Shown: positions 1-64,000 of the stretch, in pieces
Layout of the letters: each line of letters opens with the position of its first letter
How positions within the stretch are numbered: position 1 is the stretch's first letter
NCBI RefSeq assembly: GCF_000378305.1
Contig: NZ_KB899538.1
Coordinates: 1,210,001-1,274,000, forward strand
Length of the DNA stretch: 64,000 nt
DNA from: Thioalkalivibrio sp. ALJ12
GTDB lineage: Bacteria > Pseudomonadota > Gammaproteobacteria > Ectothiorhodospirales > Ectothiorhodospiraceae
Direction of reading: 5' to 3'
Notes under the pieces: model-generated
The model's database searches: none
Told to the model about the DNA's origin: nothing
The model's input: the letters and a program-made list of their open reading frames with translations, nothing else
Made by a program: the position numbers and the translations under genes

Positions 1-72
1 AAGCCGTGTGCGCTTCGCGAGCCTGTCCGTCGCCCTTGCATGGCCGGTGGCGATGCCGGGTCTCGTGGTGGG

Positions 73-2277
73 TCAGTCCGCGGCGTGCGAGATGGCCCAG
101 CAGCGATGGGGTGGGGGTGGGCGGCGGAAATCCTCGTCCAGCGTCTCGCGAGTGATCTCGCGGACTTCCAGGCCCGCGAGGGACTCAGTGTCGAGTTCGA
201 AGCGGCGGCGGTTGGTCGAGAAGTACAGGATGCCGCCCTCGGTCAGCAGGCGCGCGGCGTCCCGGATCAGTTCGACATGGTCGCGTTGCACCTCGAAGTT
301 CGCCTCGGTGCGTTTCGAGTTCGAGAAGGTCGGGGGATCGAGGAAGATCCGCTCGAAGCGCAGCGCCGGGTCGTCTGCGGCCTCCCGTACCCAGGTGATG
401 CAGTCGGCACGCAGCAGCGCATGGGTGTCGGGGCGCCGCCGACTGCGCCCATCGCGCACGCTGGCCTCGAAGCCGTTGGCCGCGAGGTTGTCGGCGGCCC
501 AGTCGAGGTAGGTATTGGACAGGTCCACCGAGACGGTCTGGCGGGCGCCCCCCACGGCGGCATGGGCACTGACCGCGGCGGTGTAGCAGAACAGGTTCAG
601 CAACCGCAGTCCGCGGCATTCTTCCTGCAGGCGGCGACGCATCGGGCGGTGGTCCAGGAACAGGCCGCTGTCCAGATAGGCATCCAGCTCTACCTTCAGC
701 CGGCAGCCGTGTTCCTCGACCCAGAAGGGGGCGGGTTGTGCGGTCTCGGCGCGCTGGTACTGCGAGCGACCCTTCTGGGCGCGCCGCTGCTTGTAGTGCA
801 GGTGGGCGGGCGCGACGCCGGTGACCTCCAGGGTCGCGGCCAGCGCCCCGCGCAGGCGTGCCTCGGCGCGCGCGGGTTCGACCGAGGCCGGGGCGGCGAA
901 CTCCTGCAGATGCAGGTGCACGGAGCCGTCGGTGGCCTGGTAGCGGTCGATCAGAAGCGGGTATTCGTCGAGGTCCGCGCTGTAGATGCGGTAGCAGGTC
1001 ACGCCCTGGCGCCGCGCCCACCGATCCAGGTGCTTCAGGTTCTTGCGCAGGCGGTTGGCGAACTCGGGTGCAGGGGCTGCCGCCTCGGCCTGTCCCTCGC
1101 GGGCATGGATGTCGAACTCCAGCAGCTGGCAGTCGATCGGGCCGTTGTGTACGCGGTACTTGCGCGTGGCCCGCAGCCCGAGGCGGCGGGAGTCGGTGGT
1201 GTCCGCGACCAGCAGGGCCACCTGCCAGCCGCCAAAGGCCTGTTTGAGGTGCTCGCCCAGCAGGCTGTAGAGCTTGATCAGTTCGGGCTGGTCGCCGATG
1301 CGTTCGCCGTAGGGCGGGTTGCTGATCAGCAGCCCGTTCGGTGCGGGGGGCGTGAGGGTCAGCACGTCGGCGACCTCGAAGCGGGTGCAGGCGGCGACTC
1401 CGGCTGTGCGGGCCGCCTGGCGCGCGGCCTGCACCGCGCGCGGGTCGCGATCCGACCCCAGCAGCGTCGGGCCCTGCCAGGGGCGGACCGCCGCCTGGGC
1501 CGTATCCACACAGCGCTGCCACAGGGCGGCGTCGTGCCCGGCCCAGCCCTGCGGACGGAAGTCCTGGCGCAGCAGCCCGGGAGCGGTGTGCGTGGCGATC
1601 AGGGCGGCCTCGATCACCAGGGTGCCGCTGCCGCAGAACGGGTCCAGCAGCTGCGCCTGTTCCGGGTCGTCCTCGACGCGTGCGGGCCAGCCGGCACGGG
1701 CGAGCAGGGCCGCGGCGAGGTTCTCGCGCAGCGGGGCCGCCCCTCCGGCGCCGCGATAGCCGCGCCGGTGCAGGCCGCCATTGCCGATATCCACGGACAG
1801 CCGGGCGTGATCCCCCTGCAGCTGCAGCAGGATGCGGACGTCCGGGTGTTTCGGGTCCACGTCCGGGCGGGCGCCGGTTGCCTCGCGGAAGGCGTCGGCC
1901 ACCGCGTCCTTGATGCGTACCCCGGCGAAGTGGGTATGGCGGATGTGGCGGCTCTTGCCGCCGACCTCGACCGCGAAGGTCGCACCGGGGTCCAGCAGCG
2001 CGGGCCAGTCGATCGCGCGGGCGGCGGTGTAGCAGCCATCCCCGTCCGGCTGCTCGAAGCGCGCCAGTGGCAGCAGGATACGGCTGGCGATGCGGCTGCC
2101 CAGCAGTACGCGGTACAGCGTCTCGAGATCGGCCGAGAAGTGCACCGCGCCGCCCTCCTCGCGCACGTCGGCGGCGCCGAGGGTAACCAGTTCCTCGGCC
2201 AGCAGGGGGCCGAGCCCGCGGGCGACTGTGGCGCGGTATTCCTGCGGGGTACTGGGATCGTTCTCGGGCGTGGCCAT
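73..2277 (-). CDS. rlmL: Bifunctional 23S rRNA methyltransferase RlmKL (m2G2445 / m7G2069)
   Basis: The 734-residue product has the two-enzyme architecture of RlmKL, which modifies two guanines of 23S rRNA during 50S assembly. The N-terminal part (about residues 15-165) looks like the THUMP/RNA-binding region. The RlmL methyltransferase follows, with SAM motif DPFCGSG near 212-218 and catalytic NPPY at 320-323. The C-terminal RlmK half carries LNLFCYTAAVS near 560-570 and DPPTFSNSK at 647-655. Length matches the fused gammaproteobacterial form (about 700 residues). It is transcribed alone on the minus strand, about 50 bp downstream of an ABC permease gene on the same strand. Function is assigned from family knowledge plus visible motifs. 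Confidence 0.95.
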   Translation of the reverse strand: MATPENDPSTPQEYRATVARGLGPLLAEELVTLGAADVREEGGAVHFSADLETLYRVLLGSRIASRILLPLARFEQPDGDGCYTAARAIDWPALLDPGATFAVEVGGKSRHIRHTHFAGVRIKDAVADAFREATGARPDVDPKHPDVRILLQLQGDHARLSVDIGNGGLHRRGYRGAGGAAPLRENLAAALLARAGWPARVEDDPEQAQLLDPFCGSGTLVIEAALIATHTAPGLLRQDFRPQGWAGHDAALWQRCVDTAQAAVRPWQGPTLLGSDRDPRAVQAARQAARTAGVAACTRFEVADVLTLTPPAPNGLLISNPPYGERIGDQPELIKLYSLLGEHLKQAFGGWQVALLVADTTDSRRLGLRATRKYRVHNGPIDCQLLEFDIHAREGQAEAAAPAPEFANRLRKNLKHLDRWARRQGVTCYRIYSADLDEYPLLIDRYQATDGSVHLHLQEFAAPASVEPARAEARLRGALAATLEVTGVAPAHLHYKQRRAQKGRSQYQRAETAQPAPFWVEEHGCRLKVELDAYLDSGLFLDHRPMRRRLQEECRGLRLLNLFCYTAAVSAHAAVGGARQTVSVDLSNTYLDWAADNLAANGFEASVRDGRSRRRPDTHALLRADCITWVREAADDPALRFERIFLDPPTFSNSKRTEANFEVQRDHVELIRDAARLLTEGGILYFSTNRRRFELDTESLAGLEVREITRETLDEDFRRPPPPHRCWAISHAAD

Positions 2278-2327
2278 GCGGTGTCTTCCTGGGACGGGGG
2301 CCTATCTTGCCACAGCCGCCGTTGGGG

Positions 2328-3116
2328 TCAGCGCAGCAGGCGGCGTCGGATCAGCGCGGTCGCCAGGATGATAGCCGCCGCGCCGTAGCCCGTGATCACC
2401 GCCAGGTGCGGCCAGACGCTGGCGGGCCAGCTGCCGGTCATCAGCGGACGCACGATCTCGACCACGTGCGCCAGCGGCAGGGCCAGCGCCAGGGTCTGCA
2501 CCCAGTTGGGCAGCTCCTGTAGCGGGAAGAACACCCCGGAGAGCAGGAGCATCGGGGTCACCGCGAGGGTGAAGTAGTACAGGAAGAAGTCGTAGCTGCG
2601 CGCCAGCGCGGTGATGACCAGGGCGAGCGCGCCGAAGGTGAACGCGGCGAGGAAGATCACCGGCAGGGCGAGCAGGGCGCGAGCGTCGCTCACCAGCCCC
2701 AGGACTGCGGCGACGACGAGGATGGTGGTGGCACTGATCAGGCCCTTGCTCGCGGCCCATATCGCCTCGGCGAAAACGATGTCGTCCAGCGTCAGCGGTG
2801 TGGCCAGCATCCCGAGCCAGGTGTTCTGCTCCGCCATGCGCGTGTAGGCGGAATACATGCCCTCAAAGCTGGCGGTGAACATCGCCGAGGAGCAGATGAT
2901 CCCGGAGGCGATGAACACCATGTAGCTCATGCCGTCGAGGTCACCCACCAGGCGGCCGAAGCCGTAGCCAAATGCGAGCAGGTAGAGGATGGGTTCGCCG
3001 AAGTTGCCGAGCATCGACGGCACCAGGAGCTTGCGCCAGACCAGAAGGTTGCGGCGCCAGACCGCGACGAAGCGCAGGCTGGGCCGGGGGAGCCAGGTCG
3101 AGGTTGGGTCGGACAT
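2328..3116 (-). CDS. ABC-2 type transporter permease (NodJ-like)
   Basis: This is a 262-residue, strongly hydrophobic protein with about six predicted membrane segments and the look of ABC-2/NodJ-type exporter permeases. It begins with a short cytoplasmic arm (to about residue 30) and ends with a helix followed by a basic RRRLLR tail. Its ATG overlaps the stop codon of the upstream ATPase gene by one base (TGATG), so the two are translationally coupled and form one exporter. The substrate cannot be read from the sequence. NodIJ relatives export lipo-oligosaccharides, but outside rhizobia most homologues are uncharacterised, and no nodulation genes are nearby. Confidence 0.88.
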   Translation of the reverse strand: MSDPTSTWLPRPSLRFVAVWRRNLLVWRKLLVPSMLGNFGEPILYLLAFGYGFGRLVGDLDGMSYMVFIASGIICSSAMFTASFEGMYSAYTRMAEQNTWLGMLATPLTLDDIVFAEAIWAASKGLISATTILVVAAVLGLVSDARALLALPVIFLAAFTFGALALVITALARSYDFFLYYFTLAVTPMLLLSGVFFPLQELPNWVQTLALALPLAHVVEIVRPLMTGSWPASVWPHLAVITGYGAAAIILATALIRRRLLR

Positions 3117-4051
3117 CAGTCGCGCAGCTCGTGGCCGGTGAGTTTCAGGAACACGTCTTCCAGGTCCGCCTCGCGCAGGGTCGGTTCGAGGCCCCGGGCG
3201 CGCAGGCGTTCGCGCAGCCGGTCCGGTTCGGCCGTGTAGACCAGCCAGGTATCCGCGACCTGATGGGCGCGATCCCGGGGGCCGATCTCCTGCTCGATCG
3301 CGGTGCCGGCATCGGGCCCGCCGACCGTGACCACCCAGGGTTCGATGTGCTCGGCGATCAGGCGGCTGGGTCGGTCACAGGCAATGATGCGGCCGTGGTC
3401 GATGATCGCGATGCGATCGCACAGCTCCTGGGCCTCCTCCATGTAATGCGTGGTCAGCACCAGCGTGACGCCGGAGGCGCGCAGCTGCCGGAGCTGGCGC
3501 CAGAGGTGGTGGCGCGCCTGTGGGTCCAGCCCGGTGGTCGGCTCGTCCAGCACCACGACCTCGGGTTCGTTGATCAGGGCGCGTGCGAGGGTCAGCCGGC
3601 GCTTCATGCCGCCGGACAGGGCATTGATGCGCGCGCCGCGCTTGTCGTTCAGGTTGACCTGCTCCAGCAGGTGATCGATGCGCGCCTGGACCGTTGCGCC
3701 GGAGAGACCGAAATACGCGGCATAGGTTCGCATGTTCTCGATCACGGTGAAGTCCGGGTCCAGCGTGTCGAACTGCGGCACGATGCCCAGGCGCTTGCGC
3801 ACCTCGCGCTCGCCTTCCGGCATCGGAAGGCCCAGTACTTCGACCTGACCGCCGTCGATCGGGGTCATCCCCAGCAGCATGCGCAGGGCCGTCGTCTTGC
3901 CCGCGCCGTTGGGCCCAAGCAGCCCGAAGAACTCGCCGCGCGGGATCTCCAGGTTCACGCCATCGACAACGGCTACGCCGTCGTATCGTTTGTACAGGGA
4001 CTGGATGCGGATTGCGGGCAAGCAGGCGGTTCGCGGAAGAAAGGAGTGCAT
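3116..4051 (-). CDS. ABC transporter ATP-binding protein (NodI/DrrA-like)
   Basis: The 311-residue ATPase partner of the downstream permease shows Walker A GPNGAGKTT near residue 48, an ABC signature LSGGMKRRLTLARAL, and Walker B with VVVLDEPTTGLDP. An H-loop follows in TTHYMEEAQ. A C-terminal extension of about 75 residues after the nucleotide-binding domain is typical of the DrrA/NodI group. The annotated ATG is followed by about 12 residues before the conserved IRIQSLYKRY strand, so a slightly later start is possible. It is first gene of a two-gene unit whose promoter should lie in 4052-4118, just after the terminator of the DsrE-like gene. Confidence 0.92.
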   Translation of the reverse strand: MHSFLPRTACLPAIRIQSLYKRYDGVAVVDGVNLEIPRGEFFGLLGPNGAGKTTALRMLLGMTPIDGGQVEVLGLPMPEGEREVRKRLGIVPQFDTLDPDFTVIENMRTYAAYFGLSGATVQARIDHLLEQVNLNDKRGARINALSGGMKRRLTLARALINEPEVVVLDEPTTGLDPQARHHLWRQLRQLRASGVTLVLTTHYMEEAQELCDRIAIIDHGRIIACDRPSRLIAEHIEPWVVTVGGPDAGTAIEQEIGPRDRAHQVADTWLVYTAEPDRLRERLRARGLEPTLREADLEDVFLKLTGHELRD

Positions 4052-4118
4052 ACCTTACCGGTTTGCCGCGGATAGCCCAATATGATTCGCGCGTGTTCCA
4101 GGGCTCTGGCGCGGGCAC

Positions 4119-4146
4119 AAAAAAGGCCCGGCAGCTGCCGGGCCTT
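4119..4146 (-). terminator. Rho-independent terminator of the first DsrE-like gene
   Basis: A perfect palindrome, aaggcccggcag/ctgccgggcctt at 4123-4146, is followed on the minus strand by a T-run (the A-run at 4119-4124 on the plus strand). It lies 36 bp past the stop of the DsrE-like gene and upstream of the ABC transporter genes, separating the two units. Confidence 0.85.
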
Positions 4147-4182
4147 CAGACGACAAACGTGCGTGTGATGGCAGGTGTCGCT

Positions 4183-4623
4183 TTACGGGCGCAGGTAGAC
4201 GAAGCCCTGCTGCTGCAGATGGGCGATCTCGGCCACACCGCTGGGGACGATGTCGTCCTCGGAGGCATCGTAGAGCTCGTCGGCGATGCTGATGTTGCCG
4301 CGGGTGACGGTGACGTTGCAGATGTTGAAATCAACACCCTGCAGCTTCAGTTCGTCGATGCGGCCGGCCAGGTCCTCGTTCTCCTTGGCATTGCGCAGAA
4401 GGCCCAGGCCCGGACCATGCATGACCACGCGGATGTCCATCTTGTCGGCGCCCACGGCATTGATGTGGTTCTGGATGTTGCCCATGGCGGCCATGTGGCG
4501 GTCCATGTCGTTGTAGTTCACGTGGTAGACCACCTTCTGGTCGCCGTATTCCGCCAGCGCGGTCGCCGGGGCGATCAGCAGGAAGGAGACCAGAGCCAGG
4601 GCGATAATATGCAGGTGCTTCAT
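4183..4623 (-). CDS. Periplasmic DsrE/DsrF-like family protein (copy 1)
   Basis: This 146-residue protein has a cleavable Sec signal peptide (MKHLHIIALALVSFLLIAP, probable cleavage after ATALA near residue 24) followed by a single DsrE-like alpha/beta domain. Conserved family-type stretches are YHVNYND, IQNHINAVG and VVMHGPGL. One cysteine remains in the mature chain, in FNICNVT near residue 102, the position expected for the sulfur-carrying Cys in DsrE/TusD relatives. The family is linked to sulfur transfer and oxidation in sulfur bacteria. Export to the periplasm, rather than the cytoplasm where DsrEFH and Tus proteins act, is what the signal peptide implies. The copy at 4912-5355 is nearly identical in its mature part. 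The exact role is unknown. Confidence 0.85.
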   Translation of the reverse strand: MKHLHIIALALVSFLLIAPATALAEYGDQKVVYHVNYNDMDRHMAAMGNIQNHINAVGADKMDIRVVMHGPGLGLLRNAKENEDLAGRIDELKLQGVDFNICNVTVTRGNISIADELYDASEDDIVPSGVAEIAHLQQQGFVYLRP

Positions 4624-4838
4624 GACGCGTTTTCCTCGTTCAAGGTCCCGGTTGGGATTTTCCTTTTATTTTGCAGCCGGTGCTTCCCTTTGGGGCTGCT
4701 TTGTCCGGCTTTGATATGACGCGTTAACGGGGTGCTTATTCCGGCTGGTCCGGCTGATTTTTGCGGGTATTTATATATTCAAATAAAGACTGGAATTTTG
4801 GTTGTGTATTTCCTTCGGGAAACCTGGTTCCGCTCAAG

Positions 4839-4863
4839 AAAAAGGCCCGGCCAAGGCCGAGCC
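4839..4863 (-). terminator. Rho-independent terminator of the second DsrE-like gene
   Basis: On the minus strand, ggctcggcc and ggccgggcc form a 9-bp stem (one G-U pair) around a tt loop and are followed by five T residues. The hairpin lies about 50 bp past the stop of the gene at 4912-5355, so each DsrE-like copy has its own terminator. Confidence 0.75.
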
Positions 4864-4911
4864 CAAAGGGCCACCGGGAGAACACTCGGTGGCTTGGAGG
4901 AAATGTGGTAC

Positions 4912-5355
4912 TTACGGGCGCAGGTAAACGAAGCCCTGCGTCTGAAGGTGGCCGATCTCGCCGACCCCGCTAGGTACCAGGTCGTCTTCGGTGGCATCGA
5001 ACAGCTCTTCCGAGATGTCCACGTTGCCCCGAGTGACGGTGACATTGCAGATATTGAAATCAACGTCTTGCATCTTCAGTTCTTCGATGCGGGCGGCCAG
5101 GTCTTCGTTCTCCTTGGCGTTACGCAGCAGGTGCAGGCCCGGGCCATGCATGACCACTCGGATCTCCATGTTTTCCGCGCCCACGGCATTGATGTGATTC
5201 TGTATGTTGCCCATGGCGGCCATGTGGCGGTCCATGTCGTTGTAGTTCACGTGATAGACGACTTTTTGTTCGCCGTAGTCGGCCATGGCGGCGCCGGGAA
5301 GGGTGAGCATGGCGGCGGCGGTCAGGGCCAGAGGCAGGATAAAAGCTTTCTTCAT
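4912..5355 (-). CDS. Periplasmic DsrE/DsrF-like family protein (copy 2)
   Basis: This 147-residue product is a close paralogue of the gene at 4183-4623. The mature domains differ mostly by conservative changes and share the NYNDMDRHMAAMGNIQNHIN block, the MHGPGL turn and the sole mature cysteine in FNICNVT (about residue 103). The signal peptides (here MKKAFILPLALTAAAMLTLP, cleavage near AAMA) are unrelated in detail, and the intergenic DNA has diverged. An upstream aaggag sits 7 bases before the ATG. The close mature match beside divergent leaders suggests purifying selection on the domain after an old tandem duplication, or gene conversion. A sulfur-relay role is inferred from the family only. 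Confidence 0.85.
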   Translation of the reverse strand: MKKAFILPLALTAAAMLTLPGAAMADYGEQKVVYHVNYNDMDRHMAAMGNIQNHINAVGAENMEIRVVMHGPGLHLLRNAKENEDLAARIEELKMQDVDFNICNVTVTRGNVDISEELFDATEDDLVPSGVGEIGHLQTQGFVYLRP

Positions 5356-5912
5356 TGGTGGGCTCCTTGCGGTTTTCCCGTTCTTTTAAATATTCGGTGT
5401 GGCGTATGCCGAGCTTCTAGGAAGCACACTGGACCGTTTTGCTTCCGTGGCTTTTTGAATCCAGTTGTGGGTAGGACGGGAACGCGGGGTAATTATTCCG
5501 ATCTAATTAAAGATAATCGCATCATGAAATACGGTAAATAATTAAATAATAAAAAACCGTTCGGAGGTCTCAGTGAAGCCATGGGCGGGGGATTGGGTTC
5601 AGGGCTGTCGCGGTGACTGGGTGGGTAGGGCGGGGAGGACGAGGCGGGCTGCGGTCAGGGCGAGCCGGGCGGGGCTTCGGCGAGAGTTCGCCAGACCCAT
5701 GACGTTTACTTCGGAGAAATCCGTCAGCCGGACCAGCGGGCCGCCAAAACTGACGGTCATGACTTGAACAAACGCCAGAAGTCAGCCGACCAGGGGGTGT
5801 TCGCCGATGCCTCGCGGTCTCCACCCTCCGGTTGTGTAGGTTGCTAGAGTGTGGGGCTTTCGAAACCACTGGACGCCCATTCGATGGCCGTCCCTCGCCA
5901 GGAGTCCTCGCC
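5356..5912. other. Intergenic region with an AT-rich island; no firm gene
   Basis: About 560 bp separate the DsrE-like gene from the divergent dehydrogenase gene. The part at roughly 5490-5558 is unusually AT-rich for this genome (runs of taatt, aataa and aaaaaa) and should hold promoters for one or both directions. The rest is GC-rich. A TGC-TAGAGT extended -10-like element at 5842-5850 could serve the dehydrogenase gene. One small open frame with a good Shine-Dalgarno is listed separately with low confidence. Confidence 0.6.
5573..5767 (+). CDS. Candidate small basic protein (uncertain)
   Basis: A GTG-initiated frame of 64 codons sits behind a perfect ggaggt (5563-5568, 4-base spacing) just downstream of an AT-rich, promoter-like segment. 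The predicted peptide is Arg-rich in its first half (stretches such as GRAGRTRRAAVRASRAGLRR) and shows no recognisable domain. In GC-rich DNA such frames arise by chance, and the codon usage resembles random GC-rich sequence. I list it because of the ribosome-binding site. No function is proposed. Confidence 0.2.
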   Translation: MKPWAGDWVQGCRGDWVGRAGRTRRAAVRASRAGLRREFARPMTFTSEKSVSRTSGPPKLTVMT

Positions 5913-6830
5913 ATGACCACTGCATCCAGCCTCCCCGAAGCACTGCAGCCGATCGGCTGCGTGGGCCTGGGCATCATGGGGGCCCCCATGACCCGCAATC
6001 TGCTGCGTGCCGGGGCGGATATCCGGGTCTGGGCGCGTCGGGCGGAGGCGGCGGAGTCCCTGGTAGCCGAGGGTGCCGGGGCCGCCTCCAGTCTGGCGGA
6101 ACTGGTCTCCAGCGTGCGCGTGCTGGTACTGAACGTCTCTGACACCCCGGATGTGGAGCAGCTGATGCTGGGCCCGGATGGGGTGCTCGAGCACGCCCGC
6201 CCGGGGCTGCTGGTGGTCGACCACAGCACGATCGACCCGATCCGCACCCGCGCGATTGCGCAGGCCGCGGCAGAACGGGAGGTGGTGTTTGTGGATGCGC
6301 CCGTGTCCGGCGGCGAGCCGGGGGCCCGCAGCGGCACGCTCAGCCTGATGGTTGGTGGCCCGGAGGAGGCGGTCGATCGGCTGCGGCCGATCTTCGACAT
6401 CGTGGGTTCGACGCTGACGCATGTCGGGGCCAGCGGGGCCGGTCAGATCACCAAGGCCTGCAACCAGCTGGTGGTGGGCGAGACCCTGGTCGCCATTGGC
6501 GAGGCCTTCGCGCTGGCGGAGCAGACCGGGGTCGATCCGGCGCGGCTGCGCGAGGCGCTGATGGGTGGGTTTGCCGCTTCGCGTATCCTCGAGGTGCACG
6601 GCCAGCGCCTACTGGACGGTGACTTCGAACCCGGCTTTCAGGCTGGGCTCTACCACAAGGATCTGGGCATCGTGGCCGGTCTGGGCGAGCAGGTGGGCCT
6701 CAGCCTGGACGGCCTGGAGCCGGTGCGCCACGCGGTAGACAAGGCGCTGGCGGCCGGGCAGGCCGATCACGATGTCGCGATCCTGGCGCGTTTCTGCCTG
6801 CATGCCCGTGGCGAGGGCACCAGGGATTGA
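5913..6830 (+). CDS. NAD(P)-dependent beta-hydroxyacid dehydrogenase (3-hydroxyisobutyrate dehydrogenase / tartronate semialdehyde reductase family)
   Basis: The 305-residue protein has an N-terminal Rossmann fold with GLGIMGAPM near residues 18-26, the substrate-binding signature FVDAPVSGGEPGAR, and the catalytic-lysine helix GQITKACNQ. This is the standard plan of 3-hydroxyisobutyrate dehydrogenases and GarR-type reductases, which oxidise or reduce short beta-hydroxyacids. I chose the ATG at 5913 because aggag lies 8 bases upstream and the Rossmann strand follows directly. An in-frame ATG at 5832 would add 27 unlike residues. The gene stands alone and converges with the NRAMP-like gene only 9 bp away. 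The true substrate is not deducible. Confidence 0.9.
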   Translation: MTTASSLPEALQPIGCVGLGIMGAPMTRNLLRAGADIRVWARRAEAAESLVAEGAGAASSLAELVSSVRVLVLNVSDTPDVEQLMLGPDGVLEHARPGLLVVDHSTIDPIRTRAIAQAAAEREVVFVDAPVSGGEPGARSGTLSLMVGGPEEAVDRLRPIFDIVGSTLTHVGASGAGQITKACNQLVVGETLVAIGEAFALAEQTGVDPARLREALMGGFAASRILEVHGQRLLDGDFEPGFQAGLYHKDLGIVAGLGEQVGLSLDGLEPVRHAVDKALAAGQADHDVAILARFCLHARGEGTRD

Positions 6831-6839
6831 GGTGCGAGG

Positions 6840-8141
6840 TCAGCCGAACAGACGCCAGAGGATATACAGCAGCGAAAAGATCAGGCTGAACGCGATGCCG
6901 GCCCAGGCCAGACCGCGCAGGCCACGCCCCGGGCGGGCCGCCTCCGGCATGTCCGGCGACATGACCACCTTGAAGGTGATCCACGCGAGTATCGGTGCGG
7001 AGAGGAAGGACAGCAGCGTCGCGATATCCACCAGCCGCGTGAAGTGCTCCCCGGCCTGCGAGATCAGCAGCAACGCACCGCTGGCCACGGCCAGCAGCGC
7101 AATGCGATAGCCCCACCAGTCGAGTCCGCGCTCGCCCTTGCGCGACGGGTCCATAGTCTGCGGCGCGTGGCCGTCCTCGCGCAGGGTGCGGATGATCGCC
7201 ACGATCACGCGTGGGTAGGCATCGGTGACGGCCAGTGTCGTCGAGAACATCGTGGTCAGGGCCGCCACTGCGATCAGGGTGCGGCTCCATTCGCCCAGGC
7301 TCTGGGCGTACAGGTCTACCAGCTGGGCCGAGAACGCGGCGGCCCCGGCGGCAAAGCCAATGCCGCTGCCGTACATCAGGACCGCGCCCAGCAGCATGAA
7401 TGCGACGGCAATGACTACGGCCCCGAGATACCCCAGGCGGAAGTCGAAGATGGCCTCGCGCACGGTCGGCGCGTGGCCGGTCTGGCGGGCGCGTTCCTGG
7501 GTCCAGATCGAGTGCCAGGCGGCCACGTCCAGCGGGATGGGCATCCAGCCCAGAAGCGCGAGGATGAAGGCGAAGCCGGCCAGGGTCCAGAGGTTCGACC
7601 ACTCCTGGGCACCGGACAGGGTGGCGAGGTCCGGGGCCTCGCGAAAGGCCAGCGCGACTGCGGCCACGGTGGATACGCTCAGCGCGGCCATGATGATCTT
7701 CATGCCCAGGTCCAGGCCGCGGTAGGCGCCGATCATCAGGAAGGTGATGCAGGCAGCGAGGACCAGCGCCGAGACCAGCGTGACCGAGAGGTCGAGGTCG
7801 AATACCAGTGTGACCAGCCCGGCAGTGGTCAGCGTGACTACCGCCTGGATGGCGAACAGCGTGCCCACGGTCACCGCGATGTAGAGACCCAGGGCCCAAT
7901 TGCCCAGCCGGTGGTAGCCGGTCAGCAGGTGATGGCCGGTGGCGGCTGCATAGCGCGGGCCGAACTCCAGAAACGGGTACTTGAACAGGCAGGCCAGTAG
8001 CACGATCGGGATCAGCAGAAGCCCGTACTCCGCGCCGCCCCGGGTGGCCTGGACCAGATGCGAGACCCCCACGGCCGCACCGGCCATCAGCAGCCCCGGG
8101 CCAATGGCGGCCCGAAGCGAGGCGCGAGTGGACGGACTCAT
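6840..8141 (-). CDS. NRAMP-related membrane transporter with non-canonical metal-site motifs
   Basis: This 433-residue polytopic protein (about 11 membrane segments) aligns with NRAMP/MntH proteins from its first helix (IGPGLLMAG, then RGGAEYG). In canonical NRAMPs the unwound part of helix 1 reads DPGN; here the aligned residues 25-28 are GVSH. The helix 6 MPH motif is replaced by MPI (GWMPIPLDVAAWHS). It therefore belongs to the NRAMP superfamily but is unlikely to bind Mn2+/Fe2+ in the usual way, and should not be named MntH. It is transcribed alone, converging with the dehydrogenase gene. The transported substrate is unknown. Confidence 0.85.
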   Translation of the reverse strand: MSPSTRASLRAAIGPGLLMAGAAVGVSHLVQATRGGAEYGLLLIPIVLLACLFKYPFLEFGPRYAAATGHHLLTGYHRLGNWALGLYIAVTVGTLFAIQAVVTLTTAGLVTLVFDLDLSVTLVSALVLAACITFLMIGAYRGLDLGMKIIMAALSVSTVAAVALAFREAPDLATLSGAQEWSNLWTLAGFAFILALLGWMPIPLDVAAWHSIWTQERARQTGHAPTVREAIFDFRLGYLGAVVIAVAFMLLGAVLMYGSGIGFAAGAAAFSAQLVDLYAQSLGEWSRTLIAVAALTTMFSTTLAVTDAYPRVIVAIIRTLREDGHAPQTMDPSRKGERGLDWWGYRIALLAVASGALLLISQAGEHFTRLVDIATLLSFLSAPILAWITFKVVMSPDMPEAARPGRGLRGLAWAGIAFSLIFSLLYILWRLFG

Positions 8142-8241
8142 CCAGGTTCCTTTCGGTCGGGAATTCGGCCCGCGATTATAGGGGAATTGCCCGCGACCGC
8201 CATCCGGCGACGGCTATAGCCGTGAGCCCGCTGTTACGTCG

Positions 8242-9825
8242 TTAAAGTGCCAGCGGGGTTCGGCGGTAGAGCTCGGGGGCGGGCGGCTTGAGTTCTTCGG
8301 ATTCCGGGAAGCGCTGCACCAGCTTGTCGTAGTAGCTGCGGATGTTCCGCACGTAGTGGACCGGCTCCCAGCCGCGGGCGTAGCCGTAGCGGGTCTGCTC
8401 GTACCATTCGGACTGCGCCAGACGCGGCAGCCATTGCATCACATCCAGCCAGCGATCCGGGTCGTCGCCGTTGGCGGCCGCCAGGCGCCGGGCATCGTGC
8501 AGATGACCCAGTCCCACGTTGTAGGCAGCCAGCGTCATCCAGGTGCGGTCGGGCTCGGAGATCGATTCCGGCAGCCGTTCCCGCAGGTCGATCAGGTACC
8601 GCGTGCCACCGTCGACGCTCGCGGCCGGATCGGTGCGGTCCTCGACGCCCAGCCCCTCGGCGGTAACCTGGGTCAGCATCATCAGTCCGCGCACGCCGGT
8701 GGGGGAAACTGCATCGGGATTCCAGTGGGATTCCTGGTAGGCCACCGCGGCGATGAAACGCCAATCGAGATCGTGGGTCTCTCCGGCCTCCTCGAACAGC
8801 GGACGAAACTGGTCCAGGCGATGCTCGACGCGGCGCGCGAAGGTCAGGGCATCCACCAGGTCGTGGGTGTCCAGATGGCCGAGATAGCGATCGAGTAGCA
8901 ACTCCAGTTCACGGTTGTCGCGCAGCCTGGCGATGTACTCCTCGGTGGCGTCGATAAGGCTACGATCAAAGCCTGCCGGGAATAGCCAGCGGACCTCGGC
9001 GCTGCGTTCCAGTTCGTGTGCCTGACGCAGGTTCGGGTGCATGCGCCGCAGTCGACGGTACTCCAGGGAATTCATCACTGCGTAGTCGATCTCGCCACGC
9101 TCCAGGGCCTCGCGCAGGGCCTCGGCGTTGGTGTAGGGGATGAGTTCGCCATTGGGCTGGTCCGTTTCTTCGTCGCCGTCCGGGGGGGAGGCGCTCGGGT
9201 CGAATGCCCCCCCCTCGGGCGCTGGCTCGGCCTCGGTTGCTGGATCCGGTGACAACCCCGGCGGGGTTTCCGGTTCCATGCCGACCTCGGCCAGCAAGGG
9301 CTGGCTCAGGCTCTCGGGTACGGGGGCCTGTGCGGTCATGCCGACGCGCGCCCCGGCTGGTATGTCGGTCAGCGCCAGCAGCGGTGTAGCCCGTTCGTTC
9401 TCGTTCCAGAAGACCACGACATGCTTCACGCTCAGGATTTCCGGGCCGGCTTCGATCAACGGATCGTGTGGCGGCACGAGCAGGCCGGCGGCGATGTCGA
9501 TGCGGCGTTGGCGCAAAAGGCGATGGGCGGTGGCGGCGTCGTCCACGCGGGTCACGCGCAGGCGCGTGTCGAGCTCCTCGGCCAGACCGTACAGCAGCTC
9601 CAGCTCGAGTTGGTCCCGCCCGGCGGTGGCGGCGAGCTCGGAGCGGCCCAGGGGGCGCTCGACCAGGGCCACTCGCAACTCGTCACGGAAGGTGAGCTGT
9701 TCCAGCGCCGCTGGCGGGTTGTAGTACACCCGCAGCACGATGGCCGTCAGCAGCACGATGAAGAGCCCCAGTTCGATCTGGCGCCAGGTGCTGCTTGGGG
9801 GGCGGAGTTTCAGATGCGTGCCCAT
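8242..9825 (-). CDS. mltF: Membrane-bound lytic murein transglycosylase F (MltF-like)
   Basis: The 527-residue protein has an N-terminal membrane anchor (about residues 18-34), a solute-binding-protein-like module (about 45-320) and a C-terminal SLT lytic transglycosylase domain. The catalytic Glu is in VAYQESHWNP (E365), followed by GVRGLMMLT and the AAYNVGLGH motif. MltF cleaves peptidoglycan glycan strands to 1,6-anhydro products at the outer membrane; here the first segment looks like a plain anchor rather than a lipobox. An approximately 45-residue Pro/Glu/Asp-rich insertion (182-227) interrupts the binding module, which is not usual for the family. It is transcribed on its own, 67 bp past the diiron oxygenase gene. 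Confidence 0.9.
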   Translation of the reverse strand: MGTHLKLRPPSSTWRQIELGLFIVLLTAIVLRVYYNPPAALEQLTFRDELRVALVERPLGRSELAATAGRDQLELELLYGLAEELDTRLRVTRVDDAATAHRLLRQRRIDIAAGLLVPPHDPLIEAGPEILSVKHVVVFWNENERATPLLALTDIPAGARVGMTAQAPVPESLSQPLLAEVGMEPETPPGLSPDPATEAEPAPEGGAFDPSASPPDGDEETDQPNGELIPYTNAEALREALERGEIDYAVMNSLEYRRLRRMHPNLRQAHELERSAEVRWLFPAGFDRSLIDATEEYIARLRDNRELELLLDRYLGHLDTHDLVDALTFARRVEHRLDQFRPLFEEAGETHDLDWRFIAAVAYQESHWNPDAVSPTGVRGLMMLTQVTAEGLGVEDRTDPAASVDGGTRYLIDLRERLPESISEPDRTWMTLAAYNVGLGHLHDARRLAAANGDDPDRWLDVMQWLPRLAQSEWYEQTRYGYARGWEPVHYVRNIRSYYDKLVQRFPESEELKPPAPELYRRTPLAL

Positions 9826-9892
9826 GGCACTGGATCATACCCAATTGCCCCGGTGGTCACCGGGGATGGTAGGGAAACACGTTCGTGTTTCC

Positions 9893-10753
9893 CTAGCGCC
9901 AGTTCAGCACCAGACCCTGGTCGCGCAGGATCTTGAGCGCGGGGTCAACGCAGGTGTCGATGAAGGAGGCGCGGCGTGGGTTCTCGCGGGCGATGCGGCG
10001 ATAGTCCGGCCCCTCGGGCAGGCCGGCCAGTTCGTAGATGTCGCGGGTGGGGTAGTAGAACGCATGCACGAACTGGCGGAACACGCGGCGCATCAGCGGG
10101 CGGTAGGCCCATTTCTGCCAGGACGGGAGCGTATCCAGATAGGATTCCAGCGTGTCGCGGGCATGCGCCATGTGACGCGCCTCGTCGATCATGTGCCGGG
10201 TCACGATGTCGTCCACCGTCGGGCTGATCGAGTCCTTGTGCTGGCGGATCAGTCGGTTCATGCGATCCGGGACCTCTTCGCCGATCATCACCGCGATCCA
10301 GAAGATCGAGGACTCGAACGGAGAGAAACGACCGACCAGGGTGGCCAGCTTCGGCTTCGGGAACCGGCGTTCCGGCAGGGGCAGTCCGCTGCGGCGCATG
10401 AACTCGATGAACATCAGGCTGTGGCCGGCTTCCTCGCGCAGCTCGTGCAGGCGATAATTCAGCCGGTCCAGACGACCGGCCGAGTGCATGGATATGCGCG
10501 AGATGCGCTCCATGAAAAGGCCTTCCAGCCACAGCGCGCCACTGATGAAGTACAGAAACTCGTATTGCGACAGGCGCCGTTTGCAGGCATCGTCCAGCGC
10601 CGAGTATTCGGGGGTGCCGAAGAGCGAGACAGCCTCCTCCGGGATCCAGAAATCGTCCAGCGACAGCGCGTCCCAGCGCACGTGAGTGAGCGGGTCCTCG
10701 TACGGCTGGCTGTTGCGGCTCAATAGATCGAGCAGCTCCTGCGAGGGATTCAT
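9893..10753 (-). CDS. AurF-like non-haem diiron oxygenase
   Basis: The 286-residue all-helical protein carries the iron-ligand pattern of the AurF (p-aminobenzoate N-oxygenase) group: a Glu in LWLEGLF (E78), ExxH in REEAGHS (E108, H111), a Glu pair in MIGEE (about 159-160), and HxxxExxH in RHMIDEARH (H187, E191, H194). AurF relatives use a carboxylate-bridged diiron centre to oxygenate amines or other substrates. No partner biosynthetic genes are nearby and the substrate is unknown. Neighbours on either side are an MltF-type transglycosylase (same strand) and a divergent DUF1820 gene, about 100 bp away. Confidence 0.82.
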   Translation of the reverse strand: MNPSQELLDLLSRNSQPYEDPLTHVRWDALSLDDFWIPEEAVSLFGTPEYSALDDACKRRLSQYEFLYFISGALWLEGLFMERISRISMHSAGRLDRLNYRLHELREEAGHSLMFIEFMRRSGLPLPERRFPKPKLATLVGRFSPFESSIFWIAVMIGEEVPDRMNRLIRQHKDSISPTVDDIVTRHMIDEARHMAHARDTLESYLDTLPSWQKWAYRPLMRRVFRQFVHAFYYPTRDIYELAGLPEGPDYRRIARENPRRASFIDTCVDPALKILRDQGLVLNWR

Positions 10754-10857
10754 CGAAGGCGTACCGAAGGCGCTGGGCGGTTAAACGCCCGAATCATACC
10801 GGCATTGTCAGTCCGGACCAACGCCAACCCGTTGCAATCTGCGGTTGCTACCCCAAT

Positions 10858-11214
10858 ATGAGTCAAATGAATATGTCCGCCACCCGTTACCGCGTCAGCT
10901 TCCTCAACCAGGGCAAGGTCTACGAGATCTATGCCCGCGAGGTCTATCAGGACGAACTCTACGGCTTTGTCACCGTCGAGGATCTGCTGTTTGGCGAGCG
11001 CTCGCAGGTGGTAGTCGATCCCTCCGAGGAGCGCCTGCGCACCGAGTTCGAGGGGGTCGAACGCTTCCATGTGCCGATGCATGCGCTGATCCGGATTGAC
11101 GAGGTCGCGGCCGTCGGCACGCCCCGTATCCGGGACGCCAGCCAGGACAGTGGCAATGTCCACGCCTTCCCGTCGCTCCCCAGCCGCGGCCCGGGCAAGC
11201 CCTCGGACGGCTGA
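10858..11214 (+). CDS. DUF1820 family protein
   Basis: This small 118-residue protein matches what I recognise as the DUF1820 family of gammaproteobacteria. A conserved N-terminal half reads YRVSFLNQGKVYEIYAR and GFVTVEDLLFGE; the variable C-terminus is rich in Ser, Pro and Gly. No catalytic motif or signal peptide is visible, so it is probably cytoplasmic. Three in-frame ATGs lie within the first six codons (10858, 10867, 10873), so the exact start is uncertain by a few residues. It is transcribed divergently from the diiron oxygenase gene and upstream of tRNA-Ser. Function is unknown. Confidence 0.8.
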   Translation: MSQMNMSATRYRVSFLNQGKVYEIYAREVYQDELYGFVTVEDLLFGERSQVVVDPSEERLRTEFEGVERFHVPMHALIRIDEVAAVGTPRIRDASQDSGNVHAFPSLPSRGPGKPSDG

Positions 11215-11238
11215 TGGTGCCCGTGTCGGGTGTCCGCA

Positions 11239-11267
11239 TTGCTAACCGACCGCCGCTGGTTTACCCT
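11239..11267 (+). promoter_or_regulatory. Candidate sigma-70 promoter of tRNA-Ser
   Basis: TTGCTA (11239-11244) and TACCCT (11262-11267) are separated by 17 bases and lie about 40 bases upstream of the mature tRNA end. Similarity to the -35 and -10 consensus is moderate. Confidence 0.45.
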
Positions 11268-11307
11268 TTCGCGCTTCGCGTAGGCCAGTGCCTTCGCGGG
11301 ACAAACC

Positions 11308-11398
11308 GGAGAGGTGGCCGAGCGGTCGAAGGCGCACGCCTGGAAAGTGTGTATACGGTAACCCCGTATCGAGGGTTCGAATCCCTCCCTCTCCGCCA
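11308..11398 (+). tRNA. tRNA-Ser (anticodon GGA)
   Basis: This is a class II tRNA with acceptor stem ggagagg paired to cctctcc, discriminator G and encoded CCA. The anticodon stem cacgc/gtgtg carries loop ctggaaa, giving anticodon GGA. A long variable arm (tatacgg..ccgtat) and a T-arm with gggttcgaatccc complete the cloverleaf. The 91 bases include the CCA. Confidence 0.97.
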
Positions 11399-11407
11399 GA
11401 TTCAAGC

Positions 11408-11430
11408 AAGGGGGCCCGAGTGGCCCCTTT
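11408..11430 (+). terminator. Terminator hairpin after tRNA-Ser
   Basis: ggggcc, cgagt and ggcccc form a stem-loop followed by ttt, 10 bases beyond the tRNA CCA end. The same hairpin recurs at 11593-11615 within a duplicated copy of this segment. Confidence 0.65.
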
Positions 11431-11454
11431 CGCATGTCTGGCCCCGGAGCTATC

Positions 11455-11474
11455 GGGATTCGAACCCTCGATAC
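11455..11474 (-). repeat. 20-bp inverted copy of the tRNA-Ser T-arm
   Basis: gggattcgaaccctcgatac here is the exact reverse complement of tRNA-Ser positions 11366-11385. The pair forms a 20-bp perfect inverted repeat that starts inside the tRNA and ends in the spacer of the direct repeat. Confidence 0.9.
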
Positions 11475-11904
11475 ATGAGAAAGCCGGGTTCGACGGGTGA
11501 CGCGCCGCGGCACCCGAACGTCGCCGCAGGCGACGACCCGGAGGGCGAGGCACGCGGTGCCGAGTAGTCCCTCCCTCTCCGCCAGATTCAGCAAGGGGGG
11601 CCGGGTGGCCCCTTTCGCATGTCTGGCCCCGAGGTGCTGTGATGTGATCCTCCCGGACAGGGCCGTATTTAAAGGCGTTCCACGAGGGCGCAGCGGCCAT
11701 TCTCGTTGGACGTCGTGCGCGGCGCTCGCGTACACTTGCAGGCGTAACCGCACCCGTCACTCAGCCGCCGAACCGTTGTCCGAATGCGGGGTCCAGCCCC
11801 GGTAGACGGTGCGGGCGAGGTCGGGTCAAAGATCCCGAATGAATCGCAGTATCGCCGCCGGCAAATGGCCTGGCGGCCTCGACCCAGACCATCCGGAGGT
11901 CCCC

Positions 11905-13038
11905 GTGTCCGCGCCCGCTCTGCTCGTCCTGGAAGATGGCACTGTGTTTCATGGTCAGGCGATTGGCGCCCTGGGCCAGACGGTCGGCGAGGTGGTATTC
12001 AACACCGCGATGACCGGTTATCAGGAGATCCTGACGGATCCCTCCTACCACCGGCAGATGGTCACGCTGACCTATCCGCATATCGGCAACACCGGTACCA
12101 ACCCGGAGGATGACGAGTCCGCACGCGCCCATGCCGCCGGGCTGATCATTCGCGACCTGCCGCCGCTGGTGTCGAACTGGCGTTCGCGCGAGTCGCTGCC
12201 GGATTACCTGCTGCGTCACGGCATCGTGGCGATCAGCGGGATCGATACCCGCAAGCTGACCCGTATCCTGCGCGAGAAGGGCGCGCTGAACGGCTGCATC
12301 CAGGCCGGCGATGTGGACGAGGCCGCGGCCCTGGCGGCCGCGCGCGAGTTCCCCGGCATCAAGGGTATGGACCTGGCGCGCGAGGTCACCACGCGCAGCC
12401 GTTATGAATGGCTGGAGGGTACCTGGCAGCTCGGCGAGGAGCCGGCGCGGGTGAACCCGGAGCAGGCCGAGTTTCATGTGGTGGCCTACGACTTCGGCAT
12501 GAAGCAGAACATCCTGCGCAAACTGGCAGACCGTGGCTGTCGCGTGACCGTGGTGCCGGCCGAGACGCCGGTGGACGAGGTGATGGAGCTGAAGCCCGAC
12601 GGCGTGTTCCTGTCCAACGGCCCGGGTGACCCCGAGCCCTGCACCTACGCGATCGAGGCGATCCGCGACATCTGCGAGCGCAAGCTGCCGCTGTTCGGCA
12701 TCTGCCTCGGGCATCAGCTGCTGGGCATCGCCAGCGGCGGCAAGAGCGTGAAAATGAAGTTCGGCCATCACGGGGCGAACCACCCGATCCGACACGAGGA
12801 AAGTGGGCGGGTGATGATCTCGTCGCAGAACCACGGTTTTGCGATCGACGAGGACAACCTGCCCGATACGCTGACGCCGACCTACCGGTCGCTGTTCGAC
12901 GGCACGCTGCAGGGGATCGCCCGCACCGACTGCCCGGCCTTCAGCCTGCAGGGGCACCCCGAGGCCAGCCCGGGCCCGCACGACGTGTCCCCGGCGTTCG
13001 ACGACTTCGTCGAGATGATGCGCGCCGCGCGCAGCTAA
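11905..13038 (+). CDS. carA: Carbamoyl-phosphate synthase small (glutaminase) subunit
   Basis: CarA hydrolyses glutamine and passes ammonia to CarB for carbamoyl phosphate synthesis, feeding pyrimidines and arginine. The class I glutamine amidotransferase triad is visible: Cys267 in FGICLGHQ, and His351/Glu353 in [12 protein letters not shown] place the start at GTG 11905, preceded by ggaggt at 11895-11900, giving 377 residues as in the family (E. coli 382). An upstream in-frame ATG at 11809 would add 32 residues without homology. A TACACT -10-like hexamer lies at 11731-11736. The partner gene carB follows after 46 bp. Confidence 0.95.
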
Positions 13039-13084
13039 AGCACCTCCCGAATTTCCGATTTCGACAGCCTGCGAGAGCCGTCAC

Positions 13085-16314
<3,230 letters not shown>

Positions 16315-16318
<4 letters not shown>

Positions 16319-16794
16319 ACAAGACCCCGTTGACCGTCACCGGCGCTGAGAAGATGAAGGCGGAGCTGAAGAAGCTGAAAGGCGAGGATCGCCCGCGGGT
16401 GGTGAATGCGATCGCCGATGCGCGCGAACACGGTGACCTGAAGGAAAACGCCGAATACCACGCTGCACGCGAGCAGCAGAGCTTCATCGAGGGTCGCATC
16501 CGCGAGCTGGAGGGCAAGCTCTCCAATGCCCAGATCATCGACGTCACGGCCCTGCCGCAGACGGGCAAGGTCGTGTTCGGTGTGACTGTGGTGCTCGAGG
16601 CGACCGAGGACGGGCGCAAGGTGACCTACAAGATCGTTGGCGAGGACGAGGCCGACATCAAACAGAACATGATTTCGGTGTCCTCGCCGATCGCGCGCGC
16701 GCTGATCGGCAAGGAAGAGGGCGATGTCGTGACCGTCCAGGCGCCGGGCGGCGAGACGGAGTACGAGATCCTCGAGGTGCGCTACGTCAACTGA
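16315..16794 (+). CDS. greA: Transcription elongation factor GreA
   Basis: The 159-residue protein has the GreA plan: an N-terminal antiparallel coiled coil (about residues 1-75) with the acidic tip region in [14 protein letters not shown], followed by an FKBP-like C-terminal domain ending in YEILEVRYV. GreA enters the secondary channel of RNA polymerase and stimulates cleavage of backtracked transcripts. The ATG overlaps the carB stop (ATGA), with ggaggg upstream inside carB. Downstream, the gene converges on yhbY. Confidence 0.96.
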
Positions 16795-16801
16795 CGTAGC
16801 G
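16780..16801. terminator. Palindrome at the greA stop codon, possible terminator between convergent genes
   Basis: cgctacgtca and tgacgtagcg are exact reverse complements separated by two bases and straddle the greA TGA. There is no T-run, so intrinsic termination is uncertain. The position between convergent greA and yhbY is what suggests it. Confidence 0.35.
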
Positions 16802-16815
16802 GCCTGCGGCTGGGA

Positions 16816-17115
16816 TCAGGCCGGGTCGAGGGTCACCTTGGGCTCGTCCGGATTGCGCCGGAACAGGGTTGCCACGTAGCCGATTCGCTGGACCAGGGCC
16901 GCACCCGTGCGTTCGCACAGGTCCTCGACCGTGCCATTGCGGGCCTCGCGGTCGCCGATATTGACCTTGATCTTGACCAGTTCGTGATGTGCCAGTGCCT
17001 GTTCCAGCTCCTTGACCACGGCGTCCGTCAGGCCATTGCGGCCGATGGTTACGATGGGCTTGCGCGGGTGGGCGAGGCTGCGCAGGTGGCGGCGTTGCGC
17101 GTCGGTCAGATTCAC
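16816..17115 (-). CDS. yhbY: Ribosome assembly RNA-binding protein YhbY (CRM domain)
   Basis: This approximately 99-residue CRS1/YhbY-domain protein contains LRSLAHPRKPIVTIGRNGLT, the ELEQALAHHELVKIKV core and a late GYVATLFRRN. The family binds pre-50S particles. I chose the GTG at 17115 because the residues after it (NLTDAQRRHLRSLAHP) align with the start of E. coli YhbY. Upstream in-frame starts would add up to 27 unrelated residues and overlap the divergent rlmE. The divergent arrangement with rlmE-ftsH and the position after greA are conserved in gammaproteobacteria. Confidence 0.92.
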   Translation of the reverse strand: MNLTDAQRRHLRSLAHPRKPIVTIGRNGLTDAVVKELEQALAHHELVKIKVNIGDREARNGTVEDLCERTGAALVQRIGYVATLFRRNPDEPKVTLDPA

Positions 17116-17188
17116 GTGGGATTCGATTCGGTATTGGAACACGGAAATTGTAGCACGCGGATCGCGTGCCTGAGCCAGGAGAACCTCG

Positions 17189-17815
17189 GTGCCCAAGCGT
17201 AGCCGTTCCAGTCAACGCTGGCTGAAGGAGCACTTTGACGACCCGTACGTGCAGCGGGCGCAGCAGGAGGGCTACCGCGGTCGCGCCGTGTACAAGCTGC
17301 AGGAGATCGACGAACGTGACCGGCTGCTCAAACCGGGCATGCGCGTGGTCGACCTGGGGGCGGCACCGGGCGGCTGGACGCAGTACGCCGCCCAGAAGAT
17401 CGGTCGCAAGGGGGTGCTCGTGGCCTCCGACATCCTGCCGATGGACCCCGTGCCCGGTGCCACGATCATTACCGGTGACTTTCGCGAGGATGCGGTCCTG
17501 GGGGCGATCCTGGAGGCGCTGGACGGGCAGCGCGCGGACCTTGTGCTTTCCGATATGGCCCCCAACCTAACCGGTACGGATGCCATCGACCAGCCGCGGT
17601 CGATCCACTTGTGCGAGCTGGCGCTGGAGTTGGCCTGCGATGTGCTGAACCCTCGGGGTGCGATGCTGGTCAAGTTGTTTCAGGGTGAGGGATCGGACGC
17701 CTACCTGGCCGAGGTACGGCGCCGGTTCGAGAAGGTGCAGGTGCGCAAACCGCAAGCCTCGCGCCCACGGTCACGCGAAGTGTACGTATTGGCGCGCGGC
17801 CCTCGGGATGTGTAA
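17189..17815 (+). CDS. rlmE: 23S rRNA 2'-O-ribose U2552 methyltransferase RlmE (FtsJ/RrmJ)
   Basis: The 208-residue protein carries SAM motif [13 protein letters not shown] (about 53-65) and the K-D-K-E catalytic tetrad: K36 (AVYKLQE), D122 (SDMAPN), K162 (LVKLFQGEG) and E197 (SREVYVLAR). It methylates U2552 in the A-loop of 23S rRNA late in 50S assembly. A GTG start is used with aggag 9 bases upstream. ftsH follows 45 bp later, as in E. coli. Confidence 0.96.
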
Positions 17816-17860
17816 AGCTCGCGAGAATCCACGTAGGTAAAAGTTTTTCGAGGTGGCGTT

Positions 17861-19813
<1,953 letters not shown>

Positions 19814-19852
19814 TCGAGCGAGGTATCACTCCGGTGGCGAAAGGCCACCATG

Positions 19853-19881
19853 GGCCGCCAGGGACTCCTTGGCGGCCTTTT
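19853..19881 (+). terminator. Rho-independent terminator between ftsH and folP
   Basis: ggccgcca and tggcggcc pair across a 9-base loop and are followed by tttt. The hairpin sits 40 bp past the ftsH stop and just ahead of the folP ribosome-binding site, so folP may depend on readthrough or a local promoter. Confidence 0.8.
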
Positions 19882-19903
19882 CATTTGGCGGGGAGGCAAA
19901 GAC

Positions 19904-20797
19904 ATGGGCATGGATACGGAAGGCGCGCCTGCGGTCCTGCGCTGCGGAAGGCACCGGCTGGCGCTGGATCGCCCGCGGATCATGGGCATCCTGAATGTCA
20001 CGCCCGATTCGTTCTCCGATGGCGGCGCACATCAGCGTGTGGAACAGGCCCTGGAGCATGCCCGCACGATGGTGGAGCAGGGCGCTGACCTGATCGATAT
20101 CGGGGGCGAGTCGACGCGTCCGGGGGCGCAGCCGGTCGCACTGGACGAGGAACGGCGGCGGGTGTTGCCCGTGGTCGAGGCCCTTGCCGCGGAACTGGAT
20201 GTCCCGCTGTCGGTGGACACGATGAAGCCGGCCCTGATGCCCGAGGCCGTGGCGGCGGGGGCTACGCTGCTGAACGACGTTAACGGGTTTCGCGCCGAGG
20301 GGGCCTGGGAGGCTGCCGTGGCCGCCGCCCGCGAGCAGGGCGTCGCCCTGTGCGCGATGCACATGCAGGGGGAGCCGCAGTCCATGCAGCAGGCCCCGCA
20401 CTACAATGACGTCGCGCGGGAGGTGGGCGCGTTTCTGCGCGATCGGCGCGAGGCGTTTGCGCGCGACGGCGTGCCAGCCGAGCAGTTGCTGCTGGACCCG
20501 GGCTTCGGATTCGGCAAGACGCTGGAGCACAACCTGGCACTCTTCCATGCGCTGCCCGCGCTGGCCGAGCTCGGGTCCCCGCTGCTGGTGGGGGTCTCGC
20601 GCAAGTCGATGATTGGTGCCCTGCTGGGGGATTGCCCGGTGCAGGAACGTGACGCCGGTTCCGCGATTGCCGCGTTACTGGCGGCGCAGGCCGGCGCGCG
20701 TGTCCTGCGTGTGCACGATGTCGCAGGGACACACGATGCGCTGGCGCTATACTCCGCACTGACACCACAGGCGTGGCGGGGCTCCCGTCAGTCGTGA
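19904..20797 (+). CDS. folP: Dihydropteroate synthase
   Basis: FolP condenses p-aminobenzoate with dihydropterin pyrophosphate in folate synthesis. The 297-residue TIM-barrel protein shows all signature loops: IMGILNVTPDSFSDGG, DIGGESTRPGAQP, DPGFGFGKTLEHN and GVSRKSMIG. I start it at ATG 19904, behind ggagg (7-base spacing). An in-frame ATG at 19850 lies inside the ftsH terminator and would add an unlikely leader. glmM follows 33 bp downstream, the common folP-glmM pairing. Confidence 0.95.
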   Translation: MGMDTEGAPAVLRCGRHRLALDRPRIMGILNVTPDSFSDGGAHQRVEQALEHARTMVEQGADLIDIGGESTRPGAQPVALDEERRRVLPVVEALAAELDVPLSVDTMKPALMPEAVAAGATLLNDVNGFRAEGAWEAAVAAAREQGVALCAMHMQGEPQSMQQAPHYNDVAREVGAFLRDRREAFARDGVPAEQLLLDPGFGFGKTLEHNLALFHALPALAELGSPLLVGVSRKSMIGALLGDCPVQERDAGSAIAALLAAQAGARVLRVHDVAGTHDALALYSALTPQAWRGSRQS

Positions 20798-20830
20798 TTC
20801 GTATTCAGTATTAAGGGAGAAGCAAGCGGC

Positions 20831-22171
20831 ATGGGGCGTTATTTCGGCACCGACGGGATTCGTGGGCGTACAGGCGACTGGCCGATGACGCCCGAATTCG
20901 CGCTGCGTCTGGGCTATGCGGTAGGCGAGGTGCTGGGCGCGCGGGCCCAGCGTCAGGGTCCGGTGCTCGTGGGGAAGGACACCCGGGTCTCGGGCTACAT
21001 GTTCGAGTCTGCCCTGCAGGCCGGGTTGTCGGCTGCGGGCCTGGATGTCGCCCTGCTGGGGCCGATGCCGACCCCCGCAGTGGCCTATCTCACGCGGACC
21101 TTCCGTGCGACCGCCGGTGTGGTGATCAGCGCCTCGCACAACCCGTTTCACGATAACGGCTTCAAGTTCTTCACCCCGGAGGGCGACAAGCTCGCGGATG
21201 CGGTGGAGGAGGCTATCGAGGCACGGCTAGAAGAGCCGCAGCGCTCGGTGGACGGGGCCCACCTCGGCAAGGCCGTCCGTATCGCCGATGCCGCCGGGCG
21301 TTACATCGAGTTCTGCAAGAGCGCGATCCCGGCGCGCTCCGAGCTGCGCGGCCTGCGTGTCGTGGTCGATTGTGCCCACGGCGCGACCTACAACGTCGCC
21401 CCGCCGGTATTCGAGGAACTCGGGGCCGAGGTGGAAGTCCTGGGTGCCCGCCCGGATGGCTATAACATCAACGCCGGCGTGGGCGCGCTGTACCCGGAGG
21501 TCGTGGCCGAGCAGGTGAAGGCCTCCGGGGCTGACCTCGGGATCGCCCTCGATGGGGACGGTGACCGCGTGATCCTGGCCGATGCGAACGGCAACGTGGT
21601 CGATGGTGACCAGATCCTGGGGATTCTCGCCCTCGATCGCCAGCAGTCGGGCCTGCTCCAGGGCGGCGTGGTCGGTACCCTGATGACCAACCTTGGGCTC
21701 GAGAATGCCCTGGGCGAGCACGGGATCCCGTTTATTCGCGCCAAGGTGGGTGATCGCTACGTGCTCGAGGAGCTGCGTCAGCGCGCCTGGATGCTGGGCG
21801 GAGAGGGATCCGGGCACATCGTCTGCCTGGAGCACACGACGACCGGTGACGGGACCGTTGCGGCATTGCAGGTCGCCCACCTGATGCATCGCACCGGCTG
21901 CTCGCTCGCGGAGCTCGCGGCGAAGATCCCGAAGCTCCCGCAGTGCCTCGTGAACGTCCCGGTCTCGGGCAAGGCCAATGGCTGTCTGGAGGCGCCCACC
22001 GTGCGCTCCGAGGTCGCCGCGGTTGAGGCCGAGTTGGGTGCGCACGGGCGTGTCCTGCTGCGCCCGTCCGGTACCGAGCCCCTGGTGCGCGTGATGGTCG
22101 AGGCCGAGGACGAAGTCATTACCCGTCAGGCCGCCGAGCGCATCGCCGACAGCATCCGCGCGGCTGTTTGA
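20831..22171 (+). CDS. glmM: Phosphoglucosamine mutase
   Basis: GlmM converts glucosamine-6-phosphate to glucosamine-1-phosphate for UDP-GlcNAc and hence peptidoglycan and LPS. The 446-residue protein opens with YFGTDGIRG and has the phosphoserine loop ISASHNP with Ser102. The metal-binding DGDGDR and sugar-binding GEGSGH loops follow, with [14 protein letters not shown] at the C-terminus. Length and residue spacing match E. coli GlmM. A ribosome-binding-like gggagaag lies upstream of the ATG. Confidence 0.97.
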
Positions 22172-22249
22172 TCCCGGTCTGCGGGCGTCGTCGGCCGATG
22201 GGTGATTCTTCACGGGACAGGCCGCCCGTTTGCCCGGACCTGGGCTCGG

Positions 22250-22278
22250 TTGATTTGCACCGGGTGCGCCGGTAACAT
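22250..22278 (+). promoter_or_regulatory. Candidate sigma-70 promoter of tpiA-secG
   Basis: TTGATT (22250-22255), 17 bases, then TAACAT (22273-22278), placed about 75 bases before the tpiA ATG in the 183-bp gap after glmM. The spacer contains the palindrome gcaccgggtgc. Confidence 0.5.
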
Positions 22279-22354
22279 CCCGCCGCTCTAATCATCATGA
22301 TCGGACTCCGTGTATCCGCACGGATCCGACCGTTCTCGCAGGAGGAAGATCCGC

Positions 22355-23122
22355 ATGCGCAAGCCGCTGGTCGCCGGTAACTGGAAGATGAACGGTTCGC
22401 GCGAAGCGAACCGCGCCCTCCTGTCGGCCCTGAAGGGCAGTCTGGGTGACCTGCAGGGTGTCGACGTTGCGGTGTGTCCGCCCGCCGTCTACCTGGCCGA
22501 GATCGCCGAGACCCTGTCGGGTAGCGTGATCGAGGTCGGTGCGCAGGATTGCTCTGACCAGGAAAAGGGCGCGTATACCGGCGAGCTGGCCGGCTCCATG
22601 CTGGCTGAGGCGGGCTGCCGTTACGTGATCGTTGGCCACTCCGAGCGGCGCGAGCGCCAGAACGAGACCAGCGAATGGGTGGCGGCCAAGTTCATCGCCG
22701 CCCAGGCCGCTGGCCTGACGCCGATCCTGTGTGTTGGCGAGCAGAAGAGTGACCGCGAAGGCGGGCGCACCGAATCCGTGGTGGCCGAGCAGCTGGATGC
22801 GGTGCTGGATGCCGCCGGCGTCGAGACCTTCGATCGCGCCGTGATCGCCTACGAGCCCGTCTGGGCAATCGGAACCGGCCTGACCGCCACGCCCGATCAG
22901 GCGCAGGAAGTGCACGCCTTTATCCGCAACCGAGTGGCGGGCCGCGACCCGCGTGTCGCTGCGGATCTGCGTATCCTCTACGGCGGCAGCATGAAGGCGG
23001 ACAACGCCGCGGGCCTGCTGGCGCTGGAAGACATCGACGGCGGGCTGATTGGTGGCGCCTCGCTGGACGCCGATGCCTTTACCGCGATCGCCCGTGCGGC
23101 GGCCGAGCGGGTCGCGGCATGA
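22355..23122 (+). CDS. tpiA: Triosephosphate isomerase
   Basis: TpiA interconverts dihydroxyacetone phosphate and glyceraldehyde-3-phosphate. The 255-residue TIM barrel shows the substrate lysine in NWKMNG (K11), electrophilic His95 in IVGHSERR, catalytic Glu167 in AYEPVWAIGTG, and the phosphate loop YGGSMK. The ATG at 22355 follows ggagga by 8 bases; an in-frame ATG at 22310 is upstream of that ribosome-binding site and is not favoured. The stop overlaps the secG start (ATGA). tpiA-secG pairing is common in gammaproteobacteria where tpiA has moved next to secG. Confidence 0.97.
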   Translation: MRKPLVAGNWKMNGSREANRALLSALKGSLGDLQGVDVAVCPPAVYLAEIAETLSGSVIEVGAQDCSDQEKGAYTGELAGSMLAEAGCRYVIVGHSERRERQNETSEWVAAKFIAAQAAGLTPILCVGEQKSDREGGRTESVVAEQLDAVLDAAGVETFDRAVIAYEPVWAIGTGLTATPDQAQEVHAFIRNRVAGRDPRVAADLRILYGGSMKADNAAGLLALEDIDGGLIGGASLDADAFTAIARAAAERVAA

Positions 23123-23499
23123 TCTACGGGTTGCTCCTGGTCGTTCAGGTCTCGGTCTCGATCGCCCTGATCGCCCTCGTGTTGATGCAGCATGGCAAGG
23201 GTGCCGACGCGGGGGCGGCCTTTGGCAGTGGTGCGTCCGCGACCGTGTTCGGTGCGCGCGGGTCGGCCAATTTTCTGAGCCGCTCGACCGCGTTTCTGGC
23301 TGTTGTGTTCTTCGTGAACAGCTTGACGCTGGCCTATCTCGCCTCCTCGACGCCTCAGGCCGAAAGCCTGATGGATCAGCTCGAAGCGGAAGAGATGCGC
23401 GAGGAGGGTGATATTCCGGAAGGCATTCCCGGTACAGTACCCCGGGATGACGAATCGGATGCCCCGGCCTCCGACCGCCCGGCCGACGTACCTGAATAG
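23119..23499 (+). CDS. secG: Preprotein translocase subunit SecG
   Basis: The 126-residue protein has two membrane helices (about 3-22 and 52-72) joined by the SecG hallmark loop LMQHGKGADAGAAFGSGASATVFGARG (quoted in pieces: QHGKGADAGAAFG, then GASATVFG). It is the auxiliary subunit of the SecYEG channel in the inner membrane. The C-terminal about 45 residues are acidic and unstructured, which is variable in the family. It overlaps tpiA by four bases and is followed by tRNA-Leu after 26 bp, probably on the same transcript. Confidence 0.95.
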   Translation: MIYGLLLVVQVSVSIALIALVLMQHGKGADAGAAFGSGASATVFGARGSANFLSRSTAFLAVVFFVNSLTLAYLASSTPQAESLMDQLEAEEMREEGDIPEGIPGTVPRDDESDAPASDRPADVPE

Positions 23500-23525
23500 G
23501 CCGGCGACCGCGGCCTCTTAGACAG

Positions 23526-23610
23526 GCAGATGTGGTGGAATTGGTAGACACGCTATCTTGAGGGGGTAGTGGCGAAAGCCGTGTGGGTTCGAGTCCCACC
23601 ATCTGCACCA
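23526..23610 (+). tRNA. leuU: tRNA-Leu (anticodon GAG)
   Basis: This class II tRNA of 85 bases has acceptor gcagatg paired with catctgc, discriminator A and encoded CCA. The anticodon stem ctatc/ggtag encloses ttgaggg, giving anticodon GAG. Placement directly after secG is the same as leuU in E. coli. Confidence 0.96.
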
Positions 23611-23694
23611 TTTCGAAGGCCCCTGGCGACGTTCGAGAATCGGCGTCAGGAGTCAAAACAAAATAAAATCAGTAACTTATAAAATTACAAATAC

Positions 23695-23724
23695 TTGACA
23701 CCGTTTTCACGGTTCACCTAGACT
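23695..23724 (+). promoter_or_regulatory. Sigma-70 promoter of the nuo operon
   Basis: A perfect -35 TTGACA (23695-23700) is followed after 18 bases by TAGACT (23719-23724). The preceding 40 bases are strongly AT-rich (aaaataaaatc..ttataaaattacaaat), resembling an UP element. It implies a 5' leader of roughly 140 bases before nuoA, which includes a small hairpin ccgccc/gggcgg near the ribosome-binding site. Confidence 0.7.
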
Positions 23725-23874
23725 CCGTGCCCGGTATGCGCCCTTGCCTCGTCCATCGAGGTGGCCACCAACCGGTGCATTCAACCAGCAACGCTAGAAC
23801 GGCTCGCGGACGCGCCGGATCCACGCGGCACCCTGCGAACCGACCCGCCCGAGGGCGGTGTACGGGAGAGAGAC

Positions 23875-24231
23875 ATGCTGGAAGGTTATCTACCCATCCT
23901 GCTGTTCATCGCAGTGGGGATCGTGATCGGCATCGTGCCGCTGGTGGTCGGGATGGCCGTCGGGCCGCGCAAGCCCGACGCCGCGAAGAATTCGCCATAC
24001 GAGTGCGGCTTTGAGGCCTTCGAGGACTCGCGGCTGAAGTTCGATGTGCGCTTCTACCTGGTCGCGATCCTCTTCATCATCTTCGATCTCGAGATCGCAT
24101 TTCTCTTCCCGTGGGCGGTATCGCTGGATGCCATTGGCCTGTTCGGGCTTCTTGCGATGGCCGTGTTTTTGCTCATTCTGGTCGTCGGATTCATTTATGA
24201 GTGGAAGAAGGGGGCGCTGGAATGGGAATAG
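23875..24231 (+). CDS. nuoA: NADH:quinone oxidoreductase subunit A
   Basis: The 118-residue membrane subunit has three helices and the conserved loop [12 protein letters not shown], followed by [17 protein letters not shown], the NuoA/ND3 signature that lines the quinone-site region. I chose ATG 23875 with gggagag upstream; an in-frame ATG at 23761 lies far upstream in the leader and gives an unlike extension. It is the first gene of the complete nuoA-N operon. Its last ten bases overlap nuoB. Confidence 0.97.
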
Positions 24232-24698
24232 AAGGCGTTCTTGAAAAGGGCTTCGTCACCACCTCGGCTGACAAGCTCATCAACTGGGCCCGTACCGGCT
24301 CCCTGTGGCCGATGACCTTCGGGCTCGCCTGCTGTGCGGTCGAGATGATGCACGCCGGTGCCGCGCGCTATGACCTCGACCGCTTCGGGATCATCTTCCG
24401 GCCCAGCCCGCGCCAGTCCGACGTGATGATCGTCGCCGGCACGCTGGTCAACAAGATGGCGCCGGCGCTGCGCAAGGTGTACGACCAGATGCCCGAGCCG
24501 CGCTGGGTGATCTCCATGGGCTCCTGCGCCAATGGCGGCGGCTACTACCACTACTCCTATGCCGTGGTGCGCGGGTGCGACCGCATCGTGCCGGTGGATG
24601 TCTACGTGCCGGGCTGTCCGCCCACGGCCGAGGCACTGCTCTACGGCATCATCCAGCTGCAGAACAAGATCCGGCGCACGAACACCATCGCGCGCTGA
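24222..24698 (+). CDS. nuoB: NADH:quinone oxidoreductase subunit B
   Basis: NuoB (158 residues) holds the terminal N2 [4Fe-4S] cluster. Its ligands are visible as the tandem cysteines C37-C38 ([10 protein letters not shown]), C102 ([10 protein letters not shown]) and C132 ([13 protein letters not shown]). It sits at the junction of the peripheral and membrane arms. The ATG at 24222 overlaps the end of nuoA by ten bases, with gaagaaggggg as ribosome-binding site. Confidence 0.97.
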
Positions 24699-24715
24699 CG
24701 CACCCGGGGTTTCAG

Positions 24716-25435
24716 ATGGCTGAACAAGACAACTGGATCGACGCCCTGCGGGCGGAACTGGGCGACGCCCTGGAGACGGTCACCGAGGCCTATGACGAGG
24801 TCACGGTCGATATCCGGCCGGAGTCCTGGCGCGAGGCCGCCGAGAAGCTGCGCGACGCGTTCGGCTTCGAGATGCTGATCGACCTGTGTGGAGTGGACTA
24901 TCTCGAATACGGCCAGGACGAGTGGGGCACGGAGTCCGCGACCAACACGGGTTTCTCCCGCGGGGTCGAGGCGGCCACCTCCGGGCGCTTCACGTTCGAC
25001 GACGCGCCGGAAGACAGCCTCTGGGACGGGCCACGCTTCACCGTGGCCGTGCAACTGCTGTCGATCCAGCACAATCGTCGCCTGCGTATGCGCGCCTGGC
25101 TGGCCGATGACGAATTCCCCGAGATCGAGTCGCTGGTGGAGGTCTGGGCCTCGGCCAACTGGTTCGAGCGCGAGGCCTTCGACCTGTTCGGGATCCTGTT
25201 CTCCGGGCACCCGGACCTGCGCCGCATCCTCACGGACTACGGCTTCGTCGGTCATCCGTTCCGCAAGGACTTCCCGCTGGTCGGTCATGTGGAGATGCGC
25301 TACGACGCCGAACAGGCGCGCGTGGTGTACCAGCCGGTGACCATCGAGCCGCGTGTGCTGGTGCCCAAGGTGATCCGCGACGACCATCGCTACAGCGAGG
25401 GCGAGAAGCCAGGCGAAGGAGCCGAGAATGCCTGA
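24716..25435 (+). CDS. nuoC: NADH:quinone oxidoreductase subunit C
   Basis: This is a stand-alone NuoC of 239 residues (not fused to NuoD as in E. coli), ending the conserved core with [24 protein letters not shown]. It belongs to the connecting module of complex I. The middle section (about residues 62-105) includes a Thr/Ser/Gly/Asp-rich stretch ([17 protein letters not shown]) that makes it somewhat longer than the about 200-residue forms. It overlaps nuoD by eight bases. Confidence 0.95.
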
Positions 25436-26681
25436 GATTCGCAACTTCACCCTGAACTTCGGGCCGCAGCATCCGTCCGCCCACGGCGTGCTGCGCCTGG
25501 TGCTGGAGATGGATGGCGAGGTCGTGCAGCGCGCCGACCCGCATATCGGCCTTCTTCACCGCGGGACCGAGAAGCTCGCCGAGAGCAAGCCGTACAACCA
25601 GTCTATCGGCTACATGGACCGCCTCGACTACGTGTCGATGATGGCCAACGAGCACGGCTACGTGCTGGCGATGGAAAAGCTGCTCCAGATCGAGGCCCCG
25701 CTGCGGGCACAGTACATCCGGGTAATGTTCGACGAGATTACCCGCATCCTGAATCACCTGATGTGGCTGGGCGCCCACGCGCTGGATATCGGCGCGATGG
25801 CGGTGTTCCTGTATGCCTTCCGCGAGCGCGAGGACCTGATGGACTGCTACGAGGCGGTCTCGGGTGCGCGCATGCACGCGACCTATTACCGTCCGGGTGG
25901 GGTCGCGCGCGACCTGCCGGGGACCATGCCGCAGTACCAGCCGTCCTCCTGGAAATCTCAGGAAGTGGTGGACGACCTGAACAAGGTTCGCCAGGGCTCG
26001 CTGCTGGACTTCATCGAGGCCTTTACCGAGCGCTTCCCGGGCTGCGTGGACGAGTACGAGACCCTCCTGACCGACAACCGTATCTGGAAACAGCGCACTG
26101 TGGGCATCGGCGTGGTCGATCCCGAACGTGCCATGCAGCTGGGCTTTACCGGCCCGATGCTGCGCGGCTCCGGCATCGAGTGGGACCTGCGCAAGAAGCA
26201 GCCCTACGAGGTCTATGACCGCCTCGACTTCGATATCCCGGTGGGCGTCAACGGCGACTGCTACGACCGCTACCTGGTGCGGATCGAGGAGATGCGCCAG
26301 TCCAACCGCATCATCCGCCAGTGTGTGGACTGGCTGCGCCAGAATCCGGGTCCGGTGCTGCTCGAGGATCACAAGATCACCCCGCCGAAGCGCGAGGAGA
26401 TGAAGGCCGACATGGAGGCCCTGATCCACCACTTCAAGCTGTTCACCGAGGGGATGTGCCTGCCGGAAGGCGAGGCCTATGCCGCGGTCGAGCATCCGAA
26501 GGGCGAGTTCGGCGTGTATCTGGTCTCGGATGGTTCCAACAAGCCCTATCGCCTGAAGGTCCGTCCGCCGGGCTTTGTGCACCTGTCCGCGCTGGACGAG
26601 ATGGCGCGTGGCCACATGCTGGCCGACGTGGTCGCGATCATCGGGACCCAGGACATCGTATTCGGGGAGATCGACCGCTGA
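25428..26681 (+). CDS. nuoD: NADH:quinone oxidoreductase subunit D
   Basis: NuoD (417 residues, 49-kDa homologue) forms the quinone-binding cavity with NuoB. The N-terminal [22 protein letters not shown] and the following [13 protein letters not shown] are diagnostic, and the C-terminus has the expected DIVFGEIDR. It starts inside the end of nuoC and its TGA overlaps the nuoE ATG (TGATG), indicating tight coupling. Confidence 0.97.
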
Positions 26682-27211
26682 TGGCTGCCGAACAGAAAAC
26701 CGTCGCCTTCCACAAGCCCGCCGGCAAGAAGGTGGAGCTCAGCCACCACGAGCGCGAAGAGATCGACGCCTGGGTGGCGCGCTATCCGGACGACCAGAAG
26801 CGCTCCGCGGTTCTCGGCGCCCTGCGCGCAGTGCAGCACGAGGACGGCTATCTCTCTACCGCGAAGATGGACGCCGTGGCCGAGTACCTCGGCCTGCCGG
26901 CGATCGCGGTGTACGAGGTCGGCTCGTTCTACTCGATGTACGAGCTGGAGCCGGTTGGGAAGCACACCATCATGGTGTGCAACAACATCTCCTGCATGCT
27001 GCGCGGCTCGGAACAGATCATCGAGCACCTGGAGAATCGTCTCGGCATCAAGCTCGGCGAGAGCACGCCGGACGGCAAGTTCTACCTGAAGATGGAAGAG
27101 GAGTGCCTGGCGGCCTGCTGTGGTGCCCCGATGATGCAGGTAGACCACGTCTACTACGAGAATCTCACCCCCGAGAAGGTGGACGAGATTCTTGACGGTC
27201 TGGAGAAGTAG
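26681..27211 (+). CDS. nuoE: NADH:quinone oxidoreductase subunit E
   Basis: The 176-residue thioredoxin-like [2Fe-2S] subunit (cluster N1a) has ligands in VCNNISCML (C-x4-C) and CLAACCGAP (C-x3-C). It partners NuoF at the NADH-oxidising tip. The ATG at 26681 shares one base with the nuoD stop. An N-terminal tail of about 20 residues precedes the first helix. Confidence 0.96.
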
Positions 27212-27212
27212 C

Positions 27213-28493
27213 ATGGCCAACCAGATCTGCTTTGCGACCCGCTACCTGGACGACCCTGCCTCGCTCGAGACCTACAAGAGCGTCGGCGGCTACCAGGCGC
27301 TGGAGAAGGTCTACAAGGGCAAGATGGCCCCCGAGGACGTGATCGAGGAGGTCAAGGCCTCCAACCTGCGCGGCCGCGGCGGGGCGGGCTTCCCGACCGG
27401 GCTCAAGTGGTCGTTCATGCCGCGCAACACCCCGGGCCAGAAGTACATCGTCTGCAACTCGGACGAATCCGAGCCGGGCACCTGCAAGGACCGCGAGATC
27501 CTGATGTACAACCCGCATGCCCTGATCGAGGGCATGGCGATCGCCGGCTACGCGATCGGCGCGACCGTGGGCTACAACTACATGCGCGGCGAGTTCATGG
27601 ACGAGGTGAACACGCGCTTTACGGCAGCCCTGAAAGAGGCCTACGACGCCGGTTATCTCGGTAAGGACATCTTCGGTTCCGGGGTCGATTTCGATCTCCA
27701 CCCGTCACTGGGCGCCGGCGCCTACATCTGCGGCGAGGAGACGGCGCTGCTGGAGTCGCTGGAAGGCAAGAAGGGCCAGCCGCGCTTCAAGCCGCCGTTC
27801 CCGGCCAACTACGGCCTGTACGGCAAGCCGACCACGATCAACAACACCGAGTCACTGGCCTCGATCCCGGCGATCATCCGCAACGGCGGGCAGTGGTTCG
27901 CCGATCTGGGGGTGCCCAAGTCCGGTGGCGAGAAGCTGTTCTCCGTCTCCGGACACGTGAACAAGCCCGGGAACTACGAGATCCCGCTGGGCACGCCTTT
28001 CAAGGACCTCCTGGAGATGGCCGGTGGCGTGCTCAACGGGCGCAAGCTGAAGGCCGTGATCCCCGGCGGATCGTCGGTTCCGGTGGTCCCGGGCGATGTG
28101 ATGCTGAAGGCCAACATGGACTTCGACTCGATCGCCCAGGCCGGGTCCATGCTGGGCTCCGGCGCGGTGATCGTGATGGATGAGACCGCCGACATGGTCA
28201 AGGCCCTGCAGCGCATCTCGCGCTTCTACTTCTCCGAGTCCTGCGGCCAGTGCACGCCCTGCCGCGAGGGGACCGGCTGGCTCTATCGCATGCTGACCCG
28301 CATCGTGGAAGGGCAGGGCCGTCCCGAGGATCTGGAGCGCCTGGACGACGTGGCCAGCAAGATCGAGGGGCATACCATCTGCGCCCTGGGCGATGCAGCG
28401 GCGATGCCGGTGCGCAGCTTCATCAAGCACTTCCGCCACGAATTCGAATACTACATCCAGCACGGTCGGAGCCCGGTGGCAGACGCCGCCTGA
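27213..28493 (+). CDS. nuoF: NADH:quinone oxidoreductase subunit F
   Basis: NuoF (426 residues) oxidises NADH. The FMN/NADH-binding glycine loop [12 protein letters not shown] lies near residue 60 and the second motif [19 protein letters not shown] follows. The N3 [4Fe-4S] ligands are in [13 protein letters not shown] with a downstream Cys in [13 protein letters not shown] 27213 lies one base after the nuoE stop. An in-frame ATG at 27192 inside nuoE would add only seven residues. Confidence 0.97.
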
Positions 28494-28525
28494 CGCCCCC
28501 CGCGCATCCGCAGCAGGAATCGAGC

Positions 28526-30922
28526 ATGAGTCAGGATCAGAAGCAGGATCTGGTCAGCATCGAGATTGACGGCCGCACGATCGAGGCGCCCAAGGGCTCC
28601 ATGCTGATCGACGTGGCGGACGATGCCGATATCCGCATTCCGCGGTTTTGCTACCACAAGAAGCTGTCGGTGGCGGCGAACTGCCGTATGTGCCTGGTCG
28701 AGGTGGAGAAGGCACCCAAGCCGCTGCCCGCCTGCGCGACCCCGGTCATGGACGGGATGAAGGTCTACACCCAGTCTCCACTGGCGTTGCGCGCGCAGAA
28801 GGGGACCATGGAGTTCCTGCTGATCAACCATCCACTGGACTGCCCGATCTGCGATCAGGGTGGTGAGTGCGAGCTGCAGGACGTGGCCATGGGCTACGGC
28901 GACAGTGTGTCCAAGTACACCGAAGCCAAGCGCGTGGTGAAGGACAAGGATATCGGTCCGCTGATCGAGACCGAGATGACCCGCTGCATCCATTGCACCC
29001 GCTGCGTGCGCTTTGGCGAGGAGATCGCCGGCGTGCGCGAACTGGGCGCGACCGGGCGTGGCGAGCATATGCGCATCGGCACCTACGTAGAGAAGACCGT
29101 GGCCCACGAACTGTCGGGCAACGTGATCGACCTGTGCCCGGTTGGCGCGCTGACCGCCAAGCCGTCGCGCTACACCGCGCGTGCCTGGGAGCTGTCGCAG
29201 GCCGCGACCATCGCCCCGCACGACGCGGTCGGTTCCAACCTCCACCTGCATACCCACGACGGGCGCGCAATGCGCGTGGTCCCGCGCGACAACGAGGCGG
29301 TCAACGAGACCTGGATCTCCGACCGCGACCGTTTCAGCTACACCGGCCTGTACGCCGAGGATCGCCTGACCCGCCCGCGCATGAAGGTGGACGGCCAGTG
29401 GCAGGACGTCTCCTGGGAGACCGCGCTGAGTTATGTCGTCGAGGGCCTGAAGGAGACTGCCCCCGACCGCATCGGTGCGCTGCTGTCGCCGTCGCTGTCG
29501 GTGGAAGAACACTACCTGGCGCAGAAGGTCCTGCGCGGCATGGGCGTCACCGATATCGATCATCGGCTGGACCAGGTGGATTTCTCCGACGAGGCGGCCG
29601 CGCCGCTGTTCCCGTACCTGGGCGCGGCCATTAGCGATCTGGATACGGCCGATGCCGTGCTGCTGGTGGGCTGCAATCCGCGCCGCGAACAGCCGCTGCT
29701 CGCCCATCGCCTGCGCAAGGCGGCCTCGCGCGGGGCGCGGGTCAGCCTGATCAATGACATGCTGCTGGATCTGACCTATCCGGTTCAGGCCCAGCTGGTC
29801 GGCCACGAGCGCGATCAGGTCATGGCCCTGGCGGGTGTGGCCGGGCAACTGGCCGCCGCCGGCAAGTCGCTGCCCAAGAAGCTGGAAAAGGTCGTCAAGG
29901 CCGCCGAGGCCGATGACGCCGATACGCGGGCCGCGTTCGAACACATTGCCAAGTCGCTGCTGGATGCCGAGCAGGGCCATGTCCTGCTGGGCCAGGTCGC
30001 GATCCACGGGCCGGCCTTTGCGACCCTGCGCGCCCTGGCCGGCTGGATCGCCAAGCACACCGACGCCCGTCTGGGATACCTGCCGGCCGGCGCCAGTGCC
30101 GCGGGTGCCTGGCTGGCCGGCGTGCTGCCGCACCGCGGCCCGGCCGGGGCCGAAGTCGAGGTCGCCGGCCGGAACGCGGCCGAGATGCTGGCCGAGGGTC
30201 GGGATGCCTTCGTGGTCGCCGGTATCGAACCCGGGCGTGACGGGGCCGATCCGGTTGCGCTGCGCGCCGCGCTCGAGAAAGCCGGCTTCGTGGTCGCACT
30301 GAGCGCCTATGCCAATACGGATCTGGAAGCCGTGGCCGATGTACTGCTCCCGGTTGCCACCAGCTTCGAGAACTCCGGGACCTTCGTGAACGCCGAGGGC
30401 CGTTGGCAGAGCTACCGTGCCGCGGCCCGCGCGCAGGAAGACACTCGCCCCGGCTGGAAGGTCTGGCGCGTGCTCGGGAATCTGCTGGAACAGCGCGGCA
30501 TGGACTATCTCGACTCGCGCGCGGTGCGTGACGAGCTGAAGGGCCTGCTGGCGGATGCCAATTTCGATACTGCGGTCAACATGAACAAGGCGCAGATTTC
30601 CATTCCGGAGCCGGCGCAGGGCGACCTGTATCGCGTACAGGCGGCCGGGCTCTACAGCACGGATGCTCTCGTGCGCCGTGCCGAGCCACTGCAGACCAGC
30701 CCCGAGGGCCAGCTGGCCGAGTGCGTAATCGTGCATCCCGAATCCGCCGGCGGGCTTGATACCGGCTCGCGCGTGAAACTGCGTCAGGCCGGCGCCGAGA
30801 CGGAGCTGACCCTGATCCTGGACGACGCCGTGCCGGTAGGCCTGGCGGTGACCTTTGCGGGCTCGACGGCCATGGGCCGGTTGGGCGCCCCGAACGCCAC
30901 GGTCACGCTCGCGCGTGCCTGA
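28526..30922 (+). CDS. nuoG: NADH:quinone oxidoreductase subunit G
   Basis: NuoG (798 residues) carries several iron-sulfur clusters. The N-terminal ferredoxin-like domain binds [2Fe-2S] (FCYHKKLSVAANCRMCLVEV), then the His/Cys-ligated cluster motif HPLDCPICDQGGECELQD and a further CIHCTRCVRF set. The large C-terminal region resembles molybdopterin oxidoreductases but serves structurally in complex I. The segment from about 430 onward is Ala-rich and less conserved, as usual. ATG 28526 is preceded by caggaatcgagc. Confidence 0.95.
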   Translation: MSQDQKQDLVSIEIDGRTIEAPKGSMLIDVADDADIRIPRFCYHKKLSVAANCRMCLVEVEKAPKPLPACATPVMDGMKVYTQSPLALRAQKGTMEFLLINHPLDCPICDQGGECELQDVAMGYGDSVSKYTEAKRVVKDKDIGPLIETEMTRCIHCTRCVRFGEEIAGVRELGATGRGEHMRIGTYVEKTVAHELSGNVIDLCPVGALTAKPSRYTARAWELSQAATIAPHDAVGSNLHLHTHDGRAMRVVPRDNEAVNETWISDRDRFSYTGLYAEDRLTRPRMKVDGQWQDVSWETALSYVVEGLKETAPDRIGALLSPSLSVEEHYLAQKVLRGMGVTDIDHRLDQVDFSDEAAAPLFPYLGAAISDLDTADAVLLVGCNPRREQPLLAHRLRKAASRGARVSLINDMLLDLTYPVQAQLVGHERDQVMALAGVAGQLAAAGKSLPKKLEKVVKAAEADDADTRAAFEHIAKSLLDAEQGHVLLGQVAIHGPAFATLRALAGWIAKHTDARLGYLPAGASAAGAWLAGVLPHRGPAGAEVEVAGRNAAEMLAEGRDAFVVAGIEPGRDGADPVALRAALEKAGFVVALSAYANTDLEAVADVLLPVATSFENSGTFVNAEGRWQSYRAAARAQEDTRPGWKVWRVLGNLLEQRGMDYLDSRAVRDELKGLLADANFDTAVNMNKAQISIPEPAQGDLYRVQAAGLYSTDALVRRAEPLQTSPEGQLAECVIVHPESAGGLDTGSRVKLRQAGAETELTLILDDAVPVGLAVTFAGSTAMGRLGAPNATVTLARA

Positions 30923-30935
30923 GGGAACGTAAGAC

Positions 30936-32000
30936 ATGTTCGACTGGATGATGAACCTCTACAGCAGCCTGCCGACGGTGATGCAGATCCTGATCGGCAT
31001 TCAGCTGATCGTGATCCCGCTGATGCTGGCCGTGGCCTACACGACCTTCGCCGAACGCAAGGTGATCGGCTATGCGCATGTGCGCGTCGGGCCGAACCGG
31101 GTCGGGCCGCGCGGCTGGCTGCAGCCGATCGCGGATGCGCTGAAGCTGCTGACCAAGGAGGTCATCCTCCCGACCAATGCCAACCGCTTCCTGTTTCTGA
31201 GTGCCCCGGTGCTGACCATCGCCCCGGCGCTGGCCGCCTGGGCGGTAATCCCGTTCTTCGATGGCGGGGCGCTGGCCAACGTCAATGCCGGGCTGCTGTA
31301 CCTGCTGGCGCTGACCTCGCTCGGCGTATACGGGATCATCATCGCCGGCTGGGCCTCGAACTCGAAGTATGCGCTGCTGGGGTCGCTGCGTTCGGCCGCG
31401 CAGCTGGTCTCCTACGAAATCGCGATGGGTTTTGCCCTGGTCGGCGTGCTGATGGCTGCCGGCACGCTGAACGTGGGCGGCATCATCGAGGCGCAGTCGG
31501 GCAGCATGTACCACTGGTTCCTGCTGCCGCTGCTGCCGCTGTTCTTTGTGTATTTCATCTCCGGGATTGCCGAGACCAACCGCGCGCCGTTCGACGTGGC
31601 CGAGGGCGAATCCGAGATCGTCGCGGGTTTCCACGTCGAGTACTCGGGCATGGCGTTCGCCGTGTTCTTCCTGGCCGAATACGCGAACATGATCCTGATC
31701 TCGGCCCTGACCGCGATCCTGTTCCTCGGCGGCTGGCTGTCGCCCTTCCAGGGCATCCTGCCGCAAGCGGCCTTTGACCTGCCGGTCATCGGTGCGCTGC
31801 TGGATCATGGCATCCACTGGTTCTTGTTCAAGACGGCGGTGTTCCTGTTCGCCTTCTTGTGGTTCCGTGCCACTTTCCCGCGCTATCGCTATGACCAGAT
31901 CATGCGTCTTGGCTGGAAGGTGCTGATCCCGGTGACCATCCTCTGGCTGTTTGTCGAGGGCGTGCTGGTCGCGTTCAACGTCGGCCCGTGGTTCGCCTGA
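30936..32000 (+). CDS. nuoH: NADH:quinone oxidoreductase subunit H
   Basis: NuoH (354 residues) is the ND1 homologue with eight membrane helices. It contacts the quinone-entry channel. Signature loops are [38 protein letters not shown] and [20 protein letters not shown]. It begins 13 bp after nuoG and is followed by nuoI after 10 bp. Confidence 0.97.
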
Positions 32001-32010
32001 GGAGTTCGTG

Positions 32011-32499
32011 ATGAAAGCGTTCCGCCGATACCTGAAGAGTTTTCTGTTCTTTGAACTGCTGCTGGGGTTGCGCCTGACCGGGCGTTACCTGCTGAGCCGC
32101 AAGTTCACCGTGCAGTACCCGGACGAGAAGACCCCGATGTCGCCGCGTTTCCGCGGGCTGCATGCGCTGCGCCGCTACCCGAACGGCGAGGAGCGCTGCA
32201 TTGCCTGCAAACTGTGCGAGGCGGTCTGCCCGGCGCTGGCGATTACGATCGACTCCGAGGAGCGCGCGGACGGCACGCGCCGCACGACGCGCTACGACAT
32301 CGACCTGTTCAAGTGCATCTTCTGCGGCTTCTGCGAAGAGGCCTGTCCGGTGGATTCCATCGTCGAGACGCACATCTTCGAGTACCACTTCGAGAACCGG
32401 GGCGAGCAGATCATGACCAAGGACAAGCTCCTGGCCATTGGTGACCGCTTCGAGAAAGAGATCGCCGAGGCCCGTGCGATCGACGCCCCGTACCGGTAA
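32011..32499 (+). CDS. nuoI: NADH:quinone oxidoreductase subunit I
   Basis: NuoI (162 residues) is the 8Fe ferredoxin-like subunit relaying electrons to N2 through clusters N6a and N6b. The two ligand sets are [12 protein letters not shown] and [12 protein letters not shown]. An amphipathic N-terminal helix (about residues 1-30) should lie along the membrane. ATG 32011 is preceded by gaggag. The residue pattern and length match NuoI of proteobacteria. Confidence 0.97.
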
Positions 32500-32514
32500 C
32501 GCAGGGACCGCCCC

Positions 32515-33168
32515 ATGACCTTCGAGTTGATCCTTTTCTATCTCTTCGGCGCGATCCTGCTGGGCGGCGCACTGGCGATGATCAGTGTGCGCAACCCGGT
32601 GCACGCGGCCCTGTTCCTGGTGCTGTGCTTTGTCGCCGCGGCCGCGATCTGGCTGCTGGCGGAGGCGGAGTTCCTCGGCATCGTGCTGGTGCTCGTCTAC
32701 GTTGGCGCGGTGATGGTGCTGTTCCTGTTCGTGGTGATGATGCTCGACATCAACCTGGCCAAGCTGCGCGAGGGCTTCACCGAATACCTGCCGGTGGGCA
32801 TCGTGGTCGCGGTCGCGATGGCCACCGTGTTGGTGGCCGTGATTACCCGCTACATCACGATGGATGTGCCGGAGCGCGCAGGGCCGGAATACGCCAACAC
32901 CGAGGCCCTGGGCGCGATCCTCTACACCGAATACGTCTATCCGTTCGAGATTGCGGCGGTGATCCTGCTGGTGGCGATCATCGCGGCGATCTCGCTGACC
33001 ATGCGCAAGCGTCCGGACAACAAGTCGATCGATCCAGGCCAGCAGATGGCGGTCTCCCGCGAGGGTCGGGTCCGCATGGTCTCCATGGCCTCCGAGAAGA
33101 AGAAGTCCCCGCGTCGTGCTGCCCAGAGCAGCGATGCGGATGGACAGCAGGACGACTCGTCGAAATAG
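32515..33168 (+). CDS. nuoJ: NADH:quinone oxidoreductase subunit J
   Basis: NuoJ (217 residues, ND6 homologue) has five membrane helices, with the characteristic VLVYVGAVMVLFLFVVMML in helix 3. After the last helix there is a hydrophilic tail of about 50 residues (KKKSPRRAAQSSDADGQQDD) rich in charged and Gln/Ser residues. It is followed by an 89-bp gap that holds a stem-loop before nuoK. Confidence 0.95.
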   Translation: MTFELILFYLFGAILLGGALAMISVRNPVHAALFLVLCFVAAAAIWLLAEAEFLGIVLVLVYVGAVMVLFLFVVMMLDINLAKLREGFTEYLPVGIVVAVAMATVLVAVITRYITMDVPERAGPEYANTEALGAILYTEYVYPFEIAAVILLVAIIAAISLTMRKRPDNKSIDPGQQMAVSREGRVRMVSMASEKKKSPRRAAQSSDADGQQDDSSK

Positions 33169-33216
33169 GCAATCCGAGTAACTAGGCATTCCGGCCAGAG
33201 GTCGGGACCCGGACAC

Positions 33217-33237
33217 CGGGGGCGGATGCCGCCCCCG
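33217..33237 (+). other. Strong stem-loop in the nuoJ-nuoK gap
   Basis: cgggggcgg and ccgcccccg form a perfect 9-bp GC stem with an atg loop, ending 20 bases before the nuoK start. No T-run follows, so it is more likely an RNA stability or processing element inside the operon than a terminator. The gap (89 bp) is the largest between nuo genes. Confidence 0.6.
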
Positions 33238-33257
33238 AAAGAACTCAGGGCTAGAAC

Positions 33258-33563
33258 ATGATTACGCTAGAGCACTACCTGGTGCTGGCCGCGCTGTTGT
33301 TTTCGATCAGTGTGGCCGGGATCTTCCTGAACCGGAAAAACGTGATCGTTCTGTTGATGTGCATCGAGCTGATGCTGCTCGCGGTGAACATCAACTTCAT
33401 TGCCTTCTCGTTCTTCCTGCAGGACCTCGCGGGCCAGGTGTTCGTGTTCTTCATCCTGACCGTCGCCGCGGCCGAGGCGGCCATCGGCCTCGCCATCCTG
33501 GTGTTGCTGTTCCGGAATCGCGGAACCATCAACGTCCAGGACCTGGACGCAATGAAGGGATAA
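33258..33563 (+). CDS. nuoK: NADH:quinone oxidoreductase subunit K
   Basis: NuoK (101 residues) is the ND4L homologue with three helices. The two membrane glutamates required for proton pumping are present: Glu37 in [10 protein letters not shown] and Glu73 in [10 protein letters not shown]. It is followed by nuoL after six bases. Confidence 0.97.
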
Positions 33564-33569
33564 CGGGCC

Positions 33570-35579
33570 ATGGATACGATCTATCTACTTATCGTCCTGG
33601 CGCCGCTGTTCGGCGCGATCATCGCCGGCCTGTTCGGGCGTCAGATCGGCCGCACCGGGGCGCACAGCGTCACCATCCTCGGGGTGTCGATCTCGTTCAT
33701 CCTGTCGGTGGTGGTCTTCTGGGCCCACGTGTTCGGTGACGCCGGGGTCTACAACGAAACCGTCTACACCTGGATGGTCTCCGACGGCATCCAGTTCGAG
33801 GTCGGGTTCCTGGTCGACAACCTGACCGCGATGATGATGCTGGTCGTCACCTTCGTCTCGCTGATGGTGCACATCTACACCATCGGCTACATGAAGGACG
33901 ATCCGGGCTACCAGCGCTTCTTCGCCTACATCTCGCTGTTCACCTTCTCGATGCTGATGCTGGTGATGGCGAACAACTTCATGCAGCTGTTCTTTGGCTG
34001 GGAGGCCGTGGGCCTGGTCTCCTACCTGCTGATCGGCTTCTGGTACAAGCGGCCGACCGCGATCTACGCGAACATGAAGGCGTTCATCGTCAACCGGGTG
34101 GGGGACTTCGGGTTCCTGATCGGGATCGCCGCGCTGGTGTTCTACACCGGCAGCCTGAACTACGCCGATGTGTTCGCCGAAGGTCAGTCGATGAGCGAGG
34201 CGACCATCACCATCTGGCCGGGCTGGACCTTCGGCCTGCTGGATCTGGCGCTGATCTTCCTGTTCATCGGTGCGATGGGTAAATCCGCCCAGGTGCCGCT
34301 GCATGTCTGGCTGCCGGACTCGATGGAAGGCCCGACCCCGATCTCCGCGCTGATCCACGCGGCGACCATGGTGACCGCGGGTATTTTCATGGTGGCGCGC
34401 ATGTCGCCGCTGTACGAGTTCTCCGTCCCGGCGCTGTCGTTCATCCTGATCATCGGGGCGATCACCGCGTTCTTCATGGGCCTGATCGGGCTCGTCCAGA
34501 ACGACATCAAGCGGGTGGTGGCGTATTCGACGCTGTCGCAGCTGGGCTACATGACCGTGGCGCTGGGCGCCTCCGCCTACGCCGCCGGCCTGTTCCACCT
34601 GATGACGCATGCCTTCTTCAAGGCGCTGCTGTTCCTGGCCGCGGGCTCGGTGATCATCGCGATGCACCACCTGCAGGACATGCGCGCGATGGGTGGGCTG
34701 CGCCGGCACATGCCGATCACCTACGTGACCGCGCTGATCGGCTCGCTGGCGCTGATCGGGTTCCCGTTCTTCTCCGGGTTCTTCTCCAAGGACGCGATCA
34801 TCGAGGCGGTCGGCTACTCGCAGATCCCGGGGGCGACGTTTGCCTACTGGCTGGTGCTGGCCGGGGTGTTCGTGACCGCGTTGTACACCTTCCGCATGTT
34901 CTTCATGGTGTTCCATGGCGAGGAGCGCTATGACCAGGCGCACAAGTACATGCCCGACCATGGCGATGACCACGACGACGAACACGGCGATGATCATCAC
35001 CACGGCCCGCTGCAGCCGAAGGAATCGCCGTGGGTAGTCACTCTGCCGCTGGTCCTGCTGGCGATCCCGTCGGTGGTGGCCGGCTACTTCATCGGCCCGA
35101 TGCTGTTCGGCGACTTCTTTGCCGACAGCCTGTTCGTGCTGCCGGAGCAGGACGTGCTGGCGACCAAGGGCGAGACCTACACCGGCGTGATCGGCTTTGT
35201 GCTGCATGGGCTGATGCTGCCCGCGTTCTGGCTCGCGATGGCGGGTCTGGGCACGGCCTGGTACCTGTACATGAAGCGGCCCGAACTGCCGGGCGTGATC
35301 GCCGAACGGCTGAAGCTGGGCGTGCGCATCCTCGAGGACAAGTACGGCTTCGACCGCTTCAATGACTGGTTCTTCGCCGGCGGCAGCGTCCGCCTGGGGC
35401 GTGCGCTGTGGCGCTACGGTGATGCTCTGATCATCGACGGGCTGCTGGTCAATGGTACCGCGCGCTCGGTCGGCTGGATTTCGGCGCGCATCCGCCACAT
35501 GCAGTCCGGCTTCCTCTACCACTACGCGTTCGTGATGATCATCGGCCTGCTGGTCCTGATGTTCGCCTTCGTGATCTGA
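33570..35579 (+). CDS. nuoL: NADH:quinone oxidoreductase subunit L
   Basis: NuoL (669 residues, ND5/Mrp antiporter-like) is the distal proton-pumping subunit with a long lateral helix at its C-terminal end. Conserved elements are MFFGWEAVGLVSYLLIGFW-like (here LFFGWEAVGLVSYLLIGFWY) in helix 5, the HVWLPDSMEGPTPISALIHA lysine-channel region, and a C-terminal helix. A cytoplasmic-side loop near residues 462-480 is a striking Asp/His cluster (HGDDHDDEHGDDHHHG) that could bind divalent metal. Confidence 0.96.
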   Translation: MDTIYLLIVLAPLFGAIIAGLFGRQIGRTGAHSVTILGVSISFILSVVVFWAHVFGDAGVYNETVYTWMVSDGIQFEVGFLVDNLTAMMMLVVTFVSLMVHIYTIGYMKDDPGYQRFFAYISLFTFSMLMLVMANNFMQLFFGWEAVGLVSYLLIGFWYKRPTAIYANMKAFIVNRVGDFGFLIGIAALVFYTGSLNYADVFAEGQSMSEATITIWPGWTFGLLDLALIFLFIGAMGKSAQVPLHVWLPDSMEGPTPISALIHAATMVTAGIFMVARMSPLYEFSVPALSFILIIGAITAFFMGLIGLVQNDIKRVVAYSTLSQLGYMTVALGASAYAAGLFHLMTHAFFKALLFLAAGSVIIAMHHLQDMRAMGGLRRHMPITYVTALIGSLALIGFPFFSGFFSKDAIIEAVGYSQIPGATFAYWLVLAGVFVTALYTFRMFFMVFHGEERYDQAHKYMPDHGDDHDDEHGDDHHHGPLQPKESPWVVTLPLVLLAIPSVVAGYFIGPMLFGDFFADSLFVLPEQDVLATKGETYTGVIGFVLHGLMLPAFWLAMAGLGTAWYLYMKRPELPGVIAERLKLGVRILEDKYGFDRFNDWFFAGGSVRLGRALWRYGDALIIDGLLVNGTARSVGWISARIRHMQSGFLYHYAFVMIIGLLVLMFAFVI

Positions 35580-35631
35580 GCGGCTTCGACACCCATGCGC
35601 TCGAAGCCCATCGCTGTTTCAAGGAACGACC

Positions 35632-37146
35632 ATGTTTGCTGACTGGCCTATCTTGAGTCTGTTGATCTGGCTGCCGATTCTCGGCGGCTTCCTGGTGCTT
35701 GCCGCCGGGCGCGACGCGCCCCATGTGGCGCGGCGGCTCGGGCTCGCGGTGGCCGTGGCGACCTTTGTGGCCAGTTTGCCGCTGTGGTTCACGTTCGAGC
35801 GTGGCACCGCGGAGATGCAGTTCCAGGAACTGGCCTCGTGGATCCCGGCGTTCAACGTGAACTACCACCTCGGGGTGGACGGCATCTCCATGCCGTTGAT
35901 TCTGCTGACCACACTGATCACCGTGATCGTGATCGTTGCGGCCTGGGAGTCGGTGAAGGACCGGATCGCCTACTACATGTCGGCCATGCTGGTGATGGAA
36001 GGCCTGATGATCGGCATGTTCGCGGCGATGGATGCGGTGTTGTTCTACGTGTTCTTCGAGGCGATGCTGATCCCGATGTTCCTGGTGATCGGGATCTGGG
36101 GCGGGCCGCGGCGCGTCTATGCGACCATCAAGTTCTTCCTCTATACCTTCCTGGGCTCGGTGTTCATGCTGGTTGCGCTGATCTGGATGTACATCCAGTC
36201 CGGCAGCTTCCTGATCCAGGACTTCCATGCCCTGCAGATCGGCATGACCGCGCAGATACTGATCTTCCTCGCGTTCTTTATGGCGTTCGCGGTGAAGATC
36301 CCGATGTTCCCGGTGCATACCTGGCTGCCGGATGCGCATGTGGAAGCGCCCACCGGCGGCTCGGTGATCCTGGCGGCGATCATGCTGAAGATTGGGGGCT
36401 ACGGCTTCCTGCGCTTCTCGTTGCCGATCACGCCGGATGCCTCGGCGGTGCTGGATACGCTGATGATCGTGCTGTCGCTGATCGCGATCGTCTACATCGG
36501 CCTGGTGGCGCTGATTCAGAGCGACATGAAGAAGCTGATCGCCTATTCGTCGATCGCGCACATGGGCTTTGTGACCCTGGGCTTCTTCCTCGCCTTCTAC
36601 ATCTACCGCAACACCGGTGACTGGGAAGGGGCCTCGCTGGGTATTGCCGGCGGCATGGTGCAGATGATCTCGCACGGCTTTATCTCCGCGGCGATGTTCC
36701 TCGCGGTGGGCGTTCTGTACGACCGTCTGCACAGCCGACAGATCTCGGACTACGGCGGTGTGGTGAACACCATGCCCTGGTTCGCCGCGTTCTTCGTGCT
36801 GTTCGCGATGGCCAATACCGGCCTGCCGGGTACGTCCGGGTTCGTGGGCGAGTTCATGGTCATCCTGGCCGCGTTCAAGGCGGACTTCTGGATTGCCTTC
36901 CTCGCTGCGACCACGCTGATCCTGGCCGCCGGCTATACCCTGTGGCTGGTCAAGCGCGTGATCTTTGGCGCGGTGGCCAACGACAACGTGGCCGGTCTCT
37001 CCGACATGAACCGCCGCGAGTTCTTCCTGATGGGCGTGCTGGCCTTCTTCACCCTGCTGCTGGGTGTGTGGCCGGCGCCGCTGCTGGATGTGATGAACGC
37101 GACCATCGACCACCTCGTGGCGCATATCGCGCACTCGAAGCTCTGA
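35632..37146 (+). CDS. nuoM: NADH:quinone oxidoreductase subunit M
   Basis: NuoM (504 residues, ND4 homologue) is one of the three antiporter-like proton-pumping subunits with 14 membrane helices. Visible signatures are [20 protein letters not shown] (conserved Glu of helix 5), [19 protein letters not shown] and [13 protein letters not shown]. It starts 52 bp after nuoL and ends 13 bp before nuoN. Confidence 0.97.
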
Positions 37147-37159
37147 ACGGACGCCTGAC

Positions 37160-38608
37160 ATGACTTTCGAGATCCCCAACTTCCTCCCCGCCGTGCCCGA
37201 GATGTTCGTGCTCGGGATGGCGTGCCTGATCCTGGTGATCGACGCGTTCCTGCCGGATTCGCGGCGCGACATCACCTACGGCCTGGTGCAGGCGACCCTG
37301 GTCGCGGCTGCCGGCCTGACCCTGTGGATGATGGGTCCGGAGACGGTGCTGACCTTCTCGGATACCTTCGTGAAGGACCCGATGGCGGACGTCCTGAAAG
37401 TCGCGGTCTACGTGACCAGCTTCCTGGTGTTCCTGTATGCGCGTCCGTACCTGATGGAGCGCGGGATCCACAAGGGTGAGTTCTACATCCTGGGCCTGTT
37501 CGCGGTGCTCGGGATGATGATCATGATCTCCGGGCACAACCTGCTGACGCTGTACCTGGGGCTGGAGCTACTGTCGCTGTCGTCCTATGCACTGGTCGCG
37601 TTCTGGCGCGACAACACCCGCGCGACCGAGGCGGCGATGAAGTACTTCGTGCTGGGCGCGCTGGCCTCCGGTCTGCTGCTCTACGGCATGTCGATGATCT
37701 ACGGCATGACCGGCTCGCTGGATATCGCGGTCATTGCCGCTGAGCTGACGGCGGCGGACGAGAGCCTGAACATCCCGCTGGTCTTCGGTCTGGTGTTCCT
37801 GGTGGTCGCGATCGCGTTCAAGCTGGGGGCGGTGCCGTTCCACATGTGGGTGCCGGATGTCTACGACGGTGCCCCGACCGCGGTGACGCTGTTCATCGCC
37901 ACGGCGCCGAAGATCGCCGCGTTCGCCTTCCTGATGCGCCTGCTGGTGGAGGGTATGGGCCCGATGCATGCCGACTGGCAGGGCATGTTCGTGATCCTGG
38001 CCGTGCTGTCGCTGGCGGTGGGCAACGTGATCGCGATCGCGCAGACCAGCATCAAGCGCATGCTGGCCTACTCGACCATCGCCCATGTCGGCTTCGTGTT
38101 CATGGGCATCCTGGCCGGGACTGACAGCGGCTACGCCTCGGCGATGTTCTATGTGATCGTCTATGCGATCACCGCGGCCGGTGGCTTCGGCATGATCGTG
38201 TTCCTGTCGCGCAAGGGCTATGAGGCGGACCAGATCGATGACTTCAAGGGCCTGGCCAAGCGCAACCCGTGGTTCGCGTTCATCATGCTGCTGCTGCTGT
38301 TTTCGATGGCCGGGGTGCCGCCGACAGTCGGCTTCTACGCCAAGCTGGCGGTGATCCAGGCCGCGGTGGGCGCGGATCTGGTCTGGCTGGCGATTGTCGC
38401 CGTGATCTTCTCGATCATTGGGGCCTTCTACTACCTGCGCGTGGTCAAGATGATGTTCTTCGACGACCCCCGCGAAGACGCGCAAGAGCCGGTGCAGCCC
38501 TCGGGGGCGCTGGCCACCGCGCTCAGCATTAACGGATTGGCGGTACTGCTTCTTGGAATTTTTCCGGGGCTGCTGTTGTCTGTCACCCACTACGCAATCA
38601 TGGGCTAA
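37160..38608 (+). CDS. nuoN: NADH:quinone oxidoreductase subunit N
   Basis: NuoN (482 residues, ND2 homologue) is the third antiporter-like subunit. The conserved [32 protein letters not shown] and [13 protein letters not shown] elements are present. It is the last core gene of the operon; the DUF2818 gene starts three bases later and is surely co-transcribed. Confidence 0.97.
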
Positions 38609-38611
38609 GTC

Positions 38612-38956
38612 GTGACACAGTGGATTCCATTTGAAGTTCTGGTCTGGGGTTTTGTCGTCGTTGCCTTTATTTCGGCAAACCTGCCCTGGCTGACCGAACG
38701 CATCGGCCTGATGGTCCTGCCGGCCAGTGGTGTGAAGGGCCCCTGGACCCGTATCTTCGAATGGGTCGGGCTTTATCTGCTGGTGGGACTGATCGGCAAG
38801 GGCCTGGAGTTTCAGGCGACTGGAGGCATCCACACGCAGGGTTGGGAGTTCTACGTGATCACCCTGTCGTTGTTCGCGGTGTTCGCGCTGCCCGGATACA
38901 TCTGGCGCTACGATCTCCGGCAGCATCTGCGGACTCGCGCGCACCGTTCGCGGTAA
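38612..38956 (+). CDS. DUF2818 family membrane protein
   Basis: This 114-residue protein starts with GTG three bases after the nuoN stop and has three predicted membrane helices (about 8-25, 50-65 and 80-100). It ends in a basic RYDLRQHLRTRAHRSR tail. DUF2818 proteins are typically found just downstream of nuoN in beta- and gammaproteobacteria, which suggests an accessory or assembly role for complex I. This role is unproven and I infer it from position only. Confidence 0.85.
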   Translation: MTQWIPFEVLVWGFVVVAFISANLPWLTERIGLMVLPASGVKGPWTRIFEWVGLYLLVGLIGKGLEFQATGGIHTQGWEFYVITLSLFAVFALPGYIWRYDLRQHLRTRAHRSR

Positions 38957-39011
38957 GGGGTACGGCCGGGTGCGAGGGGGCTTGGAATCAGGAAAAATCT
39001 CGCTCTTTTCC

Positions 39012-39040
39012 TTGCAGCCCCCAACCCGCTTTGTTATAGT
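39012..39040 (+). promoter_or_regulatory. Promoter of tRNA-fMet (metY)
   Basis: TTGCAG (39012-39017), 17 bases, then TATAGT (39035-39040); the tRNA starts 14 bases after the -10. The optimal spacing and near-consensus hexamers suggest a strong promoter, as expected for metY. Confidence 0.75.
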
Positions 39041-39053
39041 TTCGCGTCTCGGA

Positions 39054-39130
39054 TGCGGGGTGGAGCAGTCTGGCAGCTCGTCGGGCTCATAACCCGAAGG
39101 TCGCAGGTTCAAATCCTGCCCCCGCTACCA
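39054..39130 (+). tRNA. metY: Initiator tRNA-fMet (anticodon CAT)
   Basis: This 77-base tRNA has anticodon loop ctcataa. Its acceptor stem has an unpaired first position (T opposite T, the initiator hallmark that prevents elongator use), and the anticodon stem has the three consecutive G-C pairs ggg/ccc required for P-site entry. It is followed by encoded ACCA. Location before rimP-nusA-infB matches metY in E. coli. Confidence 0.96.
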
Positions 39131-39140
39131 TTTTTCAGAG

Positions 39141-39163
39141 AGGCCCCATATGGGGCCTTTTTG
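39141..39163 (+). terminator. Terminator 1 after tRNA-fMet
   Basis: The palindrome aggccccat/atggggcct (39141-39158) is followed by a run of T (39159-39162). It is placed 10 bases past the tRNA end. Confidence 0.85.
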
Positions 39164-39256
39164 TTAGGCAGGTCCGTTGTGGCGGTCTTGCCGGGCTGCG
39201 CTCCCGCGCGCCAAGCAGTCAGTCTGACTGGCTGCGCTCATCGCTGAGGTGTTCGA

Positions 39257-39279
39257 GGGGCGTTTATCGCCCTTTTTTT
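39257..39279 (+). terminator. Terminator 2 before rimP
   Basis: gggcg and cgccc enclose tttat and are followed by seven T residues (39273-39279), ending within 30 bases of the rimP start. Together with terminator 1 it makes a double-terminator leader that may attenuate entry into the rimP-nusA-infB genes. Confidence 0.8.
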
Positions 39280-39307
39280 GTTTCCGGGCCCTGGAAAGGG
39301 CCGGTTC

Positions 39308-39787
39308 GTGAATCGTTCCGAGTGGAGTCAGGTGGCGGAAAAGCCCGAACAATTGAAGGCGCTGCTGGCCCCGGTGGTCGAGGGGCAGGGGTTTGTGTTC
39401 TGGGGATTGGAGTACCACCCCGGTTCCAAGCCCGTGATGCTGCGCATCTACATCGACAGCCCCGAGGGGGTCACGGTGGATGACTGCGCGCTGGTGAGCG
39501 ACCAGGCCGGTGCCGTGCTCGAGGTGGAACAGGCGCTGCGCGGCAACTACACCCTGGAGGTCTCCAGTCCGGGTATCGAGCGGCCGCTGTTCACGCCCGA
39601 CCAGTACCGGGGATATATCGGACACCCGGTGAAGGTGCGGTTGAGTTGGCCGGAGCACGGGCGGCGGAATTACCGCGGCACGCTGATCGGCGTGGACGAG
39701 GAAATGATCGAAGTCGAGGTCGACGGCACGGGCTACGAACTGCCGTTGAACGCTATCCACAATGCGCGGGTCCTGGAACAGCTGTAG
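39308..39787 (+). CDS. rimP: Ribosome maturation factor RimP
   Basis: RimP is needed for 30S subunit maturation. The protein shows the family's LRIYIDSPEGVTVDDCALVS block and the LEVSSPGIERPLFTPDQY block, with an SH3-like C-terminal domain. Three starts are possible: GTG 39308 (preferred, with ggaaaggg at 7-base spacing), GTG 39332 (151 residues, the closest match to the E. coli length of 150, but a 4-base spacing), and ATG 39278, which lies inside terminator 2. nusA follows after 59 bp. Confidence 0.93.
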   Translation: MNRSEWSQVAEKPEQLKALLAPVVEGQGFVFWGLEYHPGSKPVMLRIYIDSPEGVTVDDCALVSDQAGAVLEVEQALRGNYTLEVSSPGIERPLFTPDQYRGYIGHPVKVRLSWPEHGRRNYRGTLIGVDEEMIEVEVDGTGYELPLNAIHNARVLEQL

Positions 39788-39846
39788 ACCGGCGCGCGGT
39801 TTTTGTTGAATCGGCGGGTAACCGCCGAGGTGCGGAGAGACAAGAG

Positions 39847-41334
39847 ATGAACAAGGAGATCCTGCTGGTCGCGGATGCCGTGGCGAACGAGAAGGGTGTC
39901 GACAAAGACATTATTTTCGATGCCCTGGAATCGGCATTGGCCATGGCGACCCGCAAGTATCACGGTGGCAAAATGGACGTGCGCGTGAGCATCGACCGTG
40001 AGGAAGGTGACTACGACGCGTTCCGTCGCTGGACCGTGGTCGATGACGAGGACCCCGAGTTCGAATCACCGGAGTACCAGATCCTCCTTTCGTATGCGCA
40101 GCAGAAGAACCCCGATGCGCAGGTCGGTGACGTGATCGAGGAGCCGGTGGAGGCCGTGGATTTCGGCCGTATCGCCGCGCAGACCGCGAAGCAGGTGATC
40201 GTGCAAAAGGTGCGCGAGGCCGAGCGCGCCAAGGTGGTCGAGGAGTACCAGGACCGCGTGGGTACGCTGGTAATGGGTATCGTCAAGCGCACCGACCGCA
40301 ACGGCACTTACGTCGATCTCGGCAACAACGCCGAGGCCCTGATCCCGCGCGAACACATGATTCCGCGCGAGACCGTGCGCACCAATGACCGCCTGCGCGG
40401 CTATCTCAAGGAGATCCGTCCCGACGCGCGCGGGCCGCAGTTGATCCTGAGCCGGAGCGCGCCGGAGTTCCTGATCGAGCTGTTCAAGCTTGAGGTGCCG
40501 GAGGTTGGGCAGGAGATCATCGACATCATGGGCGCGGCGCGTGACCCGGGCCAGCGTGCGAAGATCGCCGTGCGCTCCAACGACCCGCGTCTGGATCCGG
40601 TCGGCGCCTGCGTCGGCATGCGCGGTTCGCGTGTGCAGTCGGTGTCCAACGAGTTGGCCGGCGAGCGCATCGACATCATCGTCTGGGACGAGAATCCGGC
40701 TCAGTTCGTGATCAACGCGATGTCCCCGGCCGAGGTCCTGTCGATCGTGGTGGACGAGGACAAGCAGTCGATGGACATTGCGGTCGAAGAAGACAAACTC
40801 TCCCTGGCCATCGGCCGTGGCGGACAGAATATCCGCCTGGCCTCCCAGCTGACTGGCTGGGAGCTGAACGTAATGACCGAGGAGCAGGCGGCCGAGAAGA
40901 GCGAGGCCGAGGCCCAGCAGCTAGTGACCTTCTTTATGGAGGCGCTGGATGTGGATGAGGAAGTGGCCGGCATCCTGGTGCAGGAGGGCTTCAGCACGCT
41001 GGACGAGGTGGCGTATGTCGACGAGGCCGAACTGCTGGCGATCGAGGAGTTCGACGAGGACATCGTGGGCGAGCTGCGCAGCCGCGCCAGCGACGCCCTG
41101 CTGACCCGAGCGATCGCGGGCGGCGAGAACTACCAGCCCGCGCAGGACCTGCTGAACATGGACGGCATGACCCAGGGCGTGGCCAACAAGCTGGCCTCGC
41201 ATGGTGTCTGCACCATGGAGGACCTCGCGGAGCAGGCAGCCGACGACGTGGTCGAAATGACCGGATTGAGCACGGAAGAGGCGTCCGAGCTGATTATGAC
41301 GGCGCGCGCCCCGTGGTTTGAAACCGGGGAATAA
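39847..41334 (+). CDS. nusA: Transcription termination/antitermination factor NusA
   Basis: NusA (495 residues) binds RNA polymerase to modulate pausing, termination and antitermination. Domains in order are the N-terminal polymerase-binding region (to about 125), S1 (about 135-200, VKRTDRNGTYVDLGNNAEALIP), two KH domains (about 205-345), and two C-terminal acidic repeats (from about 365) rich in Glu and Asp. The extra acidic repeats are the gammaproteobacterial type. ATG 39847 is preceded by ggagag. In E. coli NusA feedback-regulates this operon. Confidence 0.97.
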   Translation: MNKEILLVADAVANEKGVDKDIIFDALESALAMATRKYHGGKMDVRVSIDREEGDYDAFRRWTVVDDEDPEFESPEYQILLSYAQQKNPDAQVGDVIEEPVEAVDFGRIAAQTAKQVIVQKVREAERAKVVEEYQDRVGTLVMGIVKRTDRNGTYVDLGNNAEALIPREHMIPRETVRTNDRLRGYLKEIRPDARGPQLILSRSAPEFLIELFKLEVPEVGQEIIDIMGAARDPGQRAKIAVRSNDPRLDPVGACVGMRGSRVQSVSNELAGERIDIIVWDENPAQFVINAMSPAEVLSIVVDEDKQSMDIAVEEDKLSLAIGRGGQNIRLASQLTGWELNVMTEEQAAEKSEAEAQQLVTFFMEALDVDEEVAGILVQEGFSTLDEVAYVDEAELLAIEEFDEDIVGELRSRASDALLTRAIAGGENYQPAQDLLNMDGMTQGVANKLASHGVCTMEDLAEQAADDVVEMTGLSTEEASELIMTARAPWFETGE

Positions 41335-41413
41335 CCCCGGACGAAGAATCGCGAAGCCCGTGTGACAGGCCGTCGGCTGGCCTGAAAAGAATATGGAATG
41401 GAGGTAAGGCGCC

Positions 41414-44152
41414 ATGGCGCAAATGACAGTGCAGCAATTCGCGGAATCGGTTGGGAAGCCGGTAGACCGCCTCATGGAGCAGCTCAAGGAGGCGGGCGTC
41501 GAGGTGGATGGCCCGGAAGCGGCCATCACCGATGCCGAGAAGCGCAAGCTGCTCGATCACCTCCGGCAGTCGCACGGGGAGAGTGAGGGTGGCCGCGTGA
41601 CGCTCAAACGGCGCGCCCAGGCCCAGACCCTGAAGGTGAGCTCCGGGCCCGGACGCTCCAAGACGGTCAATGTTGAGGTGCGAAAGAAGCGCACGATCAA
41701 GCGCAAGCCAGCCGAGGAGCCCGTCGAGGCCCCGACCGAAGCCCCGGTCGAGGTCGAAGCTGTGCCGACCCCGGAGCCGACCGCCGAACCGACCCCGACT
41801 CCGAAGGAAGTCCCGGCTGAGCCGGTGGCCGAGGAGCCCAAGCCGGAGGAAGTCGAGGTCGAGGAGCCCGCCGCCCCTGAAGTCGAGGCTGCTGCGGAAG
41901 AACCGGTTGAGGCTGAGGCCAGCGAAGAGGCCGAAGCACCGGAACCCGAGGCTGAGCCCGAACCCGAACCCGAGCCGACCCCGGCTAAGCCGAAGCGCCC
42001 GCTGAGCCGGACCGAACAGCTTGCCTTGCAGGTCGAGGCCGAACGCGATGCCCAGCGCAAGGCGCTGGAGGCGCGCAAGCAGGAAGAGGTCGAGCGTGGC
42101 GAACGCCAGAAGCGCCGCCAGAAGGAACTGGAGGCTCAGGAGGCCAAGCGCGAGAAAGAAGAACAGGCACGCCTCGAGCGCGAGGCGGCCCAGCGTCAGG
42201 CCACCGCCGAGGCCGAAGCCGGCAAGACCGCGGCCGGCGCCGGCAAGGGTCGCAAGACGCGCAAGGACGACCGCAAAGAGCTGCATGTCGCTGGGGATCG
42301 TCGTGGTCGGCGCAAGAAGGGCGAGGGCCGCAAGGCGCAGTCCGCCGCCGCGCAGGCCGTTGCGAGCAAGCATGGTTTTGCCAAGCCGACCGCGCCGGTT
42401 GTCCGCGAGGTCGAGGTGCCGGAGACGATCACGGTCTCCGAACTGGCCCAGGCGATGGCGATCAAGGCGCCACAGCTGATCAAGGCCCTGATGGGTATGG
42501 GCGTGATGGCGACCATCAACCAGTCCATTGACCAGGACACTGCGATGCTGGTGGTCGAGGAGATGGGCCACACGCCGGTCGCGGCGAAGGAGACCTCGGT
42601 CGAGGACGAGATCGACACCGGTCTGGAGCAGACGGCGGAGGCCAAGGCGCGCCCGCCGGTCGTCACCGTGATGGGTCACGTCGACCACGGCAAGACGTCT
42701 TTGCTGGACTACATCCGGAAGGAGAAGGTCGCCTCGGGCGAGGCTGGGGGTATTACCCAGCACATCGGTGCCTACCACGTGGACAATGGCCACGACGGCG
42801 TGACCTTCCTGGATACCCCGGGGCATGCCGCGTTTACCGCGATGCGTGCCCGTGGCGCGCAATCCACCGACATCGTGATCCTGGTAGTGGCAGCGGATGA
42901 CGGCGTAATGCCGCAGACGCTCGAGGCGATCCAGCACGCGAAGGCGGCGGGCGTCCCGATCGTGGTCGCGGTGAACAAGATCGACAAGCCGGAGGCCGAA
43001 CCCGAGCGCGTGATGAACGATCTCGCCCAGCACGAAGTGATCCCCGAGGCCTGGGGTGGCGATACGCAGTTCATCAACGTCTCGGCGCATACCGGCGAGG
43101 GCATCGACCAGCTGCTGGAGGCCCTGGGCCTGCAGGCCGAGGTGATGGAACTGAAGGCCCCGGCCGAGGGCCCTGCGCGGGGCGTGGTGATCGAGTCGCG
43201 CCTGGACAAGGGGCGTGGCCCGGTGGCGACCATCCTGGTCCAGTCCGGCAAGCTGAAGCATGGCGATATCCTGCTCTCGGGCAAGGAATACGGTCGCGTG
43301 CGGGCAATGTTCGACGACACCGGAAAGTCGGTGAAGGAGATCGGTCCGTCCATGCCGGTCGAGGTCCTGGGTCTGTCCGGTGTGCCGGAGGCCGGGGACG
43401 AGGTTCTGGTGGTTGCGGACGACAAGACCGCCCGCGAGGTCGCCGAGCACCGCGACGCCAAACAGCGCGAACGCAAGCTGGCCGCGCAGCAGGCAGCCAA
43501 GCTGGAGAACATCTTCAACCAGATGCAGGAAGGCGAGATCGCGACCGTGAACATCCTGATCAAGGCGGATGTTCAGGGCTCGGCCGAGGCCCTGCGAGAG
43601 TCGCTGATCAAGCTGTCCACCGACGAGGTGCGCGTGAAGGTGGTCTCCGCCGGTGTCGGCGGGATCTCCGAGTCCGACCTCAACCTGGCGATGGCCTCCG
43701 AGGCGATCGTGATCGCGTTCAACGTGCGTGCCGATGCGGGCGCCAAGCGCCTGGCCGCCGAGAACGAGATCGACGTGCGTTATTACTCGGTGATCTACGA
43801 GGCGATCGACGACGTGAAGCAGGCGCTGTCGGGTCTGCTGTCGGCCGAGATCCGCGAAGAGGTCGTGGGCCTCGCCGAGGTGCGCGATGTGTTCAAGGCC
43901 TCCGGCTTTGGCCAGGTCGCCGGCTGTCTCGTGGTCGAGGGTGCGGTCAAGCGGGGCAACCCGATCCGCGTGCTGCGCGACAACGTGGTGATCTACGAAG
44001 GCGAACTCGAGAGCCTGCGTCGCTTCAAGGATGACGTGAACGAGGTCAAGGCCGGTACCGAGTGCGGTATCGCGGTGAAGAACTACAACGACGTGAAGGC
44101 CGGTGACCAGATCGAGGTCTTCCAGCGCGTCGAGGTGGCTCGGAGCCTCTGA
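41414..44152 (+). CDS. infB: Translation initiation factor IF-2
   Basis: The 912-residue GTPase recruits fMet-tRNA to the 30S subunit. Residues 1-50 are the IF2-N domain. Residues about 100-195 form an extreme Glu/Pro/Ala low-complexity linker (repeats of EEPVEA-like and EPEPEP units). A charged helical stretch (about 205-270) precedes a second IF2-N-like region near 335-385. The G domain begins at GHVDHGKT (421-428) with DTPGHAAF and NKIDKPEA; domains II to IV complete the protein. It follows nusA after 79 bp and ends one base into rbfA (TGATG). Confidence 0.97.
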
Positions 44153-44595
44153 TGCCCGGGAATCGCGACTTCCATCGTTCCGATCGGGTCGGTGACCAGA
44201 TCCAGCGCGAGCTGGCGGAACTGATCCGTCTGGAGGTCAAGGACCCGCGCGTGGGGATGATTACGCTGGCGGATGTCGAGGTCTCGCGGGATCTCGCCCA
44301 TGCCAAGGTGTTCTTTACCCAGCTGGGTGGCGAGGAGAAAGGCCGCGAGGCACAGCAGGGACTGAATCACGCGGCAGGATTCCTGCGCCGTGCGCTCGGT
44401 CAGCGGATGCGGCTGCGTAGCGTGCCCCAGTTGCGGTTTGTCTACGACGACACGCCGGAGCGCGGGGCTCGTATGTCTTCTCTGATCGATCAGGCCCTGG
44501 CCGAGGATCGCGCGCATCATGCCGATTCGGATGGGGGCGACAGCGGTGACAATGGTGGGTCCGAGGACCCGAAGGACCCGGGCCGCGAGGCCTGA
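44152..44595 (+). CDS. rbfA: 30S ribosome-binding factor A
   Basis: RbfA (147 residues) is a KH-fold protein required for 16S rRNA 5'-end processing and 30S maturation. Signatures are RSDRVGDQIQRELAELI at the N-terminus and LRFVYDDTPERGARMSSLI near residue 100. The C-terminal 30 residues are an acidic Gly/Asp/Ser tail. The ATG shares one base with the infB stop. Confidence 0.95.
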   Translation: MPGNRDFHRSDRVGDQIQRELAELIRLEVKDPRVGMITLADVEVSRDLAHAKVFFTQLGGEEKGREAQQGLNHAAGFLRRALGQRMRLRSVPQLRFVYDDTPERGARMSSLIDQALAEDRAHHADSDGGDSGDNGGSEDPKDPGREA

Positions 44596-44613
44596 TCCCG
44601 GCCGGTTTCCTTG

Positions 44614-45573
44614 ATGGCGCGCGCACGTCGCGAGGTCGACGGTATTCTGCTGCTGGACAAGCCCCGCGGGCCGAGTTCTACCCAGATCCTGGGGCGCGTG
44701 AAGTACCTGTTGCAGGCCAAGAAGGCCGGTCATACCGGGGCGTTGGACCCGCGTGCGACCGGCCTTTTGCCGTTGTGTTTCGGTCAGGCGACCAAGGTCT
44801 CGGGCTGGCTGCTGGACGCCGACAAGCACTACATCGCGGAGGCGCAGCTGGGGGTCGAGACCGATAGTGCGGATCTCGATGGCGCGGTCATCCGCGAGGC
44901 GCCGGTGCCGGCCATCGAGCCGGAGCAGCTGCGGGCGCTGGAGCGGCGGTTCAGCGGGGCGCAGGAGCAGGTGCCGCCGATGGTCTCGGCCCTCAAGCAC
45001 GATGGCAAGCGGCTCTATGAGCTGGCGCGCCGGGGCGTGGAGGTCGAGCGCCCGCCGCGGCCCGTGAAGATCCATGCCCTGTCGATCGAAGCCATCGCGC
45101 CCGAGCGGCTGCGCATCGATGTGCGCTGCAGCAAGGGCACCTATGTACGCTCCCTGGTGGCCGACATCGGGCATGCGCTGGGTTGCGGGGCGGCGGTCGA
45201 CAGCCTGCGGCGCATCGGGCACGGCCCATTCGAGGCCGCCGCGATGGTAACGATGGAGCAGGTGGAGGCCGCATTCGAAGCGGGTGGTGCGGCCGCGATC
45301 GAGGCTATGCTGCAGGCCCCGGAAACGGCGCTAGGGCACTGGCCCTCGGTTTCCCTCAATGCACAGGCCAGCGCGGCCATGCGCCATGGCCACGCAGCGG
45401 GTGCCGAGGCGATCGAGTCCCAGACCCCGGGTGCAGAAGGCGCGCCGGCCGAGGCCGAAACTGGCTGGCCGCTGGTGCGGGTGTATGACGCCGAGGGCGG
45501 CTTTCTGGCGGTGGGGTCGCGCGAACCGGACGGCCGGGTGCGGCCCCGCCGCCTGTTTGTCGCGGCGTCCTGA
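44614..45573 (+). CDS. truB: tRNA pseudouridine(55) synthase TruB
   Basis: TruB (319 residues) makes pseudouridine 55 in the T-loop of elongator tRNAs. The catalytic Asp45 is in GHTGALDPRATGLLP, and KPRGPSSTQ and YELARRGVEVER motifs are present. A C-terminal PUA-like domain is interrupted by an approximately 25-residue Ala/Glu/Gly segment (IESQTPGAEGAPAEAE). ATG 44614 is preferred to the adjacent TTG 44611. The gene follows rbfA after 18 bp in the standard order. Confidence 0.96.
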   Translation: MARARREVDGILLLDKPRGPSSTQILGRVKYLLQAKKAGHTGALDPRATGLLPLCFGQATKVSGWLLDADKHYIAEAQLGVETDSADLDGAVIREAPVPAIEPEQLRALERRFSGAQEQVPPMVSALKHDGKRLYELARRGVEVERPPRPVKIHALSIEAIAPERLRIDVRCSKGTYVRSLVADIGHALGCGAAVDSLRRIGHGPFEAAAMVTMEQVEAAFEAGGAAAIEAMLQAPETALGHWPSVSLNAQASAAMRHGHAAGAEAIESQTPGAEGAPAEAETGWPLVRVYDAEGGFLAVGSREPDGRVRPRRLFVAAS

Positions 45574-45593
45574 CGACGCCGCGGTTCTTTCTA

Positions 45594-45620
45594 TTCAAGG
45601 CCGGTACGTCGTGCTAACAT
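45594..45620 (+). promoter_or_regulatory. Candidate extended -10 promoter of rpsO
   Basis: TG-c-TAACAT at 45612-45620 forms an extended -10 element; a weak -35-like TTCAAG lies at 45594-45599 (15-base spacing). It is located about 65 bases before the rpsO ATG, between truB and rpsO. Confidence 0.4.
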
Positions 45621-45684
45621 TGCGCGCCTATCGCCAGCGCCACTGGTCGATTAACGGTCAAGTAATCTCAGGAGTCAGGTTTTC

Positions 45685-45954
45685 ATGTCGCTCACTACCG
45701 AAGAAAAATCGGCCATCGTCGAGAAGCACAAGCGCGATGCCAACGACACCGGTTCGCCGGAAGTCCAGGTCGCGCTGCTCACGGCCCGCATCCAGCATCT
45801 GATGGGGCATTTTGAAAAGCACAAGCAGGACCACCACTCGCGTCGCGGGCTGCTGAAGATGGTCAGCCAGCGGCGCAAGCTGCTGACCTATCTCAAGCGT
45901 AATGACCAGGACCGCTATCAGGCCCTGGTTCAGGAGCTTGGCCTGCGCCGCTAA
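45685..45954 (+). CDS. rpsO: 30S ribosomal protein S15
   Basis: S15 (89 residues) binds the central domain of 16S rRNA. The family block [16 protein letters not shown] and [18 protein letters not shown] are present and the length is exactly typical. The upstream caggag (45669-45674) is the ribosome-binding site. In E. coli, S15 represses its own translation through an mRNA pseudoknot; whether the leader here can do this is not evident. Confidence 0.98.
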
Positions 45955-45963
45955 GGCAGGCAC

Positions 45964-45993
45964 AACGGGCCCGCGCCACTGGTGCGGGCCCGT
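45964..45993 (+). terminator. Strong hairpin between rpsO and pnp (terminator and/or RNase III-type processing stem)
   Basis: aacgggcccgc pairs perfectly with gcgggcccgtt (11 bp) around the loop gccactgg-type 8 bases, 10 bases after the rpsO stop. Only a short ttt follows 4 bases later. E. coli has both an rpsO terminator and an RNase III-cleaved stem at this place that controls pnp expression. Confidence 0.7.
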
Positions 45994-46079
45994 TCAGTTT
46001 CAGGGGCGGCCGCGCAGGGGCGCTGGTCGGCCCATCGCAAGCAAGACCGATGCACGCATTACGGGAAACGGGATATAAC

Positions 46080-48167
46080 GTGGCACACAAGAAGTCGTTC
46101 CAGTACGGAAACCATACCGTCACCTTCGAGACCGGTGACATCGCCCGCCAGGCCAGTGGCGCCGTCCTCGTCAACATGGCCGAGACCGTGGTCCTGGTGA
46201 CCGCCGTCGCGCGCAAGGAGGCCGAGCCAGGTCGCGACTTCTTCCCGCTGACCGTGAATTATCAGGAACGGACCTACGCCGCCGGCAAGATCCCGGGTGG
46301 TTTCTTCAAGCGCGAAGGGCGTCCGAACGAAAAGGAAACGCTGACCTCGCGCCTGATTGATCGTCCGATCCGCCCGTTGTTCCCCGAGGGTTTCAAGAAC
46401 GAGACCCAGATCGTGGCCACGGTCATGTCGATCAACCCCGAAGTCGATCCCGATATCCCCGCCCTGCTGGGCGCCTCCGCCGCGCTGGCGCTGTCCGGTG
46501 TCCCGTTCGCGGGACCGATCGGGGCCGCGCGCGTCGGCTATCGTGCCGGTGAGTACCTGCTGAACCCGACCTACAGCGCCCTGGAAGACTCCGATCTCGA
46601 CCTGGTCGTGGCGGGCACGGAGCATGCCGTGTTGATGGTCGAATCGGAGGCCAGCGAGCTCTCCGAGGAGGCGATGCTGGGCGCGGTGATGTTCGGCCAC
46701 GAGCAGATGCAGGCCGCGATCCAGGCGATCAAGGAACTGGCGGCCGAGGCCGGGAAGCCGGCCTGGGACTGGCAGGCACCGCCGTCCGAGGCGTCGCTGG
46801 AAGACCGCGTCAAGGAGGCCGTGGGCAACGACCTCGTCGAGGCCTATCAGATCGCCGAGAAGCAGGCGCGTACCCAGCGCATTAGCGAGCTGCGCAGCCA
46901 GGCCGTCGACGCGATCGCCAGTGAAGACGAGTCCGGGCCGAGCGCGGAAGACGTGAAGACGGCATTCCACGATCTCGAGTACCGCCTGGTGCGCGACCGC
47001 ATTCTGGATGGCAATCCGCGTATCGACGGACGCGACAACAAGACCGTACGCCCGATCGGCGTCCAGACCAGCGTGCTTCCGCGTACGCACGGCTCGGCGG
47101 TGTTTACCCGCGGCGAGACTCAGGCGCTGGTCGTGGCCACGCTGGGCACGGATCGCGACGCCCAGGTGATCGATGCGATCGAGGGCGAGCGCCGTGACCG
47201 CTTCATGCTGCACTACAACTTCCCGCCCTATTGCACCGGCGAGACCGGTTTCGTTGGCTCGCCCAAGCGCCGCGAGATCGGGCATGGGCGCCTGGCCAAG
47301 CGTGGGGTGGCGGCCGTAATGCCGAAGGTCGAAGAGTTCCCCTATGTGGTGCGCGTGGTCTCCGAGATCACCGAGTCCAATGGGTCCAGCTCCATGGCGT
47401 CCGTTTGTGGTACCTCGCTGGCACTGATGGATGCGGGCGTGCCGCTGAAGGCCCCGGTCGCGGGGATCGCGATGGGCCTGATCAAGGAAGGCGAGCGCTT
47501 CGCCGTGCTGTCGGACATCTTGGGCGACGAGGATCACCTCGGCGACATGGACTTCAAGGTGGCCGGTACCACCAATGGTGTGACCGCGCTGCAGATGGAC
47601 ATCAAGATCGACGGGATTACCCGCGAGATCATGGAGCAGGCGCTGGCGCAGGCGCGCGAGGGCCGGATGCATATCCTCGGCTGCATGAACGAGGTGCTGC
47701 CGAGCCACCGCGAGGAGATGTCTTCGCACGCGCCGCGCTTCATCACCATGAAGATCAACCCGGACAAGATCCGCGACGTGATCGGCAAGGGCGGGGCGAC
47801 GATTCGTGCCCTGACCGAGGAGACCGGTGCGACGATCGACATCCAGGACGATGGCACGGTCAAGGTCGCCTCCACTGACCAGGCCGCCGGCCTCGAGGCC
47901 AAGCGCCGTATCGAGGAGCTGACCGCCGACATCGAGGTCGGCCGTCAGTACACCGGCAAGGTCGCGAAGATCATGGACTTCGGGGCGTTTGTCTCCATCC
48001 TGCCGGGCCGTGATGGCCTGGTGCACATCTCGCAGATCTCCGACGAGCGGGTGGAGAACGTGGCGGACTTCCTGTCCGAGGGCGACTCGGTCACCGTGAA
48101 GGTGCTGGAAGTAGACAAGCAGGGGCGCATCCGCCTGAGCATGAAAGCGGTCGAGTCCGAGGCCTGA
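46080..48167 (+). CDS. pnp: Polyribonucleotide nucleotidyltransferase (PNPase)
   Basis: PNPase (695 residues) degrades RNA phosphorolytically from the 3' end. It has two RNase PH-like domains (about 10-140 and 310-550) joined by a helical domain, then a KH domain ([20 protein letters not shown]) and an S1 domain ([20 protein letters not shown]). GTG 46080 is chosen since [13 protein letters not shown] then falls at the usual N-terminal distance; an in-frame ATG at 46050 would add ten residues. It lies 125 bp after rpsO, behind a hairpin. Confidence 0.97.
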
Positions 48168-48186
48168 TCTGGGCTCCGTCACGCAA

Positions 48187-48206
48187 CGGGCACCCTTGGG
48201 TGCCCG
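48187..48206 (+). terminator. Hairpin after pnp
   Basis: cgggcaccc and gggtgcccg form a 9-bp stem with a tt loop, 19 bases past the pnp stop. No T-run follows, so its termination strength is unclear. Confidence 0.5.
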
Positions 48207-48232
48207 GCCATCGGTATTCGGGACGTAACGGC

Positions 48233-48856
48233 ATGGATCTGGTCAGTATCCGCAAGAGCTACAAGCGCTACGCCCGCCACTACGACGCCACCTTCGGGCG
48301 GGTGTTCGCAACCGGTCGCGAACGCGCCCAGGAGACCCTGGCGCCGCTGTCCGGCAAGCGCATACTCGAGGTGGGTGTGGGTACCGGACTCTCGCTGCCG
48401 GACTATCCGGACGACTGCGAGATCGTCGGGATCGACGTCTCGCGCGAGATGCTGAATGTCGCACGGGGCCGCCTGAATGGTGGGCTCCCCGCGGTCTCCG
48501 GCCTGTGCGAGATGGACGCCGAGCAGCTTGCGTTCGCCGACAGCAGCTTTGATGCGGTGGTCGCGATGTATGTCGCCACCGTGGTGCCCAACCCGGATCG
48601 GCTGTTTGCCGAGATGTGGCGCGTTTGCCGTCCGGGCGGGCAGATCCTGGTGATCAACCACTTCGCATCTAGGCAGTGGCTGCTGCGCGGGTTCGAGCGC
48701 TGTCTGCGCCCGTTGTCGCGCGCGGTCGGCTTCCGACCGGACATGGAGTTCGAGGACTTCGTGAACGTGACCGGTCAGGAACCGGCGATGGTGGCCCCCG
48801 CCAGCCTGTTCGGATATTGGAAGCAGGTGGAGTTCCGCAAGCCCGCGCACGCCTGA
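48233..48856 (+). CDS. SAM-dependent methyltransferase, PmtA-like (possible phospholipid N-methyltransferase)
   Basis: The 207-residue class I methyltransferase has motif I ILEVGVGTGLSLPDYP (about 45-60), an acidic motif II at IVGIDVSREML, and the late motif VCRPGGQILVINHF. The N-terminal YARHYDATFGRVFATGR resembles the Rhodobacter-type PmtA enzymes, which methylate phosphatidylethanolamine toward phosphatidylcholine. This resemblance is from memory and moderate; other small-molecule substrates are possible. I start it at ATG 48233. It lies between pnp and ndk on the same strand and is probably expressed separately. Confidence 0.7.
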   Translation: MDLVSIRKSYKRYARHYDATFGRVFATGRERAQETLAPLSGKRILEVGVGTGLSLPDYPDDCEIVGIDVSREMLNVARGRLNGGLPAVSGLCEMDAEQLAFADSSFDAVVAMYVATVVPNPDRLFAEMWRVCRPGGQILVINHFASRQWLLRGFERCLRPLSRAVGFRPDMEFEDFVNVTGQEPAMVAPASLFGYWKQVEFRKPAHA

Positions 48857-49012
48857 TGCTGGCGGCGGGCTCGGCCTGCGTGCATGCGGGCGCGAGTTTG
48901 CCTACACTACGCGCCGCACGCTGTTCCTGCCTGGAGCCCGCCGTCTGGCGGGTTCTCGCGTTTGCGCCGCAGGATAGCCCCCGTTTATTCAACCTTAGTC
49001 AGGAGAGCCAAC

Positions 49013-49444
49013 ATGGCCGCAGAACGTACCCTGTCCATTATCAAGCCGGATGCCGTTTCCAAGAATGTGATCGGCGAAATCTACAGCCGTTTCGAAAAAG
49101 CCGGCCTGCAAGTCGTAGCCGCGCGCATGATGCAGCTGAGCCGCGAGCAGGCCGAGGGCTTCTACGATGTGCACAAGGAGCGCCCGTTTTTCAACGATCT
49201 GGTGGAGTTCATGATCTCCGGTCCGGTGATGGTGCAGGTCCTCGAGGGCGAGGGCGCGATCGCAAAAAACCGTGAAATCATGGGTGCGACCAACCCGAAG
49301 GACGCGGCCCCGGGCACGATCCGTGCGGACTTCGCGACCTCCATCGACGAGAACGCCGTCCACGGCTCGGACGCCGCGGAAACCGCCGCGCGCGAGATCG
49401 AGTTCTTCTTCGGCAACGACGGCGTCTGTCCGCGCACCCGCTAA
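49013..49444 (+). CDS. ndk: Nucleoside diphosphate kinase
   Basis: Ndk (143 residues) equilibrates nucleoside triphosphates. The active-site His117 lies in [12 protein letters not shown], and [10 protein letters not shown] begins the fold. aggaga lies 6 bases before the ATG. A hairpin (cccgcc/ggcggg, 48937-48952) sits in the leader, and a TACACT -10-like hexamer lies at 48903-48908. Its 3' flank has a terminator. Confidence 0.97.
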
Positions 49445-49457
49445 GCGCCGGTCGGGA

Positions 49458-49490
49458 AAGGGCGCGGTCCCCGTCGCGGCGGCGCCTTTT
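49458..49490 (+). terminator. Terminator after ndk
   Basis: aagggcgc and gcgcctt pair (with one G-U) across a GC-rich loop and end in tttt. A second GC-rich hairpin (ctacgggg..ccccgtag, 49498-49534) follows before the rlmN leader. Confidence 0.6.
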
Positions 49491-49588
49491 CTCCCTGCTA
49501 CGGGGGCCCTCGCGGGTCCCGCCGGGCCCCGTAGGCAGGCATCCCCCTTGCGCAGTACACTAGGGGGTGTTTTTAACTGGTCGCGAGC

Positions 49589-50722
49589 ATGGCAGCGGAA
49601 ACCTCTACACCTCTGAATCTGCTGGGTTACAGCCGCAGTCAGCTCACCGAGCTGCTGGCGCAGTGGGGTGAGCCGCGTTTTCGTGCCACTCAGCTCGTCA
49701 AGTGGATGCATCAGCGCGGGGTCACCGACTTTGACGCGATGACGGATGTTTCGCGCAATCTGCGCGAGCGCTTGGCGCGCGAAACCGAGATCGCCCTGCC
49801 CGAGATCGCGCTGGAGAAGGCCTCCGGTGACGGCACCGTGAAATGGGTGCTGCGTCTGGCGGATGGCAACGCGATCGAGACCGTCTTCATTCCCGAATCC
49901 GGACGCGGCACTCTGTGCATCTCTTCGCAGGTCGGCTGCGCGCTGGACTGTACCTTCTGTTCGACCGCTCAGCAGGGCTTCAACCGCAACCTGACGGCCG
50001 CCGAGATCATCGGCCAGGTCTGGCTGGCGATGCAGCGCCTGCCGGCACCGGAGGGCCGCCAACGCGCGGTGAGCAATGTGGTGTTGATGGGCATGGGCGA
50101 GCCACTGGCCAACTACGATGCCGTTGTGGCGGCCTGTCAGTTGATGACCGACGACAACGCCTATGGCCTCAGCCGTCGGCGGGTGACGCTGTCGACCTCC
50201 GGGCTGGTGCCGGCGCTGGACCGCCTCAGCGAGGACACCGATGTCGCCCTGGCGGTCAGCCTGCATGCCCCGAACGACGAGCTGCGCGACCGCCTGGTCC
50301 CGATCAATCGCAAGTACCCGATCGCGCGCCTGATGGAGAGCTGCCGGCGCTATGTCGAGGCGACGGGCGCGCACAGTGGCGTGACCTTCGAATACGTGCT
50401 GCTGGCCGGCGTGAATGACCGCCCCGAACATGCCAATCAGCTGGCCGGCGTGCTGCGGGGCATCCCGGGCAAGATCAATCTGATCCCGTTCAATCCGTTT
50501 CCCGGTGCGCCTTTCGACCGTCCTGCGGAAGCGGATATCGAGCGTTTCGAGCGTCAGCTGCAGAAGGCGGGTTATGTCACCACGGTGCGACGCACGCGTG
50601 GCGATGACATCGATGCTGCCTGCGGACAGCTGGTGGGGCAGGTGGAAGACCGTACCAACCGGGGGATGCGCATGATTCGTCTGCACGCCGAACTGCCTGA
50701 GCGCCCGCGGAGGGCCTCTTGA
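49589..50722 (+). CDS. rlmN: Dual-specificity 23S rRNA/tRNA adenine C2-methyltransferase RlmN
   Basis: RlmN (377 residues) is a radical SAM enzyme that methylates A2503 of 23S rRNA and A37 of some tRNAs. The radical SAM cluster ligands are C117, C121 and C124 in [10 protein letters not shown]. The later [14 protein letters not shown] and DIDAACGQL (methyl-carrying Cys region) are diagnostic. It is the first gene of a coupled series: its TGA overlaps the pilW ATG (TGATG). Confidence 0.96.
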
Positions 50723-51492
50723 TGGGGCTTCGCTGGGGGCGCCCGGCCGTCGTGGTACTGCTGGGGCTGGCCCTCGGAGGATGCGCGGCGATGGCCGAGC
50801 GCGAGGTAACCGGAGAACGCGCAGAGGCCGCGGAGGTCAACGCCGAGCTGGGTATCGGGTATCTGCGCGAGGGGGAGGTCGACCAGGCCGAGCGCAATCT
50901 GAAGCGGGCGCTGGAGTTCGATCCGAACCATCCGCTCGCCAATCTGGGCATGGCCAATGTCTACGAACGCCGGGGTGCGCATGAGCGCGCGGAAGAGCAC
51001 TACCGTCGGGCACTGCGTCGAGACGATGGCAACCCCTACGTGCAGACCAGCCTTGGGGCCCTGTTGTGCCGGCGCGAGGCCTTTGACGAGGCGCAGGAGC
51101 TGTTTGCCAAGGCGATCGACAATCCGGATTACGACCAGCGCGAGATTGCGCTGATGAACTCCGGGGTGTGCTTCGCCGATGCCGGGCAGACGGAACGCGC
51201 CGAGGAGAAGCTGCGCGAGGCGCTGCGGATCAACCCGCAGTACCCGCGTGCCCTCCTGGAGATGGCAAGCCTGACCTACGAAGACGACCGCCCGATGCAG
51301 ACAAGGGCATTCCTGCAACGCCTGGAAGGGCTGGGTGTGGAAAGTTCCGAGACGCTGTTCCTCTGCTATCGGGCGGAACTGGCGCTCGGTAACCGGCGTG
51401 CGGCGAACGACTGCGCGGAACGCCTGCGGCGTCAGTACCCGGACAGCATGGAGCTGGTCCGCCTGGAAGACATGGAGCGCAATGGTGGCTGA
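50722..51492 (+). CDS. pilW: Type IV pilus biogenesis/stability lipoprotein PilW (PilF)
   Basis: This 256-residue TPR protein has a lipoprotein signal ending in LGGC (Cys21), then about six TPR-like repeats (for example GYLREGEVDQAERNLKRAL, NVYERRGAHERAEEHYRRAL). In Pseudomonas and Neisseria PilF/PilW pilots the PilQ secretin to the outer membrane. The conserved order rlmN-pilW-rodZ supports the assignment, though no other pilus gene lies in the window. The ATG at 50722 overlaps the rlmN stop; the adjacent TTG is ignored. It overlaps rodZ by eleven bases. Confidence 0.9.
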   Translation: MGLRWGRPAVVVLLGLALGGCAAMAEREVTGERAEAAEVNAELGIGYLREGEVDQAERNLKRALEFDPNHPLANLGMANVYERRGAHERAEEHYRRALRRDDGNPYVQTSLGALLCRREAFDEAQELFAKAIDNPDYDQREIALMNSGVCFADAGQTERAEEKLREALRINPQYPRALLEMASLTYEDDRPMQTRAFLQRLEGLGVESSETLFLCYRAELALGNRRAANDCAERLRRQYPDSMELVRLEDMERNGG

Positions 51493-52681
51493 GCCGCGTG
51501 ATGACAAGGAGCCGGGTCTGGGCCGGGTCGAGGAAGTCGACGATTCCGTTTCCGAGATGGAACCGTTACGAACCACGGACGATGACCCCCATGCGGCCCC
51601 GGAGTTTCCCGCTGCAAGTGGGCTGACGACTCGGGATCAGCCCCCGCCTCCCGACCCCGAGGGTGGGGAGGGCGAGCCCGGCAATAGCCTGCGCCGCGCG
51701 CGCGAGGCCGCCGGTCTGGATACCGCCACGCTGGCACACCGGATCCACCTCGGTCGCGGGACGCTGGAAGACCTGGAGGCGAACCGGTTTGACCACATGG
51801 CCCCGGCCTATGTACGGGGCTATCTGCGGGCCTGTGCGCGCGAGTTGGGGGTGAACGCCGATCCCTGGCTGCGCGCCTTCGAGGGCCATGGCCTGACCGA
51901 GCCGGAGCTGCGGGCGGTGGCTACGGCCTCGGCCCGGAGCAAGAGGCGGCGGCGTTCCAGTGCGCCGTACTGGCTGACCTTTCTGCTCCTGCTGGCGCTA
52001 CTGGGTCTGGGGGTTTACGCGTGGTCCGAGCGCGGCGGCGGTACGCCGTCATTCCCGTCTCTGGGATGGCTGGAAGACGATCGCAGTGTCCCGTCCGAGG
52101 ATGCCGCCGCCCGCGCGCCGGATGATGAATTGAGTGCGCCGCCGTCGTTGATCGAGGAAGCGGAACCCGAGCCCGAGGCGCCGAGGGCTGCGGAGACGGA
52201 TCCCGAGGTCAGTGAGGCTGGTGCAGAACAGGACCCGGAACCCGCGATGGACACGCTGGCCGAGCCGGTGCCCGCAGAGGACACGGCGACCGACGAGACC
52301 TCCACTGAAGAGGCGGCCGAATCCTCGACGTCCGGCCCGGTGTCGGAAATGACGTTACTGACCGGTGGTGCCGCCGTGGCCCAGGGCCAGGACGAGGATG
52401 CGGCCGCACCGAATGGTGGAGAGGCCGATCGCGACGGCCTGTACCGACTGGTGCTGGAGGTCAGCGAGACTTCCTGGCTTGAGATTCGCAATGCGGACGA
52501 CGAGGTCGTGTTTACCGGTGTGCTGAGCAGCGGCGACCGTGAGGAACTGGAACTCACGCTTCCCGGGCGTGTGGTCCTGGGGAATGCCCGGGGCGTCGAA
52601 CTGACCCTGGATGGCGAGCCCTTTGACTTCGAGCCCCATGTCCGGGGAGACCGCACCGCACGCTTCGACCTCGAACCCTGA
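51482..52681 (+). CDS. rodZ: Cytoskeletal morphogenesis protein RodZ-like (HTH-TM-DUF4115)
   Basis: RodZ links MreB to the elongation machinery and sets rod shape. This 399-residue protein has an HTH_25 domain (about 69-132, SLRRAREAAGLDTATLAHRI through YVRGYLRACARELGV), a basic stop-transfer (KRRRRSS), one membrane helix (163-181), a long acidic periplasmic linker (about 185-310), and the C-terminal DUF4115 beta domain (about 320-399). Unlike E. coli RodZ, it carries about 65 extra acidic, Pro-rich residues before the HTH. The start is ATG 51482 inside pilW; GTG 51485 is an alternative. Confidence 0.88.
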   Translation: MVAEPRDDKEPGLGRVEEVDDSVSEMEPLRTTDDDPHAAPEFPAASGLTTRDQPPPPDPEGGEGEPGNSLRRAREAAGLDTATLAHRIHLGRGTLEDLEANRFDHMAPAYVRGYLRACARELGVNADPWLRAFEGHGLTEPELRAVATASARSKRRRRSSAPYWLTFLLLLALLGLGVYAWSERGGGTPSFPSLGWLEDDRSVPSEDAAARAPDDELSAPPSLIEEAEPEPEAPRAAETDPEVSEAGAEQDPEPAMDTLAEPVPAEDTATDETSTEEAAESSTSGPVSEMTLLTGGAAVAQGQDEDAAAPNGGEADRDGLYRLVLEVSETSWLEIRNADDEVVFTGVLSSGDREELELTLPGRVVLGNARGVELTLDGEPFDFEPHVRGDRTARFDLEP

Positions 52682-52738
52682 TCTTTCGACGCCGGCTACG
52701 CGCCCTGGGCAGGCCGGTCCCGAGTCCACAAAGGCAAC

Positions 52739-54022
52739 ATGAAAGCGATCAAATCCATTCGCGGGATGCACGACATCCTGCCCGAGTCGATCCACGTCTG
52801 GCAGCAACTGGAAGACGGCCTGCGTGGCCTTCTGGATGGCTATGGCTATCAGGAGATCCGGATGCCGGTGGTCGAGGCGACGGAGCTCTTCAAGCGCTCG
52901 ATCGGTGATGTCACGGACATCGTCGAAAAGGAGATGTATACCTTCGAGGACCGCAATGGCGACAGCCTGAGCCTGCGGCCCGAGGGCACCGCTTCCTGCG
53001 TGCGCGCCGGGATCCAGCACGGCCTGCTGCACAACCAGGTTCAGCGCCTTTGGTATTTGGGCCCGATGTTCCGGCACGAGCGCCCGCAAAAGGGTCGCTA
53101 CCGGCAGTTTCACCAGGTGGGTGTCGAGGTGTTCGGGCTGCAGGGCCCGGATGTGGACGCCGAGATGATTGCCATGACCGCCCGGCTCTGGAAGCTGCTG
53201 GGCCTAGAAAATGTGCGCCTCGAGCTGAACACGTTGGGGACGCCGGCAAGCCGCGCCCAGTACCGGGACCAGCTGATCGCCTACTTTGAGCAGCATCGGG
53301 ATTCGCTGGACGAGGAGGCGCTGCGGCGGCTGCACGACAACCCCATGCGCATCCTCGACAGCAAGCACCCGGAGACGCGCGCCGTGGTGGCGAACGCGCC
53401 GAGCCTGATGGATCACCTGGATCCCGAGTCGCGCACGCATTTCGACAGCCTGTGCGCGCACCTGGATGCATTGGGTATCGAGTACGTCCATAACCCGCGG
53501 CTGGTGCGCGGTCTGGACTACTATACGCACACCGTGTTCGAGTGGATTACCGACGACCTCGGGGCGCAAGGCACGGTCTGCGCCGGCGGGCGCTATGACG
53601 GCCTGGTGGAACAGCTGGGGGGGCGTGGCACCCCGGCCATTGGCATGGCCATGGGGCTGGAGCGCCTGGTCGCGCTGCTGGAGGCCCGGGAAGATGCACC
53701 GCAGCCGCCGGGGCCGGATGCCTACCTGGTCGTGGGCGGTGACGAGCTGGTGGGGCCCGCGCTGGAGCTGGCCGAGCGGCTGCGCAGCGAACTGCCCGGG
53801 CTGCGGCTGGTCCAGCACTGCGGGGGCGGCAGCTTCAAGTCGCAGATGAAACGGGCGGATCGGCTGGGCGCCCATTTTGCCCTGGTGCTCGGAACTGACG
53901 AACACGCCGCGGGCACCGTGACGGTGAAGCCGTTAAGATCGCCCGGAGCCGAACAAACTGCCGTACCGCGCGAGGAACTCGCGCGCCATCTGGAACAGGC
54001 CCTGCACGCGTCCGCCGCCTGA
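52739..54022 (+). CDS. hisS: Histidyl-tRNA synthetase
   Basis: HisRS (427 residues) charges tRNA-His. The class II motifs are visible: motif 2 in [22 protein letters not shown], the histidine-A peptide [14 protein letters not shown], and motif 3 in [14 protein letters not shown]. The C-terminal anticodon-binding domain follows. It sits 57 bp after rodZ; ispG, which in many gammaproteobacteria lies in that position, is absent here. Confidence 0.97.
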
Positions 54023-54065
54023 CGAACGTCAAGGCGCGTACCGCAACCGAAGGATCAAGAGGACG

Positions 54066-54680
54066 ATGAGCTACCTCACCGACGAAGAAAAAGCCGAACG
54101 CATCAAACAATGGTGGTCGGATAATGCCATCGCCATCATTGCCGGTCTGGTGCTGGGCATTGGCGGCCTGATCGGCTGGAACTGGTGGAGTGGCCACCAG
54201 GACGAGCGCGCGGCCGGCGCCTCCGACATGTATATCGCTATGCAGGGCGCGGCGCAGACCGGCAACAACGCCCGTGCGATGGAGCTGGCCGACCAGCTGA
54301 TCGAGCAGGGCCGGGGTACGCCGTATCGCTCGCTGGCCTGGATCTTCCGCGCAGACCTGGCGGTCTCCGAGGGCGACCACGAGGCGGCCATAGAGGCCTT
54401 GCGCTCGGCGCGTGATGCTGCGCCGGATCGGGGTTACCGCGAACTGCTCACCCTGCGCATGGCGCGGCAGATGATTCTGGCGGAGCAGTATGACGATGCC
54501 GAATCGGCCCTTGGCGACGTGCGCCGCGATGCGTTTCGCGGCCTGCGCCTGGAACTGGAAGGCGACCTCGCGCGGGCGCGCGGGGATCGCGACCTGGCCC
54601 GCGAGCGCTATCGCGAAGCGCTTGACCATGGCCATACACCCGAATACCTGAGCCTGAAGTACGAAGAGCTCTCGGCCTAA
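54066..54680 (+). CDS. yfgM: YfgM family membrane-anchored TPR protein
   Basis: This 204-residue inner-membrane protein has a short charged N-terminus (TDEEKAERIKQWWSDN), one membrane helix (about 20-38) and a periplasmic TPR-like domain (about 50-204). YfgM of E. coli associates with the SecYEG/PpiD periplasmic chaperone network. The order hisS-yfgM-bamB-der is the family's usual setting. The gaps to hisS and bamB are 43 and 15 bp. Confidence 0.92.
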   Translation: MSYLTDEEKAERIKQWWSDNAIAIIAGLVLGIGGLIGWNWWSGHQDERAAGASDMYIAMQGAAQTGNNARAMELADQLIEQGRGTPYRSLAWIFRADLAVSEGDHEAAIEALRSARDAAPDRGYRELLTLRMARQMILAEQYDDAESALGDVRRDAFRGLRLELEGDLARARGDRDLARERYREALDHGHTPEYLSLKYEELSA

Positions 54681-54695
54681 AGGAACTGACCTCCC

Positions 54696-55886
54696 ATGTC
54701 CGTGTCTGCCCCGACGAAGACCGCCGTGCGCCTGCTGATTGCCGGTGCGCTCATGCTGTCGCTGAGTGCCTGTGGCCTGTGGCAACGCGATACCACGGAG
54801 CCCCCGGCCGATCTGCCCGAATTCGAGGCGGAGGCGCAGCCGGAGCAGCTGTGGTCGCGCTCGGTCGGGAGCGGCGGTGAGCGCTTCCTCTGGCAGGTCT
54901 ATCCGGGGGTGGTCGACGACATGCTGGTGATGGTCGATGCCGATGGCCGCGTCTCCGGGCTGAATCCGGAAACCGGGAGCCAGCGCTGGCGCGTACGCCT
55001 GGACGACGCCCGGGTGTCGGCGGGTGTTGGTGTGGGCGACGAGATCGCGGTGGTCGGCACTCTGGATGGCGAGGCTATCGCGGTGGATCTGCAGGGTGAT
55101 GGCGAGCGTTGGCGCTCGCGTCTGTCCAGCGAGGTCGTGGCGATTTCGGACGTCGCCTCGGGTGTTGTGATTGCGCGCACCAACGATGGTCGCGTGCATG
55201 CCCTGGATGCGGCCTCCGGCGCCACGCAGTGGACCGCGCTGCGGACCACGCCCTCGCTGAGCCTGCGCGGTGCGCATCGGCCCCAGATGACGGCCGGGCG
55301 CGTACTTACCGGCTTCGATAACGGGCGTGTGGTAATGCTCGGGCGGGAGCGCGGCAACGTACTGTGGGAGACGACGCTCGGCATCCCGACCGGCCGCTCG
55401 GAGGTGGAGCGCATGGTCGATGTCGACGGTTACATGCCGATCTATCAGGGTGCGGCGATCGCATCCGGCTATCAGGGGCGTCTGGCCGCCATCGACCTGA
55501 ATTCCGGCGAAATCTTCTGGGCCCGCGACTTCTCGTCCTATCAGGGTGGGGATGTGACGAACGAGGCGAACGTCCTCGCGGTCACCGATGCCGAGAGCCA
55601 CCTGTGGGGGCTTGATCCGCGCAATGGCGCCGATCTCTGGCAGAGCGAGCAGCTGCGCCTGCGCGGCGTCACGGCCCCGGTCGTGGTGGGTGATTACGCC
55701 ATCGTCGGCGACTACGAAGGCTACCTGCACTGGTTCCACCTCGAGGACGGCCGCATCGTGGCCCGTCTGCGGGCGAGCTCCGGCGCGGTCGTGACCCGCC
55801 CTGTGCTGGTGGACGACATCCTCTACGTGGTGACCGACAACGGTCGGCTCACCGCGGTCAATCCGCGTCTGGACTCCGGGGAATGA
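54696..55886 (+). CDS. bamB: Outer membrane protein assembly factor BamB
   Basis: BamB (396 residues) is a lipoprotein of the BAM complex that inserts beta-barrels into the outer membrane. The signal ends in LSAC (Cys26). The rest is an eight-bladed PQQ-like propeller with repeats such as RVSGLNPETGSQRWR, RVHALDAASGATQW and RLAAIDLNSGEIFWAR. It belongs to the hisS-yfgM-bamB-der gene series. Confidence 0.95.
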   Translation: MSVSAPTKTAVRLLIAGALMLSLSACGLWQRDTTEPPADLPEFEAEAQPEQLWSRSVGSGGERFLWQVYPGVVDDMLVMVDADGRVSGLNPETGSQRWRVRLDDARVSAGVGVGDEIAVVGTLDGEAIAVDLQGDGERWRSRLSSEVVAISDVASGVVIARTNDGRVHALDAASGATQWTALRTTPSLSLRGAHRPQMTAGRVLTGFDNGRVVMLGRERGNVLWETTLGIPTGRSEVERMVDVDGYMPIYQGAAIASGYQGRLAAIDLNSGEIFWARDFSSYQGGDVTNEANVLAVTDAESHLWGLDPRNGADLWQSEQLRLRGVTAPVVVGDYAIVGDYEGYLHWFHLEDGRIVARLRASSGAVVTRPVLVDDILYVVTDNGRLTAVNPRLDSGE

Positions 55887-55936
55887 GCGTCGCTGGCACG
55901 TACCCCCGGATCCAGCTGTTGCGGTAGCGTTGCCTG

Positions 55937-57391
55937 ATGATCCCTGTCATTGCCCTGGTCGGCCGACCCAATGTCGGCAAGTCGACCCTGTTCAATCAGC
56001 TCACGCGCTCGCGTGATGCGCTGGTGGCCGATGTCGCCGGCCTGACCCGCGATCGCCAGTACGGCATCGGCAAGGTGGGCGACTTCCCCTACCTGGTGGT
56101 GGATACCGGTGGTCTGTCGGGCGAGGGTGCCGAGATGGACCGGGCGATGGCCGAGCAGACCCAGCGGGCCGTCGCGGAGGCGGACCATGTCCTGTTCCTG
56201 GTGGATGCGCGCGATGGCCTGACGCCGCAGGACCAGGCGATCGCCGACCAGTTGCGTTCGGCCGGGGTCAAGGCCCGGGTCGTGGTGAACAAGACCGACG
56301 GCCTGGATGCCGACGCCGTGAGCGCCGAGTTCTATACCCTGGGCATGGGCGAGATCACGTCGATTGCCGCAGCCCATGGTCGTGGCATCAAGGGCCTGAT
56401 GCAGAAGGTCCGGCGGGCCGTGGCCGCCGAGCGGCGCGAGGCCGAAGCAGCCGAGGGTGCAGCGGAGGAGGCCGCGGAGGACGGACTGGACGAGGCCTCG
56501 CAGCAGGCCGCGTTGGACGACTGGCCGGGCATCCGCGTGGCCATTGTCGGGCGCCCGAATGTCGGCAAATCCACGCTGGTCAATCGCATCCTCGGCGACG
56601 AGCGCGTGGTGGCCACGGATGTCGCCGGTACCACTCGTGATTCCATCTTTGTCCCGTTCTCGCGCGATGGGCAGGATTACACCCTGATCGATACGGCGGG
56701 GGTGCGGCGCCGGGCGCGTGTACACGAGGTCATCGAGAAGTTCAGCGTGATCAAGACGCTGCAGGCGATCGAGGCCGCGCATGTCGTGATCCTGGTGATG
56801 GATGCCCAGGCCGGGCTTTCGGAGCAGGATGCTCACCTGCTGGGCCTGGTGATCGACTCCGGACGCGCGCTGGTACTCGCGGTGAACAAGTGGGACGGCA
56901 TGGCGCCGGAGGAACGCGAGCGCGTGCGCGACGACCTGGATCGGCGCCTCGGCTTCGTCAATTTTGCCCGGCTGCGGCTGATCTCCGCCCTGCATGGCAC
57001 CAATGTGGGGCACCTGCTCGAAGATGTGCAGGAGGCCCATACCAGTGCGTTCGCCAAGGTCTCGACCCCCGAGCTGACCCGCTTGCTGGAGAGTGCCGTC
57101 GCCGAGCATGCTCCACCGCTGGTCAGCGGTCGCCGCATCAAGCTGCGCTACGCCCATCAGGGCGGGCAGAATCCCCCGGTCATCGTGATCCATGGCAACC
57201 AGACCGATGCCCTGCCGGGCAGCTACAAGCGCTTCCTGGAGAACTTCTTCCGCAAGCATCTGGGGCTGGTGGGTACACCGCTGCGCATGGAGTTTCGCTC
57301 GGGCCGCAACCCGTATGCCGGTCGCCGCAATACCCTCACGCCGCGCCAGCAGCGCAAACGAAAGCGCATGATGCGCCATGTCCGCCGCTGA
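55937..57391 (+). CDS. der: Ribosome biogenesis GTPase Der (EngA)
   Basis: Der (484 residues) has two tandem G domains, each with GRPNVGKST (G1 at 9-17 and 205-213), and a C-terminal KH-like domain (from about 375). It is needed for 50S subunit assembly. The linker between the G domains (about 165-197) is an unusually acidic Ala/Glu-rich segment. The product ends in a basic tail ([14 protein letters not shown]) typical of Der. The next gene overlaps by 14 bases. Confidence 0.97.
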
Positions 57392-58580
57392 TCAGAGCCG
57401 GGCATCACTGGAGGGGCCGAGTGCCCCTGCGCTGTCCGCGTTCGGCCGAGCGGTCGAGCCCTTCCGGGTGATGGATATCCTGGCGCGCGCCCAGGCGGCC
57501 GAGCGTGCCGGGCGCGATATCATCCACCTGGAGGTGGGTGAACCGGACTTTCCCACGCCCCCCGCGGTGCTGCGCGCCGGGGAGCTTGCGCTGGCGGCCG
57601 GGGATACCCGCTATACCCCGGCGCATGGTACCCGCGAGCTGCGCGAGGCCATCGCGGCCGACTACCGCCGTCGCCATCAGGCCGAGATCGACCCCGAGCG
57701 CGTCGTGATCACGGCGGGGGCCTCTGCCGCGATCCTGCTGGCGCTGGCCGCCGGAGTGAACCCCGGTGAGGAAGTGCTGCTCCCCGACCCGGGCTATGCC
57801 TGTAACCGTCAGTTTGTCGCGGCGCGCGGGGCGGTCCCGGTCGGGCTGCCGGTGGCCGCCAAGCACGCCTTCCAGCCGACTGCCGAGGCAGTAGCGCAGG
57901 CCTGGGGCGAGCGAACCCGGGCCATCCTGCTCGGTTCACCCGCGAATCCCACCGGTACCCGGTTGTCCGCCGATCGTCTGGCCGCCATCGTGGACGTCGT
58001 GCGCGCGCGGGGCGGTCTGGTAATCGTGGACGAGATCTATGGCCAGATCCTGTTCGACGAGCCGCAGCGCAGTGCCGCGGCCTTCCACCCCGATGTCATC
58101 GTGATCAACAGCTTTTCCAAGTACTTCGCGATGACCGGCTGGCGGCTGGGGTGGATGGTGGTCCCACAGATGTGGATCGACCCGGTTCGCAGGATCGCCC
58201 AGAACCTGTTCGTGGCCCCGGCCAGCATGGCGCAGACGGCCGCGGTCGAGGCCTTCGCCCCCGAGACCGAGGAGATCCTGCAACGCCAGGTGCGCGAACT
58301 GCAGACGCGGCGTGAGGTGCTGCTGGAGGCCCTGCCGGCGCTGGGCCTCGAGGTTCAGGCCCGCCCCGATGGGGCGTTCTACATCTACGCCGACTGCACG
58401 GCACACGGGGACGACTCCGAGGCGCTTTGCGCGCGCATCCTCGACGAGGCAGGCGTGGCCCTCACGCCCGGCACGGACTTCAGTCCCAGCGCTGGCCAGC
58501 GCTACCTGCGCATCGCCTACACCCAGCGCGAGTCACGCCTGCGCGAAGCACTGGACCGCCTCGCGTCGCTCCTCGCCTGA
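57378..58580 (+). CDS. PLP-dependent class I/II aminotransferase
   Basis: The 400-residue fold type I aminotransferase shows [11 protein letters not shown] (substrate/cofactor N-terminal motif), SPANPTG near 187-193, Asp218 in IVDEIYGQI, the PLP lysine K248 in [16 protein letters not shown], and a C-terminal Arg in YLRIAYT. It resembles aspartate or branched-chain/aromatic aminotransferases of the AspC/AlaA-like group, but the amino-group donor cannot be fixed from sequence. It starts within the der coding region (14-base overlap), so it is likely translated from the same mRNA. Confidence 0.92.
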
Positions 58581-58592
58581 CACTCACCTGTT

Positions 58593-59381
58593 TGAGGCTG
58601 GGCCTGGTTCGGCACCCGGTGTTTACGGTGGCTTCGTCTTGCCGCCTGCCAAGCGCTGTTTCGCCAGCGCACCCCGAGTTACTTCTTTGCTCGTGCAAAG
58701 AAGTACCCAAGAAACACGCCCGGGATTCGCCCGGGAACCTTGCTCCGGACGCGCCAGGCCGGCGGCGCTGAAACTCGCTATGCCTTTGGCTCCGCTCAGA
58801 CAGTCAGCGCCTTCTCCCGGCCTGTCACGCCCTCCACAAGGGGCTCATATCGGGAGGGAAGGTCAAAACAGGCGGTGTTCCCGCACCTGTCCTAAGCCCC
58901 GAGCTGTAGGGTGCGTTGAGCGCAGCGAAACGCACCGTTCCGACGCCGGAGAAACCCTGATGCGATTCGCTGCGCTCATCACATCCTACGATGGGGCCTG
59001 GCGCCCGCTCGCGGGCGCGGCACGCCAGGGCCGAAGGCCGCGCGTGCCCAGGATGTCGGAACACCTTGCCTCCAACCATTGGCACGAACGTCAGGACAGC
59101 CGTTGTTTTGACCTTATCCCCCCGTATGAAGCCCCTTGCGGAAGGGTGCTCGGGCCGGAAGAGAGGCGCTGACTGTCTGAGCGGAGCGTAGCGCAGCGAG
59201 TTTCAGCGCCGCCGGCCCGAGGGCCCTGGAGCAAGGTTCCCGGGCGGAATCCGGGTGCCCTTCTTTGGGTACTTTCTTGGGCAAGCAAGAAAGTACCTCG
59301 CGGCGCGCTCGCGAGTGAGCGCTTGGCAGGTGGCGGACCGAAGGCACGTAAACACCGGATAACGAACCAGGCCCAGCCTCA
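58593..59381. repeat. Long imperfect inverted repeat (two arms of about 288 bp) filling the gap between convergent genes
   Basis: The segments 58593-58880 and 59094-59381 are reverse complements of each other over their full length with scattered mismatches and small indels. For instance, tgaggctgggcctggttcg, ggtgtttacg, ctgccaagcgct, cccgggaaccttgctcc, ccggcggcgctgaaactcgc, tccgctcagacagtcagcgc and aaggtcaaaaca all recur in order in the complement. Each arm itself holds a small hairpin at matching positions (58681-58704: acttctttgc/gcaaagaagt; 59271-59294: actttcttg/caagaaagt). No convincing coding frame exists in either strand. The whole gap between the aminotransferase and the Na/Pi-type gene (58581-59425) is this element and its edges. 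The RNA from either strand would form one very long hairpin. Confidence 0.88.
58906..58989. repeat. Nested inverted repeat near the centre of the long palindrome
   Basis: 58906-58936 and 58958-58989 are imperfect reverse complements: the forward arm reads gtagggtgcgttgagcgcag and onward, and the reverse complement of the second reads gtaggatgtgatgagcgcag and onward. Both have the core gagcgcagcga, with about 26 of 31 positions matching. A third GC-rich hairpin (gcgcccgctcgcgggcgc, 59002-59019) follows in the same central region. The centre thus contains a second, different repeat unit. Confidence 0.8.
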
Positions 59382-59425
59382 GGGCGCGGGGCAACAAGCT
59401 TCGCCGTCTGATCAGGAATATAGCG

Positions 59426-61096
59426 TTAAGACTTGGTGGAGGCGGTGGCGGGGTCGGCCTCGTAGGAGGCCCCCACCGGCGGCGTCAGGAGCAGCGCATA
59501 GCGGCGCAAGACCCAGATGCCCCGCTCGAACAGGCTAGTCGCGCCGAACACCGCTTCGCGTACGCTGCCGTCGAGATCACTGGAGGCGAGTAGGCGGCGA
59601 CGGATGGAATCCATCAGCTCTGAGCGATCATGGGTCAGGGACTGCAGCAGGGCGATGTCGTCGGCATCCCCGCTGCGCGCCGCGTCGGTCAGCGTCAGCA
59701 GCATCATGTGCAGGGTCTCGACCAGGTTGTGGGTCAGGGCGCGGGCTTCGGCGGAGGCGTCGGCATTGAGCGAGCGCTCGATCTCCGTGGCGAGGTCGTT
59801 CAGCGTATCTTCCAGCTGCAGCAGCAGCTGATTGCGGTTCTTCAGCACGATCGCATGATCGAGGGTGGCCCCGCTCAGGGCACCGGAAAGGATCTCGTCG
59901 AGAAATTGCTCGATTGCCTCGGTGACCTGCAGGTTGCCGCGGTGCAGGGCCAGGCGCTCGTGGTGGGCACCGTCGCTGTCATCGCGCACGCTTTCGAGGT
60001 AGTCGGGCAGTCGCTTGAGCAGGCGCAACTGTTCCTTTTCCACCAGCACCAGCGCGGACCCGGCGTCGTTCTGTGCCCCGGCGTAGATGAAATGCGGCTT
60101 GCCCAGGGCCTCTTCCTCGGTTGGCGGTGCGGTGCGCTCCAGGAAGCGCGCGACGGGGCCGTGCACCGGGTGCATCGCCAGGTCGCAGACGACCTGGTAG
60201 AGGATGTAGGCCAGCGCGATCTGCAGGCTGATGCCGATCGCGAGCGCTTCCAGGCCCGAGGCGATCAGCGGGACGCCGCCGTAGAACTCGATCCAGAACA
60301 GCGGCAGCAGGAGGATCAGACCCAGTCCCTTCAGGATGAACTGATAAAGCGCCAGCTGGCGGCCCAGTCCCTTGTGCGAGGCGGCGAGGATCAGGGTCGA
60401 CACACCGGTGCCGAAGCTCGCCCCGTAGACGACCATCAGGCCGTATTCGAGATCGATCACGCCGCTGGCGGCCAGGGCCATCGTCACGATGGTGATACTG
60501 GAGGCCGAATGCGCGATCACCGCAAACACCAGGCCGGTGGCGAATGCGATCAGCAAGGACTGCGCCGACAGCGACATCAGGCCGGTCATCCAGGTCAGCT
60601 CGCTGAGCGGTTTGGCGCCTTCCTTGATGAACATCAGCCCGAGGAACAGCAGGCCAATGCCGAGCATGGCTCGGATCAGGTGGCGCAGGCGTGCGGACTG
60701 GTCGCGGTCGAAGTAGAACAGCAGCCCCGTAACGCCGACCAGGATGAAGACCATCAGGGTCAGGTCGAGCGCGGCGATCAGGACCAGCAGCGAGGTGCCC
60801 AGGTTGGCGTAGTTGATCACCGGCTGGGCACGGCGGGCGTCGAGTACGCCGGCGGTGACCAGCGAGATCAGCACAAAGATGACCGCGTGGATGCTTTGTG
60901 TAATCGCCCCGCCGACTAGGCCGAGGAACGCGGCCGCCCGGTTGGAGCCCGTGGCGCGCCCGACCAGTGCCCGCAGGCGCTGGTCCGCGAGCTGGCGCAG
61001 GTGCTCGCTGATCAGGCGAATGCCGACGAAGAACAGGCCGAGCCCGGCAAACAGCGTCGCCGCGATCTCGAAGGTGATCATCCACTCGCCATTCAT
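59426..61096 (-). CDS. Na/Pi cotransporter family protein with C-terminal PhoU-like domain
   Basis: The 556-residue protein has about nine membrane segments with the NptA-like duplicated pattern (first repeat around GLFFVGIRLISEHLRQLADQ and GAITQSIHAVIFV, second around FAVIAHSASSITIVTMAL). A cytoplasmic helical domain of PhoU type spans about 345-535. The family is thought to transport phosphate with sodium, and some members (YjbB) export it. The short GxxTQS and HSASS signatures are clear, although NptA uses QSSSA-type motifs. It is convergent with the aminotransferase across the palindrome. Confidence 0.85.
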   Translation of the reverse strand: MNGEWMITFEIAATLFAGLGLFFVGIRLISEHLRQLADQRLRALVGRATGSNRAAAFLGLVGGAITQSIHAVIFVLISLVTAGVLDARRAQPVINYANLGTSLLVLIAALDLTLMVFILVGVTGLLFYFDRDQSARLRHLIRAMLGIGLLFLGLMFIKEGAKPLSELTWMTGLMSLSAQSLLIAFATGLVFAVIAHSASSITIVTMALAASGVIDLEYGLMVVYGASFGTGVSTLILAASHKGLGRQLALYQFILKGLGLILLLPLFWIEFYGGVPLIASGLEALAIGISLQIALAYILYQVVCDLAMHPVHGPVARFLERTAPPTEEEALGKPHFIYAGAQNDAGSALVLVEKEQLRLLKRLPDYLESVRDDSDGAHHERLALHRGNLQVTEAIEQFLDEILSGALSGATLDHAIVLKNRNQLLLQLEDTLNDLATEIERSLNADASAEARALTHNLVETLHMMLLTLTDAARSGDADDIALLQSLTHDRSELMDSIRRRLLASSDLDGSVREAVFGATSLFERGIWVLRRYALLLTPPVGASYEADPATASTKS

Positions 61097-61219
61097 CCGC
61101 GCATTCTAACGGGGCTTCCCCCCGGGTGCGCCCGTGGACGTGAAGTCGCCGTTACAGTGTGAGGTTAGCGCATCGCCGCATGGGCAGGGTGGTCGCGCGG
61201 CGCGTCCGGGCGTTGCGCG

Positions 61220-62611
61220 TCAGTTCATTGGCAGATGGCTGCTGAACGTGGAGAGCTGCCAGAACAGGGTCAGCAGGGCGATCGGTGCGATATAGCGCAG
61301 GGTCAGGCGCCACACATGGAAGGCGGCTGTGGGCCGTCCCATTTCGTCGCGGGTGATCGCGACCGGCAGGATCCATCCGGCAAACAGTGCGATCAGCAGG
61401 CCGCTGACCGGCAGCAGGATGTTGATGGCCGTGTGTTCCAGCAGGTGGTAGAGCGTCGGCAGTTCGCGCCCCAGCACGACCAGGTCGATCTGGGTCCAGC
61501 CGGCCCCCGTGAAAGAGAATATCGTGATCAGGCTGAAACCCCAGACGGTCAGCGCGCTGCCCAGGGCGGCCTGCAGGTTGGAGATGCCGAAGTGGTCGTG
61601 CAGCAGGTGCACGAATACCTGGACGTTCGCGATCATGGTGCTGAAGGCCGCCAGGCTTAGCGTTACGAAGAACAGCGTCGTGAGCAGGACCCCTGCCGGG
61701 ATCGCGGACAGGGCCAGCGGCAGGGCCTCGAACATCAGGCCGGGCCCGGCGGCGGGATCGAGGCCATAGCCAAAGACCACCGGGAAGATCGCGACCCCTG
61801 CGATCAGTGCGATCACGGTGTCGGCGATCGCAACCCCGATGGCCGTGCCGGCGATGGAGGTTTTCCTGGGAAGATAGGCGCCAAACATCATCAGCACGCC
61901 GGCTGCCAGGGTCATGGTAAAGAACGCGTGCCCGACCGCGATCAGCAGGCTGTGTCGGTCGAGGGCGGAGAAGTCCGGGCGGAACATGAAGTCCAGAGCG
62001 GTTTCGGCGTCGCCGACCCAGAGACCGCCAACCATGGCGGCCAGCAGCAGCCCGAACAGCAGCGGCATCACCAGTGCTACACCGCGTTCCAGCCCGTTGC
62101 GTAGCCCCAGGGCCACAATCGCGAAGGTCGCCGCAAGGACCAGTGTAGTCCACAGCAGCATCCCCGGAAGCGATGTCTGAACGCCTTCGAAGATCGCGAT
62201 GACCTCGGGCGCGTCTACCCCGGCGAAGGCCCCGCTGGCGGCCCGTGGCACATAGGAGAAGACCCAGCCGGTGACCACGGCGTAGAAGGTCATGATCACG
62301 AACAGGGCGATGATCCCGACCCAGCCAACCATCTGCCAGGCGTCGCGGACGCGCGCCTCGCGGGCGACGGCCAGTGCCGCGTACCCCGGAGAACGGCGCC
62401 CGCGCCGTCCGATCATGACCTCGGCCATCATGATCGGGATTCCGATCAGGGCAATGGTCAGCAGGTACACGGCCAGAAAGGCGCCGCCGCCGTTCTGGCC
62501 GAGGATGTAGGGAAACTTCCAGATGTTGCCGAGCCCGACCGCCGAGGCGGTGGCGGCCAGCACGAACGCATAGCCATGCGTCCAGCGCTGCCGGGTGGCG
62601 ACGATGTCCAT
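61220..62611 (-). CDS. Neurotransmitter:sodium symporter (SNF) family transporter
   Basis: The 463-residue polytopic protein (about 11-12 helices) begins with the SNF signature VGLGNIWKFPYILGQNGGGAF (quoted in two parts: VGLGNIWKFP and YILGQNGGGAF), the sodium- and substrate-binding first helix of LeuT-like transporters. SFFTMTLA-type helix 6 is represented here by HAFFTMTLAAGVLMMFGAYL. It imports an amino acid or related solute with Na+. It is separated by 123 bp from the downstream Na/Pi-like gene and by 22 bp from the upstream phosphoglucomutase gene, so the latter pair may share a transcript. Confidence 0.9.
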   Translation of the reverse strand: MDIVATRQRWTHGYAFVLAATASAVGLGNIWKFPYILGQNGGGAFLAVYLLTIALIGIPIMMAEVMIGRRGRRSPGYAALAVAREARVRDAWQMVGWVGIIALFVIMTFYAVVTGWVFSYVPRAASGAFAGVDAPEVIAIFEGVQTSLPGMLLWTTLVLAATFAIVALGLRNGLERGVALVMPLLFGLLLAAMVGGLWVGDAETALDFMFRPDFSALDRHSLLIAVGHAFFTMTLAAGVLMMFGAYLPRKTSIAGTAIGVAIADTVIALIAGVAIFPVVFGYGLDPAAGPGLMFEALPLALSAIPAGVLLTTLFFVTLSLAAFSTMIANVQVFVHLLHDHFGISNLQAALGSALTVWGFSLITIFSFTGAGWTQIDLVVLGRELPTLYHLLEHTAINILLPVSGLLIALFAGWILPVAITRDEMGRPTAAFHVWRLTLRYIAPIALLTLFWQLSTFSSHLPMN

Positions 62612-62633
62612 CAGCGGTGGACTGAAGGTCGGG

Positions 62634-64000
62634 TCAGGTAATCACATCGGGTTGGTCGCGCCCGGTCAGGCCCGGCAGGTCACCCAGCCGCACGGCAGCC
62701 TCGATCAGCGGACGCAGCAGCTCCTGCGGCTCGCGGTCCAGGTGCTCCGGGTGGGTCTCGTACTGCTCGATGTAGATGCGCAGGGTCGCTCCTTCAGTGC
62801 CAGTCCCGGAGAGACGGAACACGATGCGCGCGCCGCCCTCGAACAGGACCCGCAGGCCCTGGTGCTCGGTCACGCTGCCATCCACCGGGTCGCGGTAGGC
62901 GAAGTCGTCCGCCTCCGTGACACGCATGCCGGCGAGCGACTGCCCCGGGAGGCTCGAGAGCTGTTCGCCGATGCGCGCCATCACCTGTTCGGCGCGGGCG
63001 GTGTCCAGCCCTTCGTAGTCATGCCGCGTGTAGTAGTGGCGACCGTAGTCGCGCCAGTGATCGCGCACGATCTCTTCCACCGACTGGCGGCGGGCGGCCA
63101 GCAGGTTCAGCCAGAACAGCACGGCCCACAGGCCATCCTTCTCGCGCACATGATCGGAGCTGGTGCCAAAGCTCTCCTCGCCGCACAGGCGGATGCGGCC
63201 GTCGTCCAGCAGGTTGCCGAAGAATTTCCAGCCGGTGGGTGTCTCGAAGCAGGGGATGCCGAGCGCCTCGGCGACCACGTCCACCGCCTGGCTAGTCGGC
63301 ATGCTGCGCGCCACACCCTTCAGCCCGTTGGAGAACGCGGGGATCAGGTGGGCGTTGGCCGCCATGATGGCCAGGCTGTCGGACGGCGTGACGAAGAAAT
63401 TCGGGCCCAGGATCAGATTGCGGTCGCCGTCGCCGTCGGAGGCCGCGCCAAAGTCCGGCGGGTTGCGCCCGTACAGGGCCTCGCACAGCTCGCGGGTATG
63501 GGCCAGGTTCGGGTCCGGGTGGCGTCCGCCGAAATCGGCCAGTGGTTCCGCACGCAGCAGGGTTTCGGCGGGGGCGCCCAGGCGGTTGATCAGGATTTCC
63601 TCGGCGTAGGGCCCCGTGACCGCATGCATCGCGTCGAAGCGCATGCGGAAAAAGTCCGAGCGCAGCAGTTCGCCGATGCGTTCGAGGTCGAACAGTGTCT
63701 CCATGTGGTCGGCGTAGGCACCCACGGGGTCGACGACCTCGATCGACATCTCGCCGAGATGGGTGGTGTGCAGATGATCGATATCGACGTGCGGCGTGCC
63801 GCTGGCGATGCGGTAATGGGTGAGCGACTTGCTGTGCTCGAAGATGGCATCGGTGACGCCGGGCGGTGCGGGCCCGCCGTTGGCCGTGTTCAGCTTGACA
63901 CCGAAGTCTCCCTCCGGCCCTCCGGCGTTATGGGAGGCCGAGAGGATGATGGCGCCGGTGGCACCGCGCGAGCGGATCAGGTGGCTGGCGGCCGGGGTCG
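62634..64000 (-). CDS. pgm: Phosphoglucomutase, PGM1-type (partial; 5' part beyond the window)
   Basis: The visible 455 residues are the C-terminal part of an alpha-D-glucose phosphomutase of the eukaryote-like PGM1 group. The frame stays open through 64000, and the protein begins in the window at TPAASHLIRSRGATG. The active-site loop reads LSASHNAGGPEGDFG (phosphoserine in SASHN; the usual TASHNPGG is altered by T-to-S and P-to-A). The metal-binding loop is AASDGDGDRN, the sugar-binding loop is CGEESFGTSSDH, and the phosphate-binding RLSGTGTEG closes the protein. It interconverts glucose-1- and glucose-6-phosphate for glycogen or exopolysaccharide metabolism. Confidence 0.93.
   Translation of the reverse strand, partial: TPAASHLIRSRGATGAIILSASHNAGGPEGDFGVKLNTANGGPAPPGVTDAIFEHSKSLTHYRIASGTPHVDIDHLHTTHLGEMSIEVVDPVGAYADHMETLFDLERIGELLRSDFFRMRFDAMHAVTGPYAEEILINRLGAPAETLLRAEPLADFGGRHPDPNLAHTRELCEALYGRNPPDFGAASDGDGDRNLILGPNFFVTPSDSLAIMAANAHLIPAFSNGLKGVARSMPTSQAVDVVAEALGIPCFETPTGWKFFGNLLDDGRIRLCGEESFGTSSDHVREKDGLWAVLFWLNLLAARRQSVEEIVRDHWRDYGRHYYTRHDYEGLDTARAEQVMARIGEQLSSLPGQSLAGMRVTEADDFAYRDPVDGSVTEHQGLRVLFEGGARIVFRLSGTGTEGATLRIYIEQYETHPEHLDREPQELLRPLIEAAVRLGDLPGLTGRDQPDVIT

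Follow-up and report, generated by a model that had tools for sequence, protein, structure and literature searches.

What is the long, nested inverted repeat that occupies the gap between two convergent genes of Thioalkalivibrio sp. ALJ12, and what could maintain such a structure there? The locus lies in a 64-kb window (the whole stretch of DNA analyzed, 64,000 nucleotides), for which an initial annotation, made from the letters alone, had described a nested palindrome between convergent genes. Inverted-repeat comparison within the window bears this out: positions 58593-59381 form a 789-bp nested palindrome, located 12 nt from the end of a class I/II aminotransferase gene on the plus strand (57378-58580) and 44 nt from the end of a gene of the Na+/Pi cotransporter family on the minus strand (59426-61096). 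We identify this palindrome firmly as one of 16 copies, in its own genome, of a dispersed structured repeat with a REPIN. With about even confidence, we further propose that it could serve as a double-sided 3'-end or insulator element between convergent genes, maintained by recombination, the role in transcription being putative.

Anatomy of the element

The two arms, 58593-58870 on the plus strand (the 'ACTTCTTTG' type) and 59104-59381 on the minus strand (the 'ACTTTCTTG' type), are identical as inverted copies at 223 of 282 aligned columns (79%; E ~4e-59 in the 64-kb window), so that the imperfect reverse complementarity noted earlier stands, with an arm length of ~278 bp in place of the ~288 bp first given. 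Beyond its outer segment, each arm carries, in this order, hairpins A and B, the GC hairpin D, and the long hairpin C. In the left arm, all on the plus strand, these are hairpin A at 58653-58670 (GCGCTG..CAGCGC, coordinates by eye), B at 58680-58705, D at 58719-58735 (CCCGGG..CCCGGG), and C at 58743-58834, the last matched by covariance model R1 (C1:1268743-1268834). In the right arm, on the minus strand, hairpin C lies at 59141-59231 (R1, C1:1269141-1269231), B at 59268-59297, with the same pairing as in the left arm and the bases exchanged, and A at 59305-59322 (GCGCTC..GAGCGC, coordinates by eye). The small internal hairpins at matching places are thus real, the two copies of hairpin B among them, as is the second inverted repeat reported in the center, at 58906-58989, which was recovered at 86% over 29 nt in one comparison and at 74% over 87 columns in another. 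An asymmetric center at 58997-59052 (plus strand) contains two adjacent hairpins closed by CCTGG/CCAGG, delineated by eye and from the RNA fold. Folded as RNA, the whole element reaches -576.8 kcal/mol (z -26.3, equaled by 0 of 20 shuffles), and the left arm alone gains only moderately over its shuffles (z -2.43, with 1 of the 200 equaling it).

Three ORFs of at least 80 aa reach into the element (286, 114, and 86 aa). The 286-aa and 86-aa ORFs matched no Pfam family at E ≤ 0.01, in agreement with the earlier view that there is no credible gene, and a protein-coding role was rejected on these two of the three. A known RNA family was likewise rejected, the Rfam covariance models yielding no match to the element at E ≤ 1. 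A terminator scan returned three weak sites, all on the minus strand and none on the plus strand, against an expectation of 1.0 (sd 1.2), and a scan of 58400-59600 for sigma-70-like promoters found no site.

A family of paired arms with a central REPIN

The genome that contains the window (G000; 2.78 Mb in 6 contigs) carries the element at 16 places, and the copies whose two ends could be located measure 704 to 900 bp. Model R1, which describes one arm hairpin and was built on an RNAalifold structure of only 14 pairs (3 with double changes by RNAalifold's count), produced 32 matches in this genome at E ≤ 1 when 150 of 5140 first-look candidates were scored, two per copy and 32 of 32 head-to-head. 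In three close relatives, it produced 22, 17, and 20 matches, corresponding to 11 pairs, to 8 pairs and a further copy in which the partner arm is damaged, and to 10 pairs, respectively. Matches to the element at E ≤ 0.001 were detected in 21 of 58 genomes (its own and 57 relatives; the best 8 candidates per genome scored), among which G008, G030, G031, G034, and G036 have weak matches only (E 3e-4 to 8.5e-9). With stricter filters, a class-wide sample gave matches at E ≤ 0.001 in 8 of 369 genomes, 6 of them outside the genus. Of 15 matches fetched from those 6 genomes, 4 are part of continuous palindromes (374 to 706 bp), 3 of which (L086, L091, L105) are located between convergent genes, as called with the codon model of the ALJ12 genome, which gave no genes at several loci. 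Overall, 62 copies were compared, 16 from the own genome and 46 from relatives, the first 40 of the latter coming from 9 genomes.

In 12 of 56 copies (L003, L014, L042, L043, L054, L065, L066, L071, L074, L075, L078, and L079), an arm's outermost 54 to 60 bp recurs beside that arm as a tandem partial unit. At L015 and L014, the flanks just outside the element are, by eye, inverted repeats (~33 bp at L015, shorter at L014). A portion of the L015 flank is also similar to the right flank of L017, as though the element had a further outer layer.

The arms fall into two dissimilar types that differ mainly in hairpins B and C and at the inner end, the outer segment and hairpin A not being type-specific; by eye, hairpin C has three outer-stem types of different sequence. 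One arm of each type is present in 52 of 53 copies, and two arms of one type in the remaining one. Since all 32 arm hairpins of the own genome are paired and nearly every copy combines both types, the pair is the unit. Of the earlier suggestion of dispersed repeats inserted head-to-head, the dispersed family therefore holds, and independent insertion of the arms is not supported. Homogenization of the arms within a copy was also rejected, given that the two arms of one copy are 68.8% alike (52 copies), compared with 69.2% for opposite-type arms of different copies in the same genome (439 pairs).

Covariation was counted on 17 arm representatives below 90% identity. The arm alignment comprised the 109 arms with matches to more than 240 positions of the model; columns gapped in at least 60% of rows were dropped, and the arm sequences read from this trimmed alignment accordingly lack some inserted bases. 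The 42 proposed pairs, arranged in helix 1 (hairpin A), helix 2 (B), helix 3 (D), and helices 4 and 5 (C), are standard in 93.0% of cells, compared with 84.3% in shuffles, and 63 cells are changed on both sides, compared with 24.2 in shuffles and 3 to 16 in slid-partner controls. Two of the five measures do not stand out, namely how many pairs show any double change (12 versus 9.2 in shuffles; 17 of 500 shuffles as high) and how many further pair types occur (19 versus 20.6; 465 of 500 as high), and helix D and the inner stem of hairpin C show no double change. The double changes come from a small number of alternative stem types in a single genus. Compensatory changes agree with the initial remark that the small hairpins are kept despite mismatches.

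These data bear on two alternatives. A one-off inverted duplication without function, which the initial annotation expected to appear as arms found only here and lacking covariation, has nothing to recommend it beyond the arms themselves; the opposite was found on both counts, and the 16 copies, the conserved arm types, and the covarying hairpins refute it, leaving it next to no probability. A trans-acting structured non-coding RNA would account for the covarying hairpins; the lack of an Rfam match and of a promoter site, at the thresholds and over the interval given above, and the closeness of the element to stop codons, which speaks for transcription from the neighboring genes, make it very unlikely.

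The core at 58906-58989 is a REPIN, a known kind of mobile repeat that consists of a pair of GTAG-tagged REPs. The GTAG tag followed by an imperfect hairpin is present in 58906-58936 and in the complement of 58961-58989. Elsewhere in the same genome, a Y1_Tnp match (C3:45961-46299) is flanked by core-like REPs at 45768-45801 (91% identity) and 46401-46432 (94%); the protein is a RAYT (NF047646, E 6e-63), encoded by a 184-aa gene (L040:1339-1893) with REPs on both sides. The REP pair in the core, together with a RAYT gene flanked by similar REPs, identifies the core as a REPIN, and the core motif that the initial annotation likened to intergenic repeats of other proteobacteria is a REP pair, an already described type of element. 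The genome contains two more Y1 transposase matches, L038 and L039, the latter broken by a stop.

A REPIN with one plus and one minus REP is present in 15 of 16 own copies and in 28 of 40 copies from relatives, the arms occurring without it in 1 and 12 copies, respectively. Centers of 157 to 160 bp characterize L013, L055, and L063, as well as the ten copies from G022, G023, G025, G026, and G004; in the remaining copies except L047 (1,430 bp), the center spans 209 to 238 bp, with one REP in each orientation. In L047, from the relative G029, a gene for an IS110-family transposase (L047:2411-3403) is located at one REP of the REPIN, with the junction placed by eye; REPs are described as targets of the IS110 family (PMC1525189). 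The element as a whole is not a REPs-only unit of ~100 bp, as the arms persist without REPs. RAYT mobility of the whole element is disfavored because copies without the REPIN exist, and most simply, the REPIN entered an older element.

Sites, apparent exchange of content, and length states

Of the 16 own copies, 14 are located between convergent and 2 between tandem genes, with none between divergent genes. This excess is strong because only 45 of 342 neighboring gene pairs (13%) are convergent in 464 kb of the own genome (20 stretches of 20 kb plus the window); the binomial p is 4e-11, or 1.6e-10 when only gaps of at least 40 nt are counted. In the set of 40 copies fetched from nine relatives, convergent sites number 24 and tandem ones 14, the other 2 copies being at contig ends and none at a divergent site; 6 further copies were left out of these orientation counts. 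Gene orientation was taken from a codon-score ORF caller, and some of the relatives' tandem calls, as well as the convergent call at L013, involve gaps of ~1 kb that may hide missed genes. A similar, less pronounced bias is seen for lone REPs in the own genome (10 of 19 convergent, 9 of 19 tandem, none divergent), and a published survey places REPs mainly between convergent and unidirectional genes (PMC3733652). Given that lone REPs also avoid divergent sites, the convergent-site bias of the element may be a general tolerance.

Convergent placement and a palindrome at the DNA level are also what would be expected of a chromosome-level DNA element, that is, cruciform or hairpin DNA putatively bound by nucleoid proteins or topoisomerases that absorbs positive supercoils between convergent genes, and one paper links REPs to supercoiling between convergent genes (PMC1525189). 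The covariation of the small stems fits DNA hairpins and RNA equally, and sequence cannot separate the two; we consider this reading rather improbable.

Flanking sequences sort the 62 copies into loci common to several species, one of which is occupied in six genomes. The gene on the left side of the element in the window has orthologs at 28 loci read, of which 5 carry arms (G000, G029, G001, G005 with a swapped flank, and G021 at a contig end). The gene pair that flanks the element in the window is present without arms in G011, G025, and G019, with a gap of ~428 bp in G019. At the other 20 loci, there are no arms, and the partner gene is different, undetected, or missing.

Copies at orthologous loci have a mean identity of 82.0% (37 pairs, 70.6 to 97.3), compared with 81.1% between different loci of one genome (162 pairs) and 80.7% for all others (467 pairs), in a comparison of 37 copies at loci shared among G000, G029, G001, and G005 that omitted L044, L047, and L285, which are broken, truncated, or interrupted. 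The flanks of three loci are 85 to 98% identical among G001, G005, G021, and G029. The same locus can carry a REPIN in one species and lack it in another (L010 versus L063, L055, L074, and L080; L013 versus L045). Since orthologous copies are hardly more alike than non-orthologous ones and the REPIN varies at the same locus, the content of copies seems to have been exchanged by recombination; faster evolution of non-coding DNA than of the coding flanks may offer an alternative. In G005, the flanks of L001 and L003 are swapped reciprocally, as an inversion between both copies would give, and L067 of G002 combines one flank from the L003 locus with another from the L005 locus; both cases come from draft assemblies, where an error is possible. 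The flank grouping of the 62 copies contains further groups with more than one partner.

Occupied sites also differ in length. At the L017 locus, the element measures ~880 bp in the own genome, 134 bp in G001, 132 bp in G005, and 15 bp, made from the two ends, in G029, and one arm is present at a contig end in G021; the 134- and 132-bp palindromes consist of the outer segments with one hairpin A as the center. The L007 locus is full length in the own genome, G022, G026, G002, and apparently G021 (at a contig edge), and ~90 bp long in G029 and G001, while G005 has the left gene and neither arms nor the right flank. Similarly, at the L012 locus, G029 retains the left flank and neither arms nor the right flank. 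At L007, the full length of the element in the more distant relatives favors contraction as the likely direction of change. A search of the own genome for separate short forms, with 40 of 42 candidates scored, found none: of 57 matches to the 134-bp form, 53 lie inside the 16 copies, and the other 4 are weak, with E ≥ 0.03.

A non-autonomous, MITE-like transposon, whose arms would be long terminal inverted repeats and which a transposase encoded elsewhere would move into terminators or convergent intergenic sites, could account for the two arms and defined ends of most copies, for the armless gene pairs in G011, G025, and G019, and for the L017 site in G029, which has both flanks with only ~20 nt between them. 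However, visual inspection revealed no target-site duplication at the 15 own copies (of 16) for which both ends are known, although old copies may have lost theirs; many sites are common to several species, and no partner transposon is known from searches that used only the element itself as query. The usual terminal repeats, moreover, are unlike arms of ~280 bp with internal hairpins. Transposition of this kind is possible, and we consider it unlikely.

Under the proposed double-sided 3'-end or insulator role, transcripts from either side would run into the hairpin ladder, and the element would be kept at convergent sites by selection or tolerance. Several small hairpins are nearly self-complementary, and their mirror copies are therefore also direct repeats; hairpin A, in particular, is nearly its own reverse complement, so that its mirror copy in the other arm would act as a direct repeat as well. 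Recombination or slippage between mirrored small hairpins could then shorten the element symmetrically, deletion between the two copies of hairpin A presumably yielding the 134-bp form. By recombining with other full copies, the element would exchange content, and short forms could be re-expanded in this way. Such upkeep would require no transposase of the element's own, and the REPIN would be a passenger moved by the RAYT system. More tentatively, host recombination alone might explain both spread and persistence: short 3'-end palindromes would serve as landing pads into which full copies are pasted by homologous recombination through shared ends, followed by symmetric collapse back to pads, so that a site would cycle through 15, ~134, and ~880 bp while remaining occupied.

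Long palindromes are generally regarded as unstable in bacteria. Despite this presumed instability, 16 members of the family, ~700 to 900 bp long, coexist in one genome, and comparison of individual sites between relatives reveals short forms, rearrangement junctions, and apparent exchange of content at sites that stay occupied. These features make the family a natural test of large-palindrome survival in bacterial chromosomes. The upkeep of palindromes, the hitch-hiking of REPINs, and the role of convergent 3' ends thus become testable in one bacterial group.

Relation to other palindromic repeats

A scan for the apex motif, with one genome per species, identified at least 119 stretches in many proteobacteria and some other phyla, 80 loci being listed, and among these 80 loci, at least 22 matches at 17 loci are in palindromes that span at least 250 bp. 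Among the listed matches with a classed gene pair, 39 of 66 are tandem, 21 convergent, and 6 divergent; with tandem sites outnumbering convergent ones, convergence is no rule outside the genus. Eight of the listed loci (L115, L116, L126, L157, L161, L170, L176, and L179), from Luteimonas, Stenotrophomonas, Polaromonas, and Herminiimonas contigs, carry the RAACTCGCTNCGCTCAGACA hairpin in nested palindromes of ~500 to 640 bp, four of them (L115, L126, L161, and L179) at convergent and four at tandem sites. These palindromes have the same hairpin apex as the element, and the likeness is established for the apex hairpin alone; the motif strands occur in the opposite order in L115 and L157, both from Luteimonas. 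There may thus be a wider class of such palindromes. Among the listed matches, the 20-base apex motif was also observed in contigs labeled Bacteroidota, Firmicutes, and Fusobacterium (L112, L113, L122, L130, L132, L147, and others), and at L122, L130, and L156, it is contained in palindromes of ~200 bp on contigs labeled as those phyla.

Like the element, ERIC and NEMIS repeats are non-coding, palindromic, intergenic, and multi-copy; compared with both as generally described, the element is much longer and has two dissimilar arms and short palindromic states at the same site. Text and sequence-string searches of the literature did not retrieve a description of this repeat family, the relevant papers, in the portions consulted, dealing with REPs, insertion sequences, and stem-loops (PMC3733652, PMC3116915, PMC1525189, PMC2267715, PMC2817692). 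One of them names ERIC and NEMIS among structured interspersed repeats (PMC3733652).

The closest parallels are provided by REP systems. As in the described REPIN/RAYT systems (PMC3116915, PMC3733652, PMC2817692), the core of the element is a pair of GTAG-tagged REPs, and the genome has a RAYT beside similar REPs; in contrast, the ~280-bp arms are the larger part of the element here and exist without the REPIN. REP dimers inserted in longer palindromes have been reported in A. variabilis, T. roseum, and H. neapolitanus, and these share with the element a REP dimer at the center of a palindrome (PMC3733652). Those palindromes, however, are short, with a length of 41 bp in H. neapolitanus, and no REP-free version was found in A. 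variabilis or H. neapolitanus (PMC3733652), whereas the element described here measures ~700 bp without its REPIN and clearly exists in that form.
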